A DNA stretch of 64,000 nt from Sphingobacterium hotanense (GTDB lineage: Bacteria; Bacteroidota; Bacteroidia; Sphingobacteriales; Sphingobacteriaceae). The first letter of the stretch is position 1; every line of letters begins with the position of its first letter. A program made the translations under genes and the position numbers. The notes beneath the pieces are model-generated. The model ran no database searches. It was not told where the DNA came from and worked only from the letters and a program-made list of their open reading frames with translations. Location: assembly GCF_008274825.1 (NCBI RefSeq), contig NZ_CP030848.1, positions 3,099,618 through 3,163,617 on the forward strand, read 5' to 3'. Shown in pieces: positions 1 through 64,000 of this stretch.

Positions 1-154
1 TGGTTTCTCATTCGCTATCTTAATTGGTATCGTTGTAGCAACTTACTCTTCAATCTTCTTAGCAGCTCCTGCAATCTACGACTTGAGCGCTGGAAAACAC
101 CTTGCTGATTCAGCAAAACCAGAAGAAAAGAAACAAGCAAAGGTTATAGCATAA
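1..154 (+). CDS. secDF: Protein translocase subunit SecDF, C-terminal end (partial)
   Basis: The reading frame enters from the left edge in frame 2 and gives the last 50 residues before a TAA at 152-154. The segment has the last transmembrane helix of SecF (FAILIGIVVATYSS, then APAIYD), followed by a lysine-rich cytoplasmic tail. SecD and SecF form the membrane complex that uses the proton gradient to pull secreted proteins through SecYEG. In Bacteroidota SecD and SecF are usually fused; the fusion cannot be seen here because the N-terminal part lies outside the window. A strong terminator follows at once. Confidence 0.85.
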   Translation, partial: GFSFAILIGIVVATYSSIFLAAPAIYDLSAGKHLADSAKPEEKKQAKVIA

Positions 155-169
155 CCTAGTTTAGGTATA

Positions 170-211
170 AAAAAACAGCCCCGAAGCGTTCGCTTCGGGG
201 CTGTTTTTTTT
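170..211 (+). terminator. Rho-independent terminator after secDF
   Basis: A 13-bp GC-rich stem (CAGCCCCGAAGCG pairing with CGCTTCGGGGCTG) is flanked by an A-run before and a run of seven T after it. It lies 16 bases after the secDF stop. Confidence 0.95.
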
Positions 212-660
212 AGTACTTAGTATTTAGTCGTTAGTATAAAGACCTTTAGCGACCAAAATTCCTCCCCATTTGTATGGCATACCAAATATCCTGTCAATCC
301 TTGCATCCTTCCTTTCCTGGTTCAAAGACAAAGTTTCCTTTCTTTCTTGGTTGAATGACAACGCACATCCTGTCAATCCTTGCATCCTTCCTTTCCTGGT
401 TCAAAAACAAATTTCCTTTCTTTCTTGGTTGAAAGACAACGCACATCCTGTCAATCCTTGCATCCTTCCTTTCCTGGTTCAAAGACAATACACCCATTCT
501 CTGCATTCCTTTTCTGGTTCAAAGACTATACAAATGCCCACGCTATTCCTATCTATCCTTCCTTCCTCCCGTTCCACTTGATTGTCACGCATGGGTCAGG
601 ATAAGGTCTAAATACTAACTACTAAATACTAAATACTCCCTAATACCTAACAAGCCCTAC
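212..660. repeat. Intergenic repeat island 1
   Basis: No convincing gene lies here. The stretch starts and ends with copies of a short A/T-rich motif (TAGTATTTAG and its complement CTAAATACTA, around 212-235 and 605-645). In between are copies of a pyrimidine-rich unit containing ATCCTTCCTTTCCTGG. The same components recur near 5.5, 46.6 and 61.6 kb. Open frames on both strands inside the repeat translate to low-complexity, repetitive peptides and were not called. Confidence 0.8.
290..490. repeat. Tandem repeat, about 2.6 units of 78-79 bp
   Basis: The string CCTGTCAATCCTTGCATCC begins at 290, 369 and 447, giving periods of 79 and 78 bases. Each unit continues with TTCCTTTCCTGGTTCAAA and then a diverged second half-unit (TTTCCTTTCTTTCTTGGTTG). 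Units differ by only a few bases. A decayed partial copy continues to about 540. Each unit matches the right half of the palindromic elements at 46649 and 61568. Confidence 0.9.
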
Positions 661-694
661 TTTTTTATTAGTTTTACACTTTACAAAATCAGAT

Positions 695-1321
695 ATGAAA
701 ACAAAGTTCTTAATTCCTATCCTTGCGATCTCGCTAAGCACAGTTGCTTGTAATAATAATACTTCCTCGAATGCGGAACAAACGACGGATGAACATGCCG
801 GACATGATCATAGCGCTGCGGGTCACGAAGGTCACAACCATGCGCAAACAACTACGCCTAATCAAGCTCCTCCAATTGAAGTTCCTGCTGTTAAGGCTCC
901 TGTAGTTAGTATTCCTGATTTCAACTTCTATAAAGTTAAATCGGGCATCGCGTTTAGCAAGGCGGATATCCCTGCTGGTAAGAACACCGTGTTTGTATTA
1001 TTTGATCCTTCATGTGGACATTGTCAACATGAAACAAGCGCTTTAGCAAAGAACTACGAGAAGATCAAGAATATCAATGTATACTATGTTTCGATGAATG
1101 ACCCTGCTTTGATGGCTAGCTTCTTCACGTCTTTCGGAAAGGAGTTGGAGGGCAAGCCAAACGTGGAGATGTTATACGATAGAAATCAGGATTTCATTCA
1201 GAAGTTCCATGTTCCTAGCAAATTCCCTGCGAATTATGTATATGGTGCTGACGGAGCACTAAAGACATACTGGGAAGGCGAAAAGTCAATTGAAGACGTT
1301 ATTGCAGCATTTACAAAATAA
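695..1321 (+). CDS. Thioredoxin-like lipoprotein with a histidine-rich linker
   Basis: The protein has 208 residues. A lipoprotein signal peptide ends in a lipobox-like STVAC, so the mature protein should be membrane-anchored outside the cytoplasm. Residues about 33-50 are very rich in His, Asp, Glu and Gly, which suggests metal binding, and a Pro/Ala-rich linker follows. From about residue 75 the fold reads as thioredoxin-like, with a CGHC redox motif near residue 109 after FVLFDPS and a later cis-Pro-type FPANYV. It probably acts as an envelope thiol-disulfide protein; oxidase or reductase direction cannot be told. Its stop overlaps the gap start (TAATG), so the two are translationally coupled. 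Confidence 0.8.
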   Translation: MKTKFLIPILAISLSTVACNNNTSSNAEQTTDEHAGHDHSAAGHEGHNHAQTTTPNQAPPIEVPAVKAPVVSIPDFNFYKVKSGIAFSKADIPAGKNTVFVLFDPSCGHCQHETSALAKNYEKIKNINVYYVSMNDPALMASFFTSFGKELEGKPNVEMLYDRNQDFIQKFHVPSKFPANYVYGADGALKTYWEGEKSIEDVIAAFTK

Positions 1322-2319
1322 TGAAAATTGCCATTAATGGATTTGGCCGTATTGGCCGCCATACTTTACGGAATTTATTAAATCGTAAACTTTCCGATAT
1401 CGAAGTGGTTGCGATTAATGATTTAGCAGATACGAAGACATTGGCGCATCTGTTTAAATACGATTCTGTTCATGGTCCCTTGTATCGTGAGGTTAAACAC
1501 GATGACCAGCATTTGTATGTTGATGGAAAGACTATCCATGTTTATAATGCGAAATCACCGGAAGACCTACCATGGGCTGAATTAGGAATAGACGTCGTTG
1601 TAGAATCTACAGGTCATTTCGTAAAAAAAGAATTAGCTGAGAAGCATATTCAGGCTGGCGCGAAGCAGGTTATTATATCTGCACCTTCACCAGATAAAGA
1701 AGTGCCGACGGTAGTATTAGGTATCAATGATCAAGATTTCGATTGGTCTACGCCTGTATTCTCGAATGCCTCATGTACTACAAACAACGTAGCACCCCTG
1801 ATTAAGATTCTGGATGATAACTGGCAGATTCAAGATGGATACATCACGACCGTGCACTCGATGACCGGCGATCAAAATCTTCATGATGCCCCGCATCGTG
1901 ACCTTCGTCGCTCAAGAGCTGCTTCAGCATCCATTATCCCAACCACTACTGGTGCTGCTAAGGCGATCACCAATGTATTTAAGCATTTGGAAGGTAAGTT
2001 AGGTGGCGCAGGTATCCGTGTACCGGTATTAAACGGTTCCTTAACCGACTTTACCTGCACCTTAGCCAAAGAAACCACTGTTGAAGAGATCAATCAGAAG
2101 TTTAAAGAAGCAGCGGATAATGGGCTCAAAAATGTATTGTATTATACGGAAGATCCTATCGTCTCCGTAGATATCATAAACAATCCATACTCCTGTGTAT
2201 TTGATTCGCAATTGACAAGTATTGTAGGTGGATTGGTGAAGGTTGTCGGTTGGTATGACAATGAGTTTGGATACTCCAACAGATTGGTTGATTTATTAGA
2301 AATGGTAGCTAAGAAATGA
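1321..2319 (+). CDS. gap: Glyceraldehyde-3-phosphate dehydrogenase
   Basis: The protein has 332 residues, the normal length. It converts glyceraldehyde 3-phosphate, NAD and phosphate to 1,3-bisphosphoglycerate in the cytoplasm. The N-terminal Rossmann motif INGFGRIGR is present. The catalytic cysteine lies in SNASCTTNN and the conserved C-terminal WYDNEFGYSNR is intact. Asp after VAIN at the end of the second strand is typical of NAD-preferring enzymes. It overlaps the thioredoxin-like gene by one base upstream and the GNAT gene by four bases downstream (ATGA), so the three form one operon. Confidence 0.95.
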   Translation: MKIAINGFGRIGRHTLRNLLNRKLSDIEVVAINDLADTKTLAHLFKYDSVHGPLYREVKHDDQHLYVDGKTIHVYNAKSPEDLPWAELGIDVVVESTGHFVKKELAEKHIQAGAKQVIISAPSPDKEVPTVVLGINDQDFDWSTPVFSNASCTTNNVAPLIKILDDNWQIQDGYITTVHSMTGDQNLHDAPHRDLRRSRAASASIIPTTTGAAKAITNVFKHLEGKLGGAGIRVPVLNGSLTDFTCTLAKETTVEEINQKFKEAADNGLKNVLYYTEDPIVSVDIINNPYSCVFDSQLTSIVGGLVKVVGWYDNEFGYSNRLVDLLEMVAKK

Positions 2320-2750
2320 TACGGTTCATCTCTTTACAAGATACATTAGCTTTGCGCAGTCTAGTACTGCGCAATGGCTTACCTGAGCAAGAATGTATTA
2401 ACCCGCAAGATCTCCTTCCGGAGACCTTCCATTTGGGATATTTCAACGAAGAAAACGAGATAGTTTGCGTCTTAACCTGTCAGAAAGAAAATCATCCTAA
2501 GCTGCCTCATGAAGCTTATCGATTACGCGGAATGGCAACACATCCGGATGCCCGTCGCAAAGGCTACGCAAAAGAATTGCTACTTGCGGCTATCGATCAT
2601 CTAAAAGAGCAGCTGCATATCCCCTACTTTTGGTTTAATGCACGTGAGATCGCATATCCATTCTATGAAAGTGTAGGATTCGAATACATGTCAGATGAGT
2701 TCGATATACCGGGTATCGGCCCGCATAAAGAGATGTTTAAGCTTCTCTAA
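2316..2750 (+). CDS. GNAT family N-acetyltransferase
   Basis: A 144-residue single-domain protein of the GCN5-related acetyltransferase fold. The acetyl-CoA binding motif A is visible as RGMATHPDARRKGYAKELL, with the typical R/Q-x-x-G-x-G/A arrangement, and the C-terminal YPFYESVGFEY is typical of the family. The substrate is unknown. The start overlaps the gap stop by four bases. It converges with the minus-strand gene ending at 2758, with no obvious terminator between them. Confidence 0.85.
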   Translation: MIRFISLQDTLALRSLVLRNGLPEQECINPQDLLPETFHLGYFNEENEIVCVLTCQKENHPKLPHEAYRLRGMATHPDARRKGYAKELLLAAIDHLKEQLHIPYFWFNAREIAYPFYESVGFEYMSDEFDIPGIGPHKEMFKLL

Positions 2751-2757
2751 GCGACTG

Positions 2758-3531
2758 TTACATCTCGCCTACAACACCAATGCCGAATAAAGCAAAGTCG
2801 TATTTTACGGGATCTAAAGGATCTAATTCTCGAAGGTTTTCAGTAAGTTCAACGGCCGTCTTCCAATTGACCCTGTCACTTTGAATTAAGTTAAACTTGC
2901 GAGCCACACGCTCCACATGTACATCACATGGACATATCAGATCGCTAGGACGCAATCTGTTCCATATCCCGAAGTCTACCCCTGCATTATCCTTTCGTAC
3001 CATCCATCGCAAGAACATATTTAACCGCTTACAGCTCGACTTTTGCAAAGGAGAACTGATATGTTTTCTAGTGCGCGTAGGATAGTCAGGTAAGGAAAAG
3101 AAATAAGAGCGGAAACTATTTAGGGCTTGTTCCACGCGGTTGACCCCCGCAACAAAAGGCTCCTGCAAAAAAGCATCTTCTAGCGAAGAATACCGCTGAT
3201 AATGCTGTTTAAAAAAGGAAACAAAATATAGTAGATCAGTATCATTAAAGGTACGATGCTTAAAGCCCAACAGCTGCTTTAGATCCTCATCCTGATGATT
3301 GATGATAAAATCAAAAGGTGCATTATCCATGCGTTCACCGAGTTCAACACACTTATTGATAATTGTCTTCCGTTGTCCCCACGCCAAGATACTGGCAAAG
3401 AATCCCATTATTTCAATATCCTGTTTTAAGGTAAAGCGATGGGGAATACTAATTGGGTCGGCTGGAATAAAATCAGGCGTATTAAACGCTTCAACCTTTT
3501 TATCCAAGAATTCTTTTAAAGATAAATCCAT
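2758..3531 (-). CDS. TIGR02757 / DUF2400 family protein (HhH-GPD-like)
   Basis: 257 residues. The sequence matches my memory of the DUF2400 family, widespread in Bacteroidota and of unproven function. The region around LICPCDVHVERVARKF resembles the helix-hairpin-helix/GPD fold of DNA glycosylases, but no glycosylase lysine/aspartate pair is evident. The start was set at the ATG at 3531: a possible upstream TTG at 3555 lies inside the stem of the obgE terminator, so it cannot be the normal start. It lies downstream of obgE on the same strand, separated by that terminator. Confidence 0.75.
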   Translation of the reverse strand: MDLSLKEFLDKKVEAFNTPDFIPADPISIPHRFTLKQDIEIMGFFASILAWGQRKTIINKCVELGERMDNAPFDFIINHQDEDLKQLLGFKHRTFNDTDLLYFVSFFKQHYQRYSSLEDAFLQEPFVAGVNRVEQALNSFRSYFFSLPDYPTRTRKHISSPLQKSSCKRLNMFLRWMVRKDNAGVDFGIWNRLRPSDLICPCDVHVERVARKFNLIQSDRVNWKTAVELTENLRELDPLDPVKYDFALFGIGVVGEM

Positions 3532-3545
3532 AATGACAAAATACA

Positions 3546-3570
3546 AAAAAAGCAACCGAAGTTGCTTTTT
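3546..3570 (-). terminator. Terminator after obgE
   Basis: Read on the minus strand, AAAAAGCAAC, a TTCG loop and GTTGCTTTTTTT form a compact stem with a U-rich tail, four bases after the obgE stop. It ends only about 15 bases before the next gene's ATG, leaving little room for an independent promoter. Confidence 0.9.
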
Positions 3571-3573
3571 ATA

Positions 3574-4572
3574 TTATTTGTTAATCTCTTTCCAGATTAA
3601 ATCTTTCAACTGTTGAATATTCTTACCAGTTACTGAAGATATAAAGACATGCGGAATGCCTTTCGGAACTTGCAATTCCATTTCCTCCTCCAGTTCCTCA
3701 TCTAGCATATCCGACTTCGTGATAGCTAGCAATTTCGGTTTGTCTAATAACTCAGGATTATATGCTGTAAGTTCGTTCAATAGGATGTCATATTCTTCCT
3801 CTATTGTTCTATCTGTGTCGGCTGGCACCATGAACAGTAGAACAGAGTTACGTTCGATGTGACGTAGGAAACGATGTCCTAAGCCCTTACCTTCCGATGC
3901 TCCCTCAATGATTCCTGGGATATCAGCCATTACGAACGACTTATTATCACGATAACTAACGATGCCTAGGTTAGGAACAAGTGTAGTAAAAGGATAGTCG
4001 GCAATCTCAGGCTTCGCAGCAGAAACAACAGACAGTAAAGTAGATTTACCCGCATTTGGAAATCCTACTAAACCTACATCTGCTAACACTTTCAGCTCAA
4101 GGATTACCCATTCTTCTTTACCCGGCATACCAGGCTGTGCAAAACGAGGAGTTTGTTGTGTTGATGATTTAAAGTGCCAGTTACCAAGGCCTCCGCGACC
4201 ACCCGCGGTTAAGATCTTCGTCTCGCCATCTTCCGTAATCTCGAACAAGACCTCACCAGTTTCTGCATTTTTAGCGACAGTTCCTAGAGGAACTTCTAAG
4301 ATCTCATCCTTACCAGTTGCTCCAGAACGAAGCGCACTTCCACCGGGCTCACCGCTTTCGGCAATAATATGTTTGCGGAATTTTAAATGTAAAAGCGTCC
4401 AGTGTTGCGTGGACCCTTTTAAAATAATATGACCACCACGGCCACCGTCGCCCCCATCAGGCCCACCTTTTGCCGTAAATTTATCACGGTGTAAGTGAGC
4501 TGATCCTGCACCTCCATGTCCAGAGCGGCAGCAAACCTTAACATAATCAACGAAATTTGACCCCTGCGCCAT
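3574..4572 (-). CDS. obgE: Obg/CgtA GTPase, ribosome assembly factor
   Basis: The protein has 332 residues. Residues 1 to about 160 are the glycine-rich Obg domain ([27 protein letters not shown]). The GTPase domain follows with G1 [10 protein letters not shown]3 DIPGIIEGA and G4 TKSD. There is no C-terminal OCT domain, which fits the short form. Obg binds the large ribosomal subunit and links GTP/ppGpp levels to ribosome assembly. It lies 17 bases downstream of adk on the same strand, so the two are probably co-transcribed and end at the terminator at 3546-3570. Confidence 0.95.
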
Positions 4573-4589
4573 TAATCCTCCTAATACTA

Positions 4590-5159
4590 TTAATAACGAT
4601 CGATAACCGTTGTTAGGTTGTTGAAGATTTCTTCAATATCCCCGATGCCATTTACTTTAGTCAATTTTCCTTGACCCTCGTAATAAGGCAATACATGGAT
4701 TGTCTTTCCGAAATATTCTTCGATACGCTTTTTCAATTTATCAGCTGCATCATCTGCACGTCCAGAGATTTCTTGACGCTTAGCAATACGCTGTGTAAGT
4801 TCTGTTTCATCAACATCCAATGCTACTACCCCAGAAATTGAAGTATTATTAGACTCTAAGAAAGCATCCAGAGCTTCAGCCTGCGCTACAGTACGTGGGA
4901 AACCATCGAAAATAAAGCCTTTTGCTTCTGGGTTTTGCTTGATTTCCTCTTCTAACATCGCAATGGTGATAGAGTCTGGAACCAAATTACCATCGGCGAT
5001 GATTTGGCTTACTTGTTTTCCTAAATCTGTTTGATTTTTGATATGTCCACGAAAGATATCACCTGTAGAGATATGGTGTAGTCCATATTTTTCGATCAAT
5101 TTAGCAGATTGAGTGCCTTTTCCTGCTCCTGGAGGTCCGAATAATACAAGGTTTAGCAT
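4590..5159 (-). CDS. adk: Adenylate kinase (short type)
   Basis: 189 residues. It catalyses ATP + AMP = 2 ADP in the cytoplasm. The P-loop GPPGAGKGT is at the N-terminus, the AMP-binding [11 protein letters not shown] is in the middle, and the lid is short ([14 protein letters not shown]) without a zinc-finger insertion, so this is the short form. It heads a likely adk-obgE operon. Confidence 0.95.
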
Positions 5160-5190
5160 AGTTTGTCGTTATTTTTATTTTTCAAGATAA

Positions 5191-5228
5191 AAAATAAAAG
5201 CCTAATTCCTCTTAAGAATTAGGCTTTC
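5191..5228 (-). terminator. Terminator after tRNA-Arg copy 1
   Basis: On the minus strand AAAGCCTAATTC and GAATTAGGCTTT form a 12-bp stem followed by TTATTTTTTAT. It starts a few bases after the 3' end of the tRNA and lies upstream of adk. Confidence 0.85.
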
Positions 5229-5234
5229 TTTCAG

Positions 5235-5308
5235 TGCGCTCAAAGGGAGTCGAACCCCTAACCTCCTGATCCGTAGTCAGGTGCTCTATCCAATTAAGCT
5301 ATGAGCGC
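5235..5308 (-). tRNA. tRNA-Arg (ACG), copy 1
   Basis: On the minus strand a 74-nt cloverleaf can be folded: acceptor GCGCTCA, D arm GCTT..AGC, anticodon stem CCTGA/TCAGG with loop CTACGGA (anticodon ACG), and T arm with GGTTCGACTCC. The discriminator is A and no CCA is encoded. The ACG anticodon normally becomes ICG and reads CGU, CGC and CGA. Confidence 0.97.
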
Positions 5309-5437
5309 GGCAACCATTACTTCACGACTTATTGCCTTTTCTGTTTTGGTGATGCAAATATACGGAAATAATCTGCTGAGCAAAACTTTTTTTAACATTT
5401 CTAGCTAACTCCGTTGTATTGAGCAAAATAAAATCAT

Positions 5438-5645
5438 AGTAGTTAGTAGTGAGTATTAAGTATTAAGACCCTGAAGTGCCGTTTACAGATTAAAAGCAGG
5501 CCGAATTGAAGGAAAGGAGGATTATTTGAATCAGGGACGAAAGAATGCATGGGAGGCTATGATGGTCTAAGATCTAAACTCTCATATCTAAAATCTACCG
5601 ATTTGAGGTCTAAATACTAAATACTAACTACTAAATACTAAAAAG
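5438..5645. repeat. Intergenic repeat island 2, between the tRNA copies
   Basis: This stretch without a gene carries the A-type motif (TAGTAGTTAGTAGTGAGTATT near 5438, and GGTCTAAATACTAAATACTA near 5611) and the B-type motif (GGTCTAAGATCTAAAC, ATATCTAAAATCTA near 5563-5596). A decayed piece of the C-type motif (GAAGGAAAGGAGGATT) lies at about 5508. These components match the islands near 0.4, 46.6 and 61.6 kb. Confidence 0.7.
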
Positions 5646-5652
5646 GAAATTG

Positions 5653-5726
5653 TGCGCTCAAAGGGAGTCGAACCCCTAACCTCCTGATCCGTAGTCAGGT
5701 GCTCTATCCAATTAAGCTATGAGCGC
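5653..5726 (-). tRNA. tRNA-Arg (ACG), copy 2
   Basis: This sequence is identical over the whole 74-nt tRNA to the copy at 5235-5308, with the same ACG anticodon loop and discriminator. It lies upstream of copy 1 on the same strand, 344 bases away, with repeat DNA between. The identity stops within a few bases of the tRNA ends, which fits a local duplication kept uniform by gene conversion or selection. Confidence 0.97.
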
Positions 5727-5861
5727 TTTTTGAGGGTGGATATCCCCTTGTGGTGGGGCAAATATCGGTACTTTTTTAAATTTTCCAAATCCTTTTTTTC
5801 TTTTTCATTCATTTCAAAACTATATTTACGTCATATTGTTGATTTTAATATATTTACAATT

Positions 5862-6689
5862 ATGGCTGAACGTATCATTAAGAGCAATAAAATTAGAATA
5901 GGCGATCTTAGTATTGCTTATCATATCAAGAAAGCGACAGAAACACCGGAAAAAACTATCATCTTCCTCCATGGTTTTCCATTCAATAAAAACATGTGGC
6001 GCGACCAACTGGAAAGCTTAGAAGACAATGTCACGGGTATTGCAGTAGATATTCGCGGTCATGGCAATAGCACGAAAGGCCATGGTTTCTTTTCCATTGA
6101 TGTTTTTGCGAAAGACTTGGGTGTCCTAATGCGCAAGCTTGAGATTGAAGACGCTATCCTTTGTGGAATTTCCATGGGCGGCTACATTGCACTTCGTGCT
6201 TATCAGCTATTCCCGGAGAAGATTTCCGGATTGATTCTTTGTGATACCCATAGTAAGGCAGATGACAATGCAGGGAAGCAGAAGCGCTTCGATGCAGTAC
6301 AGGCGGTATTGCAACATGGACGTCGCCCCTACGCTATCGGGTTTGTAGGCAATGTCTTTTCAGCGCGCTCGGTTGAAGACAAGCCTGAGGCAGTTGAACT
6401 GATCAAAAGCAGCATCCGCAGAAATAGTATCTCATCCATCTGTGCGACTTTGCTCGCCCTCGCTGCTAGGACAGATACAACGGATGTGTTAAGCGAAATA
6501 AAAGTGCCCACACTGATTATCCGGGGGAAAGAAGATAAGATTACTCCGGCGGAATTAATGGAGGAATTACATAAAAAAATTAAAGGATCGACGTATATAG
6601 AGTTTGAACATTGCGGACACCTTCCAAACCTGGAGGATACCGAAAAGTTCAACTTGCACATGAACACCTTTATTCAGGAAAAGGTATAA
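5862..6689 (+). CDS. Alpha/beta hydrolase
   Basis: 275 residues from the ATG at 5862; the frame is open further upstream, but the extra residues are hydrophobic and basic without domain content, and overlap the expected promoter. It has the alpha/beta-hydrolase oxyanion HGFPFNK, the nucleophile elbow GISMGG, an acid in IRGKEDKITP and the histidine in HCGHLPNLE. It most resembles 3-oxoadipate enol-lactonase-type or BioH-like esterases, but the substrate cannot be assigned. A TATATTTA sequence just before the start may be the -7 element. Confidence 0.85.
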   Translation: MAERIIKSNKIRIGDLSIAYHIKKATETPEKTIIFLHGFPFNKNMWRDQLESLEDNVTGIAVDIRGHGNSTKGHGFFSIDVFAKDLGVLMRKLEIEDAILCGISMGGYIALRAYQLFPEKISGLILCDTHSKADDNAGKQKRFDAVQAVLQHGRRPYAIGFVGNVFSARSVEDKPEAVELIKSSIRRNSISSICATLLALAARTDTTDVLSEIKVPTLIIRGKEDKITPAELMEELHKKIKGSTYIEFEHCGHLPNLEDTEKFNLHMNTFIQEKV

Positions 6690-6726
6690 TTAACGAGTAC
6701 GTCGTTAAATGTATAGAACTGATGGG

Positions 6727-6756
6727 AACCCTTTCGCGAAAGGGCTCTACTTTTAT
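6727..6756 (+). terminator. Possible weak terminator
   Basis: CCCTTTCGCGAAAGGG is a perfect 16-base palindrome about 40 bases after the hydrolase stop, followed by CTCTACTTTTAT. The T-run is weak. It resembles the core of the palindrome at 31662, so it could instead be a decayed REP-like element. Confidence 0.45.
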
Positions 6757-6887
6757 GGGGTAATCAAGTTCAGTATTTATATTTTGAAAACATAAAGGCG
6801 GTTAATAAGTCGAACTGCAGATGACCATTTATACAAGGACTCCAATCAAAGCGAGCTTACAATTAAAAGCCACTCTCTCGCAACAGC

Positions 6888-7718
6888 CTACTTTTCTTCC
6901 ATCACGACTTTCTTTCTGTATGCCGCATCAGGCACAACTTTATTTGTAAGCATTTTGCCGTGCTCTATCAACTGCGTTGCTTTATCGTAATCCCATAAAC
7001 CCGCAATATTATGAGGAATATTTATCACATAGTCTGGTTTGTAAAGCTCTACCGAAAGTGCCGCCAGCTTCCGCCTCATCACAAAATAAGCTTCCTGCAA
7101 CATCCCAATTGAGTTTACCGGTTTATCAAATGCTACCGGTCCGTAGCGCGGGTTGGGTTTTCCATCTAGGTTTACAGCCACCACGATATTTCTGCGCTTA
7201 CGCTTCACAAAGTTGATCGGCAAAGGATTCACCACTCCCCCATCTACCAAGCTGATATCATCAGAAAGAACACTCGTAAAGACTGCAGGAATGGCGATAG
7301 AGGCACGGATCGCTTTATAGACTGACCCTCTCTCAAACACCACCTCCCTCTCATTCTTAATATCCGTCGCGATTGCGCGGAAAGGAATATCCATATCCTC
7401 AATATTCTTATCCGGAAAGATATCCTTTAAGGATTCGAATACCCGTTCACCTTTTAAAAGACCGAACTTCGGGTTTGTAAAATCCAACAACTTAAAGATC
7501 ATCGAACGGTTGATAGACAACATCCAATCTTCCAACTGTTGCAGCCGTCCCTCCACATAAGCCGCCCCAATTAAGGCACCAATGGAACAACCAACAACCT
7601 CATCGATTTCGTAACCCTTCTCTTCTAAACTTCGAATGACCCCGATCTGTACCAGCCCTCTGGCCCCCCCACTTCCCAACACCAAGGAGACTTTACGCTT
7701 ACTTTTAAGAATGTTCAT
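6888..7718 (-). CDS. Patatin-like phospholipase (RssA type)
   Basis: 276 residues. The family hydrolyses acyl esters with a Ser-Asp dyad. The oxyanion loop GSGGARGLVQIG is near residue 16, the serine elbow GCSIGALIG near residue 43 and the catalytic DGGVVNP near residue 178. It has no signal peptide, so it is likely cytoplasmic or membrane-associated. It is divergent from the TetR gene at 7843. The real lipid substrate is unknown. Confidence 0.88.
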   Translation of the reverse strand: MNILKSKRKVSLVLGSGGARGLVQIGVIRSLEEKGYEIDEVVGCSIGALIGAAYVEGRLQQLEDWMLSINRSMIFKLLDFTNPKFGLLKGERVFESLKDIFPDKNIEDMDIPFRAIATDIKNEREVVFERGSVYKAIRASIAIPAVFTSVLSDDISLVDGGVVNPLPINFVKRKRRNIVVAVNLDGKPNPRYGPVAFDKPVNSIGMLQEAYFVMRRKLAALSVELYKPDYVINIPHNIAGLWDYDKATQLIEHGKMLTNKVVPDAAYRKKVVMEEK

Positions 7719-7807
7719 AGCTAAAGTTAAATCTAATTTTCCTGATTGTAAAATGTCATCTTTTTGTCGTTTTCAATTATACATTCTCACATTTTAATTA
7801 GCATTGT

Positions 7808-7831
7808 TACTTTTGCTAACACTGTTAACAA
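7808..7831 (+). promoter_or_regulatory. TetR-gene promoter with overlapping palindromic operator
   Basis: TACTTTTG at 7808-7815 fits the Bacteroidetes -7 consensus TAnnTTTG exactly. A 19-base imperfect palindrome, TTGCTAACACTGTTAACAA at 7813-7831, overlaps it; only three symmetric pairs fail, including the centre. TetR dimers typically bind such 15-20 base palindromes at their own promoter, so this is the likely autoregulatory site. Confidence 0.7.
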
Positions 7832-7842
7832 AATAAAGAAAA

Positions 7843-8448
7843 ATGGGCTTATCCGAAAGAAAGCTAAGGCACCAACAAGAGGTGAAAAACCAGATCATCG
7901 CATCCTCAAGAGAGATTGTGAATATGGAAGGTTGGGCTGCGCTATCTATCCGCAAGATTGCCGACGCCATCGAATATTCGGTGCCCGTTGTTTACAAACA
8001 TTTTGAAAGCAAGGAAGCCATTACTGCCTTTTTCGTAGCAGAGGGATTTGCAGCATTGAAAAAAGAAATGGAAGCATGTGTTGTACCGACCGATCCTATT
8101 GAAAAAAGAGTGCAACAGTTAGCCGAAGGCTATTGGCTCTTCGCTTCAAAAAATCCGAAGGATTATGAGTTAATGTTTGGGGTGGGTTTACCTACTTGTG
8201 AAATGCATCAGCAAGTACCTGCAATTGCTGAGTTAGCGAATTACCTTCGCCAATTTATCGACGAGCTTATTGAGAGCAGTGGCAAGAAAGACTTGAACAC
8301 TTGTGTAAAATATCGCAGCTTCTGGTCTATCCTGCACGGCGTGGTAGCTATTGAGTTACTGACAATAAATAGATGGGACTCCGTATGCCCATCCGAAGTA
8401 TTAGCAGACAGTATTCAAGCATTCACGCAATCCATACAAAAGAATTAA
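7843..8448 (+). CDS. TetR/AcrR family transcriptional regulator
   Basis: 201 residues. The N-terminal helix-turn-helix spans about residues 14-60, with GWAALSIRKIADAIEYSVPVV followed by KHFESKEAI, typical of TetR. The C-terminal part is an all-helical ligand and dimerisation domain of TetR_C type. It probably represses itself and the nitroreductase gene 35 bases downstream. The inducing ligand is unknown, though a nitroaromatic or quinone-like compound would fit the partner gene. Confidence 0.9.
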   Translation: MGLSERKLRHQQEVKNQIIASSREIVNMEGWAALSIRKIADAIEYSVPVVYKHFESKEAITAFFVAEGFAALKKEMEACVVPTDPIEKRVQQLAEGYWLFASKNPKDYELMFGVGLPTCEMHQQVPAIAELANYLRQFIDELIESSGKKDLNTCVKYRSFWSILHGVVAIELLTINRWDSVCPSEVLADSIQAFTQSIQKN

Positions 8449-8483
8449 TATACAGCTTATCATAATTATAATTTTAAAAACCA

Positions 8484-9116
8484 ATGAGTTTAATACAAGA
8501 CTTACAATGGAGATATGCCACCAAGAAAATGAACGGTCAGGCAGTAGAACAAGCAAAAGTTGATCAGATTATCGAAGCAGCGCGCTTAGCGCCAACTTCT
8601 TCAGGTCTACATCCATTTAAAATCATCGAAGTAAGTAACCCAGAATTAAAAGCTAAAATTCAGCCTATCGCATTCGGACAGTCACAAATCGTTGATGCTT
8701 CGCATCTTTTGATCTTCGCTGCATACGATGAATACACGAAAGAACGCGTAGATGCACCTTTCCTACAACAACAAGTAGAGCGTGGTTTACCTGAAGGCTT
8801 TGCGGACGATTATAAAAACGGATTATTTGCTCGCTTCCAAACACAAACAAAAGACGCCCATTTTGATCATGCAGCGCGCCAAGCTTACATCGGCTTCGGA
8901 ATCGCGATTGCTGCGGCAGCAGAATTACGTGTAGACGCAACACCAATGGAAGGCTTTATCAACGAACAATTGGACGAGCTTTTAGGATTAGATAAACTAG
9001 GACTGAAATCTGTTACGATTTTAGCATTAGGATACCGTGACGAAAAGAACGACTGGTTGGTTAATCTTAAAAAAGTAAGGGTTAACAAAGAAGAGTTTGT
9101 GATCAACTTAAACTAA
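8484..9116 (+). CDS. NAD(P)H-dependent nitroreductase (NfsB-like)
   Basis: 210 residues, the usual length of oxygen-insensitive FMN nitroreductases. The N-terminal RYATKKMNG and AARLAPTSSGLHPF match the FMN-binding region. A second flavin motif is near the C-terminus (KSVTILALGYRDEKND). The family reduces nitro groups or quinones with NAD(P)H in the cytoplasm. It is the second gene of the TetR operon and ends at a strong terminator. Confidence 0.9.
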   Translation: MSLIQDLQWRYATKKMNGQAVEQAKVDQIIEAARLAPTSSGLHPFKIIEVSNPELKAKIQPIAFGQSQIVDASHLLIFAAYDEYTKERVDAPFLQQQVERGLPEGFADDYKNGLFARFQTQTKDAHFDHAARQAYIGFGIAIAAAAELRVDATPMEGFINEQLDELLGLDKLGLKSVTILALGYRDEKNDWLVNLKKVRVNKEEFVINLN

Positions 9117-9160
9117 TCCATAAAAGGAAACTAGTAGATTAAAATACAAAAACACATTGC

Positions 9161-9198
9161 AAAGCAGCTGTCTGAAAAGGCAGCTGCTTTTATTTTTT
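9161..9198 (+). terminator. Terminator after the nitroreductase gene
   Basis: AAAGCAGCTG and CAGCTGCTTT form a 10-bp stem with a 10-base loop, followed by TATTTTTTC. Confidence 0.92.
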
Positions 9199-9325
9199 CA
9201 AAGATTTTTCGTCTTCATAGTACGCTAAGAACTTTCATCCTTATCGGAATTACCTTCGAAACATAACAGTTTTAAAGGAAAGATCCATATACCGAACTAC
9301 AACTCGTCGAAACTCGTTCGACATT

Positions 9326-9400
9326 AACCCCTTTCAAACCCAATACAAACCCAATACACAACCCTATCATAACCCTTTCCGATTGGGTATGAAATGGGAC
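9326..9400. repeat. REP-like element with AAACCCAAT repeats
   Basis: The stretch contains CAAACCCAATA twice in a row, then CAACCC and CATAACCCTTTCCGATTGGG. Related strings occur at 31662-31705 on the other strand and at 45311-45404. The rest of 9201-9524 shows no gene or other structure that I can support. Confidence 0.65.
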
Positions 9401-9524
9401 TGAATAAGCTTTAAAATGTAAGTGTTAGATAGTAGGTATGACTTCATTTTATATTGCTGCTCTGTCATTTTATATCTGCTTCCAACAAAATAGACGTAGT
9501 GAAATATTAGTTGAATTGAAGGAT

Positions 9525-9550
9525 TGTAAATTGTAACTTTACAATTTACA
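9525..9550 (+). promoter_or_regulatory. Palindromic operator upstream of higBA
   Basis: Arms TGTAAATTGTAA and TTACAATTTACA are perfect 12-base inverted repeats separated by CT. The palindrome lies 43 bases before the toxin start and contains TAACTTTA, one base from the -7 consensus. HigA-type antitoxins bind such sites to repress their own operon, so this is the likely HigA operator. Confidence 0.8.
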
Positions 9551-9593
9551 TGACAATAGCCGAGATTTTTTTATGCATTAATGTATCTGGCAA

Positions 9594-9884
9594 ATGATAA
9601 AATCATTTACAAATAAAGCTATAAAAGCTTTATGGCAATCGGGAGAAACAAAAAGACTTCCTCCGGAAAGCGTCAATAAGATTATCAAGATTTTAAACTA
9701 TATCGATAGCATCAATAGCATATCTGATTTGCCAGAACCAATCATTAAGAAATACCGGATTCATGCATTGAAAAAGCCACCTTATCAAGGTTTTTGGTCG
9801 ATGGATGTAAGTGGAAACTTTAGAATAATCTTTCGATTAGAAAATGGAGATGCGTATGATCTTCATTACTTAGACACACATTAA
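9594..9884 (+). CDS. higB: HigB-type toxin, RelE superfamily
   Basis: 96 residues, the normal size. The HigB signature is near the C-terminus: KPPYQGFWSMDVSGNFRIIF, then ENGDAYDLHYLD. These toxins are ribosome-dependent mRNA endonucleases that act in the cytoplasm. The toxin gene precedes the antitoxin gene, the usual order for higBA, with 29 bases between them. It starts 43 bases after a palindromic operator. Confidence 0.9.
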   Translation: MIKSFTNKAIKALWQSGETKRLPPESVNKIIKILNYIDSINSISDLPEPIIKKYRIHALKKPPYQGFWSMDVSGNFRIIFRLENGDAYDLHYLDTH

Positions 9885-9913
9885 ACGCTGAAAAACAATA
9901 AAATAGGAGCACT

Positions 9914-10210
9914 ATGAAACAAAATCCCATTGTACATCCTGGATTTTTATTAAAAGAGGATATACTAGAATTCAACAATTTATCGGTGACAGACGCAGCA
10001 AAACTGTTAGGGATCACGCGGATAAACCTCTCAAAAATCATAAATGAGAAGTCCGCCATATCTCCAAATATGGCGATTCGAATTAGTAAGGTATTTGGGG
10101 GTTCGCCAGATTTTTGGCTGAAGCTACAAATGCGATATGATTTAATAAATGCAGAAAAAGAGTTCGAGAAAAAGAATATCCAATTAGAGAAATATAACAA
10201 AGCCTCATAA
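9914..10210 (+). CDS. higA: HigA-type antitoxin, XRE helix-turn-helix
   Basis: 98 residues. It starts with the HigA hallmark HPGFLLKEDILE and has an XRE-type helix-turn-helix at about residues 27-60 (VTDAAKLLGITRINLSKIINEK), followed by FGGSPDFWLKLQ. It binds and neutralises HigB and represses the operon, probably at the 9525-9550 palindrome. AGGAG at 9905, eight bases before the ATG, is one of the few good Shine-Dalgarno sequences in the window. Confidence 0.92.
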   Translation: MKQNPIVHPGFLLKEDILEFNNLSVTDAAKLLGITRINLSKIINEKSAISPNMAIRISKVFGGSPDFWLKLQMRYDLINAEKEFEKKNIQLEKYNKAS

Positions 10211-10325
10211 TAATCATATGATCGGCAATTCAACACCTAACTAGCTGATATGAGATCTCGAGCAATAAAATCGCACATCAAGTAATAAATCAGCAGCAAC
10301 CAAGGTCCAAGGCCGCAGCCCTATC

Positions 10326-10628
10326 CTATTTCAACTCTTCGCCTTTAGCTGGCAGTGCTGCCAAATAGACTCCCGCGACTGGTAAAAGAAAAAGCCATTT
10401 GTTGATACCGACATCATTCATTCGACGGAATCCCAAAGCCAACATAGGGAAAAAATTAAGACCGATTAGATAATAATGGAGATTTTCAATACCTATTCTT
10501 TTCCCAACTACGCTCAAAATAATCGTAAGCAAAAAAGTAGCGATATAGAATGTCCAGAATTCCTTGATAGATGATTTACCGCGGTAATCAAATATGTTTA
10601 AATAAGGGTTAATGAGATCTTTAATCAA
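10326..10628 (-). CDS. DUF805-like small membrane protein
   Basis: 100 residues. DYRGKSSIKEFW near the N-terminus matches the DUF805 signature (F-x-G-R/K-x-S-R/I-x-E-F/Y-W). Three hydrophobic stretches follow (about 29-45, 50-65 and 82-95), with GFRRMNDVGINKW between the last two. It is an inner membrane protein of unknown role. No operon partner is evident; the 220 bases upstream show no gene. Confidence 0.7.
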   Translation of the reverse strand: MIKDLINPYLNIFDYRGKSSIKEFWTFYIATFLLTIILSVVGKRIGIENLHYYLIGLNFFPMLALGFRRMNDVGINKWLFLLPVAGVYLAALPAKGEELK

Positions 10629-10849
10629 TGTCTTAGATAATTTGGTTTATTTGTTAAATGTACAAGATTTTTAAATATAAATCAACATTCCAATAACTTC
10701 CCTTAATTTTTTCATTATTGTGTTTTTAAGGAGCGCCAAGACCTTTCCTCATTGTGATGGATATTAATGGAAAAATGAAAGTTTTTTTGGGGATGTAAGT
10801 GCTGAACGTACATTTTTGTATCTTTCCAATTCAGTAAAATCATCTTAAA

Positions 10850-11434
10850 ATGAAATCAGCAAAGGAAAAAATGATCGCTGGAGAGCTCTTCTTGGATATG
10901 GGCGGTGAGCTCTTTCAAGAGCGGCAACAAGCTAAAAAGATGCTTCATGAGTTCAACCAAATGGATCCCACGAAGGTTAAAGCCCGCAATCAAATTATCA
11001 AAAAACTCTTCGGCAAAACCTCCAACCGTTTTTTTATTGAACCGCCCTTCCGCTGCGATTACGGATATAATATAGAAATAGGTGATAACTTTTATGCGAA
11101 TTATAACTTAGTTATTCTCGACGGCGCGAAGGTTATCATCGGCGACAATGTGATGATCGCGCCAAATGTTAGCCTATTCACGGCCTCCCATCCTATCGAC
11201 GCAAAGCTACGCACAGAAGGCTGGGAATTCTCCAAGCCGATTACGATAGGCAATCAAGTATGGATTGGTGGCAATACCGTCATTAATCCCGGCGTCAGTA
11301 TAGGCGATAATTCCGTTATCGGATCCGGGTCGGTAGTAACAAAAGATATACCTGCCAATGTTGTTGCTGTAGGCAATCCATGTCGAGTGATTCGGCACAT
11401 TGATAACAGCGATGAGAACATAAAAAATACCTGA
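10850..11434 (+). CDS. Sugar O-acetyltransferase (maltose acetyltransferase/NodL type)
   Basis: 194 residues. The N-terminal maltose-acetyltransferase-type segment (EKMIAGELFLDMG) precedes a left-handed beta-helix of hexapeptide repeats from about residue 60. The catalytic histidine lies in TASHPID, and NQVWIGGNTVINPGV plus AVGNPCRVIR are typical of the LacA/Maa family. It transfers acetyl from acetyl-CoA to a sugar hydroxyl; the sugar is unknown. Its TGA stop lies inside the first copy of a repeated hairpin element (11424-11478). Confidence 0.9.
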   Translation: MKSAKEKMIAGELFLDMGGELFQERQQAKKMLHEFNQMDPTKVKARNQIIKKLFGKTSNRFFIEPPFRCDYGYNIEIGDNFYANYNLVILDGAKVIIGDNVMIAPNVSLFTASHPIDAKLRTEGWEFSKPITIGNQVWIGGNTVINPGVSIGDNSVIGSGSVVTKDIPANVVAVGNPCRVIRHIDNSDENIKNT

Positions 11435-11478
11435 GGCGGGGAACCCCAGGTATTACCAAACCAATTATTAACCTAAAT
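11424..11478. repeat. Hairpin-plus-tail repeat, copy 1
   Basis: 55 bases: an imperfect stem AATACCTGAGG with CCCCAGGTATT, then the tail ACCAAACCAATTATTAACC. It differs from copy 2 (11692-11747) at three positions, one of them an extra T. It begins inside the acetyltransferase gene and contains its stop codon. No function can be assigned. Confidence 0.85.
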
Positions 11479-11530
11479 TATGAAATTATGAATTTACTAT
11501 CTAAACGGTAGTTGTTGACGTTTATTATAT

Positions 11531-11558
11531 AAAGAGTGTATCTTTTACACTTTTTTTT
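11531..11558 (+). terminator. Rho-independent terminator
   Basis: AGTGTA and TACACT form a stem, extended by AAAG pairing into the T-run, followed by eight T. It lies about 100 bases after the acetyltransferase gene. Transcripts could end here after passing through repeat copy 1. Confidence 0.75.
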
Positions 11559-11691
11559 GTTACAAATTATTTCTAGGGTATGCTTGGTGATTTTCACAAG
11601 CAAAAATGCCCCGTATAAAACCTTCTGGTCTATATTGAAAAAGCAAGGGAGATGAACATACTTGATGTTTTTAATAACAGCCCCAAAAAAC

Positions 11692-11747
11692 AAAATACCC
11701 GAGGCGGGGAACCTCAGGTATTTACCAAACCAATTATTAACCTAAAT
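11692..11747. repeat. Hairpin-plus-tail repeat, copy 2
   Basis: Near-identical direct copy of 11424-11478, with AATACCCGAGG pairing to CCTCAGGTATT, followed by TTACCAAACCAATTATTAA and a T-run (TATTTTTT). The two copies bracket 213 bases in which no convincing gene is seen. Between 11560 and 11844 nothing else was recognised. Confidence 0.85.
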
Positions 11748-11844
11748 ATTTTTTCTTCTATTCTTTATTATAACGAAGTCAATATTCGATTATTGTATCT
11801 TTATTAAAATTTTTAACATTTCTTTTTCTTGCGTTCAAAAAACA

Positions 11845-12507
11845 CTAGTTGGTCGTATTCTGGATTACGTCTACCACCTTGTTTTTCAGACTGGTAATAT
11901 CCGATTTCAACCCAACCATCAAGGTCATTACATTGACTGGGTTCCCTTGAATTTCTCTAAAATTATGCATGTATCCGAGTTCAGTTCCTAAGAAAAAGCC
12001 TTTGAATTTGTAGTCCGCCCCTATTCCGATTTTAGCCGCTGGCGAGATACTATACTTATAATGTAGCTCTACCAATTCATTATTTCCCGCATCCTGTGCT
12101 CTAGGCTCGATATTCAGCGCACCGGCAGGTCCAATATAGGCATACGTGTTCAAGCGGTTCCATTGCCGACGAATACCTCCCGCCAAGGAAAGTACATACA
12201 TCGAGGCACGCGCGTTTTCAATCACACGATTATATTTAGAGTCTGGGAATAACTGATCATATTTGAAATTCATCAAATACAATGTTGGCTGTAGATAATA
12301 TTTGGGGTTCTTTAAAGAAATATCAAGCCCCATACTTCCCGTAAAAAGCTTCGTAGAAAGGGCTTGTTTGGTTTTCCCTAAAGGAAGGGCAATACCAGTC
12401 CCACCGAAGTAGTAAACTTTGTTATAATGTAAGGTATCTGCACCTTTTTGCGCGAACGCGCTAAATGACACCCAGCAAAAAAATGCCAGTAAAACTAATT
12501 TCCTCAT
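11845..12507 (-). CDS. Predicted outer membrane beta-barrel protein
   Basis: 220 residues with a clear signal peptide (MRKLVLLAFFCWVSFSAFA, cleavage before QKG). The mature part alternates hydrophobic and polar residues with many Tyr, Gly and Phe, and ends in VGLKSD-type strands, suggesting an 8-stranded barrel of the PorT/OmpW-like sort common in Bacteroidota. No specific function can be assigned. Confidence 0.7.
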   Translation of the reverse strand: MRKLVLLAFFCWVSFSAFAQKGADTLHYNKVYYFGGTGIALPLGKTKQALSTKLFTGSMGLDISLKNPKYYLQPTLYLMNFKYDQLFPDSKYNRVIENARASMYVLSLAGGIRRQWNRLNTYAYIGPAGALNIEPRAQDAGNNELVELHYKYSISPAAKIGIGADYKFKGFFLGTELGYMHNFREIQGNPVNVMTLMVGLKSDITSLKNKVVDVIQNTTN

Positions 12508-12577
12508 TAAAAATTGTTGGTTTATTGATTAACAATATTCCCTTACAATTTGTTTTACCAGCGATTCAAATTAGTTC

Positions 12578-13186
12578 CTATAAGAAGTTTTTTGATTGAG
12601 GACCTTGGCTAAAGAGTAGATCGATAATACTTAGATTCGGTATGAATCCGTTCTTTTCTTCAAATAACTGATAATAGGGTTTTGGATCGCTCATTGGCGA
12701 AGGCTGTCGCGGATGTATTGCTTTTCGATAGTCTATCCCCCCCTCAACATCGGTATAGCTTTCCGAGAAGCTGATTTCTCTATTCATTTTCAACAACTTG
12801 AGAATCAGCTTAATTTGCTCCGTATTATAATCTAAAAGAAGATCATATTCTTTTTCATAAAATTCTCTAAAGTCGTCTTCATAGAATTCGAAATATGCAG
12901 AACTGCGATAGGCGGTTTGTATACTTAGCCAGTGCAGGCGTTGCCAAGGGTGATCATAATTGATCCTGACATCTTTCATTCTAACACGTTCTTTTCTGCC
13001 GTGCACAATCGGCACGATCAGATCCAAGATACCATTAGCTGTTCCGATTTGCGTTCGGGTACGGAAGGTCTGTTTTGGATAATTTTCAAATTGCTCAATC
13101 ACAAGGGGTTGATCGTTTTGTTTTATCGCATGGAAGTAAGAAACATTCGGCAAATAGCACGCCGGCATTAAAAGTCCTGATGACAT
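12578..13186 (-). CDS. WbqC-like family protein
   Basis: 202 residues. The N-terminal LMPACYLPNVSYFHAI and the later RTQIGTANGILDLIVPI and ERVRMKDVRI match the WbqC family, which is often found in polysaccharide or lipoprotein-related loci; its biochemical activity is not settled. A second in-frame ATG six codons in (before PACYLP) is an equally plausible start. It is divergent from the acyltransferase gene at 13257, leaving 70 bases for both promoters. Confidence 0.8.
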   Translation of the reverse strand: MSSGLLMPACYLPNVSYFHAIKQNDQPLVIEQFENYPKQTFRTRTQIGTANGILDLIVPIVHGRKERVRMKDVRINYDHPWQRLHWLSIQTAYRSSAYFEFYEDDFREFYEKEYDLLLDYNTEQIKLILKLLKMNREISFSESYTDVEGGIDYRKAIHPRQPSPMSDPKPYYQLFEEKNGFIPNLSIIDLLFSQGPQSKNFL

Positions 13187-13256
13187 AAGTAAATAAACAA
13201 CAAAATGTCCGCAAAAATAGCTTTATTTGGGGATATTTGCATAGTACTTATCACTT

Positions 13257-14126
13257 GTGATGAAAGAAAAACTAGTATCGGGATTACTTTATCTTATTTC
13301 ATTATTACCATTTTGGTTGTTATATTTGATTTCAGATGTACTTTTTGTGCTAATTTTTCATGTGATTGGCTATAGGAAACGGGTGGTGTTTGAGAACTTA
13401 CGAAATGCCTTTCCTGAGAAGTCCGACGCAGATATCAAGCAGATTGCGCTAGAGTTTTATCGTTATTTCCCTGATCTTTTGGTTGAGATTGTAAAGCTAG
13501 CGAGCATTTCAGAGAAGGCCGTTCGCGAACGTATTGAACTTTTGAACCCAGAGGAGGTGTATCGGCATATTCGTGCTGGCAAATCGGTCATCGGTGTAAC
13601 AGCGCATTATGGCAATTGGGAGATGGGTATCCATAGTCTCTCGTTGATGATGGATACGCCCGAGCTAATCATCTACAAACCTTTAAATAATAAAGTATTC
13701 AACGAAGTCTATAACCGCATCAGAACCAGGTTTGGAGCGACGATGGTGCCGATGAAACAGATTCTGAGGCACATGATAAAGTTGAAAAATGTACCACATA
13801 TCAGTATGTTTGTGGCGGATCAGACGCCTGTATACCAGGAATCTGATTATTTCATGGAGTTTCTGAATCAGGAGACATTAGTTTATACCGGTACTGAGCG
13901 TATCGCACGGATGACAAAGAGTCCTGTCGTATTCTGTGAGATCAGAAGAAAGAAAAAAAGAGGATATTACTACTGTAAGTTCACTACATTAGTAGAAGAT
14001 CCTGATGAGTATCCAGAACATGAGATTACCCATATCCATAATCGGTTTACAGAGCAAATTATTCGCGAGGAACCTGCTTATTGGTTATGGTCTCATCGTC
14101 GATGGAAAAGAAAAAGAAGGAGTTAA
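13257..14126 (+). CDS. Lysophospholipid / lipid A acyltransferase (LpxL/HtrB-like)
   Basis: 289 residues. One or two N-terminal membrane segments (LLYLISLLPFWLLYLISDVLF) precede the LpxL/HtrB acyltransferase domain. The catalytic HxxxxE motif appears as AHYGNWEMG near residue 122. The conserved FVADQTP and WLWSHRRWKR motifs follow, as in lipid A late acyltransferases. It probably adds a secondary acyl chain to lipid A at the inner membrane. It abuts the glycosyltransferase gene (stop at 14126, next ATG at 14127), so they form an operon. Confidence 0.88.
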   Translation: MMKEKLVSGLLYLISLLPFWLLYLISDVLFVLIFHVIGYRKRVVFENLRNAFPEKSDADIKQIALEFYRYFPDLLVEIVKLASISEKAVRERIELLNPEEVYRHIRAGKSVIGVTAHYGNWEMGIHSLSLMMDTPELIIYKPLNNKVFNEVYNRIRTRFGATMVPMKQILRHMIKLKNVPHISMFVADQTPVYQESDYFMEFLNQETLVYTGTERIARMTKSPVVFCEIRRKKKRGYYYCKFTTLVEDPDEYPEHEITHIHNRFTEQIIREEPAYWLWSHRRWKRKRRS

Positions 14127-15161
14127 ATGACTAATAATCCAAAAGTAGCAGTTGTCATATTAAACTGGAACGGTCGATTTTTCTTGGAGAAATTCCTTCC
14201 TTCCGTGTTTAACAGCACTTATCAAAATATTGAGTTTGTTATTGGCGACAATGGTTCGTCCGATGACTCTATTGCATATGTTGAAGAGAATTACCCGAAG
14301 TTTACCATTTTAAAGAATTCTGAGAATTTAGGATTCGCGGGTGGGTATAATGAAATACTTAAGCGTGTTCAAGCAGACTATTATGTTCTGCTAAACTCGG
14401 ATGTTGAAGTGTCTCAGAATTGGATAGAGCCGGTTATTGCGCAGATGGAAAAAGACCCATTATTGGTAGCTGTGCAACCTAAGATACAATCGTATCATCA
14501 AAAGGGTTATTTTGAGCATGCCGGTGCCGCAGGCGGCTATATTGACTATTTTGGATTTCCGTTTTGCCGTGGCCGAATTTTCGATCAAGTGGAAAAGGAT
14601 GAGGGGCAATACGACGATGAGAAAGAAATATTTTGGGCCACCGGAGCGGCATTATTCATAAAATCGGCGGCCTGGAAGGAAGTCGGTGGCTTCGATGCGG
14701 ATTTCTTCGCCCACATGGAAGAAATTGACCTGTGCTGGCGATTGAAGAAGCTAGGATACAAAATTGGATATTGTCCTAATTCTCTGGTCTATCATGTCGG
14801 TGGCGGCACATTGAACACCAGCAACCCGCATAAAACATATTTAAACTTCCGCAATAATCTCCAAATGCTACAGAAGAACCTCCCGGTTGGTCAAGGTATT
14901 TGGAAGATTTTCCTTCGCTTTTGGTTGGATTTCGCGGCCTTGCTGAAGTTCTTGATGGAACGAAAACCGAAGGATGCATGGGCCGTGAGCCGCGCGCATC
15001 AATATTTTGTCAAAAACTTCATCAAAAACGCAAGAAAACGAAAGACCTATTCGAGCAAAGAAAACAAAGTTGGTCAATACAAGAACTCCATCGTATGGGA
15101 TTTTTATCTGAATAATATCCATAAATTCTCTCAACTAAAAGACAATAATTTCCATCATTAG
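14127..15161 (+). CDS. Family 2 glycosyltransferase (rhamnosyltransferase-like)
   Basis: 344 residues. The GT-A fold starts with VAVVILNWNGRFFLEKFLPS and has the DNGSSDDS nucleotide-sugar motif, the metal-binding LLNSDVE (DxD position) and the acceptor region WATGAALFIK / FFAHMEEIDLCWRLKKLGY. A C-terminal region with amphipathic and basic residues probably contacts the membrane. It transfers a sugar, likely to an envelope glycan. It is co-transcribed with the acyltransferase gene directly upstream. Confidence 0.9.
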   Translation: MTNNPKVAVVILNWNGRFFLEKFLPSVFNSTYQNIEFVIGDNGSSDDSIAYVEENYPKFTILKNSENLGFAGGYNEILKRVQADYYVLLNSDVEVSQNWIEPVIAQMEKDPLLVAVQPKIQSYHQKGYFEHAGAAGGYIDYFGFPFCRGRIFDQVEKDEGQYDDEKEIFWATGAALFIKSAAWKEVGGFDADFFAHMEEIDLCWRLKKLGYKIGYCPNSLVYHVGGGTLNTSNPHKTYLNFRNNLQMLQKNLPVGQGIWKIFLRFWLDFAALLKFLMERKPKDAWAVSRAHQYFVKNFIKNARKRKTYSSKENKVGQYKNSIVWDFYLNNIHKFSQLKDNNFHH

Positions 15162-15242
15162 GTGTTCTGCTGAAGAATGTTTTTTACTGGTTTATCTTTT
15201 ATTGCTCTATAGTTTGCGTATTTAATTAAATAGTTGTTTTAA

Positions 15243-17300
<2,058 letters not shown>

Positions 17301-17328
17301 AATACATACATTAAATAATTATATACGA

Positions 17329-18207
17329 ATGAATGAGCTTCAAGGAGCAGGTGTAGCCATCGTTACACCTTTTAATGCAGACGGATCTGTGGATTATGAG
17401 ACCCTGGGTAGGCTGATTGACTACCAAATTCATGGGGGAATTGATTACATCGTTTCTTTGGGAACAACTGGCGAAACAGCCACATTGTCGAAGGAGGAGC
17501 GAAAGCAGGTTTGGGCATTTACTTCGAAGCATGTAGATAAACGCATTCCCTTGGTTGCGGGCATTGGCGGCAATAACACCATGGAAATTGTAGAGCAGGT
17601 TAAGAATTTCGATGTATTGGATTATATCGCAATTCTATCGGTATCTCCATACTATAACAAGCCTACGCAAGAGGGAATTTACCAACACTATAAAGCGATT
17701 GCTGAGGCCTCTCCCCTTCCGATTATCTTGTACAATGTACCGGGAAGAACGGGCAGCAATATGACCGCTGCAACTACCGTTAGACTAGCAAATGATTTTA
17801 AGAACATTATTGCTATCAAAGAAGCGTCAGGCAGTTTTGCACAGTTCAGCGAAATTCTACGTGATAAGCCAGCAGATTTTATGTTGATTTCAGGTGATGA
17901 TCCTGCTACCCTGCCAATGATTGCTTTGGGAGCCGTAGGTATTATTTCAGTTGTTGGAAATGCTTATCCAAACAAGGTATCAGCGTTAGCACACCTATGT
18001 TTAGAAGGTAATTTTGAGCAAGCGAGAATTATACATTCAGACCTTCTTCGCATTACCGACCTATGTTTTATCGAAGGTAATCCAGCAGGGGTTAAATACA
18101 TCCTGAAGCAAAAAGGATTTGGTGAAGACACGGTTCGTTTGCCACTCGTTCCGGTTGGTAAGCAGACGCAGGAAGGCATAGCTCAGGAAATCAAAAAACT
18201 TTCTTAG
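17329..18207 (+). CDS. dapA: 4-hydroxy-tetrahydrodipicolinate synthase
   Basis: 292 residues. It condenses pyruvate with aspartate semialdehyde in lysine and diaminopimelate synthesis. The N-terminal GVAIVTPF, SLGTTGET, SPYYNKP with the catalytic Tyr, ILYNVPGRTG, and the Schiff-base lysine in AIKEASG (about residue 165) are all intact. It lies 28 bases after ligA on the same strand and may share its transcript. Confidence 0.96.
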   Translation: MNELQGAGVAIVTPFNADGSVDYETLGRLIDYQIHGGIDYIVSLGTTGETATLSKEERKQVWAFTSKHVDKRIPLVAGIGGNNTMEIVEQVKNFDVLDYIAILSVSPYYNKPTQEGIYQHYKAIAEASPLPIILYNVPGRTGSNMTAATTVRLANDFKNIIAIKEASGSFAQFSEILRDKPADFMLISGDDPATLPMIALGAVGIISVVGNAYPNKVSALAHLCLEGNFEQARIIHSDLLRITDLCFIEGNPAGVKYILKQKGFGEDTVRLPLVPVGKQTQEGIAQEIKKLS

Positions 18208-18319
18208 TATTTGTTTCTAAATAATTTGCGGAGATACAGCTACTAATGGATTTCTTTTCGCGTAAAGTTTTTATTTTAGGTATCTTTTTTGCGGATTGCA
18301 GACAAATAAATATAAGAAC

Positions 18320-18754
18320 ATGGAAACCACAACAAACCAACAGCCTAAGAAAGGTGGATCAATGATCGGCAAGTTTATCAGCTGGACGCTATTAATTGTT
18401 GTCCTAATCGTTGCAGGTTGGGTCTATTGGAATTATTACAATGTTTTTGGCGAGGGCGTAAAATCCGGCGTCTTGAACTATGCTGTTAAGAAAGGTAATA
18501 TATTTAAGACCTATGAAGGAAAACTGATTCAAGAAGGCTTTGGCGCAACTAAAACCGGTACAGGATTAACGAGCAATCAGTTTGAGTTTTCTGTGGAGAA
18601 CGATTCTATCTATCGTATTCTGGAAGTGAACAGCGGAAAAGTATTCGATCTTCACTACAAGGAATACCGTGGTGTATTGCCATGGCGTGGAAACACGGTC
18701 TACATCGTCGACCAGATTATCCAAATGCGCGATTTAAAACCTGGTTCTTATTAA
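18320..18754 (+). CDS. Conserved hypothetical single-span membrane protein
   Basis: 144 residues from the ATG at 18320; a TTG in frame eight codons earlier is less likely. A short polar N-terminus is followed by one transmembrane helix (ISWTLLIVVLIVAGWVYW, about 22-42) and a soluble domain of about 100 residues with LVFDLHYKEYRG-like beta structure (KVFDLHYKEYRG). Such proteins are widespread in Bacteroidota, but I know no function. A stem terminator follows. Confidence 0.75.
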   Translation: METTTNQQPKKGGSMIGKFISWTLLIVVLIVAGWVYWNYYNVFGEGVKSGVLNYAVKKGNIFKTYEGKLIQEGFGATKTGTGLTSNQFEFSVENDSIYRILEVNSGKVFDLHYKEYRGVLPWRGNTVYIVDQIIQMRDLKPGSY

Positions 18755-18784
18755 GCTGAGGCTATTATCAGATTGATATTTTTG

Positions 18785-18833
18785 CAAGCTTCTGAGTTCG
18801 ATATTTTCAATACTTATCGAATTCAGAAGCTTG
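18785..18833 (+). terminator. Stem-loop terminator
   Basis: CAAGCTTCTGAGTTCGAT and ATCGAATTCAGAAGCTTG pair over 18 bases with one G-U wobble and a 13-base loop. The tail TTTATTAAAA is only weakly T-rich. It separates the membrane protein gene from the metY control region. Confidence 0.75.
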
Positions 18834-18856
18834 TTTATTAAAAAAACATTGCATAA

Positions 18857-18879
18857 TTGATTTTAGCAATGTATATTTG
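18857..18879 (+). promoter_or_regulatory. Promoter for the SAM riboswitch-metY transcript
   Basis: TATATTTG at 18872-18879 fits the Bacteroidetes -7 consensus TAnnTTTG exactly. TTG at 18857-18859 is slightly closer than usual for the -33 element. Transcription would start near 18886, about 45 bases before the riboswitch, and include the small hairpin GTGCC..GGCAC at about 18884-18901. Confidence 0.65.
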
Positions 18880-18929
18880 CGCAGTGCCGAGCAATTGGCA
18901 CCTAATCAAAACCCTTCAAAACGATTGGT

Positions 18930-19028
18930 CTTGATTTATAAAGAAGTGGCGAGAGACTGGCTCAAAGACCCACTGGCAACCTTCAATAACGATTGAAAAG
19001 GTGCCAATTCCTGTCCAAAGCAATTAAG
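18930..19028 (+). ncRNA. SAM-I riboswitch (S-box)
   Basis: The conserved S-box core is present: GAGAGACTGGCTC, then ACTGGCAACC, a variable hairpin (CTTCAATAACGATTGAAAAG) and GGTGCCAATTCCTG. P1 can be drawn from CTTGATT (18930-18936) and AATTAAG (19022-19028) with one G-U pair. SAM binding should lower expression of metY and hom downstream. No U-tailed terminator follows P1. Instead GAGGAG at 19031 and two short reading frames follow directly. Confidence 0.93.
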
Positions 19029-19043
19029 CTGAGGAGCATATAA

Positions 19044-19097
19044 ATGACAAAAGACTATGACTTCAACATTTACAAATTCTTTTATTGGATTTTCTAG
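19044..19097 (+). CDS. Possible 17-residue leader peptide
   Basis: ATG at 19044 to TAG at 19095-19097 reads MTKDYDFNIYKFFYWIF. It is the ATG best placed for the strong GAGGAG sequence at 19031-19036. It overlaps the 36-residue frame at 19057 in another frame. Short aromatic-rich peptide; real translation is unproven. Confidence 0.3.
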   Translation: MTKDYDFNIYKFFYWIF

Positions 19098-19167
19098 CGG
19101 CAAACCTGCTAGCAACTCTTCTTATACTATCTTTTTCGTCGTGAACACCTGTTCACGAATGCGATAG
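19057..19167 (+). CDS. Possible 36-residue leader peptide upstream of metY
   Basis: ATG at 19057 to TAG at 19165-19167. The peptide begins MTSTFTNSFIGF and ends VVNTCSRMR. Its last codons include Cys and Met and lie in the hairpin TCGTGAAC..GTTCACGA (19139-19158). The stop codon abuts the base of the next long hairpin (19167-19223). This placement is what a translation-coupled leader would look like, but the frame could be chance; conservation of the peptide in relatives would decide. Confidence 0.4.
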   Translation: MTSTFTNSFIGFSSGKPASNSSYTIFFVVNTCSRMR

Positions 19168-19223
19168 TCGTCGGTATTCCCAGATTCCTTGGATAAGGAA
19201 TCCTCATACCTCTACATGACGAC
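19139..19223 (+). promoter_or_regulatory. metY leader: Two strong hairpins in the metY leader
   Basis: Hairpin 1 has 8-bp perfect arms TCGTGAAC (19139-19146) and GTTCACGA (19151-19158). Hairpin 2 is long: GTCGTC-GGTAT (19167-19177) pairs with ATACC (19206-19210) and GACGAC (19218-19223), and is capped by GATTCCTT/AAGGAATC (19183-19202). Neither has a U-tail. They lie between the SAM riboswitch and metY and match no riboswitch class that I recognise. Confidence 0.6.
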
Positions 19224-19269
19224 CAAAGCTTAGCGATTAAAGAACAGAATTCATTATTTATCATTTTAA

Positions 19270-20589
<1,320 letters not shown>

Positions 20590-20652
20590 GTATAAGCACC
20601 AATTGATTGCAAATAAGATTACAAAAACGAAAAAGAACACTAAAAGAATACC

Positions 20653-21834
20653 ATGAGTAAAAAACTTGTTATCGGGATGTTTGGGTTCGGCGTTGTCGGC
20701 CAAGGATTGTACGATATTATCAAGACGAAGGATTTAAATCTAGAGATTAAGAAATTTGTTATCAAAAATCCCGATAAGAAAAGAAGCCTTCCTGCTGAAC
20801 TATTCACTACCGATGCAAACGCTATATTAGAAGATCCGGAAATCAATACCGTTGTTGAGTTAATTGACGATGCCGATGCTGCATTCGAGATCACAAAGCG
20901 CGCCTTATCATCTGGCAAGAACGTCGTGTCAGCAAATAAGAAAATGATTGCTACACATTTAGAAGAGCTCGTTGAAATTCAACATCAGCATGGCACTTCG
21001 CTATTATATGAAGGTGCGGTTTGCGGAAGTATTCCGATCATCCGTAATCTTGAAGAGTATTATGATAACGAGTTGTTGCACTCGGTGAGCGGAATTTTCA
21101 ATGGATCCTCGAATTACATTCTTTCTAAGATTTTCAATGAAGATCAAAGCTATGATGTTGCTTTGAAGAAAGCACAAGATTTGGGTTTTGCAGAAACCGA
21201 CCCTACATTAGATGTTGGTGGTTTTGATCCAAAATTTAAATTGGCAATCGTTGCTTCGCATGCTTATGGGCTTTATATCAATCCTGACGAAATCTTAAAC
21301 TTAGGTATTGATACGCTGGGCGATGCGGATATTCGCTATGCGCGCGAGAAAGATTATAAGATCAAGCTGATTCCATTGGCTAAGGAGGTTGATAATCATC
21401 AGGTGGTATTATATGTTCTGCCGAAGTTCATCAAAAAGAGCAATATCCTGTACAATGTAGAGAATGAATATAATGGTGTATTGGTGAAAGCAGCGTTTGC
21501 GGATGAGCAATTCTTTTTAGGAAAAGGCGCTGGCGGTCACCCGACGGGTTCTGCCGTACTATCGGACATCACAGCATTGCGCTATGATTACCGTTATGAA
21601 TACAAAAAACATCTGGACGCACAGCAGGTAGAGTACACTAAAGACTATACAATCACCGTATATTTCAGATATGATGACGAAGATGTATTAGAAAACATCA
21701 ATTTTATCAATATTTCTGAACGTTTTTACAGTGAAAATCACAAATATGTGATTGGAACTATAAATATTCAGGAGATTATTGATAAAAGAGCCGTAATTCA
21801 TCAGCAAGGAAATTTCATAGCCGAAATAATCTAA
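20653..21834 (+). CDS. hom: Homoserine dehydrogenase
   Basis: 393 residues. It reduces aspartate semialdehyde to homoserine, the precursor for methionine and threonine. The NAD(P)-binding GMFGFGVVGQGL is at the N-terminus. The conserved SGIFNGSSNYIL and GFAETDPTLDVGGFDPKFKLAI carry the catalytic Lys/Asp region. The C-terminal part after about 320 is a small ACT-like domain. Together with metY it forms a methionine operon under SAM control, ending at the terminator at 21848. Confidence 0.94.
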   Translation: MSKKLVIGMFGFGVVGQGLYDIIKTKDLNLEIKKFVIKNPDKKRSLPAELFTTDANAILEDPEINTVVELIDDADAAFEITKRALSSGKNVVSANKKMIATHLEELVEIQHQHGTSLLYEGAVCGSIPIIRNLEEYYDNELLHSVSGIFNGSSNYILSKIFNEDQSYDVALKKAQDLGFAETDPTLDVGGFDPKFKLAIVASHAYGLYINPDEILNLGIDTLGDADIRYAREKDYKIKLIPLAKEVDNHQVVLYVLPKFIKKSNILYNVENEYNGVLVKAAFADEQFFLGKGAGGHPTGSAVLSDITALRYDYRYEYKKHLDAQQVEYTKDYTITVYFRYDDEDVLENINFINISERFYSENHKYVIGTINIQEIIDKRAVIHQQGNFIAEII

Positions 21835-21847
21835 AATTGAAAAGGAG

Positions 21848-21877
21848 AAAGCGCAATAAATATTGCGCTTTTTTTTT
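21848..21877 (+). terminator. Terminator after hom
   Basis: AAAGCGCAAT and ATTGCGCTTT form a 10-bp stem with loop AAAT, followed by a run of nine T in total. Confidence 0.95.
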
Positions 21878-21997
21878 GTCATCACAAAGGCATTATGCGC
21901 GCAAAGGCGGAAACATTTCTAAAAATCAAGAAAAGTGACATGGTTTTTGCTTAATATATTTACTATATTTAGAAATAAACTTTAAATCTTGAGTGTT

Positions 21998-22177
21998 ATG
22001 AGAAAATGGAATGTGTTGGCATTGTTGAACTTGGCGACTATAAGCCTCTTTGCGCAGGATAGCACCGCGGAAGTGGCAACTTCGTCTAACTCAACATTTG
22101 TCGTGATCGGTGTGGTTTTATTAGTGGTCGTGATCTTTATGCTCTACCGAAAACAAAAGAGAAAATTCAACGACTAA
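21998..22177 (+). CDS. Small membrane protein
   Basis: 59 residues from the ATG at 21998. It has a cleavable-looking signal peptide (MRKWNVLALLNLATISLFAQ), a short Ser/Thr-rich region and one C-terminal transmembrane helix (FVVIGVVLLVVVIFMLY) with a basic cytoplasmic tail (RKQKRKF). A TATATTTA -7-like sequence lies about 30 bases upstream. Function unknown. It ends just before a shared bidirectional terminator. Confidence 0.65.
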   Translation: MRKWNVLALLNLATISLFAQDSTAEVATSSNSTFVVIGVVLLVVVIFMLYRKQKRKFND

Positions 22178-22190
22178 GAAATATAAGTTA

Positions 22191-22226
22191 ACAACAAAGG
22201 CCTCGCAATGCGAGGCCTTTGTTGTT
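22191..22226. terminator. Bidirectional terminator
   Basis: A near-perfect inverted repeat, AACAAAGGCCTCGCA with TGCGAGGCCTTTGTT, lies between the small membrane protein gene and the convergent sigma-54-type regulator gene and has T-rich sequence on both sides. Confidence 0.9.
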
Positions 22227-22233
22227 TTATGTT

Positions 22234-23616
22234 CTAATCTCTTTTTAGACCAAACTTTTCAATCTTGCTATACAAGTGACTACGCTGTATATCAAGATCG
22301 TCTGCTGTCTTAGAGACATTCCAGTTGTTCTTCTCCAATTTATACTTAATGAACTCGCATTCCGAGAAATCTTTGAAATCTTGGAAAGAAGTAAATTGCT
22401 CGAAATCAAACCCTTCGCTTGCATCAGAAGATCCATTAGACTTTGGTGCTTGCGACACACTCTCTGGATTAGCAAACATACGAACGTCATTCTCCGTAAT
22501 CTTCTTATCACATAGAATAATAAGACGCTCGATCATATTGCGAAGCTCGCGGATGTTACCTGTCCATGGCAAAGCTTGCAGTGCTTTCATTCCATCTGGA
22601 GTAATGGTCTTCACCGGCATGCTGTATTCAGCACATATCTCTTCACAAAATGCTGTTGCTAATGTTGGGATATCATCTTTACGCTCTGTCAATGAAGGTA
22701 CATGAATTAGGATCACGCTCAAGCGGTGGTACAAGTCCATACGGAAGTTTCCGTCTTCAATTTCCTGAAGTAGATTCTTATTGGTCGCCGCGATGACACG
22801 CACATTAACATCTATCTCCTTCTCTCCACCGACGCGTGTGATCTTATTTTCCTGTAATGCGCGCAATACTTTAGCTTGCGCAGATAGGCTCATATCGCCG
22901 ATCTCGTCTAAAAAGAGCGTTCCGCCGTTCGCCTGTTCGAACTTACCGATACGTTGCTTCACGGCTGAAGTAAATGACCCCTTCTCATGTCCAAACAATT
23001 CAGATTCGATCAATTCTGAAGGAATAGCCGCACAGTTAACCTCGATAAGAGGAGACGCCGCACGCATAGACTTCTCATGCAACCAACGAGCAACAAGTTC
23101 CTTACCAGCACCATTGGCACCCGTAATCAAAACTCTAGCTTCCGTAGGAGCAACTTTATCAATAGTGTCTTTAATCAAGCTAATGCCTGAGGAACTACCT
23201 AGAATTTCTTTTGTTTTGGAGAACTTACGCTTCAAAACTTTGGTTTCCTTTACTAAGGAACCCTTTTCCAGCGCATTTCGAACAGTTATTAGAAGACGAT
23301 TAAGGTCTAAGGGTTTTTCAAGGAAGTCAAAGGCACCTTTACGAGCTGCCTCAACAGCAGTTTCAATTGTACCATGACCGGAAACCATAATAAACGGAAC
23401 GTCGGAGAATTCCTTCGCGGTGCTCAACACCTCCATACCGTCCATCTTGTTCATCTTGATATCACAAAGAACAAGGTCAATTTTTTCCTTTTTTAATATT
23501 TTGAGTCCATCTTCTCCGTTGTCGACATCCAACACTTTATAATCTTCGTATTCTAAGATATCACGTAAGGAACTACGTATCGGACGTTCATCATCGATGA
23601 TTAAAACTGTGGTCAT
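22234..23616 (-). CDS. NtrC-type sigma-54 response regulator
   Basis: 460 residues. The receiver domain (1-120) has acidic DDE at residues 8-10, the phospho-Asp in LVLCDIKM (about 53) and Lys in FLEKPLD. The AAA domain (about 145-375) has Walker A GANGAGKE, Walker B GGTLFLDEIGDM and arginine fingers. The sigma-54 contact loop reads GSFTSA instead of GAFTGA. A Fis-type helix-turn-helix ends the protein (NNWNVSKTADDLDIQRSHLYSK). No sensor kinase lies next to it. A sigma-54-type promoter is seen upstream of lon in this window. Confidence 0.93.
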   Translation of the reverse strand: MTTVLIIDDERPIRSSLRDILEYEDYKVLDVDNGEDGLKILKKEKIDLVLCDIKMNKMDGMEVLSTAKEFSDVPFIMVSGHGTIETAVEAARKGAFDFLEKPLDLNRLLITVRNALEKGSLVKETKVLKRKFSKTKEILGSSSGISLIKDTIDKVAPTEARVLITGANGAGKELVARWLHEKSMRAASPLIEVNCAAIPSELIESELFGHEKGSFTSAVKQRIGKFEQANGGTLFLDEIGDMSLSAQAKVLRALQENKITRVGGEKEIDVNVRVIAATNKNLLQEIEDGNFRMDLYHRLSVILIHVPSLTERKDDIPTLATAFCEEICAEYSMPVKTITPDGMKALQALPWTGNIRELRNMIERLIILCDKKITENDVRMFANPESVSQAPKSNGSSDASEGFDFEQFTSFQDFKDFSECEFIKYKLEKNNWNVSKTADDLDIQRSHLYSKIEKFGLKRD

Positions 23617-23664
23617 ATTATCTCTTTCAAGTTTATCGGTAAAAATTAAACATTAATTAAAATA

Positions 23665-24036
23665 GAAGCAAACTTTATAAGCCGGGTTCTGTATCCATTG
23701 CTGGATTTCTATCATTTATCTAGGCTTGCATTCACACACAAGCTCAATCAACCTACCCATTACGAGTACCCGAAGGTAGAAAACGAGCAGCCTTCTAATC
23801 TCGCAACCTATTTGGTCTTTCAACACACGAGGTTTACCGTAATGCATGTCGCCATACAATACCGTGAGCTCTTACCTCACGTTTTCACCCTTACCCCTTG
23901 TGAGGCGGTATATTTTCTGTGGCACTTGCTGTCTATTGTGAAATAGCCTTCCCGTTAGGAAGCGTGTTGCTCTTTGTTGCCCGGACTTTCCTCTTTCCTG
24001 CTTTTATACAGAACAGCGATAGAACCAGTTTGCTTC
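23665..24036 (-). ncRNA. rnpB: RNase P RNA (bacterial class A)
   Basis: On the minus strand the RNA runs from GAAGCAAAC (24036) to GTTTGCTTC (23665), which pair as P1. It contains the conserved GAGGAAAGTCCGGGC (J3/4 and P4 5' side), ACAGAAA, GGTAAGGGTGAAA and the universal 3' P4 side AGAACCCGGCTTAT. The length of 372 nt is typical. It cleaves 5' leaders from pre-tRNAs. Open frames that cross this stretch are chance. Confidence 0.97.
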
Positions 24037-24232
24037 AATATGCAAAAGTAGGAAAAATATGCATACAAAGGTTTATTTAGATTTTCGAGACAATACAGCT
24101 CAATAAGAAAAATAGTTGAATAATATTTTCATTATCTGTAGCGGTAGGATTACCAATATCGTATTACTACAAAACATTAGTCGACGATTGTTTTATTTAG
24201 TTATTAGTATTTTAACTTATCGTTATCATTTT

Positions 24233-24655
24233 ATGAAAAAACTATTATCATTCACAAGCGGATTAACCATTGCAACTTTAGCAGCCGTGGTATTCATGTC
24301 GTCATGCAAGGACGATAAAAAGAAAAACTCTACTCCACAGCCTAAATACCCAATGGAGGCTAACATTAGTTACAGGGTTGTGTCAGTTACTGGCAATGAT
24401 GCAAAGTTGACTAGTGTGCATTATTTAGGAGAAAAAGCTGAGCTGGAACAGAAAGAATATAAAATTGCCACAGAAATCAAAGCAAAAAGAAAAATTGCTA
24501 AAAAAGGAGAGAAAATTCACATCCGTGCGAAAGTAGACAAACCAGCAACGGTAAAATTGGAAATCAAAGTGAACAGCAATGCTGCCATCACAAAAGACTT
24601 CGTTATCAAGGATGCTACGAAAGACGAAGCTAAACTAGAATATACATTTAATTAA
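24233..24655 (+). CDS. Hypothetical lipoprotein
   Basis: 140 residues from the ATG at 24233; the longer open frame upstream adds only chance sequence. A lipoprotein signal ends at FMSSCKDD, so Cys is lipidated. The Asp next to it is typical of surface or inner membrane sorting signals but not decisive in Bacteroidota. The mature part is Lys-rich and beta-strand-like (KIHIRAKVDKPATVKLEIKV), suggesting a small Ig-like fold. Function unknown. Confidence 0.65.
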   Translation: MKKLLSFTSGLTIATLAAVVFMSSCKDDKKKNSTPQPKYPMEANISYRVVSVTGNDAKLTSVHYLGEKAELEQKEYKIATEIKAKRKIAKKGEKIHIRAKVDKPATVKLEIKVNSNAAITKDFVIKDATKDEAKLEYTFN

Positions 24656-24700
24656 TAAACGATATTTGAGCAAACCTTAAAACAACTTTTGACCCTGAGA

Positions 24701-24731
24701 ATAGCTGTACGATTGTGCAGCTATTTTTTTA
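24701..24731 (+). terminator. Terminator after the hypothetical lipoprotein gene
   Basis: AATAGCTG and CAGCTATT pair around a 10-base loop and are followed by seven T. It is convergent with the flavoprotein gene at 24747 and may serve both directions. Confidence 0.85.
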
Positions 24732-24746
24732 TGCTGTAATTGGAGA

Positions 24747-25943
24747 TTACAGGTCCTGCGCGATTGCATAGCCTGCCGCCCATGCCCATTGAAAGTTATA
24801 GCCACCTAACCAGCCCGTAATGTCTACCGCCTCTCCTCCGAAATATAAGCCAGATACCTTCTTCGATTCAAGCGTCTTCGTATGGAGCTCCTCTGTAGAA
24901 ACACCACCGCGCATTACCTCCGCTTTGTCGTAGCCCTTGTCGCCGGCAGGTTTTACTTTAAACTTATGGATGGTATCCACGATCAGCTTAGCGTCCGATT
25001 TCCCTAAGGAAGCTATCTTCACATCGATTGGCAGGTATTTTCCTAAAGCCTCTACCATTTTCTTGCTAAAATAATCGTTAAGCAATTGGCCTACCGTTCG
25101 TTTTCCACCAAAGTTGCGCTCCTCTTTAATCAATGCATCAAGGCTAAACTTGGGCAATAGATCTACAGTAAATTGGTCGCCAGGCTTCCAGTAAGAAGAA
25201 ATCTGAAGTATTGCTGGACCGCTCAATCCCCAATGAGTAAATAGAATATTTTCCTCAAAGCTGATTAAGTCGTTGTAAACTTTCGCAAAAACTGAATTAC
25301 CAGCCAAAGAAGCATACCATTCCGCGTCTTTTCCTGTAATGGTCAAAGGTACCAAAGCAGGAGCAGTTGCCACAACCCGCATTCCAAATTGCTTAGCAAC
25401 ACGAAGTGCGAAGTCTGATGCGCCCAATTTCGCGACCGGAAGACCGCCGGAAGCCATAACTAGTTTTTCAGCACGTATAGTTTGGTTCTTACCCTCTCTT
25501 ACGATCTGCAGTTCGAAGCCTGTATCGATCTTGTCAACCTGCTTCACCTCTGTGTTCAACCAGATATCCTGCCCCGTATCATACATTAGCTTCGTGAAAG
25601 TAGCTACAATATCTTTAGCCTTGTTCGACACTGGAAAAAGCTGACCCAAGGTCTTCTCCTGCCCCTTGATATCACCAAATTGTTCGAAGAAATTAACCGT
25701 ATCATCAACGGTCCATTGAGAGAACACAGCATTCAAGAACTTGGGGTTCTCCGACACAAAATTATCTACGGATGTATAGAGATTGGTATAATTACAGCGA
25801 CCGCCACCCGATATCAAAATCTTTGCTCCCGGCTTATCATTGCGCTCGATCAGCAGCGTCCTTTTACCCAAAAGACCTGCCTGCGCCGCACACATAAGTC
25901 CGCACGCTCCTGCTCCGATAATGATGGCGTCGTAAGAATTCAT
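24747..25943 (-). CDS. BaiN/HI0933-family FAD-dependent oxidoreductase
   Basis: 398 residues from the ATG at 25943. The N-terminal FAD motif is AIIIGAGACGLMCAAQAG, followed by LISGGGRCNYTN, a hallmark of the HI0933 (YhiN, BaiN) family, and the C-terminal GWLGGYNFQWAWAAGYAIA. The substrate is unknown; BaiN acts on bile acids, but most members have no proven reaction. The start codon shares bases with the upstream gene's stop (TAATG), so it is translationally coupled to the Gfo/Idh gene at 25943-27016. Confidence 0.88.
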   Translation of the reverse strand: MNSYDAIIIGAGACGLMCAAQAGLLGKRTLLIERNDKPGAKILISGGGRCNYTNLYTSVDNFVSENPKFLNAVFSQWTVDDTVNFFEQFGDIKGQEKTLGQLFPVSNKAKDIVATFTKLMYDTGQDIWLNTEVKQVDKIDTGFELQIVREGKNQTIRAEKLVMASGGLPVAKLGASDFALRVAKQFGMRVVATAPALVPLTITGKDAEWYASLAGNSVFAKVYNDLISFEENILFTHWGLSGPAILQISSYWKPGDQFTVDLLPKFSLDALIKEERNFGGKRTVGQLLNDYFSKKMVEALGKYLPIDVKIASLGKSDAKLIVDTIHKFKVKPAGDKGYDKAEVMRGGVSTEELHTKTLESKKVSGLYFGGEAVDITGWLGGYNFQWAWAAGYAIAQDL

Positions 25944-27016
25944 TAGGATATTAATTCGCCTTCTAAGGAAACGACACGTTGTTCTTTCCAAGACTGCTCC
26001 GCTAGTTCTAAAATACGGATCACATCTCTTGCTTGTTCCGGAGTAATGAACAAAGCTTCCTCCCCACGGATTGCAGCAACGATATTTTTATAAAAATCTT
26101 CACCGGATCCTATTTCACTGACGACACGCTCATTTACATCCTTGCCATCTTCTAAAATCGCAAGTGTGCCTTGAATTTCCTCAGGCTCCTTCCCCCAATC
26201 CGCATGCTGATGTGGCATAACGCCTTCACGCAATAAAGCCTCCTGCGGATCGACCCCCCACTTCACGAAACAACCGTTAGTACCATAAACCGCAATACGC
26301 GCTGTCGGAAGTTTAGCCAGCATTTGTCCCTTCAAAGAAACCTTCGTTTCGGGAAAAGATAAAATAAACTCGAAATCATCGATAGCTTTTGCGCCATCGC
26401 GTTGCACACGAAGGTCCGCATAGATCGATAACGGTTTGCCAAATAATTGAAGAGCCTGATCAATCAGATGCGCTCCTAAATCATAATGTATACCGGAACC
26501 CGGAAGGTTCTCTTCTCGCCAAGCTCCAGGACGTAAGAAATTACGAAAACGGTCGAAACGTGCTTCATAATTCACGACACGGCCCAGTCTTCCCGATGCC
26601 AAGACCTTTTTAACAGTCTTAAAATCCGAATGATAACGAGCGTTATGATGAACAGACAAAAGCAGACCTTTGCTCTTCGCAAGCGCTATCAACTCATCTG
26701 CTTCAACGGAGTAATTTGTAAAAGGTTTCTCCACCACCACATGCTTTCCAGCCTCCAAAGCCTGTTTGGCAAGGCTAAAATGCACATCATTGGATGTTGC
26801 AACCACGACGATATCTACCGCCGGATCATTGATAATATCATCAGCAGACTGCACAGCAAGTGCCTCAGGATATCGCTCAGCAAGCATTTCCTGTTGCTCG
26901 GGCTTCCGTGCCGTCACCTTATATAAATTCAAATCCGCGTTCCCTTCAATAAAAGGCGCATGAAATACATGTCCCCCGATGGAGAACCCAATTAATCCAA
27001 CGTTTAGTTTAGTCAT
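25943..27016 (-). CDS. Gfo/Idh/MocA family oxidoreductase
   Basis: 357 residues, without a signal peptide, so cytoplasmic. The N-terminal Rossmann fold begins NVGLIGFSIGGHVFHAPF, and the family motif VVEKPFT carries the conserved EKP lysine. The C-terminal part is the alpha/beta domain (GSGIHYDLGAHLIDQAL). It should oxidise or reduce a sugar or inositol-like compound with NAD(P). It lies between argS and the flavoprotein gene, overlapping the latter by one base. Confidence 0.9.
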   Translation of the reverse strand: MTKLNVGLIGFSIGGHVFHAPFIEGNADLNLYKVTARKPEQQEMLAERYPEALAVQSADDIINDPAVDIVVVATSNDVHFSLAKQALEAGKHVVVEKPFTNYSVEADELIALAKSKGLLLSVHHNARYHSDFKTVKKVLASGRLGRVVNYEARFDRFRNFLRPGAWREENLPGSGIHYDLGAHLIDQALQLFGKPLSIYADLRVQRDGAKAIDDFEFILSFPETKVSLKGQMLAKLPTARIAVYGTNGCFVKWGVDPQEALLREGVMPHQHADWGKEPEEIQGTLAILEDGKDVNERVVSEIGSGEDFYKNIVAAIRGEEALFITPEQARDVIRILELAEQSWKEQRVVSLEGELIS

Positions 27017-27018
27017 GA

Positions 27019-28803
27019 TTACATTCTTTCAGGAACCTGGATTCCTAATAGTTTCATAGATCCCGAGATTACCTTCGCCGCAGCTGCCGATAGATGTAAG
27101 CGGAATTGCTTCACATCTTCCTGCTCTGCCTTTAGGATATTCTCTTCGTGATAGAATTTGTTGTATAATTTCGCTAGCTCGTATGCGTAGTTCGCAATCT
27201 GCGCAGGACTGAATTCCTTTGCTGCCAATGCAATTACCTCCGGATAGCCGGCAATCGCCTGTATCAAATCGCGCTCAAAAGCGGATATCGAAGCAGGAAC
27301 CACTTTCGCGGCATCAGCCTGATATGCTGCCTTGCGCAACACCGACTTGATACGCGCATGTGTATATTGTATAAAAGGACCAGTATGCCCTTGAAAATCT
27401 ACAGACTCATTTGGGTTGAACAGTAGACGCTTTTTAGGGTCTACTTTCAGCAAGAAATATTTCAATGCGCCCATGCCAAGCGTGTTGTAAAGTGCAGCCT
27501 TCTCATCCTCTTCCAATCCCTCCGTCTTGCCTAACTCCTCCGTACGCTGTTGCGCTGTGTCTAGCATTTCCTGCATCAAATCGTCCGCATCAACTACGGT
27601 CCCCTCTCTTGATTTCATCTTTCCGTGCGGAAGATCGACCATACCATAAGAAAGGTGGAATAGTCCCTGCGCCCAATCTTTGCCCACCTTTTTCAAGATC
27701 GCAAATAAAACCTTGAAATGATAGTCTTGCTCGTTTCCAACTACATAAATAGACTCGTCCATCTTGAACTCATCATATTTTAATTGAGCGGTACCCAAGT
27801 CTTGCGTAATGTATACCGAAGTACCGTCTCCGCGCAACACGAGTTTCTGATCCAAGCCATCATCTGTCAAGTCGATCCAAACTGAGTTGTCTTCCTTCTT
27901 AAAGAAAACACCCTTATCAAGACCTTCCTGAATAATATCTTTTCCTAATAAATAGGTGTCTGATTCGTAGTAGAATTTATCAAAATCAACGCCCAGCTGC
28001 TTGTAGGTTTTATCAAAACCTGCATAAACCCAGCTATTCATAGTCTTCCATAAAGAAATCACTTCTTCGTCTCCCGCTTCCCACTGCTGCAACATCGCTT
28101 GCGCTTCCTTGATCAACGGCGCATTTTTCTTCGCGTCATCTTCAGATTGACCTGCAGCCTTCAGCTCATCAATTTCTTTCTTGTATTCCTTATCAAAGAT
28201 CACATAATATTTACCAACCAAGTGGTCACCCTTCATCCCTGTGGACTCTGGAGTTTGTCCTTCGCCAAACTTTTGCCATGCCAACATCGATTTACAGATG
28301 TGTATACCACGATCGTTTACCAAATTTGCTTTGATCACATCATAGCCCGCAGCGCCAAGAATCTCGGCAACAGAAAATCCTAATAAGTTATTGCGGATAT
28401 GTCCTAAGTGTAGTGGCTTATTTGTATTTGGCGATGAATATTCGACCATTACGTTTTTGCCATTTTTCGGCAATACAGCAAAACTATCCGACAAAATCGT
28501 ATCGTTCAGCAAGTTCACCCAATAAGCATCGGAAAAACTTAAATTCAAGAAGCCTTTGATGACGTTGAAAGCCGTGATATCCGAGATCTCTCGCTGTAAA
28601 TACTCACCAATTTCAGTACCTGTTACCTCAGGTGATTTCTTCGAAAAACGAGTAACCGGGAATACAACGATTGTAATCTGTCCTTCGAACTCTTTCCTCG
28701 TCTCTTGCAAGCTAATCTGCTGAGCAGGAATTTCGGAACCATAAAGTGCACTTACTGCATCAACTGTCTTCTCAATAAGCAGTTCTTGAATTGAATTTGC
28801 CAT
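27019..28803 (-). CDS. argS: Arginyl-tRNA synthetase
   Basis: 594 residues from the ATG at 28803 (MANSIQELL); the frame is open for 19 more codons, but these are outside the family's normal start. Class I motif HLGH lies in SSPNTNKPLHLGHIRNN, and the KMSK-like motif reads GKMKSREGTVV. The N-terminal Add-1 domain and C-terminal anticodon-binding helices are present. It charges tRNA-Arg. It is divergent from speA, so two arginine-using genes share a 110-base control region. Confidence 0.96.
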   Translation of the reverse strand: MANSIQELLIEKTVDAVSALYGSEIPAQQISLQETRKEFEGQITIVVFPVTRFSKKSPEVTGTEIGEYLQREISDITAFNVIKGFLNLSFSDAYWVNLLNDTILSDSFAVLPKNGKNVMVEYSSPNTNKPLHLGHIRNNLLGFSVAEILGAAGYDVIKANLVNDRGIHICKSMLAWQKFGEGQTPESTGMKGDHLVGKYYVIFDKEYKKEIDELKAAGQSEDDAKKNAPLIKEAQAMLQQWEAGDEEVISLWKTMNSWVYAGFDKTYKQLGVDFDKFYYESDTYLLGKDIIQEGLDKGVFFKKEDNSVWIDLTDDGLDQKLVLRGDGTSVYITQDLGTAQLKYDEFKMDESIYVVGNEQDYHFKVLFAILKKVGKDWAQGLFHLSYGMVDLPHGKMKSREGTVVDADDLMQEMLDTAQQRTEELGKTEGLEEDEKAALYNTLGMGALKYFLLKVDPKKRLLFNPNESVDFQGHTGPFIQYTHARIKSVLRKAAYQADAAKVVPASISAFERDLIQAIAGYPEVIALAAKEFSPAQIANYAYELAKLYNKFYHEENILKAEQEDVKQFRLHLSAAAAKVISGSMKLLGIQVPERM

Positions 28804-28888
28804 GTAAATATTTCGTAATATTCTTAACGTTCTGATAATGAATTCAAAAAATAACTGCAATAATATTTATGTATTCATTATGAAAGTA

Positions 28889-28896
28889 TATCTTTG
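28889..28896 (+). promoter_or_regulatory. -7 promoter element of speA
   Basis: TATCTTTG matches TAnnTTTG exactly and lies 17 bases before the speA ATG. No clear -33 TTG is seen at the right distance. The argS start is only 85 bases away on the other strand. Confidence 0.55.
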
Positions 28897-28913
28897 CCAA
28901 AAATAAGAAAATA

Positions 28914-30305
28914 ATGCAGAGCTATCAGGAATTTCTTGACTTAAGTGTTGGTTTTCCGCAAGACGGATTCGATATTATCGATGACGAATTGTACTTCCAC
29001 GATTTGAATTTGATGGAAATGATAGAAACGTACGGTACGCCGCTACGTTTTACTTATCTCCCGATTATTAGTAAAAAGATACAGCAGGCCAAGATATTGT
29101 TTCAAACAGCGATGTTGAAATACAACTATCGCGGTACCTATAAGTATTGTTATTGCACCAAGTCATCCCACTTCAAACATATTGTTGAAGAAGCCTTAAA
29201 AAACGATATTCACTTAGAAACATCGTCGGCCTTCGATATGCCTATGATTGACGCTTTGGAGCGACAAGGTAAAGTAAACAAGGACATTACAGTAATCTGT
29301 AACGGCTTTAAAACCTTCCAATACAAGCAATATATCGTCGATATGTTACATGATGGATTCCACAATATTATCCCTGTTTTGGATAATAAAGAAGAGTTCA
29401 ATATGTATGATGACGAGATTGAATTATCCGAGCCTTGTAACTTAGGAATTCGTATCGCTGCAGAGGAACAACCAGACTCGCAATTCTATACATCCCGTTT
29501 GGGAATCCGTATGGAAGACGTCATCGATTTCTACAACAGCAAGATCTCTGAAAACCCGAATTTTAGAGTGAAATTACTTCACTTCTTTATCAATTCAGGT
29601 ATCTCGGACACGCCATATTACTGGAATGAGCTTGAAAAGTATGTTACATTGTACTGTAAATTCAAAAAAATCAATCCAGAATTAGATACGCTAGATATTG
29701 GTGGCGGTATGCCGTTCAAAGACTCGCTAGTACACGACTTCGACTATGAGTACATGGTGAATGAAATCGTGAACCGTATCAAGCAAATCTGTGCACACCA
29801 CGAAGTCGTAGAACCAGATATTATTACCGAATTCGGTAAATATACGGTAGCTGAAGCTTCTGGAATTCTGTATAAAGTGTTAGGCCGTAAACAACAGAAT
29901 GACCGTGAAAAATGGTTAATGTTAGACGGTTCTTTCATCACGAACTTACCAGACGTTTGGGCACTGAATCAAAAATACATCTTATTGCCAATCAATAACT
30001 GGGATTCGGAATACGAGCGTGTGAACCTTGGTGGAATTACCTGCGATGGTCAAGACTATTATAACCAAGAGGCTCATATGAACTCGGTATTTATGCCGAA
30101 AACAAGAAAAGTGCAATACTTAGGGTTCTTCCATACCGGAGCTTACCAAGAAGTATTGAGCGGATATGGCGGTATTCACCACTGTCTGCTTCCTTCACCT
30201 AAACATGTTTTAGTACGCAGAAATCGCGACGAAACATTCAACTACGAGGTATTTGGCGAAGAACAAAACTCGAAGCAAGTAATGAAATTATTGGGATATC
30301 AATAA
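28914..30305 (+). CDS. speA: Biosynthetic arginine decarboxylase, short Bacteroidota type
   Basis: 463 residues, clearly shorter than the 630-660 of E. coli SpeA. It is a fold III PLP decarboxylase: the PLP lysine should be in the YCTKSSHF segment (about residue 82), HLETSSAFDMP follows, GGGMPF binds phosphate and GAYQEVLSGYGG lies near the C-terminus. It would convert arginine to agmatine for polyamine synthesis. Confusion with diaminopimelate decarboxylase is possible by fold, but the sequence matches the Bacteroidota arginine decarboxylase group as I remember it. Confidence 0.85.
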   Translation: MQSYQEFLDLSVGFPQDGFDIIDDELYFHDLNLMEMIETYGTPLRFTYLPIISKKIQQAKILFQTAMLKYNYRGTYKYCYCTKSSHFKHIVEEALKNDIHLETSSAFDMPMIDALERQGKVNKDITVICNGFKTFQYKQYIVDMLHDGFHNIIPVLDNKEEFNMYDDEIELSEPCNLGIRIAAEEQPDSQFYTSRLGIRMEDVIDFYNSKISENPNFRVKLLHFFINSGISDTPYYWNELEKYVTLYCKFKKINPELDTLDIGGGMPFKDSLVHDFDYEYMVNEIVNRIKQICAHHEVVEPDIITEFGKYTVAEASGILYKVLGRKQQNDREKWLMLDGSFITNLPDVWALNQKYILLPINNWDSEYERVNLGGITCDGQDYYNQEAHMNSVFMPKTRKVQYLGFFHTGAYQEVLSGYGGIHHCLLPSPKHVLVRRNRDETFNYEVFGEEQNSKQVMKLLGYQ

Positions 30306-30336
30306 GTTAGATATAAGACATTAGATTTTAGATATA

Positions 30337-30364
30337 AGACCTGCAGCGATGCAGGTCTTTTGTT
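30337..30364 (+). terminator. Terminator after speA
   Basis: AGACCTGCA and TGCAGGTCT form a 9-bp stem with loop GCGA, followed by TTTTGTTTT. A B-type repeat motif (TTAGATTTTAGATATAAGAC) lies between the speA stop and this hairpin. Confidence 0.9.
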
Positions 30365-30430
30365 TTGAACCTTTGGTTTAAACAGAGAGTAATTGATGAA
30401 TAAATACTTAATAGAAGATATAAGGTATTA

Positions 30431-30600
30431 CCTAACGGAAGCGTTAGGATGAATAAGGCAGGTTGAACATTATTTTGAAGTAGTCGTTAAGGACTTTTCC
30501 TGGTATCTGTGCCTACCTTATTCATTGCCTAAGGCCAAACTAGAATAGTTTTATTATCAAAGGTACTTCAAAGGTACTAGGTAACGGGCAATTTTTCAAT
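30431..30600 (+). ncRNA. Candidate IS110 bridge RNA
   Basis: Three stem-loops can be drawn in the transposase leader: CCTAACG/CGTTAGG (30431-30448); a 14-base stem with one mismatch, 30449-30462 with 30512-30525 (GAATAAGG with CCTTATTC), enclosing a 49-base loop; and ATTGCC (30524-30529) with GGCAAT (30587-30592), whose loop holds a perfect 11-base tandem repeat TCAAAGGTACT (30557-30578). IS110 elements are known to encode a bridge RNA with two guide loops in this position. The assignment here is by position and structure only. Confidence 0.6.
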
Positions 30601-30624
30601 CATTTACATTAAAAAGTTTAGATC

Positions 30625-31617
30625 ATGAAAAAAGATCGTATTACCTTAGGTGTCGACGTTTCTAAGAAAACATTGGACATCTGCCATTGGGGCACACATG
30701 ATTTCATTAAGATCGAGAACAACAGTTCGGGATTTAAGCAATTGGCAAAGTGGATGCGAGGGAAAGGTTTTGTATCAAGCCAAGTCTTCTTTATCATGGA
30801 ATATACTGGTGGATATGAATACAGATTCCTGCAGTATTGCGAGTCAAAAGGTCTTTCGTATACACGCAAATCTGGTCTAGAGATCAAGAAGTCGATGGGC
30901 ATGGTCCGTGGCAAGAGCGATAAGCAAGACTCCTTTAGGATTGCCCAGTATGGGGAAGAAAAGGCTTATATGCTCGACCCAAGCGGTAAATTGAACTCTG
31001 CAATATTTGATCTTAAGCAGCTGATCTCCTTTCGTAAACGTCTAGTGAGAGAGATGGCCGGTTACAAAGCGAGCAGCTCTGAGCGCAAGGCGATGTACGG
31101 GAAAGACGCAGGGAAGGCGATCCTGAAGGTCAGTAAAACAATGATAGATGTTTATAAGAAAGAGATCTACAGAGTAGAACGAGAAATCTTACAGCTCATC
31201 GAAAGCGATGAATCGCTCAACAGGAACTATCAGATCCTCAAAAGCGTCAAAGGGATAGGCCCGGTCAATGCCTGGATGACGATCGTTTATACGGAGAATT
31301 TCAAGGCTTTTACCGATCCCCGAAAATACGCTGTCTATGCCGGTGTGATACCATTTGAGCACACTTCCGGGACCAGTATTCGCGGTCGAAAGCGAGTCTC
31401 GCATATGGCCAACAAGGCCATCAAGCAGGAGTTGAACCAAGCGGCAAAGATTGCCATTACACATGACAAGACGCTCCGAGAATATGCGCAACGGAAGCTC
31501 ACAACCAAAGCTTACCCGTTGGTCTTGAACAATGTGAAATTCAAGCTGATTCTGATCATGTTTTCCTTGATCGGACGACAGGAGATGTATCGGGAAGATT
31601 ATCATTATGCAGCGTGA
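30625..31617 (+). CDS. IS110-family transposase (DEDD recombinase)
   Basis: 330 residues. The N-terminal RuvC-like DEDD domain starts with LGVDVSKKTLD, then has the Glu in FIMEYTGGYEY and Asp residues in KSDKQDSFRIAQYG. The C-terminal Transposase_20 domain has KSVKGIGPVNAWM, YAVYAGVIPFEHTSG and SIRGRKRVS, where the conserved catalytic serine is expected. A Lys-rich coiled coil (about 150-195) joins the two. The gene looks intact, so the element may be active. Confidence 0.93.
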   Translation: MKKDRITLGVDVSKKTLDICHWGTHDFIKIENNSSGFKQLAKWMRGKGFVSSQVFFIMEYTGGYEYRFLQYCESKGLSYTRKSGLEIKKSMGMVRGKSDKQDSFRIAQYGEEKAYMLDPSGKLNSAIFDLKQLISFRKRLVREMAGYKASSSERKAMYGKDAGKAILKVSKTMIDVYKKEIYRVEREILQLIESDESLNRNYQILKSVKGIGPVNAWMTIVYTENFKAFTDPRKYAVYAGVIPFEHTSGTSIRGRKRVSHMANKAIKQELNQAAKIAITHDKTLREYAQRKLTTKAYPLVLNNVKFKLILIMFSLIGRQEMYREDYHYAA

Positions 31618-31661
31618 TAGAAAAAATATTAAAGAAAATTTGCATATGTCAAAAACCTAGA

Positions 31662-31705
31662 ATAACCCTTTCGAAAGGGTTATGATTGGGGTTTGATTGA
31701 ATTAA
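31662..31705. repeat. Palindrome and REP-like sequence at the IS110 right end
   Basis: ATAACCCTTTC and GAAAGGGTTAT form a 22-base perfect palindrome (31662-31683), followed by GATTGGGGTTTGATTG. Read on the minus strand this gives CAAACCCCAATCATAACCC, related to the sequences at 9326-9400 and 45311-45404. It could also act as a terminator for the transposase. Confidence 0.7.
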
Positions 31706-31724
31706 TAAAAGCTTGTAAATAGTA

Positions 31725-31991
31725 CTATACTTGAATAATGTGGGATACGTCTGATTTTATATCGTTAGGGAGCATATTGAATATCTCCATCTTAACCTGC
31801 ACTTCCCTTACTTCCTTATCCGTTACCGACGGAAAAACCAAAATATTTATCAAGCTTCCGCCCAACCATCGACCTTCCCGTTCCAAATAAGTTCGATACT
31901 TCCCATCTAATCTTTTGAAACATTCCAGGATGACGGATGACTCATCATTATTAATTAAACTCATTAGATTTATTGCTGTTTGTTTACGCAA
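31725..31991 (-). CDS. Small hypothetical protein
   Basis: 88 residues: MRKQTAINLMSLINNDESSV at the start, then a charged, helix-rich protein without signal peptide, membrane segment or recognised domain. It has its own free intergenic space between the IS110 element and the metallo-hydrolase gene. The composition is gene-like, but I cannot support a function and translation is not certain. Confidence 0.45.
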   Translation of the reverse strand: MRKQTAINLMSLINNDESSVILECFKRLDGKYRTYLEREGRWLGGSLINILVFPSVTDKEVREVQVKMEIFNMLPNDIKSDVSHIIQV

Positions 31992-32167
31992 AGATAGACA
32001 GTGTATATTAACGGGATATTAAATATGGAAAGAGCTATTTTCTTTATAATTACAAATAAAGACTTTACTTGCTAACGGATATTTTCAGTTGAAAGTAAAA
32101 TATTGATGATTATTTCCAACAAGCAGAAAAAGAAAGGCTACAATGTTCTATCTTGCGCCGCACTAAT

Positions 32168-33283
32168 ATGAAAAAGATTCTTAAATACATGCTTTACATA
32201 CTCTTAGCCATTATCATCGTGGTTGTTATCCTGATCTTCCTATTGGGTAGATCCGACAATATCGGCGCATTAGCGTCGGGCGAACGCCTGCATCGCATGG
32301 AATCGCTAAAGACTTTTAAAGAAGGAGTTTTTGATAACATTGAGGTTACACCGGCAATCAAAGAAGGTGTATCGCAAGTGACCATGCTGCGCAAATTCTT
32401 CTTTGGTAAGGACAAGCGGAATGTACCGTCTTCACCCCTTCCGGTTATCCAAACCGACCTGAAAAACATTCCGCTAGATCAAGACGTTTATGTCTGGTTT
32501 GGGCACTCCTCCTATTTCCTGCAGATTGACGGGAAGCGTATCCTCGTCGATCCTGTTTTTAGTAAGCATGCATCGCCGGTGCCATTTGGCGTCAAAGCAT
32601 TTGACATGACTTATACTTATACGATCGAGCATATGCCGGATGTCGACGTGCTGGTCATCACCCATGATCACTTCGACCACTTAGATTACGCTACGCTGAA
32701 GAAATATCAGGGCAAAGCCAAACAGATCATTACGAGTATCGGCGTTGGAGCGCACCTCGAAAAATGGGGCTATCCTACAGAAAAAATACACGAGCTTTAC
32801 TGGGGCGAATCCGAAACAATCGACTCGCTTACTTTCACCGCCAATGTTGCCAGACACTTCTCGGGCAGATGGTTCAAGCGCAATACAAGTCTGTGGTCGT
32901 CCTTTGTGTTGAAGACTTCGAAATACAATATCTTTATCGGTGGAGATAGCGGCTATGGGAAGCACTTTAAGGAAATAGGCGAACATTACGGCCCTTTTGA
33001 TTTTACAATCATTGAAAACGGCCAATACAATGATATGTGGCATTATATCCACCTCATGCCTGAGGAAGCGGTTACCGCAGCGAAGGAACTGCAAACAAAA
33101 ACTCTAATTCCCGTTCATAACTCTAAATTCCCTTTGGCTAATCATGCTTGGGATGAACCCATGATCAGGATATCTGCAGAAGCGAAGAAACAAAATCAAG
33201 AATTGATAACTCCCCAGATGGGGCAAGTTATTTACCTCGATAAGCCCAACCAAACTCATCCTTGGTGGGAAGAAGCAAAATAG
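32168..33283 (+). CDS. Membrane-anchored MBL-fold metallo-hydrolase
   Basis: 371 residues from the ATG at 32168. An N-terminal transmembrane helix (YMLYILLAIIIVVVILIFLL) anchors the protein. The metallo-beta-lactamase domain starts near residue 100 (VYVWFGHSSYFLQIDGKRILVDPV), with metal-binding ITHDHFDHLDY, a later FIGGDSGY Asp and IPVHNSKF His. The arrangement resembles the UlaG / N-acyl-phosphatidylethanolamine phospholipase D group. The substrate is unknown. The TAG stop lies in the left arm of a 21-base inverted repeat. Confidence 0.85.
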   Translation: MKKILKYMLYILLAIIIVVVILIFLLGRSDNIGALASGERLHRMESLKTFKEGVFDNIEVTPAIKEGVSQVTMLRKFFFGKDKRNVPSSPLPVIQTDLKNIPLDQDVYVWFGHSSYFLQIDGKRILVDPVFSKHASPVPFGVKAFDMTYTYTIEHMPDVDVLVITHDHFDHLDYATLKKYQGKAKQIITSIGVGAHLEKWGYPTEKIHELYWGESETIDSLTFTANVARHFSGRWFKRNTSLWSSFVLKTSKYNIFIGGDSGYGKHFKEIGEHYGPFDFTIIENGQYNDMWHYIHLMPEEAVTAAKELQTKTLIPVHNSKFPLANHAWDEPMIRISAEAKKQNQELITPQMGQVIYLDKPNQTHPWWEEAK

Positions 33284-33337
33284 CGAATAAACCATAAAGA
33301 GCCGCCGGCAAGGGCTGCTCTTTATGGTTTATTCGCT
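33282..33337. terminator. 21-bp perfect inverted repeat, probable terminator
   Basis: Arms 33282-33302 and 33317-33337 are perfectly complementary over 21 bases (AGCGAATAAACCATAAAGAG on the left), with a 14-base loop CGCCGGCAAGGGCT. The left arm begins within the stop codon of the metallo-hydrolase gene. The stem is AT-rich and there is no long T-run after it, so it may be an mRNA 3'-end stabiliser or a convergent-transcription barrier rather than a classical terminator. Confidence 0.65.
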
Positions 33338-33400
33338 ATTCTAATCAAGTGCTCTTCCTTATCACAAATAGATTTGGATAGCCACCGATAAACTCGTCTT

Positions 33401-33862
33401 TTATTTTTTCTCCAATAACATTCCGTGATCAAACTTCAGCTTACTGGTATCCAAAAAACGGAAACCACCCTCGCGCTCTTCCACCTCGCCATATCCTTCA
33501 ATTAATCCTTCGTTAGTCACATTAAAAATCATGTCGCGTACGGAGTTTACCCCCTCAGACATAAAATAGTACTCGCCAATCAATTGACCACCCTTCACAT
33601 GCCCTTTGAAATCGCCTACGTTACGATCTTTTTCACCTAATGCGTAAAGCAATTGACCAAATACAGAGTCCTGCTTTGCATTTAGATCTAAACGAATTGT
33701 ATCACCATTACCGATATATTCATAGGTCCCTGGAAGCGAATTTTTATCCACCTCTTCCACGGTCGTTGTATTATGAGTTTGTGTCGGATTTCCTGAATTA
33801 CAAGCTTGTGCGGCTAACAACAACAAAGACATCGAAAGACAAGCCTTTAATTTTCTCTTCAT
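33401..33862 (-). CDS. Hypothetical lipoprotein
   Basis: 153 residues from the ATG at 33862. A lipoprotein signal peptide (LSMSLLLLAAQAC) is followed by a short polar linker and a small beta-rich domain (GTYEYIGNGDTIRLDLN, QLIGEYYFMSEGV). The domain resembles copper-resistance or lipocalin-like small barrels found in other Bacteroidota lipoproteins, but no family can be named with confidence. Upstream, at 33885-33912, ACGGTAA and TTACCGT form 7-base inverted arms. Confidence 0.65.
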   Translation of the reverse strand: MKRKLKACLSMSLLLLAAQACNSGNPTQTHNTTTVEEVDKNSLPGTYEYIGNGDTIRLDLNAKQDSVFGQLLYALGEKDRNVGDFKGHVKGGQLIGEYYFMSEGVNSVRDMIFNVTNEGLIEGYGEVEEREGGFRFLDTSKLKFDHGMLLEKK

Positions 33863-33976
33863 AAGATTTCTTTTAATATTAATAACGGTAATAGTGTACG
33901 TAATGTTACCGTCAAAACTAATCAATTAAAATGTTTGTAAGCCATTAGCTATGTTAATTTGTTGTAACTTTATGCT

Positions 33977-36007
33977 ATGAACATGCTAAAAATACCATTT
34001 AATACCCCCCACGATACAGCCCCGTTTTCTTCCATTAATCAAGCAGATTTTATACCTGCTTTCGATGAGGCCATTGCCGAAACGAGGGAAGAGATCGATC
34101 GACTGGTAGCAAATCCTGACATGGCAACTTTCGAAAATACGATCGCCGCCTTAGCATTCTCAGGGATGCGTCTGGATCGTATTTCCAATATATTTTTCAA
34201 CTTACACTCCGCAGAAACAAACGAGGAGCTTGATAAGATTGCGCAGGAAGTAGCTCCGAAGCTTTCTAAGCTCAGCAATGATATAACCTTAAACTTTGAT
34301 CTGTTTGAAAGAATTAAGGCTATTTACGAGCAGAAGGGCAACTTAGACTTAAACACAGAGCAGTTGATGTTGCTGGAGAAGAACTATAAAGATTTTGTTC
34401 GTAATGGTGCGTTGTTAACGGAAGATAAGAAACAGCAATTGCGTGATATTGATGCCGAGTTATCTGTATTGAAGTTAAAATTCGGTGAACATGTATTAGC
34501 CGATACCAATGCCTATCAGATGCATTTGCTGGATCCTGCAGAACTTGCCGGTCTACCTGAAGGTGCAGTTGAGGCTGCACAGGAATTGGCGAAAGAGCAA
34601 GGAAAAGAAGGCTGGATCATCAGCTTGGATTACCCAAGCTACATCCCCTTTATGACCTATGCTGAAAATAGAGCACGACGCGAAGAACTGGCTATCGCAG
34701 CCGGCAAAAAGGCGTTCCAAGACAACGAGAACAACAACGAAGCGATTGTCTTGAGAATTGTTAACCTAAGACATCAGCGAGCGAACCTATTGGGCTACCC
34801 AAGCCACGCCCACTTTGTATTGGAAGAACGCATGGCGAAGGATCCTGAAACGGTCAAAGCATTTCTAAATGATCTTCTAGCGAAAGGAAAACCTGCCGCA
34901 GAGAAAGAGTTTGCCGAGCTCTCTGCATTCGCCAAGGAAATTGATGGGTTGGAACAACTGCAGAAATGGGACGGCGCCTACTATAGCGAGAAGTTAAAAC
35001 AGCTGAAGTTCAACTTAGATGATGAAAAACTGAAACCTTACTTCAAGTTGGAAAATGTAATGCAGGGTGCTTTTGATATCGCAAACAAGCTTTATGGCAT
35101 TCATTTCAAAGAAGTTGGCACCATAGACAAGTATCACCCTGATGTACAAACGTTTGAGGTCCGAGATAACCATGGCGGATTAGTCGCAATTTTCTATGCA
35201 GATTTCTTCCCTAGAAAAGGAAAACGCAATGGGGCATGGATGACATCTTTCAAGCCTCAATATATCAAGGAAGGCGAAAACGAAAGACCTCATGTTTCTA
35301 TCGTATGTAACTTCACTAAACCTACTGCCACAAAACCATCGTTGTTGACATTCAACGAGGTGACAACCCTATTCCACGAGTTTGGACACGCCCTGCACGG
35401 CATGCTTGCAAACACCACTTATCCTACCCTTTCGGGAACTTCGGTTTATTGGGATTTTGTAGAGCTACCAAGCCAAGTGATGGAAAACTGGTGCTACGAA
35501 GAGGAAGCATTAGCACTCTTTGCAAAACATTATGAGAGTGGCGCATCCCTCCCGATGGAATACGTTGAAAAGATTAAAGAAAGCGCAGCATTCTTGGAAG
35601 GCTTAGCGACTGTACGACAATTGAGCTTCGGACTACTGGATATGGCTTGGCATGGACAGGATCCTAGTGGCATACAGAAGGTAAAAGATTTTGAGCTTGC
35701 CGCCTTTGCGGATACAACAATCTATCCGGATGTTGCAGACAATGCCATGAGCCCGTCCTTCTCGCATATATTTAATGGTGGATACTCATCCGGATATTAC
35801 AGCTATAAATGGGCGGAAGTGCTAGACGCCGATGCATTTGAGTATTTCAAAGAGGAAGGAATCTTCAACACGGAAGTAGCCAAGAAATTTAAAGATAATA
35901 TTTTATCTAAAGGCGGAACTGTTCATCCTATGGAATTGTATAAAGCATTCCGTGGCAAAGAGCCGTCGGTAGACCCGTTGCTGAAACGCGCTGGATTGAT
36001 CGCTTAA
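33977..36007 (+). CDS. M3-family oligopeptidase (dipeptidyl carboxypeptidase type)
   Basis: 676 residues, full length for Dcp/oligopeptidase A. The zinc site HEFGHALHG is in FNEVTTLFHEFGHALHGML, with the third ligand in the following helix (VELPSQVMENW). There is no signal peptide, so it is probably cytoplasmic and degrades short peptides; whether it removes C-terminal dipeptides or cuts internally is not visible. FSHIFNGGYSSGYYSYKWAE is the usual C-terminal signature. The HMA-AraC gene starts two bases after its stop. Confidence 0.92.
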   Translation: MNMLKIPFNTPHDTAPFSSINQADFIPAFDEAIAETREEIDRLVANPDMATFENTIAALAFSGMRLDRISNIFFNLHSAETNEELDKIAQEVAPKLSKLSNDITLNFDLFERIKAIYEQKGNLDLNTEQLMLLEKNYKDFVRNGALLTEDKKQQLRDIDAELSVLKLKFGEHVLADTNAYQMHLLDPAELAGLPEGAVEAAQELAKEQGKEGWIISLDYPSYIPFMTYAENRARREELAIAAGKKAFQDNENNNEAIVLRIVNLRHQRANLLGYPSHAHFVLEERMAKDPETVKAFLNDLLAKGKPAAEKEFAELSAFAKEIDGLEQLQKWDGAYYSEKLKQLKFNLDDEKLKPYFKLENVMQGAFDIANKLYGIHFKEVGTIDKYHPDVQTFEVRDNHGGLVAIFYADFFPRKGKRNGAWMTSFKPQYIKEGENERPHVSIVCNFTKPTATKPSLLTFNEVTTLFHEFGHALHGMLANTTYPTLSGTSVYWDFVELPSQVMENWCYEEEALALFAKHYESGASLPMEYVEKIKESAAFLEGLATVRQLSFGLLDMAWHGQDPSGIQKVKDFELAAFADTTIYPDVADNAMSPSFSHIFNGGYSSGYYSYKWAEVLDADAFEYFKEEGIFNTEVAKKFKDNILSKGGTVHPMELYKAFRGKEPSVDPLLKRAGLIA

Positions 36008-36008
36008 G

Positions 36009-36554
36009 ATGGCTATTGTTCGAATAAAAAATATGGTTTGTCCGCGCTGCGAGATGGCGGTAGAGCAAATATTGCAAAGGCTAGACCTGCCCTATTCAAA
36101 GGTACGTATTGGCGAGGTGCAAACGTCTCGCAACTATCAGGAAGCCGAGCTAGTTCAGCTCGACCGTGAACTACAAGCTATCGGTTTTGAGATCCTGAAA
36201 GACAGAAAAGAACAGCTGGTTGAAGATATAAAAATAGCCCTATTAAGCTTGGTAAACAGTGAGGATACGAATGTTCTGAAGACCTCACAGTTCTTGATGG
36301 ATCGATTCAATATGGACTATGCCTACCTGAGCAATACGTTTTCCGAAATACAGGGTGAGAGTATCGAAAAGTATCTTATACATCTTAGAATTGAAAAGGT
36401 GAAAGAGCTTCTCCATTACGACACGCCCTTATCGGAGATTGCTTTCAAACTGCAATACAGTAGCGTAGCACATTTAAGCACGCAATTCAAAAAGATTACC
36501 GGCAGAACGCCATCAGAATTTAAGAGGTTATTGGAGGAAAGGCATAGGAATTAA
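36009..36554 (+). CDS. AraC-family regulator with an HMA-like N-terminal domain
   Basis: 181 residues. The first about 65 residues resemble a heavy-metal-associated domain, with a metal-binding-type CxxC in VCPRCEMAVEQIL. The C-terminal 100 residues are an AraC/XylS double helix-turn-helix (YLIHLRIEKVKELLHYDTPLS, then HLSTQFKKITGRTPSEFK). It is smaller than usual AraC proteins and has no cupin sensor domain. Metal sensing would be a reasonable inference. It starts one base after the M3 peptidase gene ends and is surely co-transcribed with it. Confidence 0.87.
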   Translation: MAIVRIKNMVCPRCEMAVEQILQRLDLPYSKVRIGEVQTSRNYQEAELVQLDRELQAIGFEILKDRKEQLVEDIKIALLSLVNSEDTNVLKTSQFLMDRFNMDYAYLSNTFSEIQGESIEKYLIHLRIEKVKELLHYDTPLSEIAFKLQYSSVAHLSTQFKKITGRTPSEFKRLLEERHRN

Positions 36555-36663
36555 ACAAGACATGATATATAATCCTTCCAAACTTACATTAAAATACCAA
36601 AAGGGATAATAATTCTTGAAAGGCCTCGACAAAAGACATTTTCAGAAAAAAAAATCCTAAAAC

Positions 36664-36698
36664 GAAAAAGGCAGAATTGAAATCAATTCTGCCTTTCT
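36664..36698. terminator. Bidirectional terminator
   Basis: AAAGGCAGAATTGA and TCAATTCTGCCTTT form a 13-14 bp stem with a two-base centre, A-rich on the left and T-rich on the right. It lies between the AraC gene and the convergent TPR gene. A B-type repeat fragment (GTCTAATGTCTGATATCTAA) follows. Confidence 0.9.
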
Positions 36699-36737
36699 TA
36701 TGTCTAATGTCTGATATCTAATATCTAAATCCCAGAC

Positions 36738-37379
36738 CTATTTCAAGTTATCACGATAAACTTTCGCTTTCTTAACTTCTGTTTGGATATCCTTACGAGA
36801 AGCGTCATAGCTTAATACTTTTTCGTAATCTGTTACCGCTTTGTTGTAAGCTTCTGTAGCAGTTGTTTTGTTGTAGTTTGACGATGATTTAGTACCAGTT
36901 AAAATTCCTAAGTCACGGTAAGCGATTGCACGGTTTTGATATAATTTCGCGTCATTCGCATTGATTGCGATTGCTTTTGTATAGTCTGCAATTGCAGATT
37001 TCAATAATGCTTCGCGCTCAGATTCTTTCAATTTCAATTCGCGGTTTACAGCGATATTGTTGTTTGCTTTTGCTTTGTAGTAATAAGCATGTACATTTTT
37101 AGCATCTAAGCCGATAACTTTATTGAAAGAACCGATAGATTTCTTGTAATCACCATTTTGGAACTGCGAATAGCCCAATAAATACACTACATCTGGATCT
37201 GTTCCGGAAGTTGGAAGTGCTTTTTCAAATTGCGCTGCAGCAGTTTTAAAATCTCCATCCAATAGTGCTTTCTCTCCCGCACGAACATTTGGGTCACTAT
37301 GTTGCTTCTCTTGTGCTTGTACAGCTACTGTACTAAGTGCTAATGCTACTGCGGCTAATCCAATTTTTAAAGACTTCAT
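36738..37379 (-). CDS. Periplasmic TPR-repeat protein
   Basis: 213 residues from the ATG at 37379. A signal peptide (MKSLKIGLAAVALALSTVAV, cleavage after QAQ) is followed by tetratricopeptide repeats: ALLDGDFKTAAAQFEKALP, LLGYSQFQNGDYKKSIGSF, AIADYTKAIAINANDAKLY and KAVTDYEKVLSYDAS. Such proteins serve as scaffolds in the envelope. The specific partner is unknown. Confidence 0.8.
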   Translation of the reverse strand: MKSLKIGLAAVALALSTVAVQAQEKQHSDPNVRAGEKALLDGDFKTAAAQFEKALPTSGTDPDVVYLLGYSQFQNGDYKKSIGSFNKVIGLDAKNVHAYYYKAKANNNIAVNRELKLKESEREALLKSAIADYTKAIAINANDAKLYQNRAIAYRDLGILTGTKSSSNYNKTTATEAYNKAVTDYEKVLSYDASRKDIQTEVKKAKVYRDNLK

Positions 37380-37527
37380 CTGTGTATTGATTTTATTAAT
37401 ATTCATTTCTAATTGTTTTTCGTTGAGTGTTAGAACAGTCTACTACTGCATAGAGTAAAAATCTGTTAAATAGTTTAAGGTCACAATCAATAGTTATAAA
37501 CATTTCCACATTTTACCATAATTGACT

Positions 37528-37535
37528 TACCTTTG
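37528..37535 (+). promoter_or_regulatory. Housekeeping-type -7 element upstream of lon
   Basis: TACCTTTG matches TAnnTTTG exactly, 186 bases before the lon ATG. If used, the transcript has a leader of about 180 bases that includes the sigma-54-type promoter and a GCCGA..TCGGC hairpin just before the start. Confidence 0.5.
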
Positions 37536-37626
37536 CGCTAAATAACGCGCTGTCAATGAACGGCAATAACTGACGATTTAACAGTAATTACCCTTCATTA
37601 GCATAAATAATACCAAAAATTTAGCC

Positions 37627-37644
37627 TTGGCACTGCTGTTGCAT
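37627..37644 (+). promoter_or_regulatory. Sigma-54-type promoter upstream of lon
   Basis: TTGGCACTGCTGTTGCAT fits the sigma-54 consensus TGGCAC-N5-TTGCA exactly, with GG (37629-37630) and GC (37641-37642) separated by 10 bases, the required spacing. Transcription would start near 37654, about 67 bases before the lon ATG. Confidence 0.75.
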
Positions 37645-37720
37645 TATAGTGATATAACTATAATAGGATATTTATCGCCGAACCGTCTGACAAGATGTCG
37701 GCAAAACGATATATGAAAAT

Positions 37721-40186
37721 ATGAGTAAATTCAACGCATTCAACTTTGACCAAACATTACCCATCATTAACGAGGAAACGGAATTCTTCCCCCTGTTGAC
37801 TCAACAGGATGAGGAAGAAATGCGCAATGCCGAAATACCAGAGGTACTGCCTATTCTCCCCCTCCGCAATACCGTATTGTTTCCTGGTGTAGTGATTCCA
37901 ATCACGGTGGGTAGAGATAAATCCATCAAGTTGATCAAAGATGCCTATAAAGGAGATCGCGCCATTGGTGTGGTATCTCAAAAAGATATGATCGTTGAAG
38001 ATCCGACCTTCGAGCAATTGCACAAAGTCGGAACTGTCGCACATATCATCAAAATCCTTCAGATGCCTGATGGTAATACCACGGTTATTATACAAGGTAA
38101 ACAACGCTTCCGTCTATTGGAACTGGTGCAAACCGAACCGTATATGACGGCCAAGGTGGAGAAGTTTCCTGAGGATAAGCCAAAGACCAGTTCAAAACAA
38201 TTTAAAGCGCTTATTGCTTCGGTAAAAGAACTCGCATTACAGATCATCCAATTATCACCCAACCTTCCGAGCGAGGCTGGCATTGCGATCAAAAATATCG
38301 AGAGCCCGACTTTCTTAGTGAATTTTATTGCTTCTAATCTTTCTTTAGAGTTAGAGGACAAGCAAGACTTACTAGAAAACAAAGATTTCGTCAAACGTGC
38401 GAAACAACTCTTAGAGCACCTAACTACCGAAATTCAAATGCTGGAATTGAAGAATCAAATCCAGAACAAGGTTCGTGTAGATCTGGATAAACAACAACGC
38501 GATTATTTCTTAAGCCAGCAGTTAAAGACTATTCAAGAAGAATTAGGCGGTAGCACCCCTGACTTAGAATTGGAAGAACTGAAGAAAAGAGGAAAAAACA
38601 AGAAGTGGCCAGAGGATGTTTCAAAGCATTTTGCTAAGGAACTGGAGAAGCTTGCGCGTATTAATCCTGCAGCGGCAGATTATTCGGTGCAGTTGAACTA
38701 TCTGGAATTATTGCTTGATCTTCCATGGGCAGAATACACAAAAGATAACTTTGACCTAAAACGTGCCGAAAGGATATTGGACAAAGATCACTATGGTTTA
38801 GAGAAGGTAAAACAGCGTATCATTGAATACTTAGCGGTTCTTAAGCTAAAGAATGATATGAAGGCACCTATCCTATGCCTTGTGGGTCCTCCGGGGGTTG
38901 GTAAAACATCCCTAGGAAAGTCTATCGCAAGAGCCTTAGGACGAAAATACACACGTATGGCCTTAGGTGGCGTAAGAGATGAAGCAGAGATTCGTGGTCA
39001 CCGTAAAACATATATTGGCGCTATGCCGGGCCGCATTATACAGTCGTTGAAAAAAGCTGGCGCATCGAATCCGGTATTTGTACTAGACGAAATTGATAAA
39101 ATCGGCTCTGACTTCAAAGGTGATCCTTCTTCAGCTTTATTGGAAGTTTTAGATCCAGAACAAAACACCAACTTCTATGACCACTATGTGGAAATGGAAT
39201 ACGACTTATCTAAGGTGATGTTTATCGCTACGGCAAACTCGCTGAACGGAATACAGCCGGCATTGTTAGATCGTATGGAGATTATCGAAGTCAATGGTTA
39301 TACGATTGAGGAAAAGATTGAAATTGCTAAGAAGCACTTGTTGCCGAAGCAACGCGAAATGCACGGTATACAAGCTAAAGATATCAGTTTAAAGCCAAAG
39401 ATGATTGAGAAAATCATCGAAGAGTACACGAGAGAATCCGGCGTTCGTGGCCTAGAGAAGAAGATTGGGTCGGTAGTTCGTGGGGTTGCGACGCGCATTG
39501 TGATGGAAAAAGAATACAATCCGGCGCTTACGGCTTCGGATCTCGAAGAGATCTTAGGCGCTCCTATCTTTGATAAGGACCTATACGAGAACAACGATAT
39601 CGCGGGTGTTGTGACTGGTTTAGCATGGACTTCGGTAGGTGGGGATATCCTTTTCATCGAGTCGAGCTTAAGCCCTGGAAAAGGAAAGCTAAGCCTAACG
39701 GGTAACTTAGGCGATGTAATGAAGGAGTCTGCAGCGATTGCAATGGCGTATTTACGCTCGCATGCAGAGGAATTCGGAATTGACTATGCGGTATTTGACC
39801 AATGGGATGTCAATATCCACGTTCCGGCAGGTGCAACTCCGAAAGATGGTCCATCTGCAGGTATTACCATGCTGACAGCATTAGCATCCCTGTTTACTCA
39901 ACGTAAGGTAAAAGAGAAGCTAGCGATGACTGGCGAGATTACTCTACGTGGAAAAGTACTTCCGGTAGGTGGAATCAAAGAAAAGATCTTGGCAGCGAAA
40001 CGTGCGAACATTAAGGAGATCATCCTATGCAAAAGCAATCAGAAGGACATCCAGGAGATTAAAGAGGACTACGTAAAGGACTTGAAATTCCATTATGTGA
40101 CTGACATGAAGGAAGTCGTTAAACTAGCCTTATTAGACAGCAAAGTTAAAAACGCGAAGAAGCTATTGCGCGAAGACGCAAAATAG
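37721..40186 (+). CDS. lon: ATP-dependent protease Lon
   Basis: 821 residues. The N-terminal substrate-binding domain has [15 protein letters not shown]. The AAA domain has Walker [14 protein letters not shown] and Walker [11 protein letters not shown]. The C-terminal protease domain has the catalytic serine in [10 protein letters not shown] and lysine in [10 protein letters not shown]. It degrades misfolded and regulatory proteins in the cytoplasm. Two promoter types are visible upstream: a housekeeping -7 element (37528) and a sigma-54 match (37627). Confidence 0.97.
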
Positions 40187-40202
40187 TCTTGTCAGCTTAA
40201 AA

Positions 40203-40248
40203 TAAAAAGGAAAAGCCATTCGATTAATCGGATGGCTTTTCCTTTTTA
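40203..40248 (+). terminator. Terminator after lon
   Basis: AAAAAGGAAAAGCCAT and ATGGCTTTTCCTTTTT pair over 16 bases around a CGATTAATCG centre. It has a strong A-run and T-run. Confidence 0.95.
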
Positions 40249-40265
40249 TACTGGATAACAAGGTG

Positions 40266-40273
40266 TATTTTTG
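40266..40273 (+). promoter_or_regulatory. -7 element very close to the FUSC-like start
   Basis: TATTTTTG (TAnnTTTG) ends five bases before the ATG at 40279. Since transcription starts about 5-8 bases after this element, the mRNA would begin at or next to the start codon. Confidence 0.6.
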
Positions 40274-40278
40274 CACTG

Positions 40279-40824
40279 ATGAGAGCAGCAACTGTTACAA
40301 AGCAAATAGTTCGAAAAATAGTTACATCCCCATTATTAATTTACGTCATCCGGTGTCTACTTGGATTCTCCATTGGGTATTTACTGTATCACCGCTATCG
40401 TGAGTTTGAGATCTTTTGGGCTTTGCTCTCGATTATTTTGGTGATCTCACCAGAAGAAAAAGACTCCAAAAGACTTTCCATAGAACGCTTCAAATCCAAC
40501 TTCATAGGCTCCAGTGTAGCGATGATCTGCGTTTGGGTACTTCCGGAATCGGTTTATTCTATCGTCGCGGGAATCGTGCTAACGATTATCTGCTGTCGTG
40601 TCTTCAATATCATGAACATGGCACGCGTTGCAATTGTCGCTTTGCTCATCATCATGATCGAACCGCATCATACACAAATCGCCTACACCCCTATCTACCG
40701 CGCTGTTTCAACCGGCGTCGGATGTATCATCGGTCTGGCAATCGTTATTATCACCTCAGGTATAAAGCATTACCTCATGGAGAAGTACTTCGACGATTCA
40801 ACTGCTCCTAATTCGGGAAATTAG
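40279..40824 (+). CDS. FUSC-like small membrane protein
   Basis: 181 residues with four to five predicted transmembrane helices (LLIYVIRCLLGFSIGYLLY, IFWALLSIILVIS, FIGSSVAMICVWVL, SIVAGIVLTIICC, GVGCIIGLAIVIIT). It resembles half of a FUSC/aromatic acid exporter domain (FRSN-like ERFKSNFIGSS). The transported compound is unknown. It appears to be transcribed from a promoter directly before its start. The rnhA promoter lies in its last codons. Confidence 0.7.
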   Translation: MRAATVTKQIVRKIVTSPLLIYVIRCLLGFSIGYLLYHRYREFEIFWALLSIILVISPEEKDSKRLSIERFKSNFIGSSVAMICVWVLPESVYSIVAGIVLTIICCRVFNIMNMARVAIVALLIIMIEPHHTQIAYTPIYRAVSTGVGCIIGLAIVIITSGIKHYLMEKYFDDSTAPNSGN

Positions 40825-40826
40825 CG

Positions 40827-40834
40827 TATTTTTG
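40827..40834 (+). promoter_or_regulatory. -7 element very close to the rnhA start
   Basis: A second TATTTTTG with a five-base gap (CAGTA) to the ATG at 40840, the same layout as for the gene before it. Confidence 0.55.
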
Positions 40835-40839
40835 CAGTA

Positions 40840-41346
40840 ATGATTGAACTTTATACCGACGGTGCTTCAAGTGGAAATCCAGGCCCTGGTGGCTATGGAA
40901 CCATTTTACGAACTATCTATACAGGGTCAAATCCTGAATATCAAGGCAAGCTTATAGAAAAAGAATTCTCTGGAGGCTTTCGCAAGACGACGAACAACCG
41001 GATGGAATTACTCGCTGTGATCATCGGTTTAGAAGCATTGAAAAGCATCAATCAACAGGTCACTATTTTTTCTGATTCCAAATACGTCATCGATGCGATT
41101 GACAAGAAATGGGTATATGGCTGGATCCAAAAAGGATTTCAAGGCAAAAAGAATAAGGACCTATGGATGCGATTAATGTCCTTATACAAACTACATAAAG
41201 TGAAGTTGGTATGGGTGAAAGGCCATGCCGGGCACCCTTTGAATGAGCGATGCGATCAACTGGCAGTAAAAGCATCCAAAGACAAAGCCAATTGGAAGAT
41301 AGACTCGGTATTTGAAGTCGAGATGCAAAAAGGAATGGACATCTAA
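40840..41346 (+). CDS. rnhA: Ribonuclease HI
   Basis: 168 residues. It cuts the RNA strand of RNA-DNA hybrids. The active-site residues are intact: Asp in IELYTDGASSGNPGPGGYG, Glu in TNNRMELLAVI, Asp in IFSDSKYVIDA, and the C-terminal VKGHAGHPLNERCDQLA with the conserved His and Asp. The stop lies one base from the end of the convergent nnr gene (41348). Confidence 0.96.
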   Translation: MIELYTDGASSGNPGPGGYGTILRTIYTGSNPEYQGKLIEKEFSGGFRKTTNNRMELLAVIIGLEALKSINQQVTIFSDSKYVIDAIDKKWVYGWIQKGFQGKKNKDLWMRLMSLYKLHKVKLVWVKGHAGHPLNERCDQLAVKASKDKANWKIDSVFEVEMQKGMDI

Positions 41347-41347
41347 A

Positions 41348-42862
41348 CTAGTTGTCCAGCAACTCCTGGAAAGCCTTTGCTAGATGATCGATGATGTCCG
41401 AAGCAATAAGACTCGCTTCCCCTGTATCTTTTACGGCGAAATCTCCAGCAAGACCATGCAAATAAATCCCTAGTACAGCGGCAGCCCTTGCCGATAGTCC
41501 CTGTGCGCGCAGACTGGTCAAGATCCCTGTCAACACGTCGCCAGTCCCGCCGGTCGCCATCCCTGGGTTCCCCGTGGAATTGAAATATAGGTTCCCATCC
41601 GGACATACCAATACCGAATTCGCACCTTTAATAATTAGATAAACCTGATGCTGGGCAGCAAAAACCTTCGCCTTCGAAACCTTTTCATAATCATTATCCC
41701 ATGCCCCAATCAATCGACTCAATTCCTTCGGATGGGGAGATAAAATAGTCTCCGCAGGCAATGCTTGCAAAAGGCTTTCTTGCTGCGCAAGAATATTCAG
41801 GGCATCGGCATCTAAAACCAATCTTGCATCCTCCGACAATGATTGCAGATAGATCGCAAAACCTCGAATCGTTTGCTCATCTGTTCCCATCCCTACCCCC
41901 ATACCGATCGCGGTCAGGTCTGTTGGAAAATTAAAATCTCGCAAAGTCAGTTCAGCTGTATCAGCAAAGACCATCGCTTCAGGAAAGGCAGTTTGTATTA
42001 TGTTCGTCCCACAATGTGGTATGCCCACCGACACTAATCCGCAACCGATTCTTAAAGCAGCTTTCGCTGCCAAAAGCACCGCCCCCATCTTCCCATAACT
42101 CCCACCAATCACGAGCGCATGACCGAAAGTCCCTTTATGGCAATATTTCAATCGGACCGGCACAAGCGATTTGACAGAATTTGCCGTCAAATAATGCATG
42201 TTCGTTTCCTGTTCATCCATCGCGTCAGCATCCAAACCTATATCGAGAATGCTGAAAGATTTCGAGAATTCTCCATATTCCGGAAGCAATAGATTTAACT
42301 TCGGAACCTGAAAGGTGTACACTTTATCAGCCTTTATTATGGGGCTATCCACGGCAATATGAGTTTCGCAAGACAAACCAGACGGCATATCCACCGAAAT
42401 CCGAACTGCGCTTGCTGTATTAATCTGATCAATGATACTACGCCAACGAGAACTTAAAGCAGTATTCAGACCATAACCAAACAGGCAATCGAGAATCATA
42501 GAATCGCCCTCGAAGTGGATACGGTCTTCCAAACTGAACTTACGGATACTATTGTCCCCTAACTTCTCCTGATTTTTTAAATTATCTGGCGAGTACTGTT
42601 CTGCATCTATTAAATAAACCTCAACGGCCGCCCCTAGCGCTTTTAATAAGCCGGCAATAGCCAAACCATCACCGCCATTATTCCTCTTTCCAGAGAGGAT
42701 ATAAACCTGCTTTTCGAGCACATCCGGATAATATTCCAAAAGCGCCGCTACAACCGTAGCCGAAGCCCGTTGCATCAGATCCCAAGAACTTATCGCTTGT
42801 TTCGTTATGGTTTGCTCGTCAACATGTTTTAACTGAGAAGGATTTAGAATTTTCATAGGCAT
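41348..42862 (-). CDS. nnr: Bifunctional NAD(P)H-hydrate epimerase / ADP-dependent dehydratase
   Basis: 504 residues, fused as in E. coli Nnr. Residues 1 to about 215 are the YjeF_N epimerase (VYILSGKRNNGGDGLAIA, LDCLFGYG). Residues from about 230 are the ribokinase-like dehydratase (GSYGKMGAVLLAAKAALRIG, LDADALNIL, LSPHPKELSRL, GMATGGTGDVLTG). It repairs hydrated NAD(P)H. The start could also be the ATG two codons later (42856). It lies downstream of a terminator from the S9 peptidase gene on the same strand. Confidence 0.94.
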   Translation of the reverse strand: MPMKILNPSQLKHVDEQTITKQAISSWDLMQRASATVVAALLEYYPDVLEKQVYILSGKRNNGGDGLAIAGLLKALGAAVEVYLIDAEQYSPDNLKNQEKLGDNSIRKFSLEDRIHFEGDSMILDCLFGYGLNTALSSRWRSIIDQINTASAVRISVDMPSGLSCETHIAVDSPIIKADKVYTFQVPKLNLLLPEYGEFSKSFSILDIGLDADAMDEQETNMHYLTANSVKSLVPVRLKYCHKGTFGHALVIGGSYGKMGAVLLAAKAALRIGCGLVSVGIPHCGTNIIQTAFPEAMVFADTAELTLRDFNFPTDLTAIGMGVGMGTDEQTIRGFAIYLQSLSEDARLVLDADALNILAQQESLLQALPAETILSPHPKELSRLIGAWDNDYEKVSKAKVFAAQHQVYLIIKGANSVLVCPDGNLYFNSTGNPGMATGGTGDVLTGILTSLRAQGLSARAAAVLGIYLHGLAGDFAVKDTGEASLIASDIIDHLAKAFQELLDN

Positions 42863-42871
42863 GGTGTTAAA

Positions 42872-42901
42872 AAGACAAAGCCCCTAAAATTAGGGGCTTT
42901 A
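42872..42901 (-). terminator. Terminator after the S9 peptidase gene
   Basis: AAAGCCCCTAA and TTAGGGGCTTT form an 11-bp stem around a two-base centre. On the minus strand it is followed by GTCTTTTTAA. It lies 19 bases after the peptidase stop. Confidence 0.88.
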
Positions 42902-42919
42902 TCATTAATTAACAACAGT

Positions 42920-45187
42920 TTATTTTAAATGTTTACGGAAGAATCCCATCATCGCTTTATAGAATTCAATCTGATTTTCCTCTTTATGGAATCCATGTCC
43001 TTCATCGTATTTCACCATATAAGGCACATCTACTCCTTTGCTACGAAGCGCTTTCACAATCTGATCTGCCTCAGCAATCTTTACCCTAGGGTCATTTGCA
43101 CCCTGAACAACGAATAAAGGCGCTTTAATTTTGTCTACGTGGAATAGAGGCGATACTTCTTTTGCAATCGCTGCCTCATCTTCCTTATCTGGGTTGTACC
43201 AAATTTGGTATAGCATCTCTTTGTATGGCTTCCAATACTCCGGAATAGAGTTCAATAAGGTAAAGATATTCGATACCCCTACATAGTCCACCCCTGCTTT
43301 ATACAAGTCTGGAGTCTTAGTTAATCCTCTCAATACCGCATAACCACCGTGGCTACCGCCATAGATCGCGATGTTGTCCTTATCCGCCCAACCCTGCTCG
43401 ATCACGTATTGAATACCATCCTCTAAATCATCCATTGCCTTACGGCCAACTTGGTTGAATCCGGCGCGTAAAAACTCCTTACCATAACCACCCGAAATAC
43501 GGAAGTTAACCTGTAATGTCGCGTATCCACGGCTCGCGAATAATTGCGTCTCTGGATTGAAACCCCAGCTATCACGAACCCCCTGAGGACCGCCATGTGG
43601 GTTAACGATCAACGGGACACGCTTGCCCGCCAATGCTTCCTTCGGTAGTGTGATGTAACCATGAATGGTCAATCCATCGCGCGATTTGAAAGTAATCGGG
43701 CGCATTTCCGCCATATCCGCTTCTTTCAATTGTGGCATCAAATCGTATAACAAAGTCGTTTTGCCCGACTTCGCATCTAAATGGTAGTAACGACCGTAAA
43801 GCTTATCGCTCTGCACCATCACCAAGTACTGGTCTTCTTCATCGGTTTTTCCAACGATAGAATACTCGTATCCCGGGAACTCCTTACTGAATTTATCGTA
43901 TAATTTCTTGAATGTAGCGCTTACCGGTTCAATTTCAACACGCTCGCCTTCAAAACCAACAAAGTCGATTTCCCAATTGCGCTTGCGCGATAAGGAAAGG
44001 ATAGTTGCATCGTAATCCTTGTTAGAATAGATTTCTTTTATAATCTTCTTGGTTCCGAAATCATAAAGGATAATACGCGCCTTGTCAGAATCCAGATTCG
44101 TTAATACATAGGCCTCATCTTGGTTTTTCGACGCATAATTGAAAGCTAAGATTGAGAAGGTATCATCCCATTTACCCGTGCCGAACAGCTCAAAGTCCGT
44201 CTTTCCCTTTGCTTTGTAGAAATATTGCGTATTGATTCCGTTATGCATTTTAGCGTATCCGCGCAGATTGCCCTCTTTATCGAAATCATAGGAAACAATA
44301 GCATTCTCCGGATCCGTATTCGTAAATAACTTCGTCATTTCGCCGGTGTGAATATTGACTTTGTATGGTTCGAAAACCTGCTTATTGTCCTTATTCATCT
44401 GGATGATGATGAAATCTTTCTGCTCTTTCAACAGATTTAAAATGCCGGCCTGAACATCTGGAAATGGTGTTAAATCGATATTATTGCTACCGTCGATATT
44501 TACAGCATAAAGGTGATAATTCTCGTTTCCACCTTGATCCATCACATACACTAAACGCTCATCATTCACCCATCCCATTCCACGGATCAACTCGTCCTTC
44601 TCTTCTATCGCGCGAACAACTTTCCCTGTAGCCACTTCTTTTATCATCACATGACGCTTGTTGTTAGCGTCCTTCTCGCGATAAGAAATATACTTACCAT
44701 TGGGAGATAATTGGAACTGCGAAGAATTAGGTTTCGCAAAATAATCTTCCACACGATATTTGAAATCACCTTTATCTAATGCAATTAATTTCTCTAAATC
44801 TGCTTTTGATGATACTAGCGTCGTATCGCCAGGTTTGGAAACTTTGGTTTTACTAAGCTTCAATGGAAACTCCATTCCTGCCTGTTTGAATATCCCCTCG
44901 ATCTGCTCACCCTTCAATTCGCCTTCATAAGAAAAGCCCGCCTGCGCCATGGCTACAGTCAGCTTATTGTTTTCAAACTTGGTCTCGCTCATCGGAAGGC
45001 CGGAGGCACCTTGAGCTGGGATATCTAATGTTGCTTTGTATGTTTCTCCGTCTTGGCTAATGTGGAAGATTAAATCCATAGATGTTCCTTGGACATCTAA
45101 AGTTCCCTTCCAATCGCCGGTTATTTGGGCTTTGGCTGTTAACATGCTCAAAAGTACAAATACCATCGTAAAAATCTGTTGTTTCAT
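42920..45187 (-). CDS. Secreted S9-family prolyl oligopeptidase-like peptidase
   Basis: 755 residues. A signal peptide (FTMVFVLLSMLTAKA) leads to an extra N-terminal domain of about 100 residues (GDWKGTLDVQGTSMDLIFHI) common in Bacteroidota hydrolases. A beta-propeller spans about 150-480 and the alpha/beta-hydrolase domain about 500-755. The catalytic triad is visible as Ser in YGGSHGGYA, Asp in GANDPRV and His in DEGHGFHK. It should cleave peptides in the periplasm, as dipeptidyl- or acylaminoacyl-peptidase; which one is not clear. Confidence 0.92.
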   Translation of the reverse strand: MKQQIFTMVFVLLSMLTAKAQITGDWKGTLDVQGTSMDLIFHISQDGETYKATLDIPAQGASGLPMSETKFENNKLTVAMAQAGFSYEGELKGEQIEGIFKQAGMEFPLKLSKTKVSKPGDTTLVSSKADLEKLIALDKGDFKYRVEDYFAKPNSSQFQLSPNGKYISYREKDANNKRHVMIKEVATGKVVRAIEEKDELIRGMGWVNDERLVYVMDQGGNENYHLYAVNIDGSNNIDLTPFPDVQAGILNLLKEQKDFIIIQMNKDNKQVFEPYKVNIHTGEMTKLFTNTDPENAIVSYDFDKEGNLRGYAKMHNGINTQYFYKAKGKTDFELFGTGKWDDTFSILAFNYASKNQDEAYVLTNLDSDKARIILYDFGTKKIIKEIYSNKDYDATILSLSRKRNWEIDFVGFEGERVEIEPVSATFKKLYDKFSKEFPGYEYSIVGKTDEEDQYLVMVQSDKLYGRYYHLDAKSGKTTLLYDLMPQLKEADMAEMRPITFKSRDGLTIHGYITLPKEALAGKRVPLIVNPHGGPQGVRDSWGFNPETQLFASRGYATLQVNFRISGGYGKEFLRAGFNQVGRKAMDDLEDGIQYVIEQGWADKDNIAIYGGSHGGYAVLRGLTKTPDLYKAGVDYVGVSNIFTLLNSIPEYWKPYKEMLYQIWYNPDKEDEAAIAKEVSPLFHVDKIKAPLFVVQGANDPRVKIAEADQIVKALRSKGVDVPYMVKYDEGHGFHKEENQIEFYKAMMGFFRKHLK

Positions 45188-45332
45188 AATTCAATCAATA
45201 TTTCTCTATTAGTAGAAATAAAGCGGGTTTCGTTACAACATTCTTTTATTTTTTTTGATGAAAAATAAAGGGATGGCCAAAAACATAAGAATTGTATAGG
45301 AATGAAAGATATCATAACCCTTTATCAACCAT

Positions 45333-45404
45333 TTCAAACCCAATTCAAACCCAATGTATAGCCGCTCCGGAGCGGCTATACATTGGGTTTGAATTGGGTT
45401 TGAA
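45333..45404. repeat. 72-base perfect palindrome with AAACCCAAT repeats
   Basis: The left arm is 45333-45368 and the right arm 45369-45404; all 36 pairs match. Each arm contains CAAACCCAATTCAAACCCAA followed by TGTATAGCCGCTCC. The core GCCGCTCC/GGAGCGGC is GC-rich. CATAACCCTTT lies just before (45314). It sits between the S9 peptidase promoter side and the IS982 element and belongs with 9326-9400 and 31662-31705. The rest of 45188-45540 holds no gene. Confidence 0.95.
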
Positions 45405-45421
45405 TAGTATTTAGTATATAG

Positions 45422-46458
45422 TAATGCGAATTAAGGGTTGAAATATATTGGAAAAAGCTTCTTAAAAAGAGGGGTGAAAACTTGCATAAAAGCCTGATTA
45501 TCAGTATATTTATAATGTTCCTTACGCATTATTAAACAACATGATCAATCAGGCCAAGGCTCTAAAATTAATAAAATTATACCAGTATGTGTGTGATAAA
45601 TATGACAGTGAACTGCAATATTACTGTCAGCGATTTTCAAACAATAACAAACCTGACTTTACTGATCAGGAGGTTTTGACCATCTATTTATTCAGTGTGC
45701 ACGAGGAACAGCGGCTAAGGATCAAGCAGATCCATAAATTCGCCTCCGATTATCTGATGGATTGGTTTCCCAAGCTAACTTCATACGTAGCATTCAACAC
45801 CCGTATCAACCGCCTTTTTGATGTTTTGAGATCTCTTTGTCAGTCAGTTATAGAGGACTTTACACCAGAGGAGTGCTCCAGAGAATTTTCCCTACTGGAC
45901 TCTATGCCCATCATAACCTGCAGTGGGACTAGAAGGGCAAAGGTAGCTCTGGAGATAACGGATAAAAGCTTCTGCTCAACGAAGAGGCTTTGGTATTTTG
46001 GATTAAAGCTTCATGCGCTCAACAGCTATAACAAATCCACGCTGCCTCGTCCGGAAAGCATTGTAATAAGCAAGGCATCTGAAAGTGACCTGAACATATT
46101 TAAGGAGAATTGGGCATCCATCGCAGGTAGGACGTTCTTTGGTGACAAGATATACCGTGACGCCCCGTTCTTCGAGTGGTTTTATAAAGAAAAAAAATCA
46201 ATTATGTATACTCCGATAAGGGAAACCCAAGGAAAACCAGATTGTTTAAAAAACAGGGATCGTGCTTATAATGACCTGTTTTCAAGAGCAGTATCTAAGG
46301 TAAGACAACCAATCGAATCCTTTTTTAATTGGATAAATGAAAAAACACAGATACAAAACGCAAGTAAGGTCAGATCTACCAAAGGACTATTAGTACATGT
46401 GTTCGGTAAATTAACAGCCTGTTTCATAAAGCCTATTTTCAACCCTTAATTCGCATTA
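45422..46458 (+). mobile_element. IS982-family insertion sequence
   Basis: The element is 1037 bases, bounded by perfect 22-base terminal inverted repeats TAATGCGAATTAAGGGTTGA(AA) at 45422-45443 and 46437-46458. It carries one intact transposase gene; the right repeat covers the end of that gene. No long target duplication is seen; if the terminal T/A is excluded, AGT flanks both sides. It inserted in A-type repeat DNA (TAGTATTTAG on both sides). Confidence 0.92.
45541..46449 (+). CDS. IS982-family transposase (DDE)
   Basis: 302 residues, the usual size. The DDE residues fit FSLLDSMPI (first Asp), FFGDKIYRD (second Asp) and QPIESFFNWI (Glu), with the Y-x-x-x-K-like segment of the catalytic core nearby. 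IS982 features FTDQEVLTIYLFSV and WYFGLKLHAL are present. The reading frame is intact, so the element may be active. The last codons lie in the right terminal repeat. Confidence 0.93.
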   Translation: MINQAKALKLIKLYQYVCDKYDSELQYYCQRFSNNNKPDFTDQEVLTIYLFSVHEEQRLRIKQIHKFASDYLMDWFPKLTSYVAFNTRINRLFDVLRSLCQSVIEDFTPEECSREFSLLDSMPIITCSGTRRAKVALEITDKSFCSTKRLWYFGLKLHALNSYNKSTLPRPESIVISKASESDLNIFKENWASIAGRTFFGDKIYRDAPFFEWFYKEKKSIMYTPIRETQGKPDCLKNRDRAYNDLFSRAVSKVRQPIESFFNWINEKTQIQNASKVRSTKGLLVHVFGKLTACFIKPIFNP

Positions 46459-46836
46459 GTATTTAGTAGTTAGTATTTAGACCTAGGGCGGATATAAATT
46501 AGACTTTAGATATTAGATGTAAGATTTTAGACTTTTTTTGTCTTTGAACCAGGAAAGGAAGGATTTAAGGATGGGAAGGATATTTCGCACGCCATACTAA
46601 TATGGCCAATGTTGGCAGCCATAGGTCTTTATACTAACTACTATTTCTGAACCAGAAAAGGAAGGATTTAAGGATAAGCAGGATCCTGTCAATCCTTGCA
46701 TCCTTCCTTTCCTGGTTCAAAGACAAATAACCTAACGTCTAACAAAAAACCTCTAAAATCTTACATCTAATATCTAATATCTAATTTCTATATCCGCCCT
46801 AGGTCTAAATACTAACTACTAAATACTAACTACTAC
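46459..46836. repeat. Intergenic repeat island 3
   Basis: No gene is seen. A-type motifs (TAGTATTTAGTAGTTAGTA near 46459 and CTAAATACTAACTACTAAA near 46805) and B-type motifs (TTAGATATTAGATGTAAGA near 46502, and TCTAATATCTAATATCTAA near 46763) flank C-type pieces. One C-type pair forms an imperfect 70-base palindrome at 46649-46718. GGGCGGATATA near 46487 and TATATCCGCCCTAGG near 46790 are an inverted pair, so the island is itself an overall inverted arrangement. Confidence 0.85.
46649..46718. repeat. C-type palindromic element, copy at 46.6 kb
   Basis: GAACCAGAAAAGGAAGGAT on the left pairs with ATCCTTCCTTTCCTGGTTC on the right with one mismatch, around a centre GGATCC at 46681-46686. The same design appears at 61568-61641. 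Confidence 0.85.
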
Positions 46837-46869
46837 AAAAAAAGCTGTCCGAAAAGGACAGCTTTTTTT
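46837..46869. terminator. Bidirectional terminator
   Basis: AAAAAAAGCTGTCC and GGACAGCTTTTTTT form a 14-bp stem with loop GAAAA. It ends two bases before the stop codon of the minus-strand gene at 46871, so it serves that gene. Confidence 0.95.
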
Positions 46870-46870
46870 G

Positions 46871-47143
46871 TTAGTATTCTACTGCGATGAGTGATCGCAG
46901 CGGAATGAGAGTTCCGTGCTTTATCTGTATATACTTATCAGTAAGCGACCATACGGTCGTTTCTATACGCATTGGACCTTCCTCAGTATTGAATACGATG
47001 TCTGTTTTTGATTTAAATTCATTCCCTAAACGTAGGGCACTCTGCAATTTCGACATAAACTTCTCCGAGTTATCTATTTCTGCTGGAATGATCTTGAATT
47101 TATCAACTTGTTCTTTTTCTATTAGTGTTCCAATCATGCTCAT
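46871..47143 (-). CDS. Small conserved hypothetical protein
   Basis: 90 residues without signal peptide or membrane segment. It alternates charged helices (QVDKFKIIPAEIDNSEKFMSKLQSALRLG) and beta strands (TDIVFNTEEGPMRIETTVWSLTDKYIQIKHG) and ends IPLRSLIAVEY, a pattern of a small alpha/beta domain. Proteins like this are common in Bacteroidota, with no known role. The start may be the second ATG two codons in. It is followed by a strong terminator. Confidence 0.7.
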   Translation of the reverse strand: MSMIGTLIEKEQVDKFKIIPAEIDNSEKFMSKLQSALRLGNEFKSKTDIVFNTEEGPMRIETTVWSLTDKYIQIKHGTLIPLRSLIAVEY

Positions 47144-47253
47144 ACTTATCGGGATTTATATGGTTAACGTTAAATTAGGGATTTATATATAAATTGACAA
47201 GGGTTTTATTTTAGAATATTAAATTAGTTACATTCGCATGAAATAAGAATAAT

Positions 47254-47985
47254 ATGACTGAAGGCATCTTCGAAAAGGACTGGAAACTCAACTTTACCCA
47301 ATGTTATCCAAACGGACAACTGAAATACAGCGAACTGGACAATATACTACAAGTGACCGCTAGCGAGCATGCTGATATATTAGGATTTGGCACGAAAGCC
47401 ATACTCCGGACCAAGCAATCCTGGGTACTCAGTAGAATGCTCATCGAAATCGAGAAACTCCCCATGTTCGAACAGACTATCAAGGTAAGAACATGGATTC
47501 AGGACTTCACAGGATCTCGCTCTACGCGTAATTTTGAGGTGTTATTTGGCGAACGCCGTTTGGTGGCAGCATCCAGTACCTGGGCTGTTTTCAACATCGA
47601 AGCTCGCCGTGCTGAACCCTTGATTGCCAGTACAGACCATGTGGTGCCTCATCCTGACCGCATTATGACGTCAAGAACTGCTGAGCGCATTGATGGAAAT
47701 GTGCCGTTCAATAAAATTAGAGATTATCAGGTAGTGCTATCCGATTTGGATATCGTCAACCACGCAAATAACGTGAAATATATGGATTGGTGCTTCGATG
47801 CCCTAGATCCGAAGGAAGTATTGTCCGGAAAAATCAAATCCGTGGAGATGAACTTCCTCAGGGAACTGTCTTATGGAAATCAGGTCGCTATTAATGAATC
47901 GAAGATTGATGAGCTAACGAGCATCTACAGCATTAGCAAAGCGGATCGTCCGCATTTCTTAATGCAGCTTACTAAAAAAGCATAA
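47254..47985 (+). CDS. Acyl-ACP thioesterase
   Basis: 243 residues, two hotdog folds in tandem as in FatA-type enzymes. The first hotdog has WVLSRMLIEIEKLPMFEQTIKVRTW. The second has SDLDIVNHANNVKYMDWCFD, with the catalytic Asn/His region of the family. It releases fatty acids from acyl carrier protein in the cytoplasm. Downstream is the left half of a terminator that an IS1182 element has split. Confidence 0.85.
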   Translation: MTEGIFEKDWKLNFTQCYPNGQLKYSELDNILQVTASEHADILGFGTKAILRTKQSWVLSRMLIEIEKLPMFEQTIKVRTWIQDFTGSRSTRNFEVLFGERRLVAASSTWAVFNIEARRAEPLIASTDHVVPHPDRIMTSRTAERIDGNVPFNKIRDYQVVLSDLDIVNHANNVKYMDWCFDALDPKEVLSGKIKSVEMNFLRELSYGNQVAINESKIDELTSIYSISKADRPHFLMQLTKKA

Positions 47986-48060
47986 AACCTTTCATTTTTC
48001 TATTGAGCCAAAAAAAAGGATGAAAGTGCTTGATGGCCATTGAAAGCAGACACATTCCAA

Positions 48061-48082
48061 AAAAAAAGCCTTCCGAGAATCG
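48061..48082. terminator. Left half of an interrupted terminator
   Basis: AAAAAAAGCCTTCCGAGAATCG lies before the IS1182 left end. Joined to GAAGGCTTTTTTT (49852-49864) it rebuilds a perfect hairpin, GCCTTCCGA-GAA-TCGGAAGGC with T-run. GAGAATCG (48075-48082) is repeated at 49844-49851 as the target duplication. The terminator is bidirectional and would have served the thioesterase gene and the convergent gene at 49868. Confidence 0.88.
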
Positions 48083-49843
48083 GAGGGCACTGAAAAAGTC
48101 CCCTTAGAAAAAAAGGTTAAAAAAGGGAGTCGAAAACTACAGTTTTCTGCTCCCTTTTTCGTATTTTAAGGTAGGCTTTAACGGACATCAGGATGCTCTC
48201 TACCCAACAAAAAATACAGTTCAGTTCCTATTCAGGATTGTACGATATTATCGTACCAAAAGATAATCTACTTCGAAAAATCAACGATCTTATCGATTTC
48301 AGTTTTATCTATGACGAGCTTTTGGCTAAGTATTGCCAGACGAATGGCCGTACAGCGGAGAGCCCTATCAAGATGTTCAAATACCTTCTGTTAAAAACGA
48401 TCTACACCGTTTCGGATGTAGATGTCGTTGAACGTTCCAGATATGATATGTCCTTCAAATATTTTCTTGAAATGGCACCAGAGGAGGATGTGATCAATTC
48501 AAGTTCGCTTACCAAATTCCGCAAACTACGATTAAAAGATATGGATCTGTTGAACCTGTTGATCAATAGGACCGTAACGATTGCTCTTGAAAAAGGCATT
48601 ATAAAATCAAAGTCTATTATCGTAGACGCGACCCATACCGTTTCCAGATCGAATCCGCACACAGCATTGGCAGTACTCAGGGAACGCTCCAAACTATTAA
48701 GAAAAGCGATATATCAGATTGATGGGGAATACAAGAGGAATCTACCACAAAAGAATGAATCCAACGACCTGGATCAAGAGCTTGCTTATTGCAGGGAATT
48801 ACAGAGGGTCCTTGATGAAGATCAATCTATCAGTGAAATACCGGCTGTGAAAGAAAAGCTGAATCTGTTGAAGGAAACCATTGAAGACACAAAAGAATAC
48901 TATCTGCTCTCTAAGGATGATGAGGCCAGACTTGGACACAAGTCAGTGGACAGCAGTTTCTTTGGCTATAAAACACATCTGGCGATGACTGAGGAACGCA
49001 TCATTACAGCAGCGGTCGTTACTACAGGCGAAAAAGGTGATGGCCCTGAACTACCTAGGTTATTAGAGATCAGCCAGCAGAATGGAATGCAAGTGGATAC
49101 AATAATAGGTGATGCCGCGTATTCGGGAAAAGAAAATCTTCAGGTGGCAAAAGAACAAAACATTGATATCATCGCTAAATTAAATCCATCCATTACCCAA
49201 GGCTTTAGGAAAGATAAAGACAAGTTTGACTATAATAAAGATGCGGATATGTTTGTTTGTCCCGCAGGACATTTGGCCATCCGCAAGGCGCGTCAGGGAA
49301 AGAAGGAACAAGGTACAAATCAAACGGAGACCTATTACTTTGATGTGGAGAAATGTAAGGTCTGTCCTCTTAGGGAAGGATGTTACAAGCAAGGGGCCAG
49401 AACCAAATCCTATTCAGTCTCCATAAAATCCGAACTCCATAGGGAGCAGATGGCTTTCCAGCAAACCGATTATTATCGAAGCAAGTCTAAGCAAAGGTAT
49501 AAGATCGAGGCCAAGAACAGTGAGCTCAAGAATGTCCATGGCTATGGCAGAGCTGATGCTTATGGAATCCATAATATGGAAATGCAGGGCGCAATGGCCA
49601 TCTTCACCGTAAACCTGAAAAGAATCCTGAAATTGATATAAAAAGGTGAGATATTGCCTCAAAAAAGCCTAGATGGGATGCTAAAAACTCAAATAGCAAG
49701 TCCTAGTCGCTTACACCTTCAATAAGCTCATAAAAAACAAACTTCCAGAAACCCTTTGAACAAAAATGACCGAGTAGGGGAAAACCTATACTCAGTCATT
49801 TCTTTAAGTCTCATTAGAAAGTTGAAGCTTTTTCAGTGCCCTC
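48083..49843 (+). mobile_element. IS1182-family insertion sequence
   Basis: The element is 1761 bases with terminal inverted repeats GAGGGCACTGAAAAAG at the left and the complement CTTTTTCAGTGCCCTC at the right, and an 8-base target duplication GAGAATCG. Inside the left end a nested hairpin (AAAAAGGGAG 48120-48129 with CTCCCTTTTT 48150-48159, with GAAAACT/AGTTTTC inside) precedes the transposase and could block incoming transcription. Another stem lies near the right end (AATGACCGAGTAGG with CCTATACTCAGTCATT, about 49766-49801). Confidence 0.92.
48193..49641 (+). CDS. IS1182-family transposase (DDE)
   Basis: 482 residues. An N-terminal DUF772-type region (LIDFSFIYDELLAKYCQTNGRTAESPIKMFKYLLLK is split here as the helical domain; key part GRTAESPIKMFKYLL) precedes the DDE core, with Asp in IIVDATH, Asp in IGDAAYSG and Glu in RYKIEAKNSELK. 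A cysteine cluster (CPAGH, CKVCPLREGC) may bind zinc. It reads through without breaks, so it could be active. Confidence 0.93.
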   Translation: MLSTQQKIQFSSYSGLYDIIVPKDNLLRKINDLIDFSFIYDELLAKYCQTNGRTAESPIKMFKYLLLKTIYTVSDVDVVERSRYDMSFKYFLEMAPEEDVINSSSLTKFRKLRLKDMDLLNLLINRTVTIALEKGIIKSKSIIVDATHTVSRSNPHTALAVLRERSKLLRKAIYQIDGEYKRNLPQKNESNDLDQELAYCRELQRVLDEDQSISEIPAVKEKLNLLKETIEDTKEYYLLSKDDEARLGHKSVDSSFFGYKTHLAMTEERIITAAVVTTGEKGDGPELPRLLEISQQNGMQVDTIIGDAAYSGKENLQVAKEQNIDIIAKLNPSITQGFRKDKDKFDYNKDADMFVCPAGHLAIRKARQGKKEQGTNQTETYYFDVEKCKVCPLREGCYKQGARTKSYSVSIKSELHREQMAFQQTDYYRSKSKQRYKIEAKNSELKNVHGYGRADAYGIHNMEMQGAMAIFTVNLKRILKLI

Positions 49844-49864
49844 GAGAATCGGAAGGCTTTTTTT
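49844..49864. terminator. Right half of the interrupted terminator
   Basis: GAGAATCG is the target duplication, and GAAGGCTTTTTTT is the right arm with T-run. Because the duplicated GAGAATCG copy does not include the whole left arm, the right half alone cannot fold into the original stem. Confidence 0.85.
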
Positions 49865-49867
49865 ATG

Positions 49868-50440
49868 CTAGATAGCCCATGCTTTATCGCCCTTCTTATA
49901 CGGATAGTTTCCATCGTATTTTCCAGGGATTTTCAAATAACGCAATGCTTTCTTCATACCAACTTCCGATGTGAAGAATCCTGTCAAAGTTAATTGCTTC
50001 AACATGGTGAAGAAGTGGTTTGCATCTTCTTCCTTCTTGTTCTTTTGGTATTCGTTAGCCTCTTTATCGTATGTATTCACGAATTGAAGTTTCTCTTCAG
50101 GAGTCAATTCTAAGAATCCTTTTTTGAAATCTTTCTTCGCACGTGCTTCCACGCCATTCAGACCGTCTAAGAAAGATTTTTGATCTTTCTCATCATAACA
50201 GTCGCGAATCATCACAGGGATAAATTCACCTACACCGGCTTCTTTCGCGCCTGGTGTAGAAGTTTTAGGAAGAATAGCTTCCGCTAATTCGCCTAAGTAA
50301 TCTGTTGTTTCAGCCTCAAATAAGGTAGCCACATCTTTAGATGCCGGACGAGTACACCCCTCTAAAAACAGGTTTGCACCGATAACCGTACCACCCATGA
50401 TAAAGGCTACACGTTTTAACGCTTCTCTTCTATTCATCAT
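49868..50440 (-). CDS. Gluconate 2-dehydrogenase subunit 3-family protein, Tat lipoprotein
   Basis: 190 residues. The N-terminus has a Tat-like RREALKR, a hydrophobic segment and a lipobox LEGC, so it is likely exported by Tat and lipidated. The rest matches the small subunit of gluconate 2-dehydrogenase-like flavoenzymes (LGELAEAILPKTSTPGAKEAGVG), which accompanies a GMC flavoprotein as its maturation and membrane partner. It is the last gene of a minus-strand operon that includes the GMC gene at 51899. Confidence 0.9.
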   Translation of the reverse strand: MMNRREALKRVAFIMGGTVIGANLFLEGCTRPASKDVATLFEAETTDYLGELAEAILPKTSTPGAKEAGVGEFIPVMIRDCYDEKDQKSFLDGLNGVEARAKKDFKKGFLELTPEEKLQFVNTYDKEANEYQKNKKEEDANHFFTMLKQLTLTGFFTSEVGMKKALRYLKIPGKYDGNYPYKKGDKAWAI

Positions 50441-50454
50441 CTTCTTATACCTTG

Positions 50455-51879
50455 TTAAAATGAATAATTAATTTCCCATCCCGGGCGATACTGACGCTTC
50501 ACAAATTGGTTGACGATATCAAAGTTCGTTACTTTCATATTGTCGTTATCCCAAAGAAGTTTCAAGTTACGTCCAGGGTATTTACCATCAATACGCATAT
50601 CAGCACCACGGATCGCTAAATTCGCCATCAATAATGCCTCGGTTAATGGTCCTGAAATCTCAAATGGTGCACTCACCTCTTTCTTACCATAACCTGCAAT
50701 ACATGCTTCAACCCACTGTGCGTAGTGTCCGCTAGCTTTTCCAGGTACTCGAGCATACTTCATCGCAACGTTTTCTTTGCGAGTAGTAGGCAACAAGCGT
50801 GCTTTATCACCATACGTATCTGCTAATACTTTACCTTTCGTACCGACCATCAAGATACCGTTTCCACCGTCACCAAAGATTTCATTTGGTTCCAATTCTT
50901 CTGGACGGGCAGGTTGAATTCCACCGTCCATCCAGTGCAATGTAACCGGACCTTGCGTTCTAGCTGCTTTCGGGAAAGTCATAGTCGCATGGCTCGATGG
51001 CGGGCAGCTCTCCGGGAAGTATCCGCGTTTGAACTCATCCACGTATACTGAACCAACAGAAGCCTGCACATCCTGTAAATAGGATAAGCCTAATACGCTG
51101 AAAGGCACTTCTAATAAGTGGCAGCCCATATCGCCTAATGCGCCAGTTCCGTAATCCCACCAGCCTCGCCAGTTAAATGGAACCAACTTTTCGATATAGT
51201 CTTTCTGAGGAGCCGTTCCTAACCATAGATCCCAATCTAATTCCTTCGGAACAGGGGCGGTTTGAGTAGGCCACTGAATACCTTGAGGCCATACAGGGCG
51301 ATCGGTCCAACAGTACACCGTATGAACATCACCAATAAGGCCTGCTTCATACCATTCACGGATTTCACGAGGGCCATCGTTCGAGGCGCCTTGATTACCC
51401 ATCTGTGTTACGACTTTATATTTTTTAGCAGCATGAGTCAGTACTCTTGCTTCCCAGATATCGTGGGTCAAAGGTTTCTGAACATACACATGCTTGCCTA
51501 GCTGCATAGCCGCTAAAGCCTGGATAGCGTGGTTATGATCGGGTGTGGATACAGAAACAGCATCGATGTGCTTATGTTCTTTATCCAACATTTCTCTGAA
51601 ATCCTTATAGAATTTTGCTTTCGGGAATCGCTTTACCGAGTTGGCTGCGCGACGTTCATCCACATCACATAGATAAGCCATCTCCGCCTTTCCGCTGTCT
51701 GCAAACGATTTGATGTCGCTCTCCCCTTTGCCCCCTACACCAATCCCTGCAACAATCAAACGGTCGCTAGGCGCTAGAAAGCCCGATCCACCTAAGACAT
51801 GTCGAGGAACAATACTAAAGCCCGCAGCCGCTATGGCTGTGTTCTTTAGAAAATTCCTTCTTGAATTGTTATTACTCAT
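50455..51879 (-). CDS. Tat-exported Gfo/Idh/MocA family oxidoreductase
   Basis: 474 residues. The twin-arginine signal (SRRNFLKNTAIAAAGFSIV) targets it to the periplasm. A Rossmann fold follows (VAGIGVGGKGESDIKSF), with VQKPLTHDIWEAR where the conserved EKP lysine sits. The long C-terminal domain (GGWWDYGTGALGDMGCHLLEVPF) is of the sugar oxidoreductase group with bound NAD. It lies 14 bases before the small subunit gene and 19 bases after the GMC gene, in one operon. It probably processes a sugar or glycoside in the periplasm. Confidence 0.92.
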   Translation of the reverse strand: MSNNNSRRNFLKNTAIAAAGFSIVPRHVLGGSGFLAPSDRLIVAGIGVGGKGESDIKSFADSGKAEMAYLCDVDERRAANSVKRFPKAKFYKDFREMLDKEHKHIDAVSVSTPDHNHAIQALAAMQLGKHVYVQKPLTHDIWEARVLTHAAKKYKVVTQMGNQGASNDGPREIREWYEAGLIGDVHTVYCWTDRPVWPQGIQWPTQTAPVPKELDWDLWLGTAPQKDYIEKLVPFNWRGWWDYGTGALGDMGCHLLEVPFSVLGLSYLQDVQASVGSVYVDEFKRGYFPESCPPSSHATMTFPKAARTQGPVTLHWMDGGIQPARPEELEPNEIFGDGGNGILMVGTKGKVLADTYGDKARLLPTTRKENVAMKYARVPGKASGHYAQWVEACIAGYGKKEVSAPFEISGPLTEALLMANLAIRGADMRIDGKYPGRNLKLLWDNDNMKVTNFDIVNQFVKRQYRPGWEINYSF

Positions 51880-51898
51880 AATATACGGTTTAGTTCAA

Positions 51899-53584
51899 TT
51901 AGATATTTCCTTTCTTAAGCTCGCTTACCGCATGGTCAACCGCTCTCGCTGTCAAGGCCATATAAGTAAGTGATGGATTCACACATCCCGCCGACGTCAT
52001 GGCAGCGCCGTCCGTCACATATACGTTCGTTGCATCCCAAACTTGGTTGTGCTTATTCAATACGGAAGTTTTCGGATCCAAGCCCATACGTGCTGTTCCC
52101 ATCTCGTGAATACCCATACCAAAGTTATATCCTCCATCGTAAGTATTTACGTCTTTCAGACCGATAGCTTCCAACATGTCCTTCATTTCTACGGCCATAT
52201 CTTTACGCATCTTAAGCTCGTTGTCTCTTAGCTCCATATCCATCGCCAGCACTGGTAATCCCCATTTGTCCTTTACGTCCTTGTCAAGAAAAATACGGTT
52301 CTCATGGTATGGAAGGATCTCTCCGAATGCGGTGAATCCTGCTGTCCAGTTTCCTGGTTCACATAGCGCGTCTTTCCATTCGCCACCAACAGCCATCTCC
52401 GCAATCTCGCCCGACCATCTTCCACGGCCAGCAGACCCCTGATAGCCGAAGCCACGAACGTAATCGCGTTTTTTGGTGTCAGATGGGATATTAACGAAGC
52501 GAGGAACATATAAGCCCGTCGGACGACGTCCGAACATGTACTTATCATCAAAGCCTTCTACACGACCACTTGCTCCTAAGCGGAAGTGGTGGTCCATAGC
52601 ATTATGACCTAACTCGCCAGAACTACTTCCTAATCCACCTTCCCAAACATCGGTAGCTGAGTTCATCAATACCCATGTAGAATTGAATGCAGAAGCACAT
52701 ACGAAGATAACCTTCGCAAAGAATTCATACGTTTGGTTTGTTTCTGCGTCGATGATCTCTACCCCTTTTGCTTTCTTCGTATCCTTATCGTAGATAATCT
52801 TCGTTACGATAGAGAATGGACGAAGCGTTAAGTTTCCGGTTTTCATTGCCGGTGGCAATGTAGAAGATTGTGTAGAAAAATAAGCGCCAAAGTTACAGCC
52901 TAACCAACATTGGTTTTGATACTGACAGTTGATACGACCTGTATGTGGCTTCGTAATATTTGCCGTACGTCCCATAATGAAGTGACGACTACCGCCGTAT
53001 TGTTTTTTTATGCGTTCTGCTAAATCTTTTTCAACAACGTTGAAATCCATTGCCGGTAAGAAGTCGCCATCAGGGAGAACATCAAGTCCGTCGCGGTTAC
53101 CTGATATACCTGCCCATTTTTCAGCATAGCTATACCAAGGTGCGATCTCTTTATAACGGATCGGCCAATCGACGCCATGTCCATCTTTCGCATTTGCTTC
53201 AAAGTCCAAATCACCTAAACGGTAACTCTGACGACCCCACATCAACGAACGACCGCCTACATGATATCCTCTGAACCAGTCAAAACGCTTCTTCTCCACA
53301 TAGGGACTTTCTTTCTCATTTACCCAGAAATCTAAGTTCTTTTCATTTAAAGGGTAATCACGTTTTAGAACCGGATAATCCGCTTCCATTTGCTTAGTCC
53401 TACCACCACGATGAGGGTATTCCCAAGTATCCTTATTTGCATGGTAATCTTTCACGTGCTCAACATTGCGACCACGTTCTAACATGATTGTTTTCAGACC
53501 CTTTTCGGTTAATTCCTTAGCAGCCCAACCGCCGCTAATACCGGATCCGATGACAATGGCATCATAAACATTATTCTCTACCAT
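51899..53584 (-). CDS. GMC-family oxidoreductase (sugar dehydrogenase large subunit)
   Basis: 561 residues. The FAD-binding motif DAIVIGSGISGGWAAKELTEKG is at the N-terminus. The GMC signature GGRSLMWGRQSYR and the C-terminal active-site region HEMGTARMG and DGAAMTSAGCVNPSLTYMALT are present. It has no signal peptide of its own, as expected for the large subunit that is carried out with its Tat-tagged partner. It should oxidise a sugar or glycoside hydroxyl (glucoside 3-dehydrogenase-like) and pass electrons on. The start is 12 bases after the transporter gene's end. Confidence 0.92.
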   Translation of the reverse strand: MVENNVYDAIVIGSGISGGWAAKELTEKGLKTIMLERGRNVEHVKDYHANKDTWEYPHRGGRTKQMEADYPVLKRDYPLNEKNLDFWVNEKESPYVEKKRFDWFRGYHVGGRSLMWGRQSYRLGDLDFEANAKDGHGVDWPIRYKEIAPWYSYAEKWAGISGNRDGLDVLPDGDFLPAMDFNVVEKDLAERIKKQYGGSRHFIMGRTANITKPHTGRINCQYQNQCWLGCNFGAYFSTQSSTLPPAMKTGNLTLRPFSIVTKIIYDKDTKKAKGVEIIDAETNQTYEFFAKVIFVCASAFNSTWVLMNSATDVWEGGLGSSSGELGHNAMDHHFRLGASGRVEGFDDKYMFGRRPTGLYVPRFVNIPSDTKKRDYVRGFGYQGSAGRGRWSGEIAEMAVGGEWKDALCEPGNWTAGFTAFGEILPYHENRIFLDKDVKDKWGLPVLAMDMELRDNELKMRKDMAVEMKDMLEAIGLKDVNTYDGGYNFGMGIHEMGTARMGLDPKTSVLNKHNQVWDATNVYVTDGAAMTSAGCVNPSLTYMALTARAVDHAVSELKKGNI

Positions 53585-53595
53585 TACTTTTTTAT

Positions 53596-54846
53596 TTAAT
53601 TAGTTTCAGATTGATTTACAATGGTCTCTTTCTTGAAGAATACAAGGAAGATAAAAAATACTACTAAAGCAATTCCTGCAGGAACTACCCATAACTTATT
53701 CCAGAACAACGCGACATCTGCCGATTTCACGTTTTGGTACATGTCACTCACATATCCTGCTACCCAGAATCCGATCAATTGCCCTACACCGTATGTAGCT
53801 AACGTAATTAATCCTTGCGCAGCACTCTTATTATCTTTTCCGGCTTTCGAGTCGGTATAGATTTGCCCGGATACAAAGAAGAAATCATAACAGATACCGT
53901 GAAGTGCAATTCCTAATAACAGCATAAAGGTCGCTTCGCCTGCGTCGCCATAGGCAAACAGCACATAACGAATAACCCATGCTAACATCCCTACCAGAAT
54001 GGTGTTCTTGAATCCGAAGCGCGTAAAGAAAACAGGTAATAACAAAAGACATAATGCCTCTGAAATTTGACCTATCGTCATCTTACCCGTTGGATTCGCT
54101 AAGCCTATTTCAGATAAGAATGGATTCGCGTATTGATAATAGAACGCTAGCGGAATACAGATTAATATAGAGCAAACAAAGAATACTAAGAAATTTCTAT
54201 CCTTTAAAAGCTTAATAGCATCTAATCCCAATACTTTGGCAACACTTTGCTTTTGGCCAGCTTCCATCTTAACAGGAGGTGTTTTCGGAAGGATAAAACT
54301 GAATAATCCCAATACTAATGAACCAATAGAAGCCATTAAGAATGTATTTCTCAATAAGCCGTCCTTGATTCCCTGATCAGCATCCCATTTGAAAAGATAG
54401 GATATCGAAAGTCCTGCAACGATCCATCCGATTGTACCCCAAATACGAATATTGGAGAACTCCTTTTCCGGATTTTTCATCTGACGGAAAGATACCGAGT
54501 TGACTAGGGATAGCGTCGGCATGTATAATAGCATATATCCTAACACGTAAGGAAAGAACGAACCTATAGATTCGCTTTGGTAAAGTTGGAACATCAGGAA
54601 AGCGCCGATAAGGTGCAGAATCCCCAATATTCGTTCTGCATTGAAGTAACGATCCGCGATCATACCAATAATGAAAGGCGCTACGATTGCACCCCATGAT
54701 TGCGTGGAGAATACATTAGCGATTTCTAGTCCCGATGCGTTCAAGGTATTTCCCAAGAAAGTACCTAACGTCACGAACCAAGAGCCCCAAATAAAGAACT
54801 CCAGGAACATCATGAAGGATAGTTTAAATTTAATAGTTGATGACAT
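53596..54846 (-). CDS. MFS transporter, nucleoside/sugar H+ symporter-like
   Basis: 416 residues with about 12 transmembrane helices (FMMFLEFFIWGSWFVTLGTFLG at the first). It resembles the NupG/XapB nucleoside:H+ symporter family and related Bacteroidota transporters found next to sugar oxidoreductases. It probably moves the oxidised or cleaved sugar across the inner membrane. It is the first gene of the 49868-54846 operon; a palindromic operator lies 44 bases upstream. Confidence 0.87.
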   Translation of the reverse strand: MSSTIKFKLSFMMFLEFFIWGSWFVTLGTFLGNTLNASGLEIANVFSTQSWGAIVAPFIIGMIADRYFNAERILGILHLIGAFLMFQLYQSESIGSFFPYVLGYMLLYMPTLSLVNSVSFRQMKNPEKEFSNIRIWGTIGWIVAGLSISYLFKWDADQGIKDGLLRNTFLMASIGSLVLGLFSFILPKTPPVKMEAGQKQSVAKVLGLDAIKLLKDRNFLVFFVCSILICIPLAFYYQYANPFLSEIGLANPTGKMTIGQISEALCLLLLPVFFTRFGFKNTILVGMLAWVIRYVLFAYGDAGEATFMLLLGIALHGICYDFFFVSGQIYTDSKAGKDNKSAAQGLITLATYGVGQLIGFWVAGYVSDMYQNVKSADVALFWNKLWVVPAGIALVVFFIFLVFFKKETIVNQSETN

Positions 54847-54889
54847 GTAATATAGGCTTATTTTAAAATTATGGTATTAAATATAGATA

Positions 54890-54906
54890 TTATAAACGGT
54901 TTATAA
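54890..54906 (-). promoter_or_regulatory. Palindromic operator upstream of the sugar oxidation operon
   Basis: TTATAAAC-G-GTTTATAA is a perfect inverted repeat with 8-base arms and a one-base centre. The AAAC..GTTT core looks like LacI/GalR-type operators. It lies 44-60 bases before the transporter start. No LacI-type regulator gene lies in this window. Confidence 0.6.
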
Positions 54907-54950
54907 AACAGGATAACAAATTTGTTAGAGTCACTTAAATAGTTTTAGCA

Positions 54951-55874
54951 CTAGAAAGAATCCACTTCTCTATAGGCTGCGACTAACGCTTGCTCACCCT
55001 CTTTTCCGGACTTGGACATGCCATGTTCCATCCCTACTACGCCTTTGTAGCCCTTTTGGTGCAACCATTTGAACACATTCTTATAGTTGATTTCACCGGT
55101 TGTTGGCTCTTTACGTCCAGGGTTGTCACCAACTTGGATATAGGCAATCTCACTCCAGCATAAATCCATCAGGTTGATTAAGTTTCCTTCATTCTTTTGT
55201 TGGTGATATGCATCGTAAAGAATCTTTACCGATGGGCTACCCACCGCTTTACAGATCTCGTAGGTCTGATCCGTAAAGCGTAAGAAAAGATCGGGTGTGT
55301 CGCTTAATGGTTCTAAGACCATCGTTAAGCCATGTGGTTCAAAAATCTCAGCGCCACGTTTCAAAGCTTCAACCACATTGGCTGTCTGCACGCCCATAGG
55401 CAGCTTTCTAGCAAAATCTCCCGGAACAACGGTCGCCCATTTTGCGTTACAACGCTTGGCGATTTCAACCGAGTCACGGCATCCTTTCAAGAAGATATCA
55501 ACAAACTCCTGCTTACCCGCAGCTAGCGAATTAGCGCCATTGCCGCCCTTAGGAACAACAAATACCCCCATACGCATACCTAACTTCGCCAATAGATCAC
55601 CGATTTTCTTTTGTTCATCAACCGAGCGCGATGGCATTCCATTATCTTCGATACTGCGGAATCCCAGGTCGTACATATATTTTATCTCATCAAGAAAGTT
55701 CTTTCCGGCACTAGCGCTAAACATCCCTTGGTGGGGCGCATAGTCTAATTTAAACGGTTGGTTTGCAGATTGTGCAGTCTTTTCATTAATAGCAGTACCG
55801 GCAACCGCCGTCCCGCCTAATAAAGTGCCGCCAACAAGCATGGAACTGTTCTTTAAGAATTCTGATCTTTTCAT
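54951..55874 (-). CDS. Exported TIM-barrel sugar isomerase/epimerase
   Basis: 307 residues. The N-terminus (MKRSEFLKNSSMLVGGTLLG) is a Tat-like signal with KR instead of RR. The rest is the xylose isomerase-like TIM barrel of the AP endonuclease 2 family (hydroxypyruvate isomerase-like), with metal ligands in VLEPLSD, YDAYHQQ, YIQVGDNPGRKEP and GMEHG. It probably isomerises a keto-sugar. It lies upstream of the operon beginning at 54846, with the palindrome in between, and downstream of apbE. Confidence 0.88.
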   Translation of the reverse strand: MKRSEFLKNSSMLVGGTLLGGTAVAGTAINEKTAQSANQPFKLDYAPHQGMFSASAGKNFLDEIKYMYDLGFRSIEDNGMPSRSVDEQKKIGDLLAKLGMRMGVFVVPKGGNGANSLAAGKQEFVDIFLKGCRDSVEIAKRCNAKWATVVPGDFARKLPMGVQTANVVEALKRGAEIFEPHGLTMVLEPLSDTPDLFLRFTDQTYEICKAVGSPSVKILYDAYHQQKNEGNLINLMDLCWSEIAYIQVGDNPGRKEPTTGEINYKNVFKWLHQKGYKGVVGMEHGMSKSGKEGEQALVAAYREVDSF

Positions 55875-55911
55875 GTAGGATTAAGTTTAAGTTGTTTTCA
55901 GCACCTGGGTG

Positions 55912-56919
55912 CTAGTTGGTTATTATGTATTTAGAAAACCCCTTGGAATACGCTTCTTTCACGACGCCATTATCCAAATACAGTAAATAAATATCAATTT
56001 TATTTTTTGAATTCGCAAATGCGACCGCATCCTCAGGTTTCATCGCCATAAATACATTATCGAGCGCATCTGCATCCATTGCATTCTCGGCAATCACTGT
56101 AACAGTGATAATGGATGATTTCAATGGATATCCGGTTTTTGCATCCATATGATGCGAAAAACGATAATTATCCACAGTGCGATATTTTTCATAGCTGCCC
56201 GACGTAGTCACGGCCTTATTGTGCAATGCGATGATGTAATTCCTTTGCTCCTTTGCTTCATCCGGTCGCTGTATCAAGATTTTATAGGGCTCGTCTTCAG
56301 GCTTGTAACCATACGTGCGAATCTCCCCACCTACTTCCACTAAAAACGATTTAATTTTTCTAGACAGAAGGAAATCGTAAAGCACATCTACGGTATAACC
56401 TTGTGCAATGCCATTTAAATCAATTTCAACACGTTTGTCCTTCTTCCGAAGCTGCTTACCTCTGACTTTCAACTTATCCATCCCAACGTATGTTAAAGCA
56501 ACTTTAACCGCATTAGAATCCGGTATGCCGACTGTCTTTTCTGGCCCGAAACCCCATATTGAAACTAAGGGCTTCACGGTTATATCAAATATCCCTTTCG
56601 ATAGCTTATTGATTTGAAAAGATTTCTTCAGCACCGCTTGCATGTGATTATCCATCACAATCTCGCTGCTCGTATCGGAATTAAACTTGCTGATTAAGGA
56701 GCTTGGCTTATACAGCGACATAGACTGGTCGATGACCTGAAATATACTATCCAGTTGCGCTTTCTCAACTTGCTCGTCGTTGGCATAATAGCTGACAGCG
56801 TATGTCGTTCCTTGGGCATAACCTTCCAGGTTGAATCGCTGTAAACCAGAAATTGGCTGTTGCGCAAAGGCGCAACAACCAATTCCCATTATGCCGATCA
56901 GACCGAACCAGTTCAACAC
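55912..56919 (-). CDS. apbE: FAD:protein FMN transferase
   Basis: 335 residues with a signal peptide (MLNWFGLIGIMGIGCCAFA) and thus periplasmic. It attaches FMN covalently to Thr/Ser of flavoprotein partners. Visible ApbE motifs are GTTYAVSYYA, ISKFNSDT, KRVEIDLNGIAQGYTVD, VEVGGEIRTYG and the Mg-binding DADALDNVFMAM. Its target in this genome is not visible here; no protein in the window shows an obvious flavinylation motif. It lies 5 bases after the Gfo/Idh gene. Confidence 0.92.
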   Translation of the reverse strand: MLNWFGLIGIMGIGCCAFAQQPISGLQRFNLEGYAQGTTYAVSYYANDEQVEKAQLDSIFQVIDQSMSLYKPSSLISKFNSDTSSEIVMDNHMQAVLKKSFQINKLSKGIFDITVKPLVSIWGFGPEKTVGIPDSNAVKVALTYVGMDKLKVRGKQLRKKDKRVEIDLNGIAQGYTVDVLYDFLLSRKIKSFLVEVGGEIRTYGYKPEDEPYKILIQRPDEAKEQRNYIIALHNKAVTTSGSYEKYRTVDNYRFSHHMDAKTGYPLKSSIITVTVIAENAMDADALDNVFMAMKPEDAVAFANSKNKIDIYLLYLDNGVVKEAYSKGFSKYIITN

Positions 56920-56924
56920 GGCTT

Positions 56925-58238
56925 TTAGATATATTTTTCTACATTATGTCCAGGGACAGCAACAGGATAGAATCCATCCGCATTCGGAACCACCTTTGGC
57001 ATTGCATCCCATGCAAGACGCTCAGGCATCAAATCAATGTTAGATTTCATTGCCTCATCCCATTTAATAACTTTACCTGTATAAACGGCAATACGACCAA
57101 TAATACCCGCTAAGCTGCTATAAGCGCCATATTCAGCATTATCAAATTTGTATTCTCCATTAGCGATCGCTGCAAATAACTCTTTGTGCTCCTGTTGGTA
57201 AGGGTTAGGATTTCCTTTGGTGTTATGTCTGTAAATCTCTTTTCCCTGTGCATCCCAAAGGATAGCTTGGTTGCTCGCCGATAGATAAACACGACCTTTT
57301 GTAGCTTGGAACGTCTCATCCACACGGTTTGAGATTCCTTCGAAGTGGCGACACTGGCTATATACCACCGTACCATCATCATAAGTCATCTCTAAAGCGA
57401 AGTTATCATAGATCTCTCCGTACTCTTTACCTGTTCTATGTGCTCTAGAGCCTGTACCTTGAATAGAAATAGGATACTTCCCTTTCACCCAGTTCGCGAT
57501 GTCGATGTTGTGAACATGTTGTTCAACGATATGATCACCACATAGCCAGTTGAAGTAATACCAGTTACGCATTTGATATTCCATCTCCGTTTGTCCCGGC
57601 TTGCGCGGGCGAACCCAAACACCACCACTATTCCAATACACTTGTCCGGATACTACATCACCGATCGCTCCGTCCTGAATACGTTGAATAGCCTCGCGGT
57701 AGTTATTTTGATAACGACGTTGTAATCCAACAACGACATTTAATTTCTTACGTCTTGCTTCTTTTGCAGTTTCCAATACACTGCGAACACCCGGAATATC
57801 TGTTGCTACAGATTTTTCCATAAAGACATGCTTACCGGCGCGTACCGCTTCAGCAAAATGAACCGGACGGAATCCTGGAGGCGTCGTCAATAAAACAACA
57901 TCCGCATCCGCGATTGCCGCTTTATATCCGTCAAATCCTACATATTTACGGCTGTCAGGAACATTCACCTTATCGCCGAATTTCTCTTTCAACGTGGCAT
58001 ATGTCTTATCCAAATTGTCCTTGAAAGCATCAGCCATTGCTACCAACTGAATGTTCTGCCCAGAAGCAAAAGCATCAAATGTAGCGCCTGTCCCGCGGCC
58101 ACCGCAACCGATCAAGGCAATCTTGATCACATCGCTCCCACCCGCAAATACTTTTCCTACTACCCCACTTGTCAATGCCGCTGCACCCACAAGGCCCGAT
58201 GAAGATTTAATAAATCCTCGGCGATTTAGATTTTCCAT
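56925..58238 (-). CDS. Tat-exported Gfo/Idh/MocA family oxidoreductase
   Basis: 437 residues. The Tat signal is NRRGFIKSSSGLVGAAALTSG. The Rossmann motif IALIGCGGRGTGATFDAF and the EKP-type MEKSVATD follow. The C-terminal region has the WYYFNWLCGDHIVEQHVHNIDIANW segment in pieces, of which GDHIVEQHVHNID is the key part, as in periplasmic sugar oxidoreductases. It is the second Tat-tagged member of this family in the cluster and may act on a different hydroxyl or in the reverse direction. Confidence 0.9.
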   Translation of the reverse strand: MENLNRRGFIKSSSGLVGAAALTSGVVGKVFAGGSDVIKIALIGCGGRGTGATFDAFASGQNIQLVAMADAFKDNLDKTYATLKEKFGDKVNVPDSRKYVGFDGYKAAIADADVVLLTTPPGFRPVHFAEAVRAGKHVFMEKSVATDIPGVRSVLETAKEARRKKLNVVVGLQRRYQNNYREAIQRIQDGAIGDVVSGQVYWNSGGVWVRPRKPGQTEMEYQMRNWYYFNWLCGDHIVEQHVHNIDIANWVKGKYPISIQGTGSRAHRTGKEYGEIYDNFALEMTYDDGTVVYSQCRHFEGISNRVDETFQATKGRVYLSASNQAILWDAQGKEIYRHNTKGNPNPYQQEHKELFAAIANGEYKFDNAEYGAYSSLAGIIGRIAVYTGKVIKWDEAMKSNIDLMPERLAWDAMPKVVPNADGFYPVAVPGHNVEKYI

Positions 58239-58273
58239 GGTTTATAATGTATTGTTTATAATTGATTCTTTTC

Positions 58274-59239
58274 TTAAAAGTCCTTTAGCGGTGCTTTATC
58301 ATAGTATTCCATAATTTCCGTATGGCTAGGCTGCTTTACAGGACGCACTAAACGCATTCCCACAAATGGAGCTTCCGGAAACCACCAGTTAGACTTTGGA
58401 ATTTGAGGATCCAACTGCTTCCAAACCGGATCTGAAGCACCACGAGCAGCAGAACGCAAGTCGATTGCTTCGCTCTCGAACGAGCCGCCACGTACCACAT
58501 GCGGATACAATTGCGTAGGTACATTCACCGGATTCTCGGCTACTTTATCTTTGAAAGTCGAATAAAAGTTAGCATCATATTGGTCGTAGGTCCACTCCGA
58601 AACATTGCCTAACATATCATATAGGCCCCAAGCGTTCGGCTTTTTAGTTCCTACTTTTGCAGTCTGTCCATTGCTATTTTCTTTGAATGAGGCATACTCG
58701 GCCAATTGCCCCGCATCATCACCAAAGAAATAAGCCGTATTCGATCCAGCGCGGCAAGCGTACTCCCACTCAGCCTCTGTCGGCAAGCGGTAAAATACTC
58801 CCGTTCGCACATATAACCATTTACAAAACTGAATAGCATTGTAATGCGTCATCGCTAAAGCCGGCTGCCCGTCTTTGCCATAACCAAAAGTCATATCTAA
58901 ATACGGTTTTGTTGGTCGTGTAACAGCATCTACCTCGGCTGGGACTTTCCCATCAATAGATTTTGTCACCTCGTAATCTTTGTAAAGGAAAGGTTCAAAT
59001 AGATTCCAGGTCACTTCGTAAGTCCCCATCCAGAATGGATCAAGCTTCACTTTATGAGCAGGCTTCTCATCTTCATTGCCTCCAGTTGAACTCCCCATCG
59101 TAAACTCGCCAGCCGGAATAGCTTCCATGCTGAATTCTAAACTTGTACCGTTGATTTTTTGAATGTAACGCTCGTGTTTTTCTTGAGCTTGGGAAAGGGT
59201 TGTACTCGCTAAAAGGGCAAAGAAAATTAATTTCTTCAT
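58274..59239 (-). CDS. SUMF1/FGE-like protein, secreted
   Basis: 321 residues from the ATG at 59239. A signal peptide (MKKLIFFALLASTTLSQAQ) is followed by the formylglycine-generating-enzyme-like fold: AIPAGEFTMGS, FWMGTYEVTW, RLPTEAEWEYACRAG, WGLYDMLGNVSEW and VVRGGSFES. The catalytic Cys pair of real FGE is not evident, so it is more likely a C-type-lectin-like or GldJ-like structural or binding protein than a sulfatase activator. No sulfatase gene lies nearby. Confidence 0.85.
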   Translation of the reverse strand: MKKLIFFALLASTTLSQAQEKHERYIQKINGTSLEFSMEAIPAGEFTMGSSTGGNEDEKPAHKVKLDPFWMGTYEVTWNLFEPFLYKDYEVTKSIDGKVPAEVDAVTRPTKPYLDMTFGYGKDGQPALAMTHYNAIQFCKWLYVRTGVFYRLPTEAEWEYACRAGSNTAYFFGDDAGQLAEYASFKENSNGQTAKVGTKKPNAWGLYDMLGNVSEWTYDQYDANFYSTFKDKVAENPVNVPTQLYPHVVRGGSFESEAIDLRSAARGASDPVWKQLDPQIPKSNWWFPEAPFVGMRLVRPVKQPSHTEIMEYYDKAPLKDF

Positions 59240-59341
59240 AATAATCTGAAAACTAAGCTTATAAATTATGTTATTATCAGTGTATCTTCTACACAATTGA
59301 TAAAGATAAAAAAAAGCTTTCCTATATTAATAACATTTCAG

Positions 59342-60256
59342 TTACATATTGAAAAAATTCAAAATTTCATACCACGCGTAAGTGGTTAATAAACCTAACG
59401 GAATACTTAAACCAATAACACTATTTCCTAGTTTGCTATTCAGCTTAAATTGATTGATAACAATGCTGGTTGCCACTAAACTAGGCATAGCCATCTCAAA
59501 AATGGACACCTCGACTATCTCACCGCGATAGCCCAGAAAGTATGCTAACAGGAATACGATAAGCGGCGCAAGAATCAGCTTATATAACATCGCATATGTA
59601 ATATTCGGAACTTCGCTTTTTACGATTGTAAAATTGAGTTGGAGACCGATAGAGAAAAGCGCTATTGGAGATACCGTACTAGCGATGAGATGAAAAAAAT
59701 CATCCAAAGAACTTAAATCCACTATCTGCGATAGTAGCAATGCCATTAAGCAGCCTATCAAGGGCGGAAACGTAAATACCCGTTTGATGATGAAAGCAAG
59801 ACTCACTTCCTTATTCGTATTTAAGCTCCCTTTTGTGGCGATCAAAACACCGACCGATGATAGGAGGAAGAAAGTCATTTGATCCGCAACAATACCGATA
59901 GGCAGTCCCTGTGTTCCGAAATATGCGGTGATGAGCGGAAAACCAACAAACGAAGTATTGCTCAGCCCCGCTACTAACATCATGGTATGCGATGTTCGTT
60001 TTGAAAGTCCCAACACTCGCCCGATACAATAAAAAAACAAAACCCCGCCCGCCAATACAATAACAGGGCAGAGTATCGTGAAAATTAAGCTATTGTCCCA
60101 AGTTAGTTTAGGAAGGTAGTGAAAGGAGATGGCGGGCAAACCAAAGTATAACACCCAGGCATTTAATGCTTTATAACCATCTTTTGCAACCCAATTCATC
60201 TTTCGGCTAAGCACGCCAGCGGCTAAGCAGAAAACAATGAGGATAAAATTTGACAC
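59342..60256 (-). CDS. AEC-family transporter
   Basis: 304 residues if it starts at the GTG at 60256. It has about 10 hydrophobic segments, beginning SNFILIVFCLAAGVLSRK, with the family's GLSNTSFVGFPLI and GLQLNFTI. AEC transporters export auxin-like or organic acids; the substrate is unknown. An ATG at 60355 gives 33 extra polar residues, but a perfect -7 element (TAACTTTG, 60313-60320 minus) lies inside that stretch, so the shorter start is preferred. Confidence 0.82.
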   Translation of the reverse strand: MSNFILIVFCLAAGVLSRKMNWVAKDGYKALNAWVLYFGLPAISFHYLPKLTWDNSLIFTILCPVIVLAGGVLFFYCIGRVLGLSKRTSHTMMLVAGLSNTSFVGFPLITAYFGTQGLPIGIVADQMTFFLLSSVGVLIATKGSLNTNKEVSLAFIIKRVFTFPPLIGCLMALLLSQIVDLSSLDDFFHLIASTVSPIALFSIGLQLNFTIVKSEVPNITYAMLYKLILAPLIVFLLAYFLGYRGEIVEVSIFEMAMPSLVATSIVINQFKLNSKLGNSVIGLSIPLGLLTTYAWYEILNFFNM

Positions 60257-60302
60257 TTGTATTGATTTTCGCCCAAATTCCTTAAAAATGACAATGGGCT
60301 CG

Positions 60303-60332
60303 TTTGTGCTGACAAAGTTATTACTATTTTTG
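60303..60332. promoter_or_regulatory. Overlapping divergent promoters of the AEC and PagL-like genes
   Basis: Plus strand: TTTG at 60303-60306 and TATTTTTG at 60325-60332 with 18 bases between. Minus strand: TAACTTTG at 60320-60313. The two -7 elements are four bases apart and face opposite ways, so the two promoters should compete. Confidence 0.65.
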
Positions 60333-60368
60333 TTCCGCCCGTTAAAAACGGACAAAATTTTTCAGCTA

Positions 60369-61496
60369 GTGAACAAAGCAATACTTATTTTACTTACCCT
60401 AACTATCCCCTTCCTCGCATCGGCTCAAATCGACAGCATCGCTAATCAGATTAAAAGAAGCCCGCTGGTGTTAGAGCTGGAAGTCGAAAACGGCGGAATA
60501 CTACAACAGTCCGGACTCAAGGAAACAACCTACGACGGTGCTTACTACAACGGGTTGAACTTTAAAATAGGCTTCAAGCAACGCGCAAAGAAAGATCAGT
60601 ATTACCAAATCTATAACTACCCGATATATGGAATCGGGATTTACTCCAGTACATTTCATTCGGATATTATCGGCAGTCCTTACGCGATATATGGCTTTGT
60701 ACAAACCCCCATCGCTCCGCGAGAAAACTCGCGATGGAGCTGGGACTATAGAATTGGGCTAGGTCTCTCGGGAAATTTTAAACCCTATAACGAGCATGAA
60801 AATCCTTTGAACCTAGTTATCGGATCAAAGAATAATGTATTTATCGACCTCGGAATCCGGGCTCAATACAAATTATCACAACATTGGAAACTAGGTGCAG
60901 GCTTTGCCTTCCATCATTTCTCCAACGGTGCACTCGCCCTACCTAACAAAGGCGTGAACCTAGTGCCGCTTACCCTATCTGCAGCTTACCAGATCAATCC
61001 AGATATCAAAATCAAAAGAGACTCTGTGCTCGAACCATACAGCAAAAAAGTGATGTTCCATGTGAATTACGGCGTAGGCTCGAAGCAGTTAAGAGACGAC
61101 TTAGACCAAAGATTCCTAAAAAGTACCTTCAGCGTATATGCCAGCCGACACGTATCCTACAAATGGCGTTTAGGCGGTGGTTTTGATCTATTCTACTCAT
61201 CTTCCGGCAATGATGAAGAAATCGCAGGCGACAAAACAGGAAAGTTCTCCTCCAAGGTATCCGGCGGGCCATCCTTCTATATTGCCCATATCCTAAACGA
61301 ACGCCTCGTTTTAAATGGAAACGTTGGATATTACATACATAACCAACGATTTAATGGAGAAATCAAAAAGTTCTTCCTACGCGCCGGAGCACGTTACTAT
61401 GTTTACAAGAACATCAACACCGGCGTATCCATAAAAGCGCACATGGGAAAAGCTGACTTCATCGAATGGACCGTGGGATATACGTTTAGAAGGTAG
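60369..61496 (+). CDS. Outer membrane lipid A deacylase-like protein (PagL/acyloxyacyl hydrolase)
   Basis: 375 residues from a GTG at 60369, which gives a normal signal peptide (NKAILILLTLTIPFLASAQ). An ATG at 60237 would place the promoter inside the gene. The mature part is beta-strand rich with the PagL-like features GIGIYSSTFHSDIIG, IDLGIRAQYKLS and FHHFSNGALALPNKGVN, where the His-Ser pair may be catalytic. A second barrel-like part follows (MFHVNYGVGSKQLR, AGARYYVYKN). It probably removes an acyl chain from lipid A. Confidence 0.75.
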   Translation: MNKAILILLTLTIPFLASAQIDSIANQIKRSPLVLELEVENGGILQQSGLKETTYDGAYYNGLNFKIGFKQRAKKDQYYQIYNYPIYGIGIYSSTFHSDIIGSPYAIYGFVQTPIAPRENSRWSWDYRIGLGLSGNFKPYNEHENPLNLVIGSKNNVFIDLGIRAQYKLSQHWKLGAGFAFHHFSNGALALPNKGVNLVPLTLSAAYQINPDIKIKRDSVLEPYSKKVMFHVNYGVGSKQLRDDLDQRFLKSTFSVYASRHVSYKWRLGGGFDLFYSSSGNDEEIAGDKTGKFSSKVSGGPSFYIAHILNERLVLNGNVGYYIHNQRFNGEIKKFFLRAGARYYVYKNINTGVSIKAHMGKADFIEWTVGYTFRR

Positions 61497-61497
61497 A

Positions 61498-61763
61498 TGT
61501 GAGATTTTAGACGTTAGATATTAGATGTGAGATTTTAGATTTTAGAAGTGAGATTTTAGACGTTTGTCTGAACCAGGAAAGGAAGGATGTAAGGATAAAC
61601 AGGATCCTGCTCATCTTTTTATCCTTCCTTTCCTGGTTCAGAAATAGTATTTAGTAGTAAGTATTTAGTAGTTAGACCCATGGCGTAACCATCCTGCTCA
61701 TCCTTGCATCCTTCCTTTCCTCGTTCAGACATACTCTAATGTCTAAGGTCTAAAATCTAACAT
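61498..61763. repeat. Intergenic repeat island 4
   Basis: No gene is seen. B-type motifs (GATTTTAGACGTTAGATATT near 61503 and GTCTAAAATCTAACATCTA near 61748), A-type motifs (TAGTATTTAGTAGTAAGTA near 61647) and a C-type palindrome at 61568-61641 are present, plus a right half copy at 61688-61730 (CTCATCCTTGCATCCTTCC). The island lies between the convergent PagL-like and LEA-like genes. Confidence 0.85.
61568..61641. repeat. C-type palindromic element, copy at 61.6 kb
   Basis: CTGAACCAGGAAAGGAAGGAT and ATCCTTCCTTTCCTGGTTCAG are perfect inverted arms of 21 bases. Between them lie GTAAGGATAAACAGGATCC and TGCTCATCTTTTT. The centre again has GGATCC, as at 46681. Confidence 0.9.
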
Positions 61764-62363
61764 CTACTTAAAAAGACTAAATATCCTTTTGCCGAAGTTT
61801 TTATCTACCGTAATATACGACGGATAATAAATATTTTGTCCGGCGATTTTAAATGAAGGCTTAATCTTTAGCACTAAAAATCCTTCGGATTTTTTATTGA
61901 AAAGCTCATCAAAGAAACGGTCAAAACCGGTTTCTTTCGCTTTATTGAAGATATTTGCTTTGAAGGTCAAGGGCACAATGGCGCTTTCCCCTTGGTTTAA
62001 GTTTACATTTTGATCTACTGTTCCTTCAAACAATGGCGACCCTTGGATCTCGATCATGTACTTGAAAGAGTTTACCGCCGCCTTTTTCACCTCAGGATTC
62101 GTAATCTTCAGATTAATCTTTCCTTCCAAAGGCAATTCTTTGCTGAATAATGCCACGGCGATATTCGCTAAAGAGGAGATATTATAATTACCGTCCGAAC
62201 CTTTGTATTTGTCTAATGTCTTACCATTGAATTTTACTTGTTCTACGGATTCCACATCATATTCACAATCCGCTAAGGCTTGTAATTGTGCCTTCTTATT
62301 TACTTGACAACCCGATAAAAACAAGATCGTCATCATTCCTACAATACCAACTAACTTTTTCAT
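61764..62363 (-). CDS. LEA14-like lipoprotein
   Basis: 199 residues from the ATG at 62363. The lipoprotein signal ends in FLSGCQVN. The mature part has a beta-sandwich pattern (VEQVKFNGKTLDKY, LEGKINLKITNPEVKKAAV, IEIQGSPLFEGTVDQ, AIVPLTFKANIF) like the LEA14/WHy domain. The gene upstream ends at 62368, so the two form an operon. Function unknown. Confidence 0.72.
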   Translation of the reverse strand: MKKLVGIVGMMTILFLSGCQVNKKAQLQALADCEYDVESVEQVKFNGKTLDKYKGSDGNYNISSLANIAVALFSKELPLEGKINLKITNPEVKKAAVNSFKYMIEIQGSPLFEGTVDQNVNLNQGESAIVPLTFKANIFNKAKETGFDRFFDELFNKKSEGFLVLKIKPSFKIAGQNIYYPSYITVDKNFGKRIFSLFK

Positions 62364-62367
62364 ATTG

Positions 62368-63117
62368 CTATTTCTTTTTTCCAAAATTATAAATCAACCC
62401 CAACGTAAATACTGCATTCCCTGCTTTGAGGTATTCGTTGCTCATTATTCCTATATTCCAACCGTTCGTATACTGCAATTGGAAACCCTTGTTCAGCTCC
62501 ATTCGAGTAAAGAACACCGGCTCTATATATAGATTCTCTTCCAATTCGGCTGGCGCATTATTCAGGTCGAAACGATCCATTTTGATACGGCTGACGCGAA
62601 TCGCTGTACCATAGTTTAGCGTACGCTGCTTTCCAAATAAACGAAGTTTGTTCTTACGTGTCGATGAGAAGTTTGCTTGTACAAAGATCTTGTTGAAGTC
62701 CAGATCCCGAATCTCTACAGGATCCGTACCGGATATCGAAGCTCGCTTATCGACATCTCGGGTCGAACCAATACCATATCCGCCATAGAACTCCAGCACG
62801 CTACGGCCGGAATGCCCCACAACAGTATAGTAGCCTAAGCCTCCCTCTATAAGATGTTGTTTAAAGTCTTGATTGGTCGTTTTATTATCGACATAGGAAC
62901 CGTTTGCAATAATAGCCAGATTATCGGTGAAAGCGACACCTGCTGTACCGCTTAAATTACCTTTGACATTCACATGGGCGCCTAAATACCCCTCGCCTGC
63001 ATTGGTAAACATGGGGGTTGCCGGCACATTCGGCAAATAAACAGAGCTACATCCTGTGAGGAAGAGCCCTAATATACTAACTGCTCCCAGGAGCAAGCTC
63101 GATCTTCGTTGTATCAT
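62368..63117 (-). CDS. Outer membrane lipoprotein with beta-barrel features
   Basis: 249 residues from the ATG at 63117. The lipoprotein signal ends LFLTGCSSVY. The mature part has repeated beta strands (GYLGAHVNVKGNLSGTAGVAF, key part GNLSGTAGVAF; VLEFYGGYGIGS; GLIYNFG at the end), which suggests an outer membrane barrel or barrel-like protein. It is directly upstream of, and four bases from, the LEA14-like gene. Function unknown. Confidence 0.68.
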   Translation of the reverse strand: MIQRRSSLLLGAVSILGLFLTGCSSVYLPNVPATPMFTNAGEGYLGAHVNVKGNLSGTAGVAFTDNLAIIANGSYVDNKTTNQDFKQHLIEGGLGYYTVVGHSGRSVLEFYGGYGIGSTRDVDKRASISGTDPVEIRDLDFNKIFVQANFSSTRKNKLRLFGKQRTLNYGTAIRVSRIKMDRFDLNNAPAELEENLYIEPVFFTRMELNKGFQLQYTNGWNIGIMSNEYLKAGNAVFTLGLIYNFGKKK

Positions 63118-63196
63118 AAATAACATTAACCTTGCAAGCACCTAAATTATTATGCCAAAAAAGGCAGTTTTAACAAAAAGTAAGAAATATCAGGTT

Positions 63197-64000
63197 TTAG
63201 ATCACCCCGTGAATGGCTAACTGCTCTTCCATTTCTTTTTGAAGTAGCAACGCTTCTTCACGAGCACGCTCTGCGAAGTCCTTCCCTTTCGATGCATAAA
63301 TAATACCACGGGTACTGTTTACTAGAAGTCCACAGTCTTTGTTCATCCCATATTGGCAAACATCAGCTAAGGAACCGCCTTGTGCACCAACTCCTGGAAC
63401 TAGCAAGAAATGATCAGGCGCATGCTCGCGAATCTTCACAAAAGCCTCCCCTCTCGTCGCACCAACCACATACATCAAGTTCTCATCGCTTCCCCAAGTA
63501 TTAACCTTATCAATAACCTCCTCAAACAATTGCTTGCCCGCAGCATTGCTGAAATTTTGGAAGTCTAAACTTCCTTGATTAGAGGTCAATGCAAGAACGA
63601 TCGCCCATTTGCCTTCGAAGTCCAAAAATGGCGTCACAGAGTCCTCCCCCATGTAAGGTGCAATGGTAATTGAATCGAAGTTTAAGCCAGATACCTCCGG
63701 ATTAAAGAATGCTTGCGCATACATTTTCGAAGTATTGCCGATATCGCCACGTTTTGCATCAGCAATCGAAAAACAATCTTTCGGTAGAATCTCACTGGTC
63801 TTACGTAAGGACTCCCATCCTTTTACGCCGTAGCTTTCATAAAATGCAATATTAGGCTTATAAGCCACGCATAGATCTGCAGTAGCCTCAATAATCGCCT
63901 TATTAAAAGCAAAGATAGGATCCTCTTCCTCCAAAAGGTGCTCCGGAATCTTGTTCAAGTCGGTATCCAAACCGACACATAGGAAACTCTTCTTGCTTTT
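63197..64000 (-). CDS. pyrF: Orotidine 5'-phosphate decarboxylase, class 2 (partial at window edge)
   Basis: The frame runs off the right edge; about 267 residues are visible, nearly the full length of the class 2 form. The start seen here continues upstream as [16 protein letters not shown], so the first codons are missing. The catalytic [10 protein letters not shown] is intact, with [14 protein letters not shown] and [10 protein letters not shown] following. It converts OMP to UMP in pyrimidine synthesis. Confidence 0.95.

Follow-up and report, generated by a model that had tools for sequence, protein, structure and literature searches.

The gene for the ATP-dependent protease Lon probably belongs to an old sigma-54 proteostasis regulon together with dnaK and, less clearly, groESL, and an activator encoded next to miaB is the most likely driver of this regulon. 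We propose that a sigma-54 promoter at 37627-37643 would drive the transcription of lon. The activator, a receiver-less AAA+/Fis-type enhancer-binding protein from the miaB operon just 5' of groESL, would bind TGACA-N3-TGTCA repeats placed on one helix face relative to the promoter, both upstream and in the lon leader, and would drive open-complex formation through ATP hydrolysis. A copy of this repeat over the -33 region of the activator's own operon would give negative autoregulation. The effect on the target genes would be positive and the stimulus presumably misfolded protein or heat; the label 'heat shock' is used here because of the identity of the target genes.

The sigma-54 promoter in front of lon

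The sequence TGGCACTGCTGTTGCA (TGGCAC-N5-TTGCA) lies at 37628-37643 on the forward strand, 77 nt 5' of lon, and an extra T at 37627 extends it to TTGGCAC-N5-TTGCA, the putative sigma-54 -24/-12 promoter (37627-37643, forward strand). Both the -24 GG and the -12 GC are present, and the distance between them fits sigma-54. TGGCAC-N5-TTGCA occurs only here in the window (the whole stretch of 64,000 nucleotides of Sphingobacterium hotanense DNA that was analyzed), with 0.01 occurrences expected from shuffles. The preliminary description had reported this element with the right GG/GC spacing 77 bases before lon, and this was confirmed. Transcription is predicted to start at about 37654, which is 67 nt ahead of the ATG at 37721. 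The gene (37721-40186, forward strand) encodes 821 aa, and the protein is 93% identical to a match from Sphingobacterium humi. The motif lies inside a 314-base gap whose other flank is a divergent ORF (36738-37406, reverse strand), which is TPR-like by eye. A second candidate in the window, TTGGCATAATAGCTG at 56780, lies in antisense orientation within an ORF of 335 codons (55912-56919) and was taken as chance.

In the single-contig genome of 4.49 Mb, the exact lon motif has 1 match compared with 2 for the reversed pattern. Relaxed patterns gave the same picture, with 18 matches and 18 in the reversed control for YTGGNAYN5TTGCW, and 16 matches and 15 in the control for TTGGCAYN5TTG. Since there was no excess over the reversed control, count statistics were dropped and conservation was used instead. 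One of the 16 genomic TTGGCAYN5TTG sites is directly 5' of dnaK. TTGGCAT-N5-TTG was also seen about 140 nt (G000:C1:253788) and about 50 nt (G000:C1:4096249) 5' of two ORFs resembling ECF-type sigma factors, and both sites could be chance.

For the family sample, the best 80 were taken from 266 lon loci, along with their 5' flanks; one locus with a 39-nt flank (L069) was dropped, and the remaining 79 and the window make up the 80 regions. Exactly one TTGGCA[CT]-N5-TTG was found within the 400 nt preceding lon in 80/80 of these Sphingobacteriaceae-type regions, at 90-143 nt before the gene. The nine fixed letters are set by the search pattern, and the result is therefore the single occurrence in each of the 80 regions. 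The surrounding letters drift: the commonest letter is shared by 27-49 of the 80 regions at the four positions 5' of the motif and by 26-41 in the spacer, except for the C right before TTG (64/80). After TTG, the -12 C is kept in 63 regions (A in 12, T in 5) and the following A in 77, and the commonest letter falls to 38-52 of 80 at further positions. A wider sample of 60 lon upstream regions of Bacteroidota was picked from 148 genomes searched. Its same-family regions had the motif in 5/5 cases; one of them (L129) is probably from the same genome as a region of the family sample (L031), so the five were not added to the 80. Among 31 genomes from other families of the same class, TGGCA[CT]-N5-TTG was present 5' of lon in 26, and TGG[CT]A[CT]-N5-TTG in 28.

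A core matrix was trained on dnaK only, with the spacer and post-TTG columns zeroed and a 99% shuffle threshold. For lon, it was passed by 80/80 family regions, 27/31 other genomes of the class and 3/24 genomes of other classes, and by 0/33 of the miaB-operon upstream regions used as a control. This matrix was designed after the result of a full-site dnaK matrix, which overfitted the spacer and -12 letters and was rejected; above its 99% threshold were 30/80 family lon regions, 9/30 groES regions and 4/30 clpB regions. In a family outside the class (f21), each of the 5 genomes sampled (L173-L177) has TGGCTT-N5-TTGC at about 49-62 nt from lon on its 5' side. These sites score below or at the shuffle threshold and are possibly a variant of the lon promoter of the class.

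For the DNA-binding domain of sigma-54, the genome gave a single match, rpoN (E 3.5e-56), with the RpoN box ARRTVAKYR. The sigma-54 control of lon that had been proposed, along with a search for the motif in relatives, is thus strongly supported by the conservation of the motif and by an rpoN gene with its RpoN box. We consider with high confidence that the predicted lon promoter is real, a judgment made because the motif is conserved, its bare genome-wide counts being not unusual.

A housekeeping-type element had also been described in front of lon. TAnnTTTG is the -7 element of Bacteroidota, and a copy does exist in the window, TACCTTTG (37528-37535, forward strand), 100 bp upstream of the sigma-54 motif. 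Its conservation is poor: over an 80-bp stretch, 60-140 bp upstream of the motif, TAnnTTTG was found in 7/79 regions versus 3.8 in shuffles. At 5-45 bp upstream it was found in 15/80 regions, 12 of them in one group of look-alike loci, and it is absent there in the window; at 22-31 bp, the count was 13/80, again with 12 look-alikes. Between the motif and the lon ATG, it was found in 1/80. Conservation of a -7 element with lon across the family was therefore not found, one group of look-alike loci excepted. In these 12 loci (L070-L078, L080, L091 and L101), TAATTTTG or TATTTTTG precedes the sigma-54 motif by 23-24 bp and might be a second, housekeeping promoter. It could be argued that the sigma-54 motif is no working promoter and that a housekeeping promoter, for example TACCTTTG, serves lon, given the TAnnTTTG copies 100 bp upstream in the window and 22-31 bp upstream in the 13 regions, and a sigma-54 motif that is by itself not rarer than chance in the genome. 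However, both motif blocks and their spacing are kept in 80/80 regions while the spacer drifts, and the more distant -7 element accompanies them in only 7/79, which makes this explanation highly improbable.

A phased inverted repeat at lon and dnaK, also present at groES

An inverted repeat, TGACA-N3-TGTCA, is found on both sides of the lon promoter. The upstream copy, CTGACGATTTAACAG (37570-37584, forward strand), is a weak form centered at about -77, 57 bp from the TGG, and is a candidate activator site. The leader copy, CTGACAAGATGTCGG (37687-37701, forward strand), is a strong form centered at about +40 and is a candidate second activator site. In the family sample, the loose repeat occurs within 125 bp upstream of the motif in 45/80 regions compared with 0.24 expected, and the leaders contain the strict form in 70/80 (0.015 expected) and the loose form in 80/80 (0.35 expected). 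Upstream of lon in other genomes of the class, the repeat was found in 20/31 (0.24 expected).

The repeat also precedes other genes in the class. It was found upstream of dnaK in 22/30 genomes (search pattern TG[ACT]CA-N3-TG[AGT]CA; 0.095 expected), upstream of groES in 19/30 (0.105 expected) and at the miaB operon in 22/33 (0.055 expected); the 11/33 misses at the miaB operon include 5 stretches without a recognizable miaB ORF. Some of the groES repeats are part of hairpins resembling secG terminators. GACA-N3-TGTC-type repeats were found at clpB in 14/30 genomes, with 0.57 expected. In the genome of the window, TGWCA-N3-TGWCA has 12 sites versus 5 for the control; 8 of the 12 are within ORFs, and the others precede dnaK, groES and the miaB operon or lie in an ORF-less stretch. 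The repeat TGTCAAGATGACA (G000:C1:402021-402033) has no long ORF around it.

The distance from repeat to promoter changes in steps. Measured start to start, it is 25, 35-36, 56-57, 67-68, 78-79, 89 or 100 bp for dnaK and 25, 36, 56-57, 67-68, 76-77 or 88 bp for the upstream repeat of lon. The 57 bp of the window is a phase class seen for dnaK too, and the groES repeat of this genome sits 88 bp before the TGG. In a Rayleigh test that itself included a scan over periods of 10.0 to 11.3, the distinct dnaK distances gave R 0.99 at a period of 10.7 (Monte Carlo p 0.0002), and the distinct lon upstream distances gave R 0.96 (p 0.001) in the same phase as dnaK; collapsing to distinct values is the sole correction for phylogeny in these figures. 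The leader copies of lon, at 60-62, 70, 72 and 82 bp downstream, are 1-2 bp off the dnaK phase and appear near the phase of the upstream copies. Stepwise distances at dnaK and lon would be expected if an activator must face the polymerase, and an unrelated factor does not explain them. The palindrome at 37687-37701 could also be read as an RNA hairpin, but we favor a DNA site because the same repeat occurs at dnaK and miaB and because of the stepwise distances.

Another reading is that the repeats bind a separate repressor (heat-labile, HrcA-like) and that sigma-54 activation comes from an unrelated source. An operator would fit the miaB-operon repeat, which covers the -33 region, and the strongest lon copy, which is downstream of the predicted start. 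At dnaK, however, the repeat precedes the promoter by 25-100 bp in phased steps, which is what an activator would be expected to show, and the repeat-bearing operon itself codes for a Fis-type DNA-binding activator. HrcA itself was not found: 0/31 genomes had a match, compared with 7/14 control genomes. We therefore regard a separate repressor as quite unlikely and prefer activation from the repeats.

The miaB-linked activator

Eight PF00158 matches, the mark of sigma-54 activator genes, were found in the genome, four of them strong. One belongs to a 423-aa protein encoded at G000:C1:547531-548802, where the gene order (G000:C1:541000-558000) is miaB, activator, LptE-like gene, ORF, secG, and then groES and groEL. 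The protein matches PF00158 (E 2.4e-68), with Walker A and a GAFTGA-type loop, and, at its C-terminus, the Fis-type HTH PF02954 (E 2.1e-12). There is no match to the receiver domain PF00072, and the AAA+ match begins at residue 12. Many Bacteroidetes have activators that lack a DNA-binding domain (PMC3372290), whereas the miaB-linked activator does carry one.

The activator was matched in 33/33 genomes of the class that were searched, with 56-89% identity, and in 24/30 the activator and groES are no more than 5 kb apart (the exceptions are G126, G091, G033, G007, G037 and G012). In an alignment of 21 activators (its own sequence and 20 of the 33 class matches), the loop G[AS][FY]TGA was present in 21/21 and the recognition helix LGISERTLYRK[IL]K was invariant in 21/21. 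The best matches in 17/17 genomes of other classes had 42-56% identity, 8 of them over partial length; as judged from these matches, a relative of the activator is more widespread than the lon promoter.

In 20/33 genomes, the repeat of the miaB operon begins 29-33 nt 5' of a TAnnTTTG; in 1 more, the distance is 23 nt. A repeat in this place would overlie the -33 region, a position suggestive of self-repression of the miaB operon. Such an arrangement would recall E. coli PspF of the psp operon, an AAA+ activator that has a Fis-type HTH and no receiver domain; PspF turns on stress promoters of the sigma-54 type and, bound at its sites, represses the housekeeping promoter of its own gene. The miaB-linked activator likewise combines a receiver-less AAA+ domain and a Fis-type HTH, and the repeat near the -7 element of its operon is a candidate operator; it differs in its candidate targets, which are chaperones and Lon and not membrane-stress genes.

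We tentatively extend this picture to a general heat-shock regulator of the class, although we hold the extension to be somewhat more doubtful than probable. The miaB-linked activator would replace sigma-32 and HrcA, repress its own operon, and be kept inactive by free DnaK or GroEL or turned over by Lon; misfolded protein would release it, and through face-of-helix enhancers it would then activate dnaK, groESL and lon.

The NtrC-type regulator in the window

The preliminary description had suggested a link from lon to an NtrC-type signal through the one such regulator gene in the window (22234-23616, reverse strand). Its product has receiver, AAA+ and HTH_8 domains. The sigma-54 contact loop reads GSFTSA, not GAFTGA, and the protein may be no normal sigma-54 activator. 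The link was not supported, since the activator-type site is found at dnaK, at groES and at the operon of another, receiver-less activator, and since four genomes (G029, G053, G107 and G041) with only two activator matches each (E<=1e-30) keep both the lon and the dnaK promoters. In a further genome (G115), one activator match was found at the same cut-off, with a weak TGGTAC site at lon; its dnaK was left out. Because genomes with two activator matches keep both promoters, the conserved pattern probably does not depend on the regulator in the window, which could be an additional input in this species.

It is accordingly unlikely that the promoter is sigma-54 dependent under some other activator, for example the regulator in the window, with the repeats belonging elsewhere. 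This explanation can draw on the four genes with strong PF00158 matches and on the domain set of the regulator. It is opposed by the four genomes that keep both promoters and by the GSFTSA loop, which departs from the G[AS][FY]TGA of the 21 aligned miaB-linked activators, and a match to the miaB-linked activator was found in every one of the 33 genomes of the class that were searched for it. The miaB-linked activator, rather than the regulator in the window, is likely to run the lon/dnaK regulon.

Other candidate members of the regulon

Apart from lon, rpoN, clpB and the activators, genes were named by reading translations. A lon-type sigma-54 promoter was found at dnaK in 29/30 genomes of the class; dnaK passes the core matrix in 28/30, but dnaK is the training set. 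For groES, only 12/30 regions were above the core-matrix threshold; TGGCA[CT] was present in the last 120 nt in 28/30, and the -12 half was often CTGA or otherwise off. clpB, predicted as a member, passes the promoter matrix in only 4/30 (31 genomes, with no match for G041 at the cut-off and a second G037 match left out). At the sequence level, there is good support for the regulon and its phased operator at lon and dnaK, and less at groES.

The preliminary description had set sigma-54 against the usual heat-shock or housekeeping control of lon; here the candidate sigma-54 set itself appears to be of the heat-shock type. In the genome of the window, TTGGCAT-N5-TTGCA (G000:C1:545169-545185, forward strand) was also seen just 5' of a lipoprotein-like gene, glycine-zipper/OmpA-like by eye, that adjoins the upstream side of the miaB cluster.

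Relation to known systems

To our knowledge, the control of chaperones and Lon in Bacteroidota, which are major gut, soil and marine bacteria, is poorly understood, and sigma-32 (RpoH) is reported missing from them. If the proposal is true, it assigns to Bacteroidota proteostasis a sigma factor, an operator and one candidate master activator, and the control of these genes could be tested by knocking out one gene. It would further provide a clear example of sigma-54 in the service of core proteostasis, not of nitrogen or motility functions. The output genes dnaK, groESL and lon are shared with the sigma-32 and HrcA/CIRCE systems; the difference from HrcA/CIRCE is the lack of an HrcA match in 31/31 genomes.

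Among the protease families considered below, we take COG0466 to be Lon. Sigma-54 promoters have been predicted to be enriched in Bacteroidota before GroEL/ES, DnaK, GrpE, DnaJ and IbpA, and they were also predicted before the ATP-dependent proteases COG0542, COG0466 and COG1066 in Flavobacteriia and Bacteroidia (PMC12316311, Carrera-Reyna et al. 2025). The link between sigma-54 and Lon is thus already in print as a prediction, with these two classes given by name, and the word start 'sphingobacter' is absent from the main text of PMC12316311. That study also calls GrpE and GroES sigma-54 dependent in two species, citing a paper titled on Blattabacterium nitrogen recycling, and notes that EBP specificities are not available for all the organisms it studied. 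The same promoter class is found here before Lon and chaperones, as predicted promoters are there; a candidate operator, its phasing and a candidate activator for these genes are added here, compared with none in the parts of PMC12316311 consulted. In searches of CC-licensed literature, we found no named activator or operator for a sigma-54 proteostasis regulon. In Chlamydia, sigma-54/AtoC has been considered under heat shock, and rpoN falls on heat shock (PMC8762339). That system differs from the one proposed here in that AtoC is a two-component regulator and that HrcA with CIRCE is present (PMC8762339).
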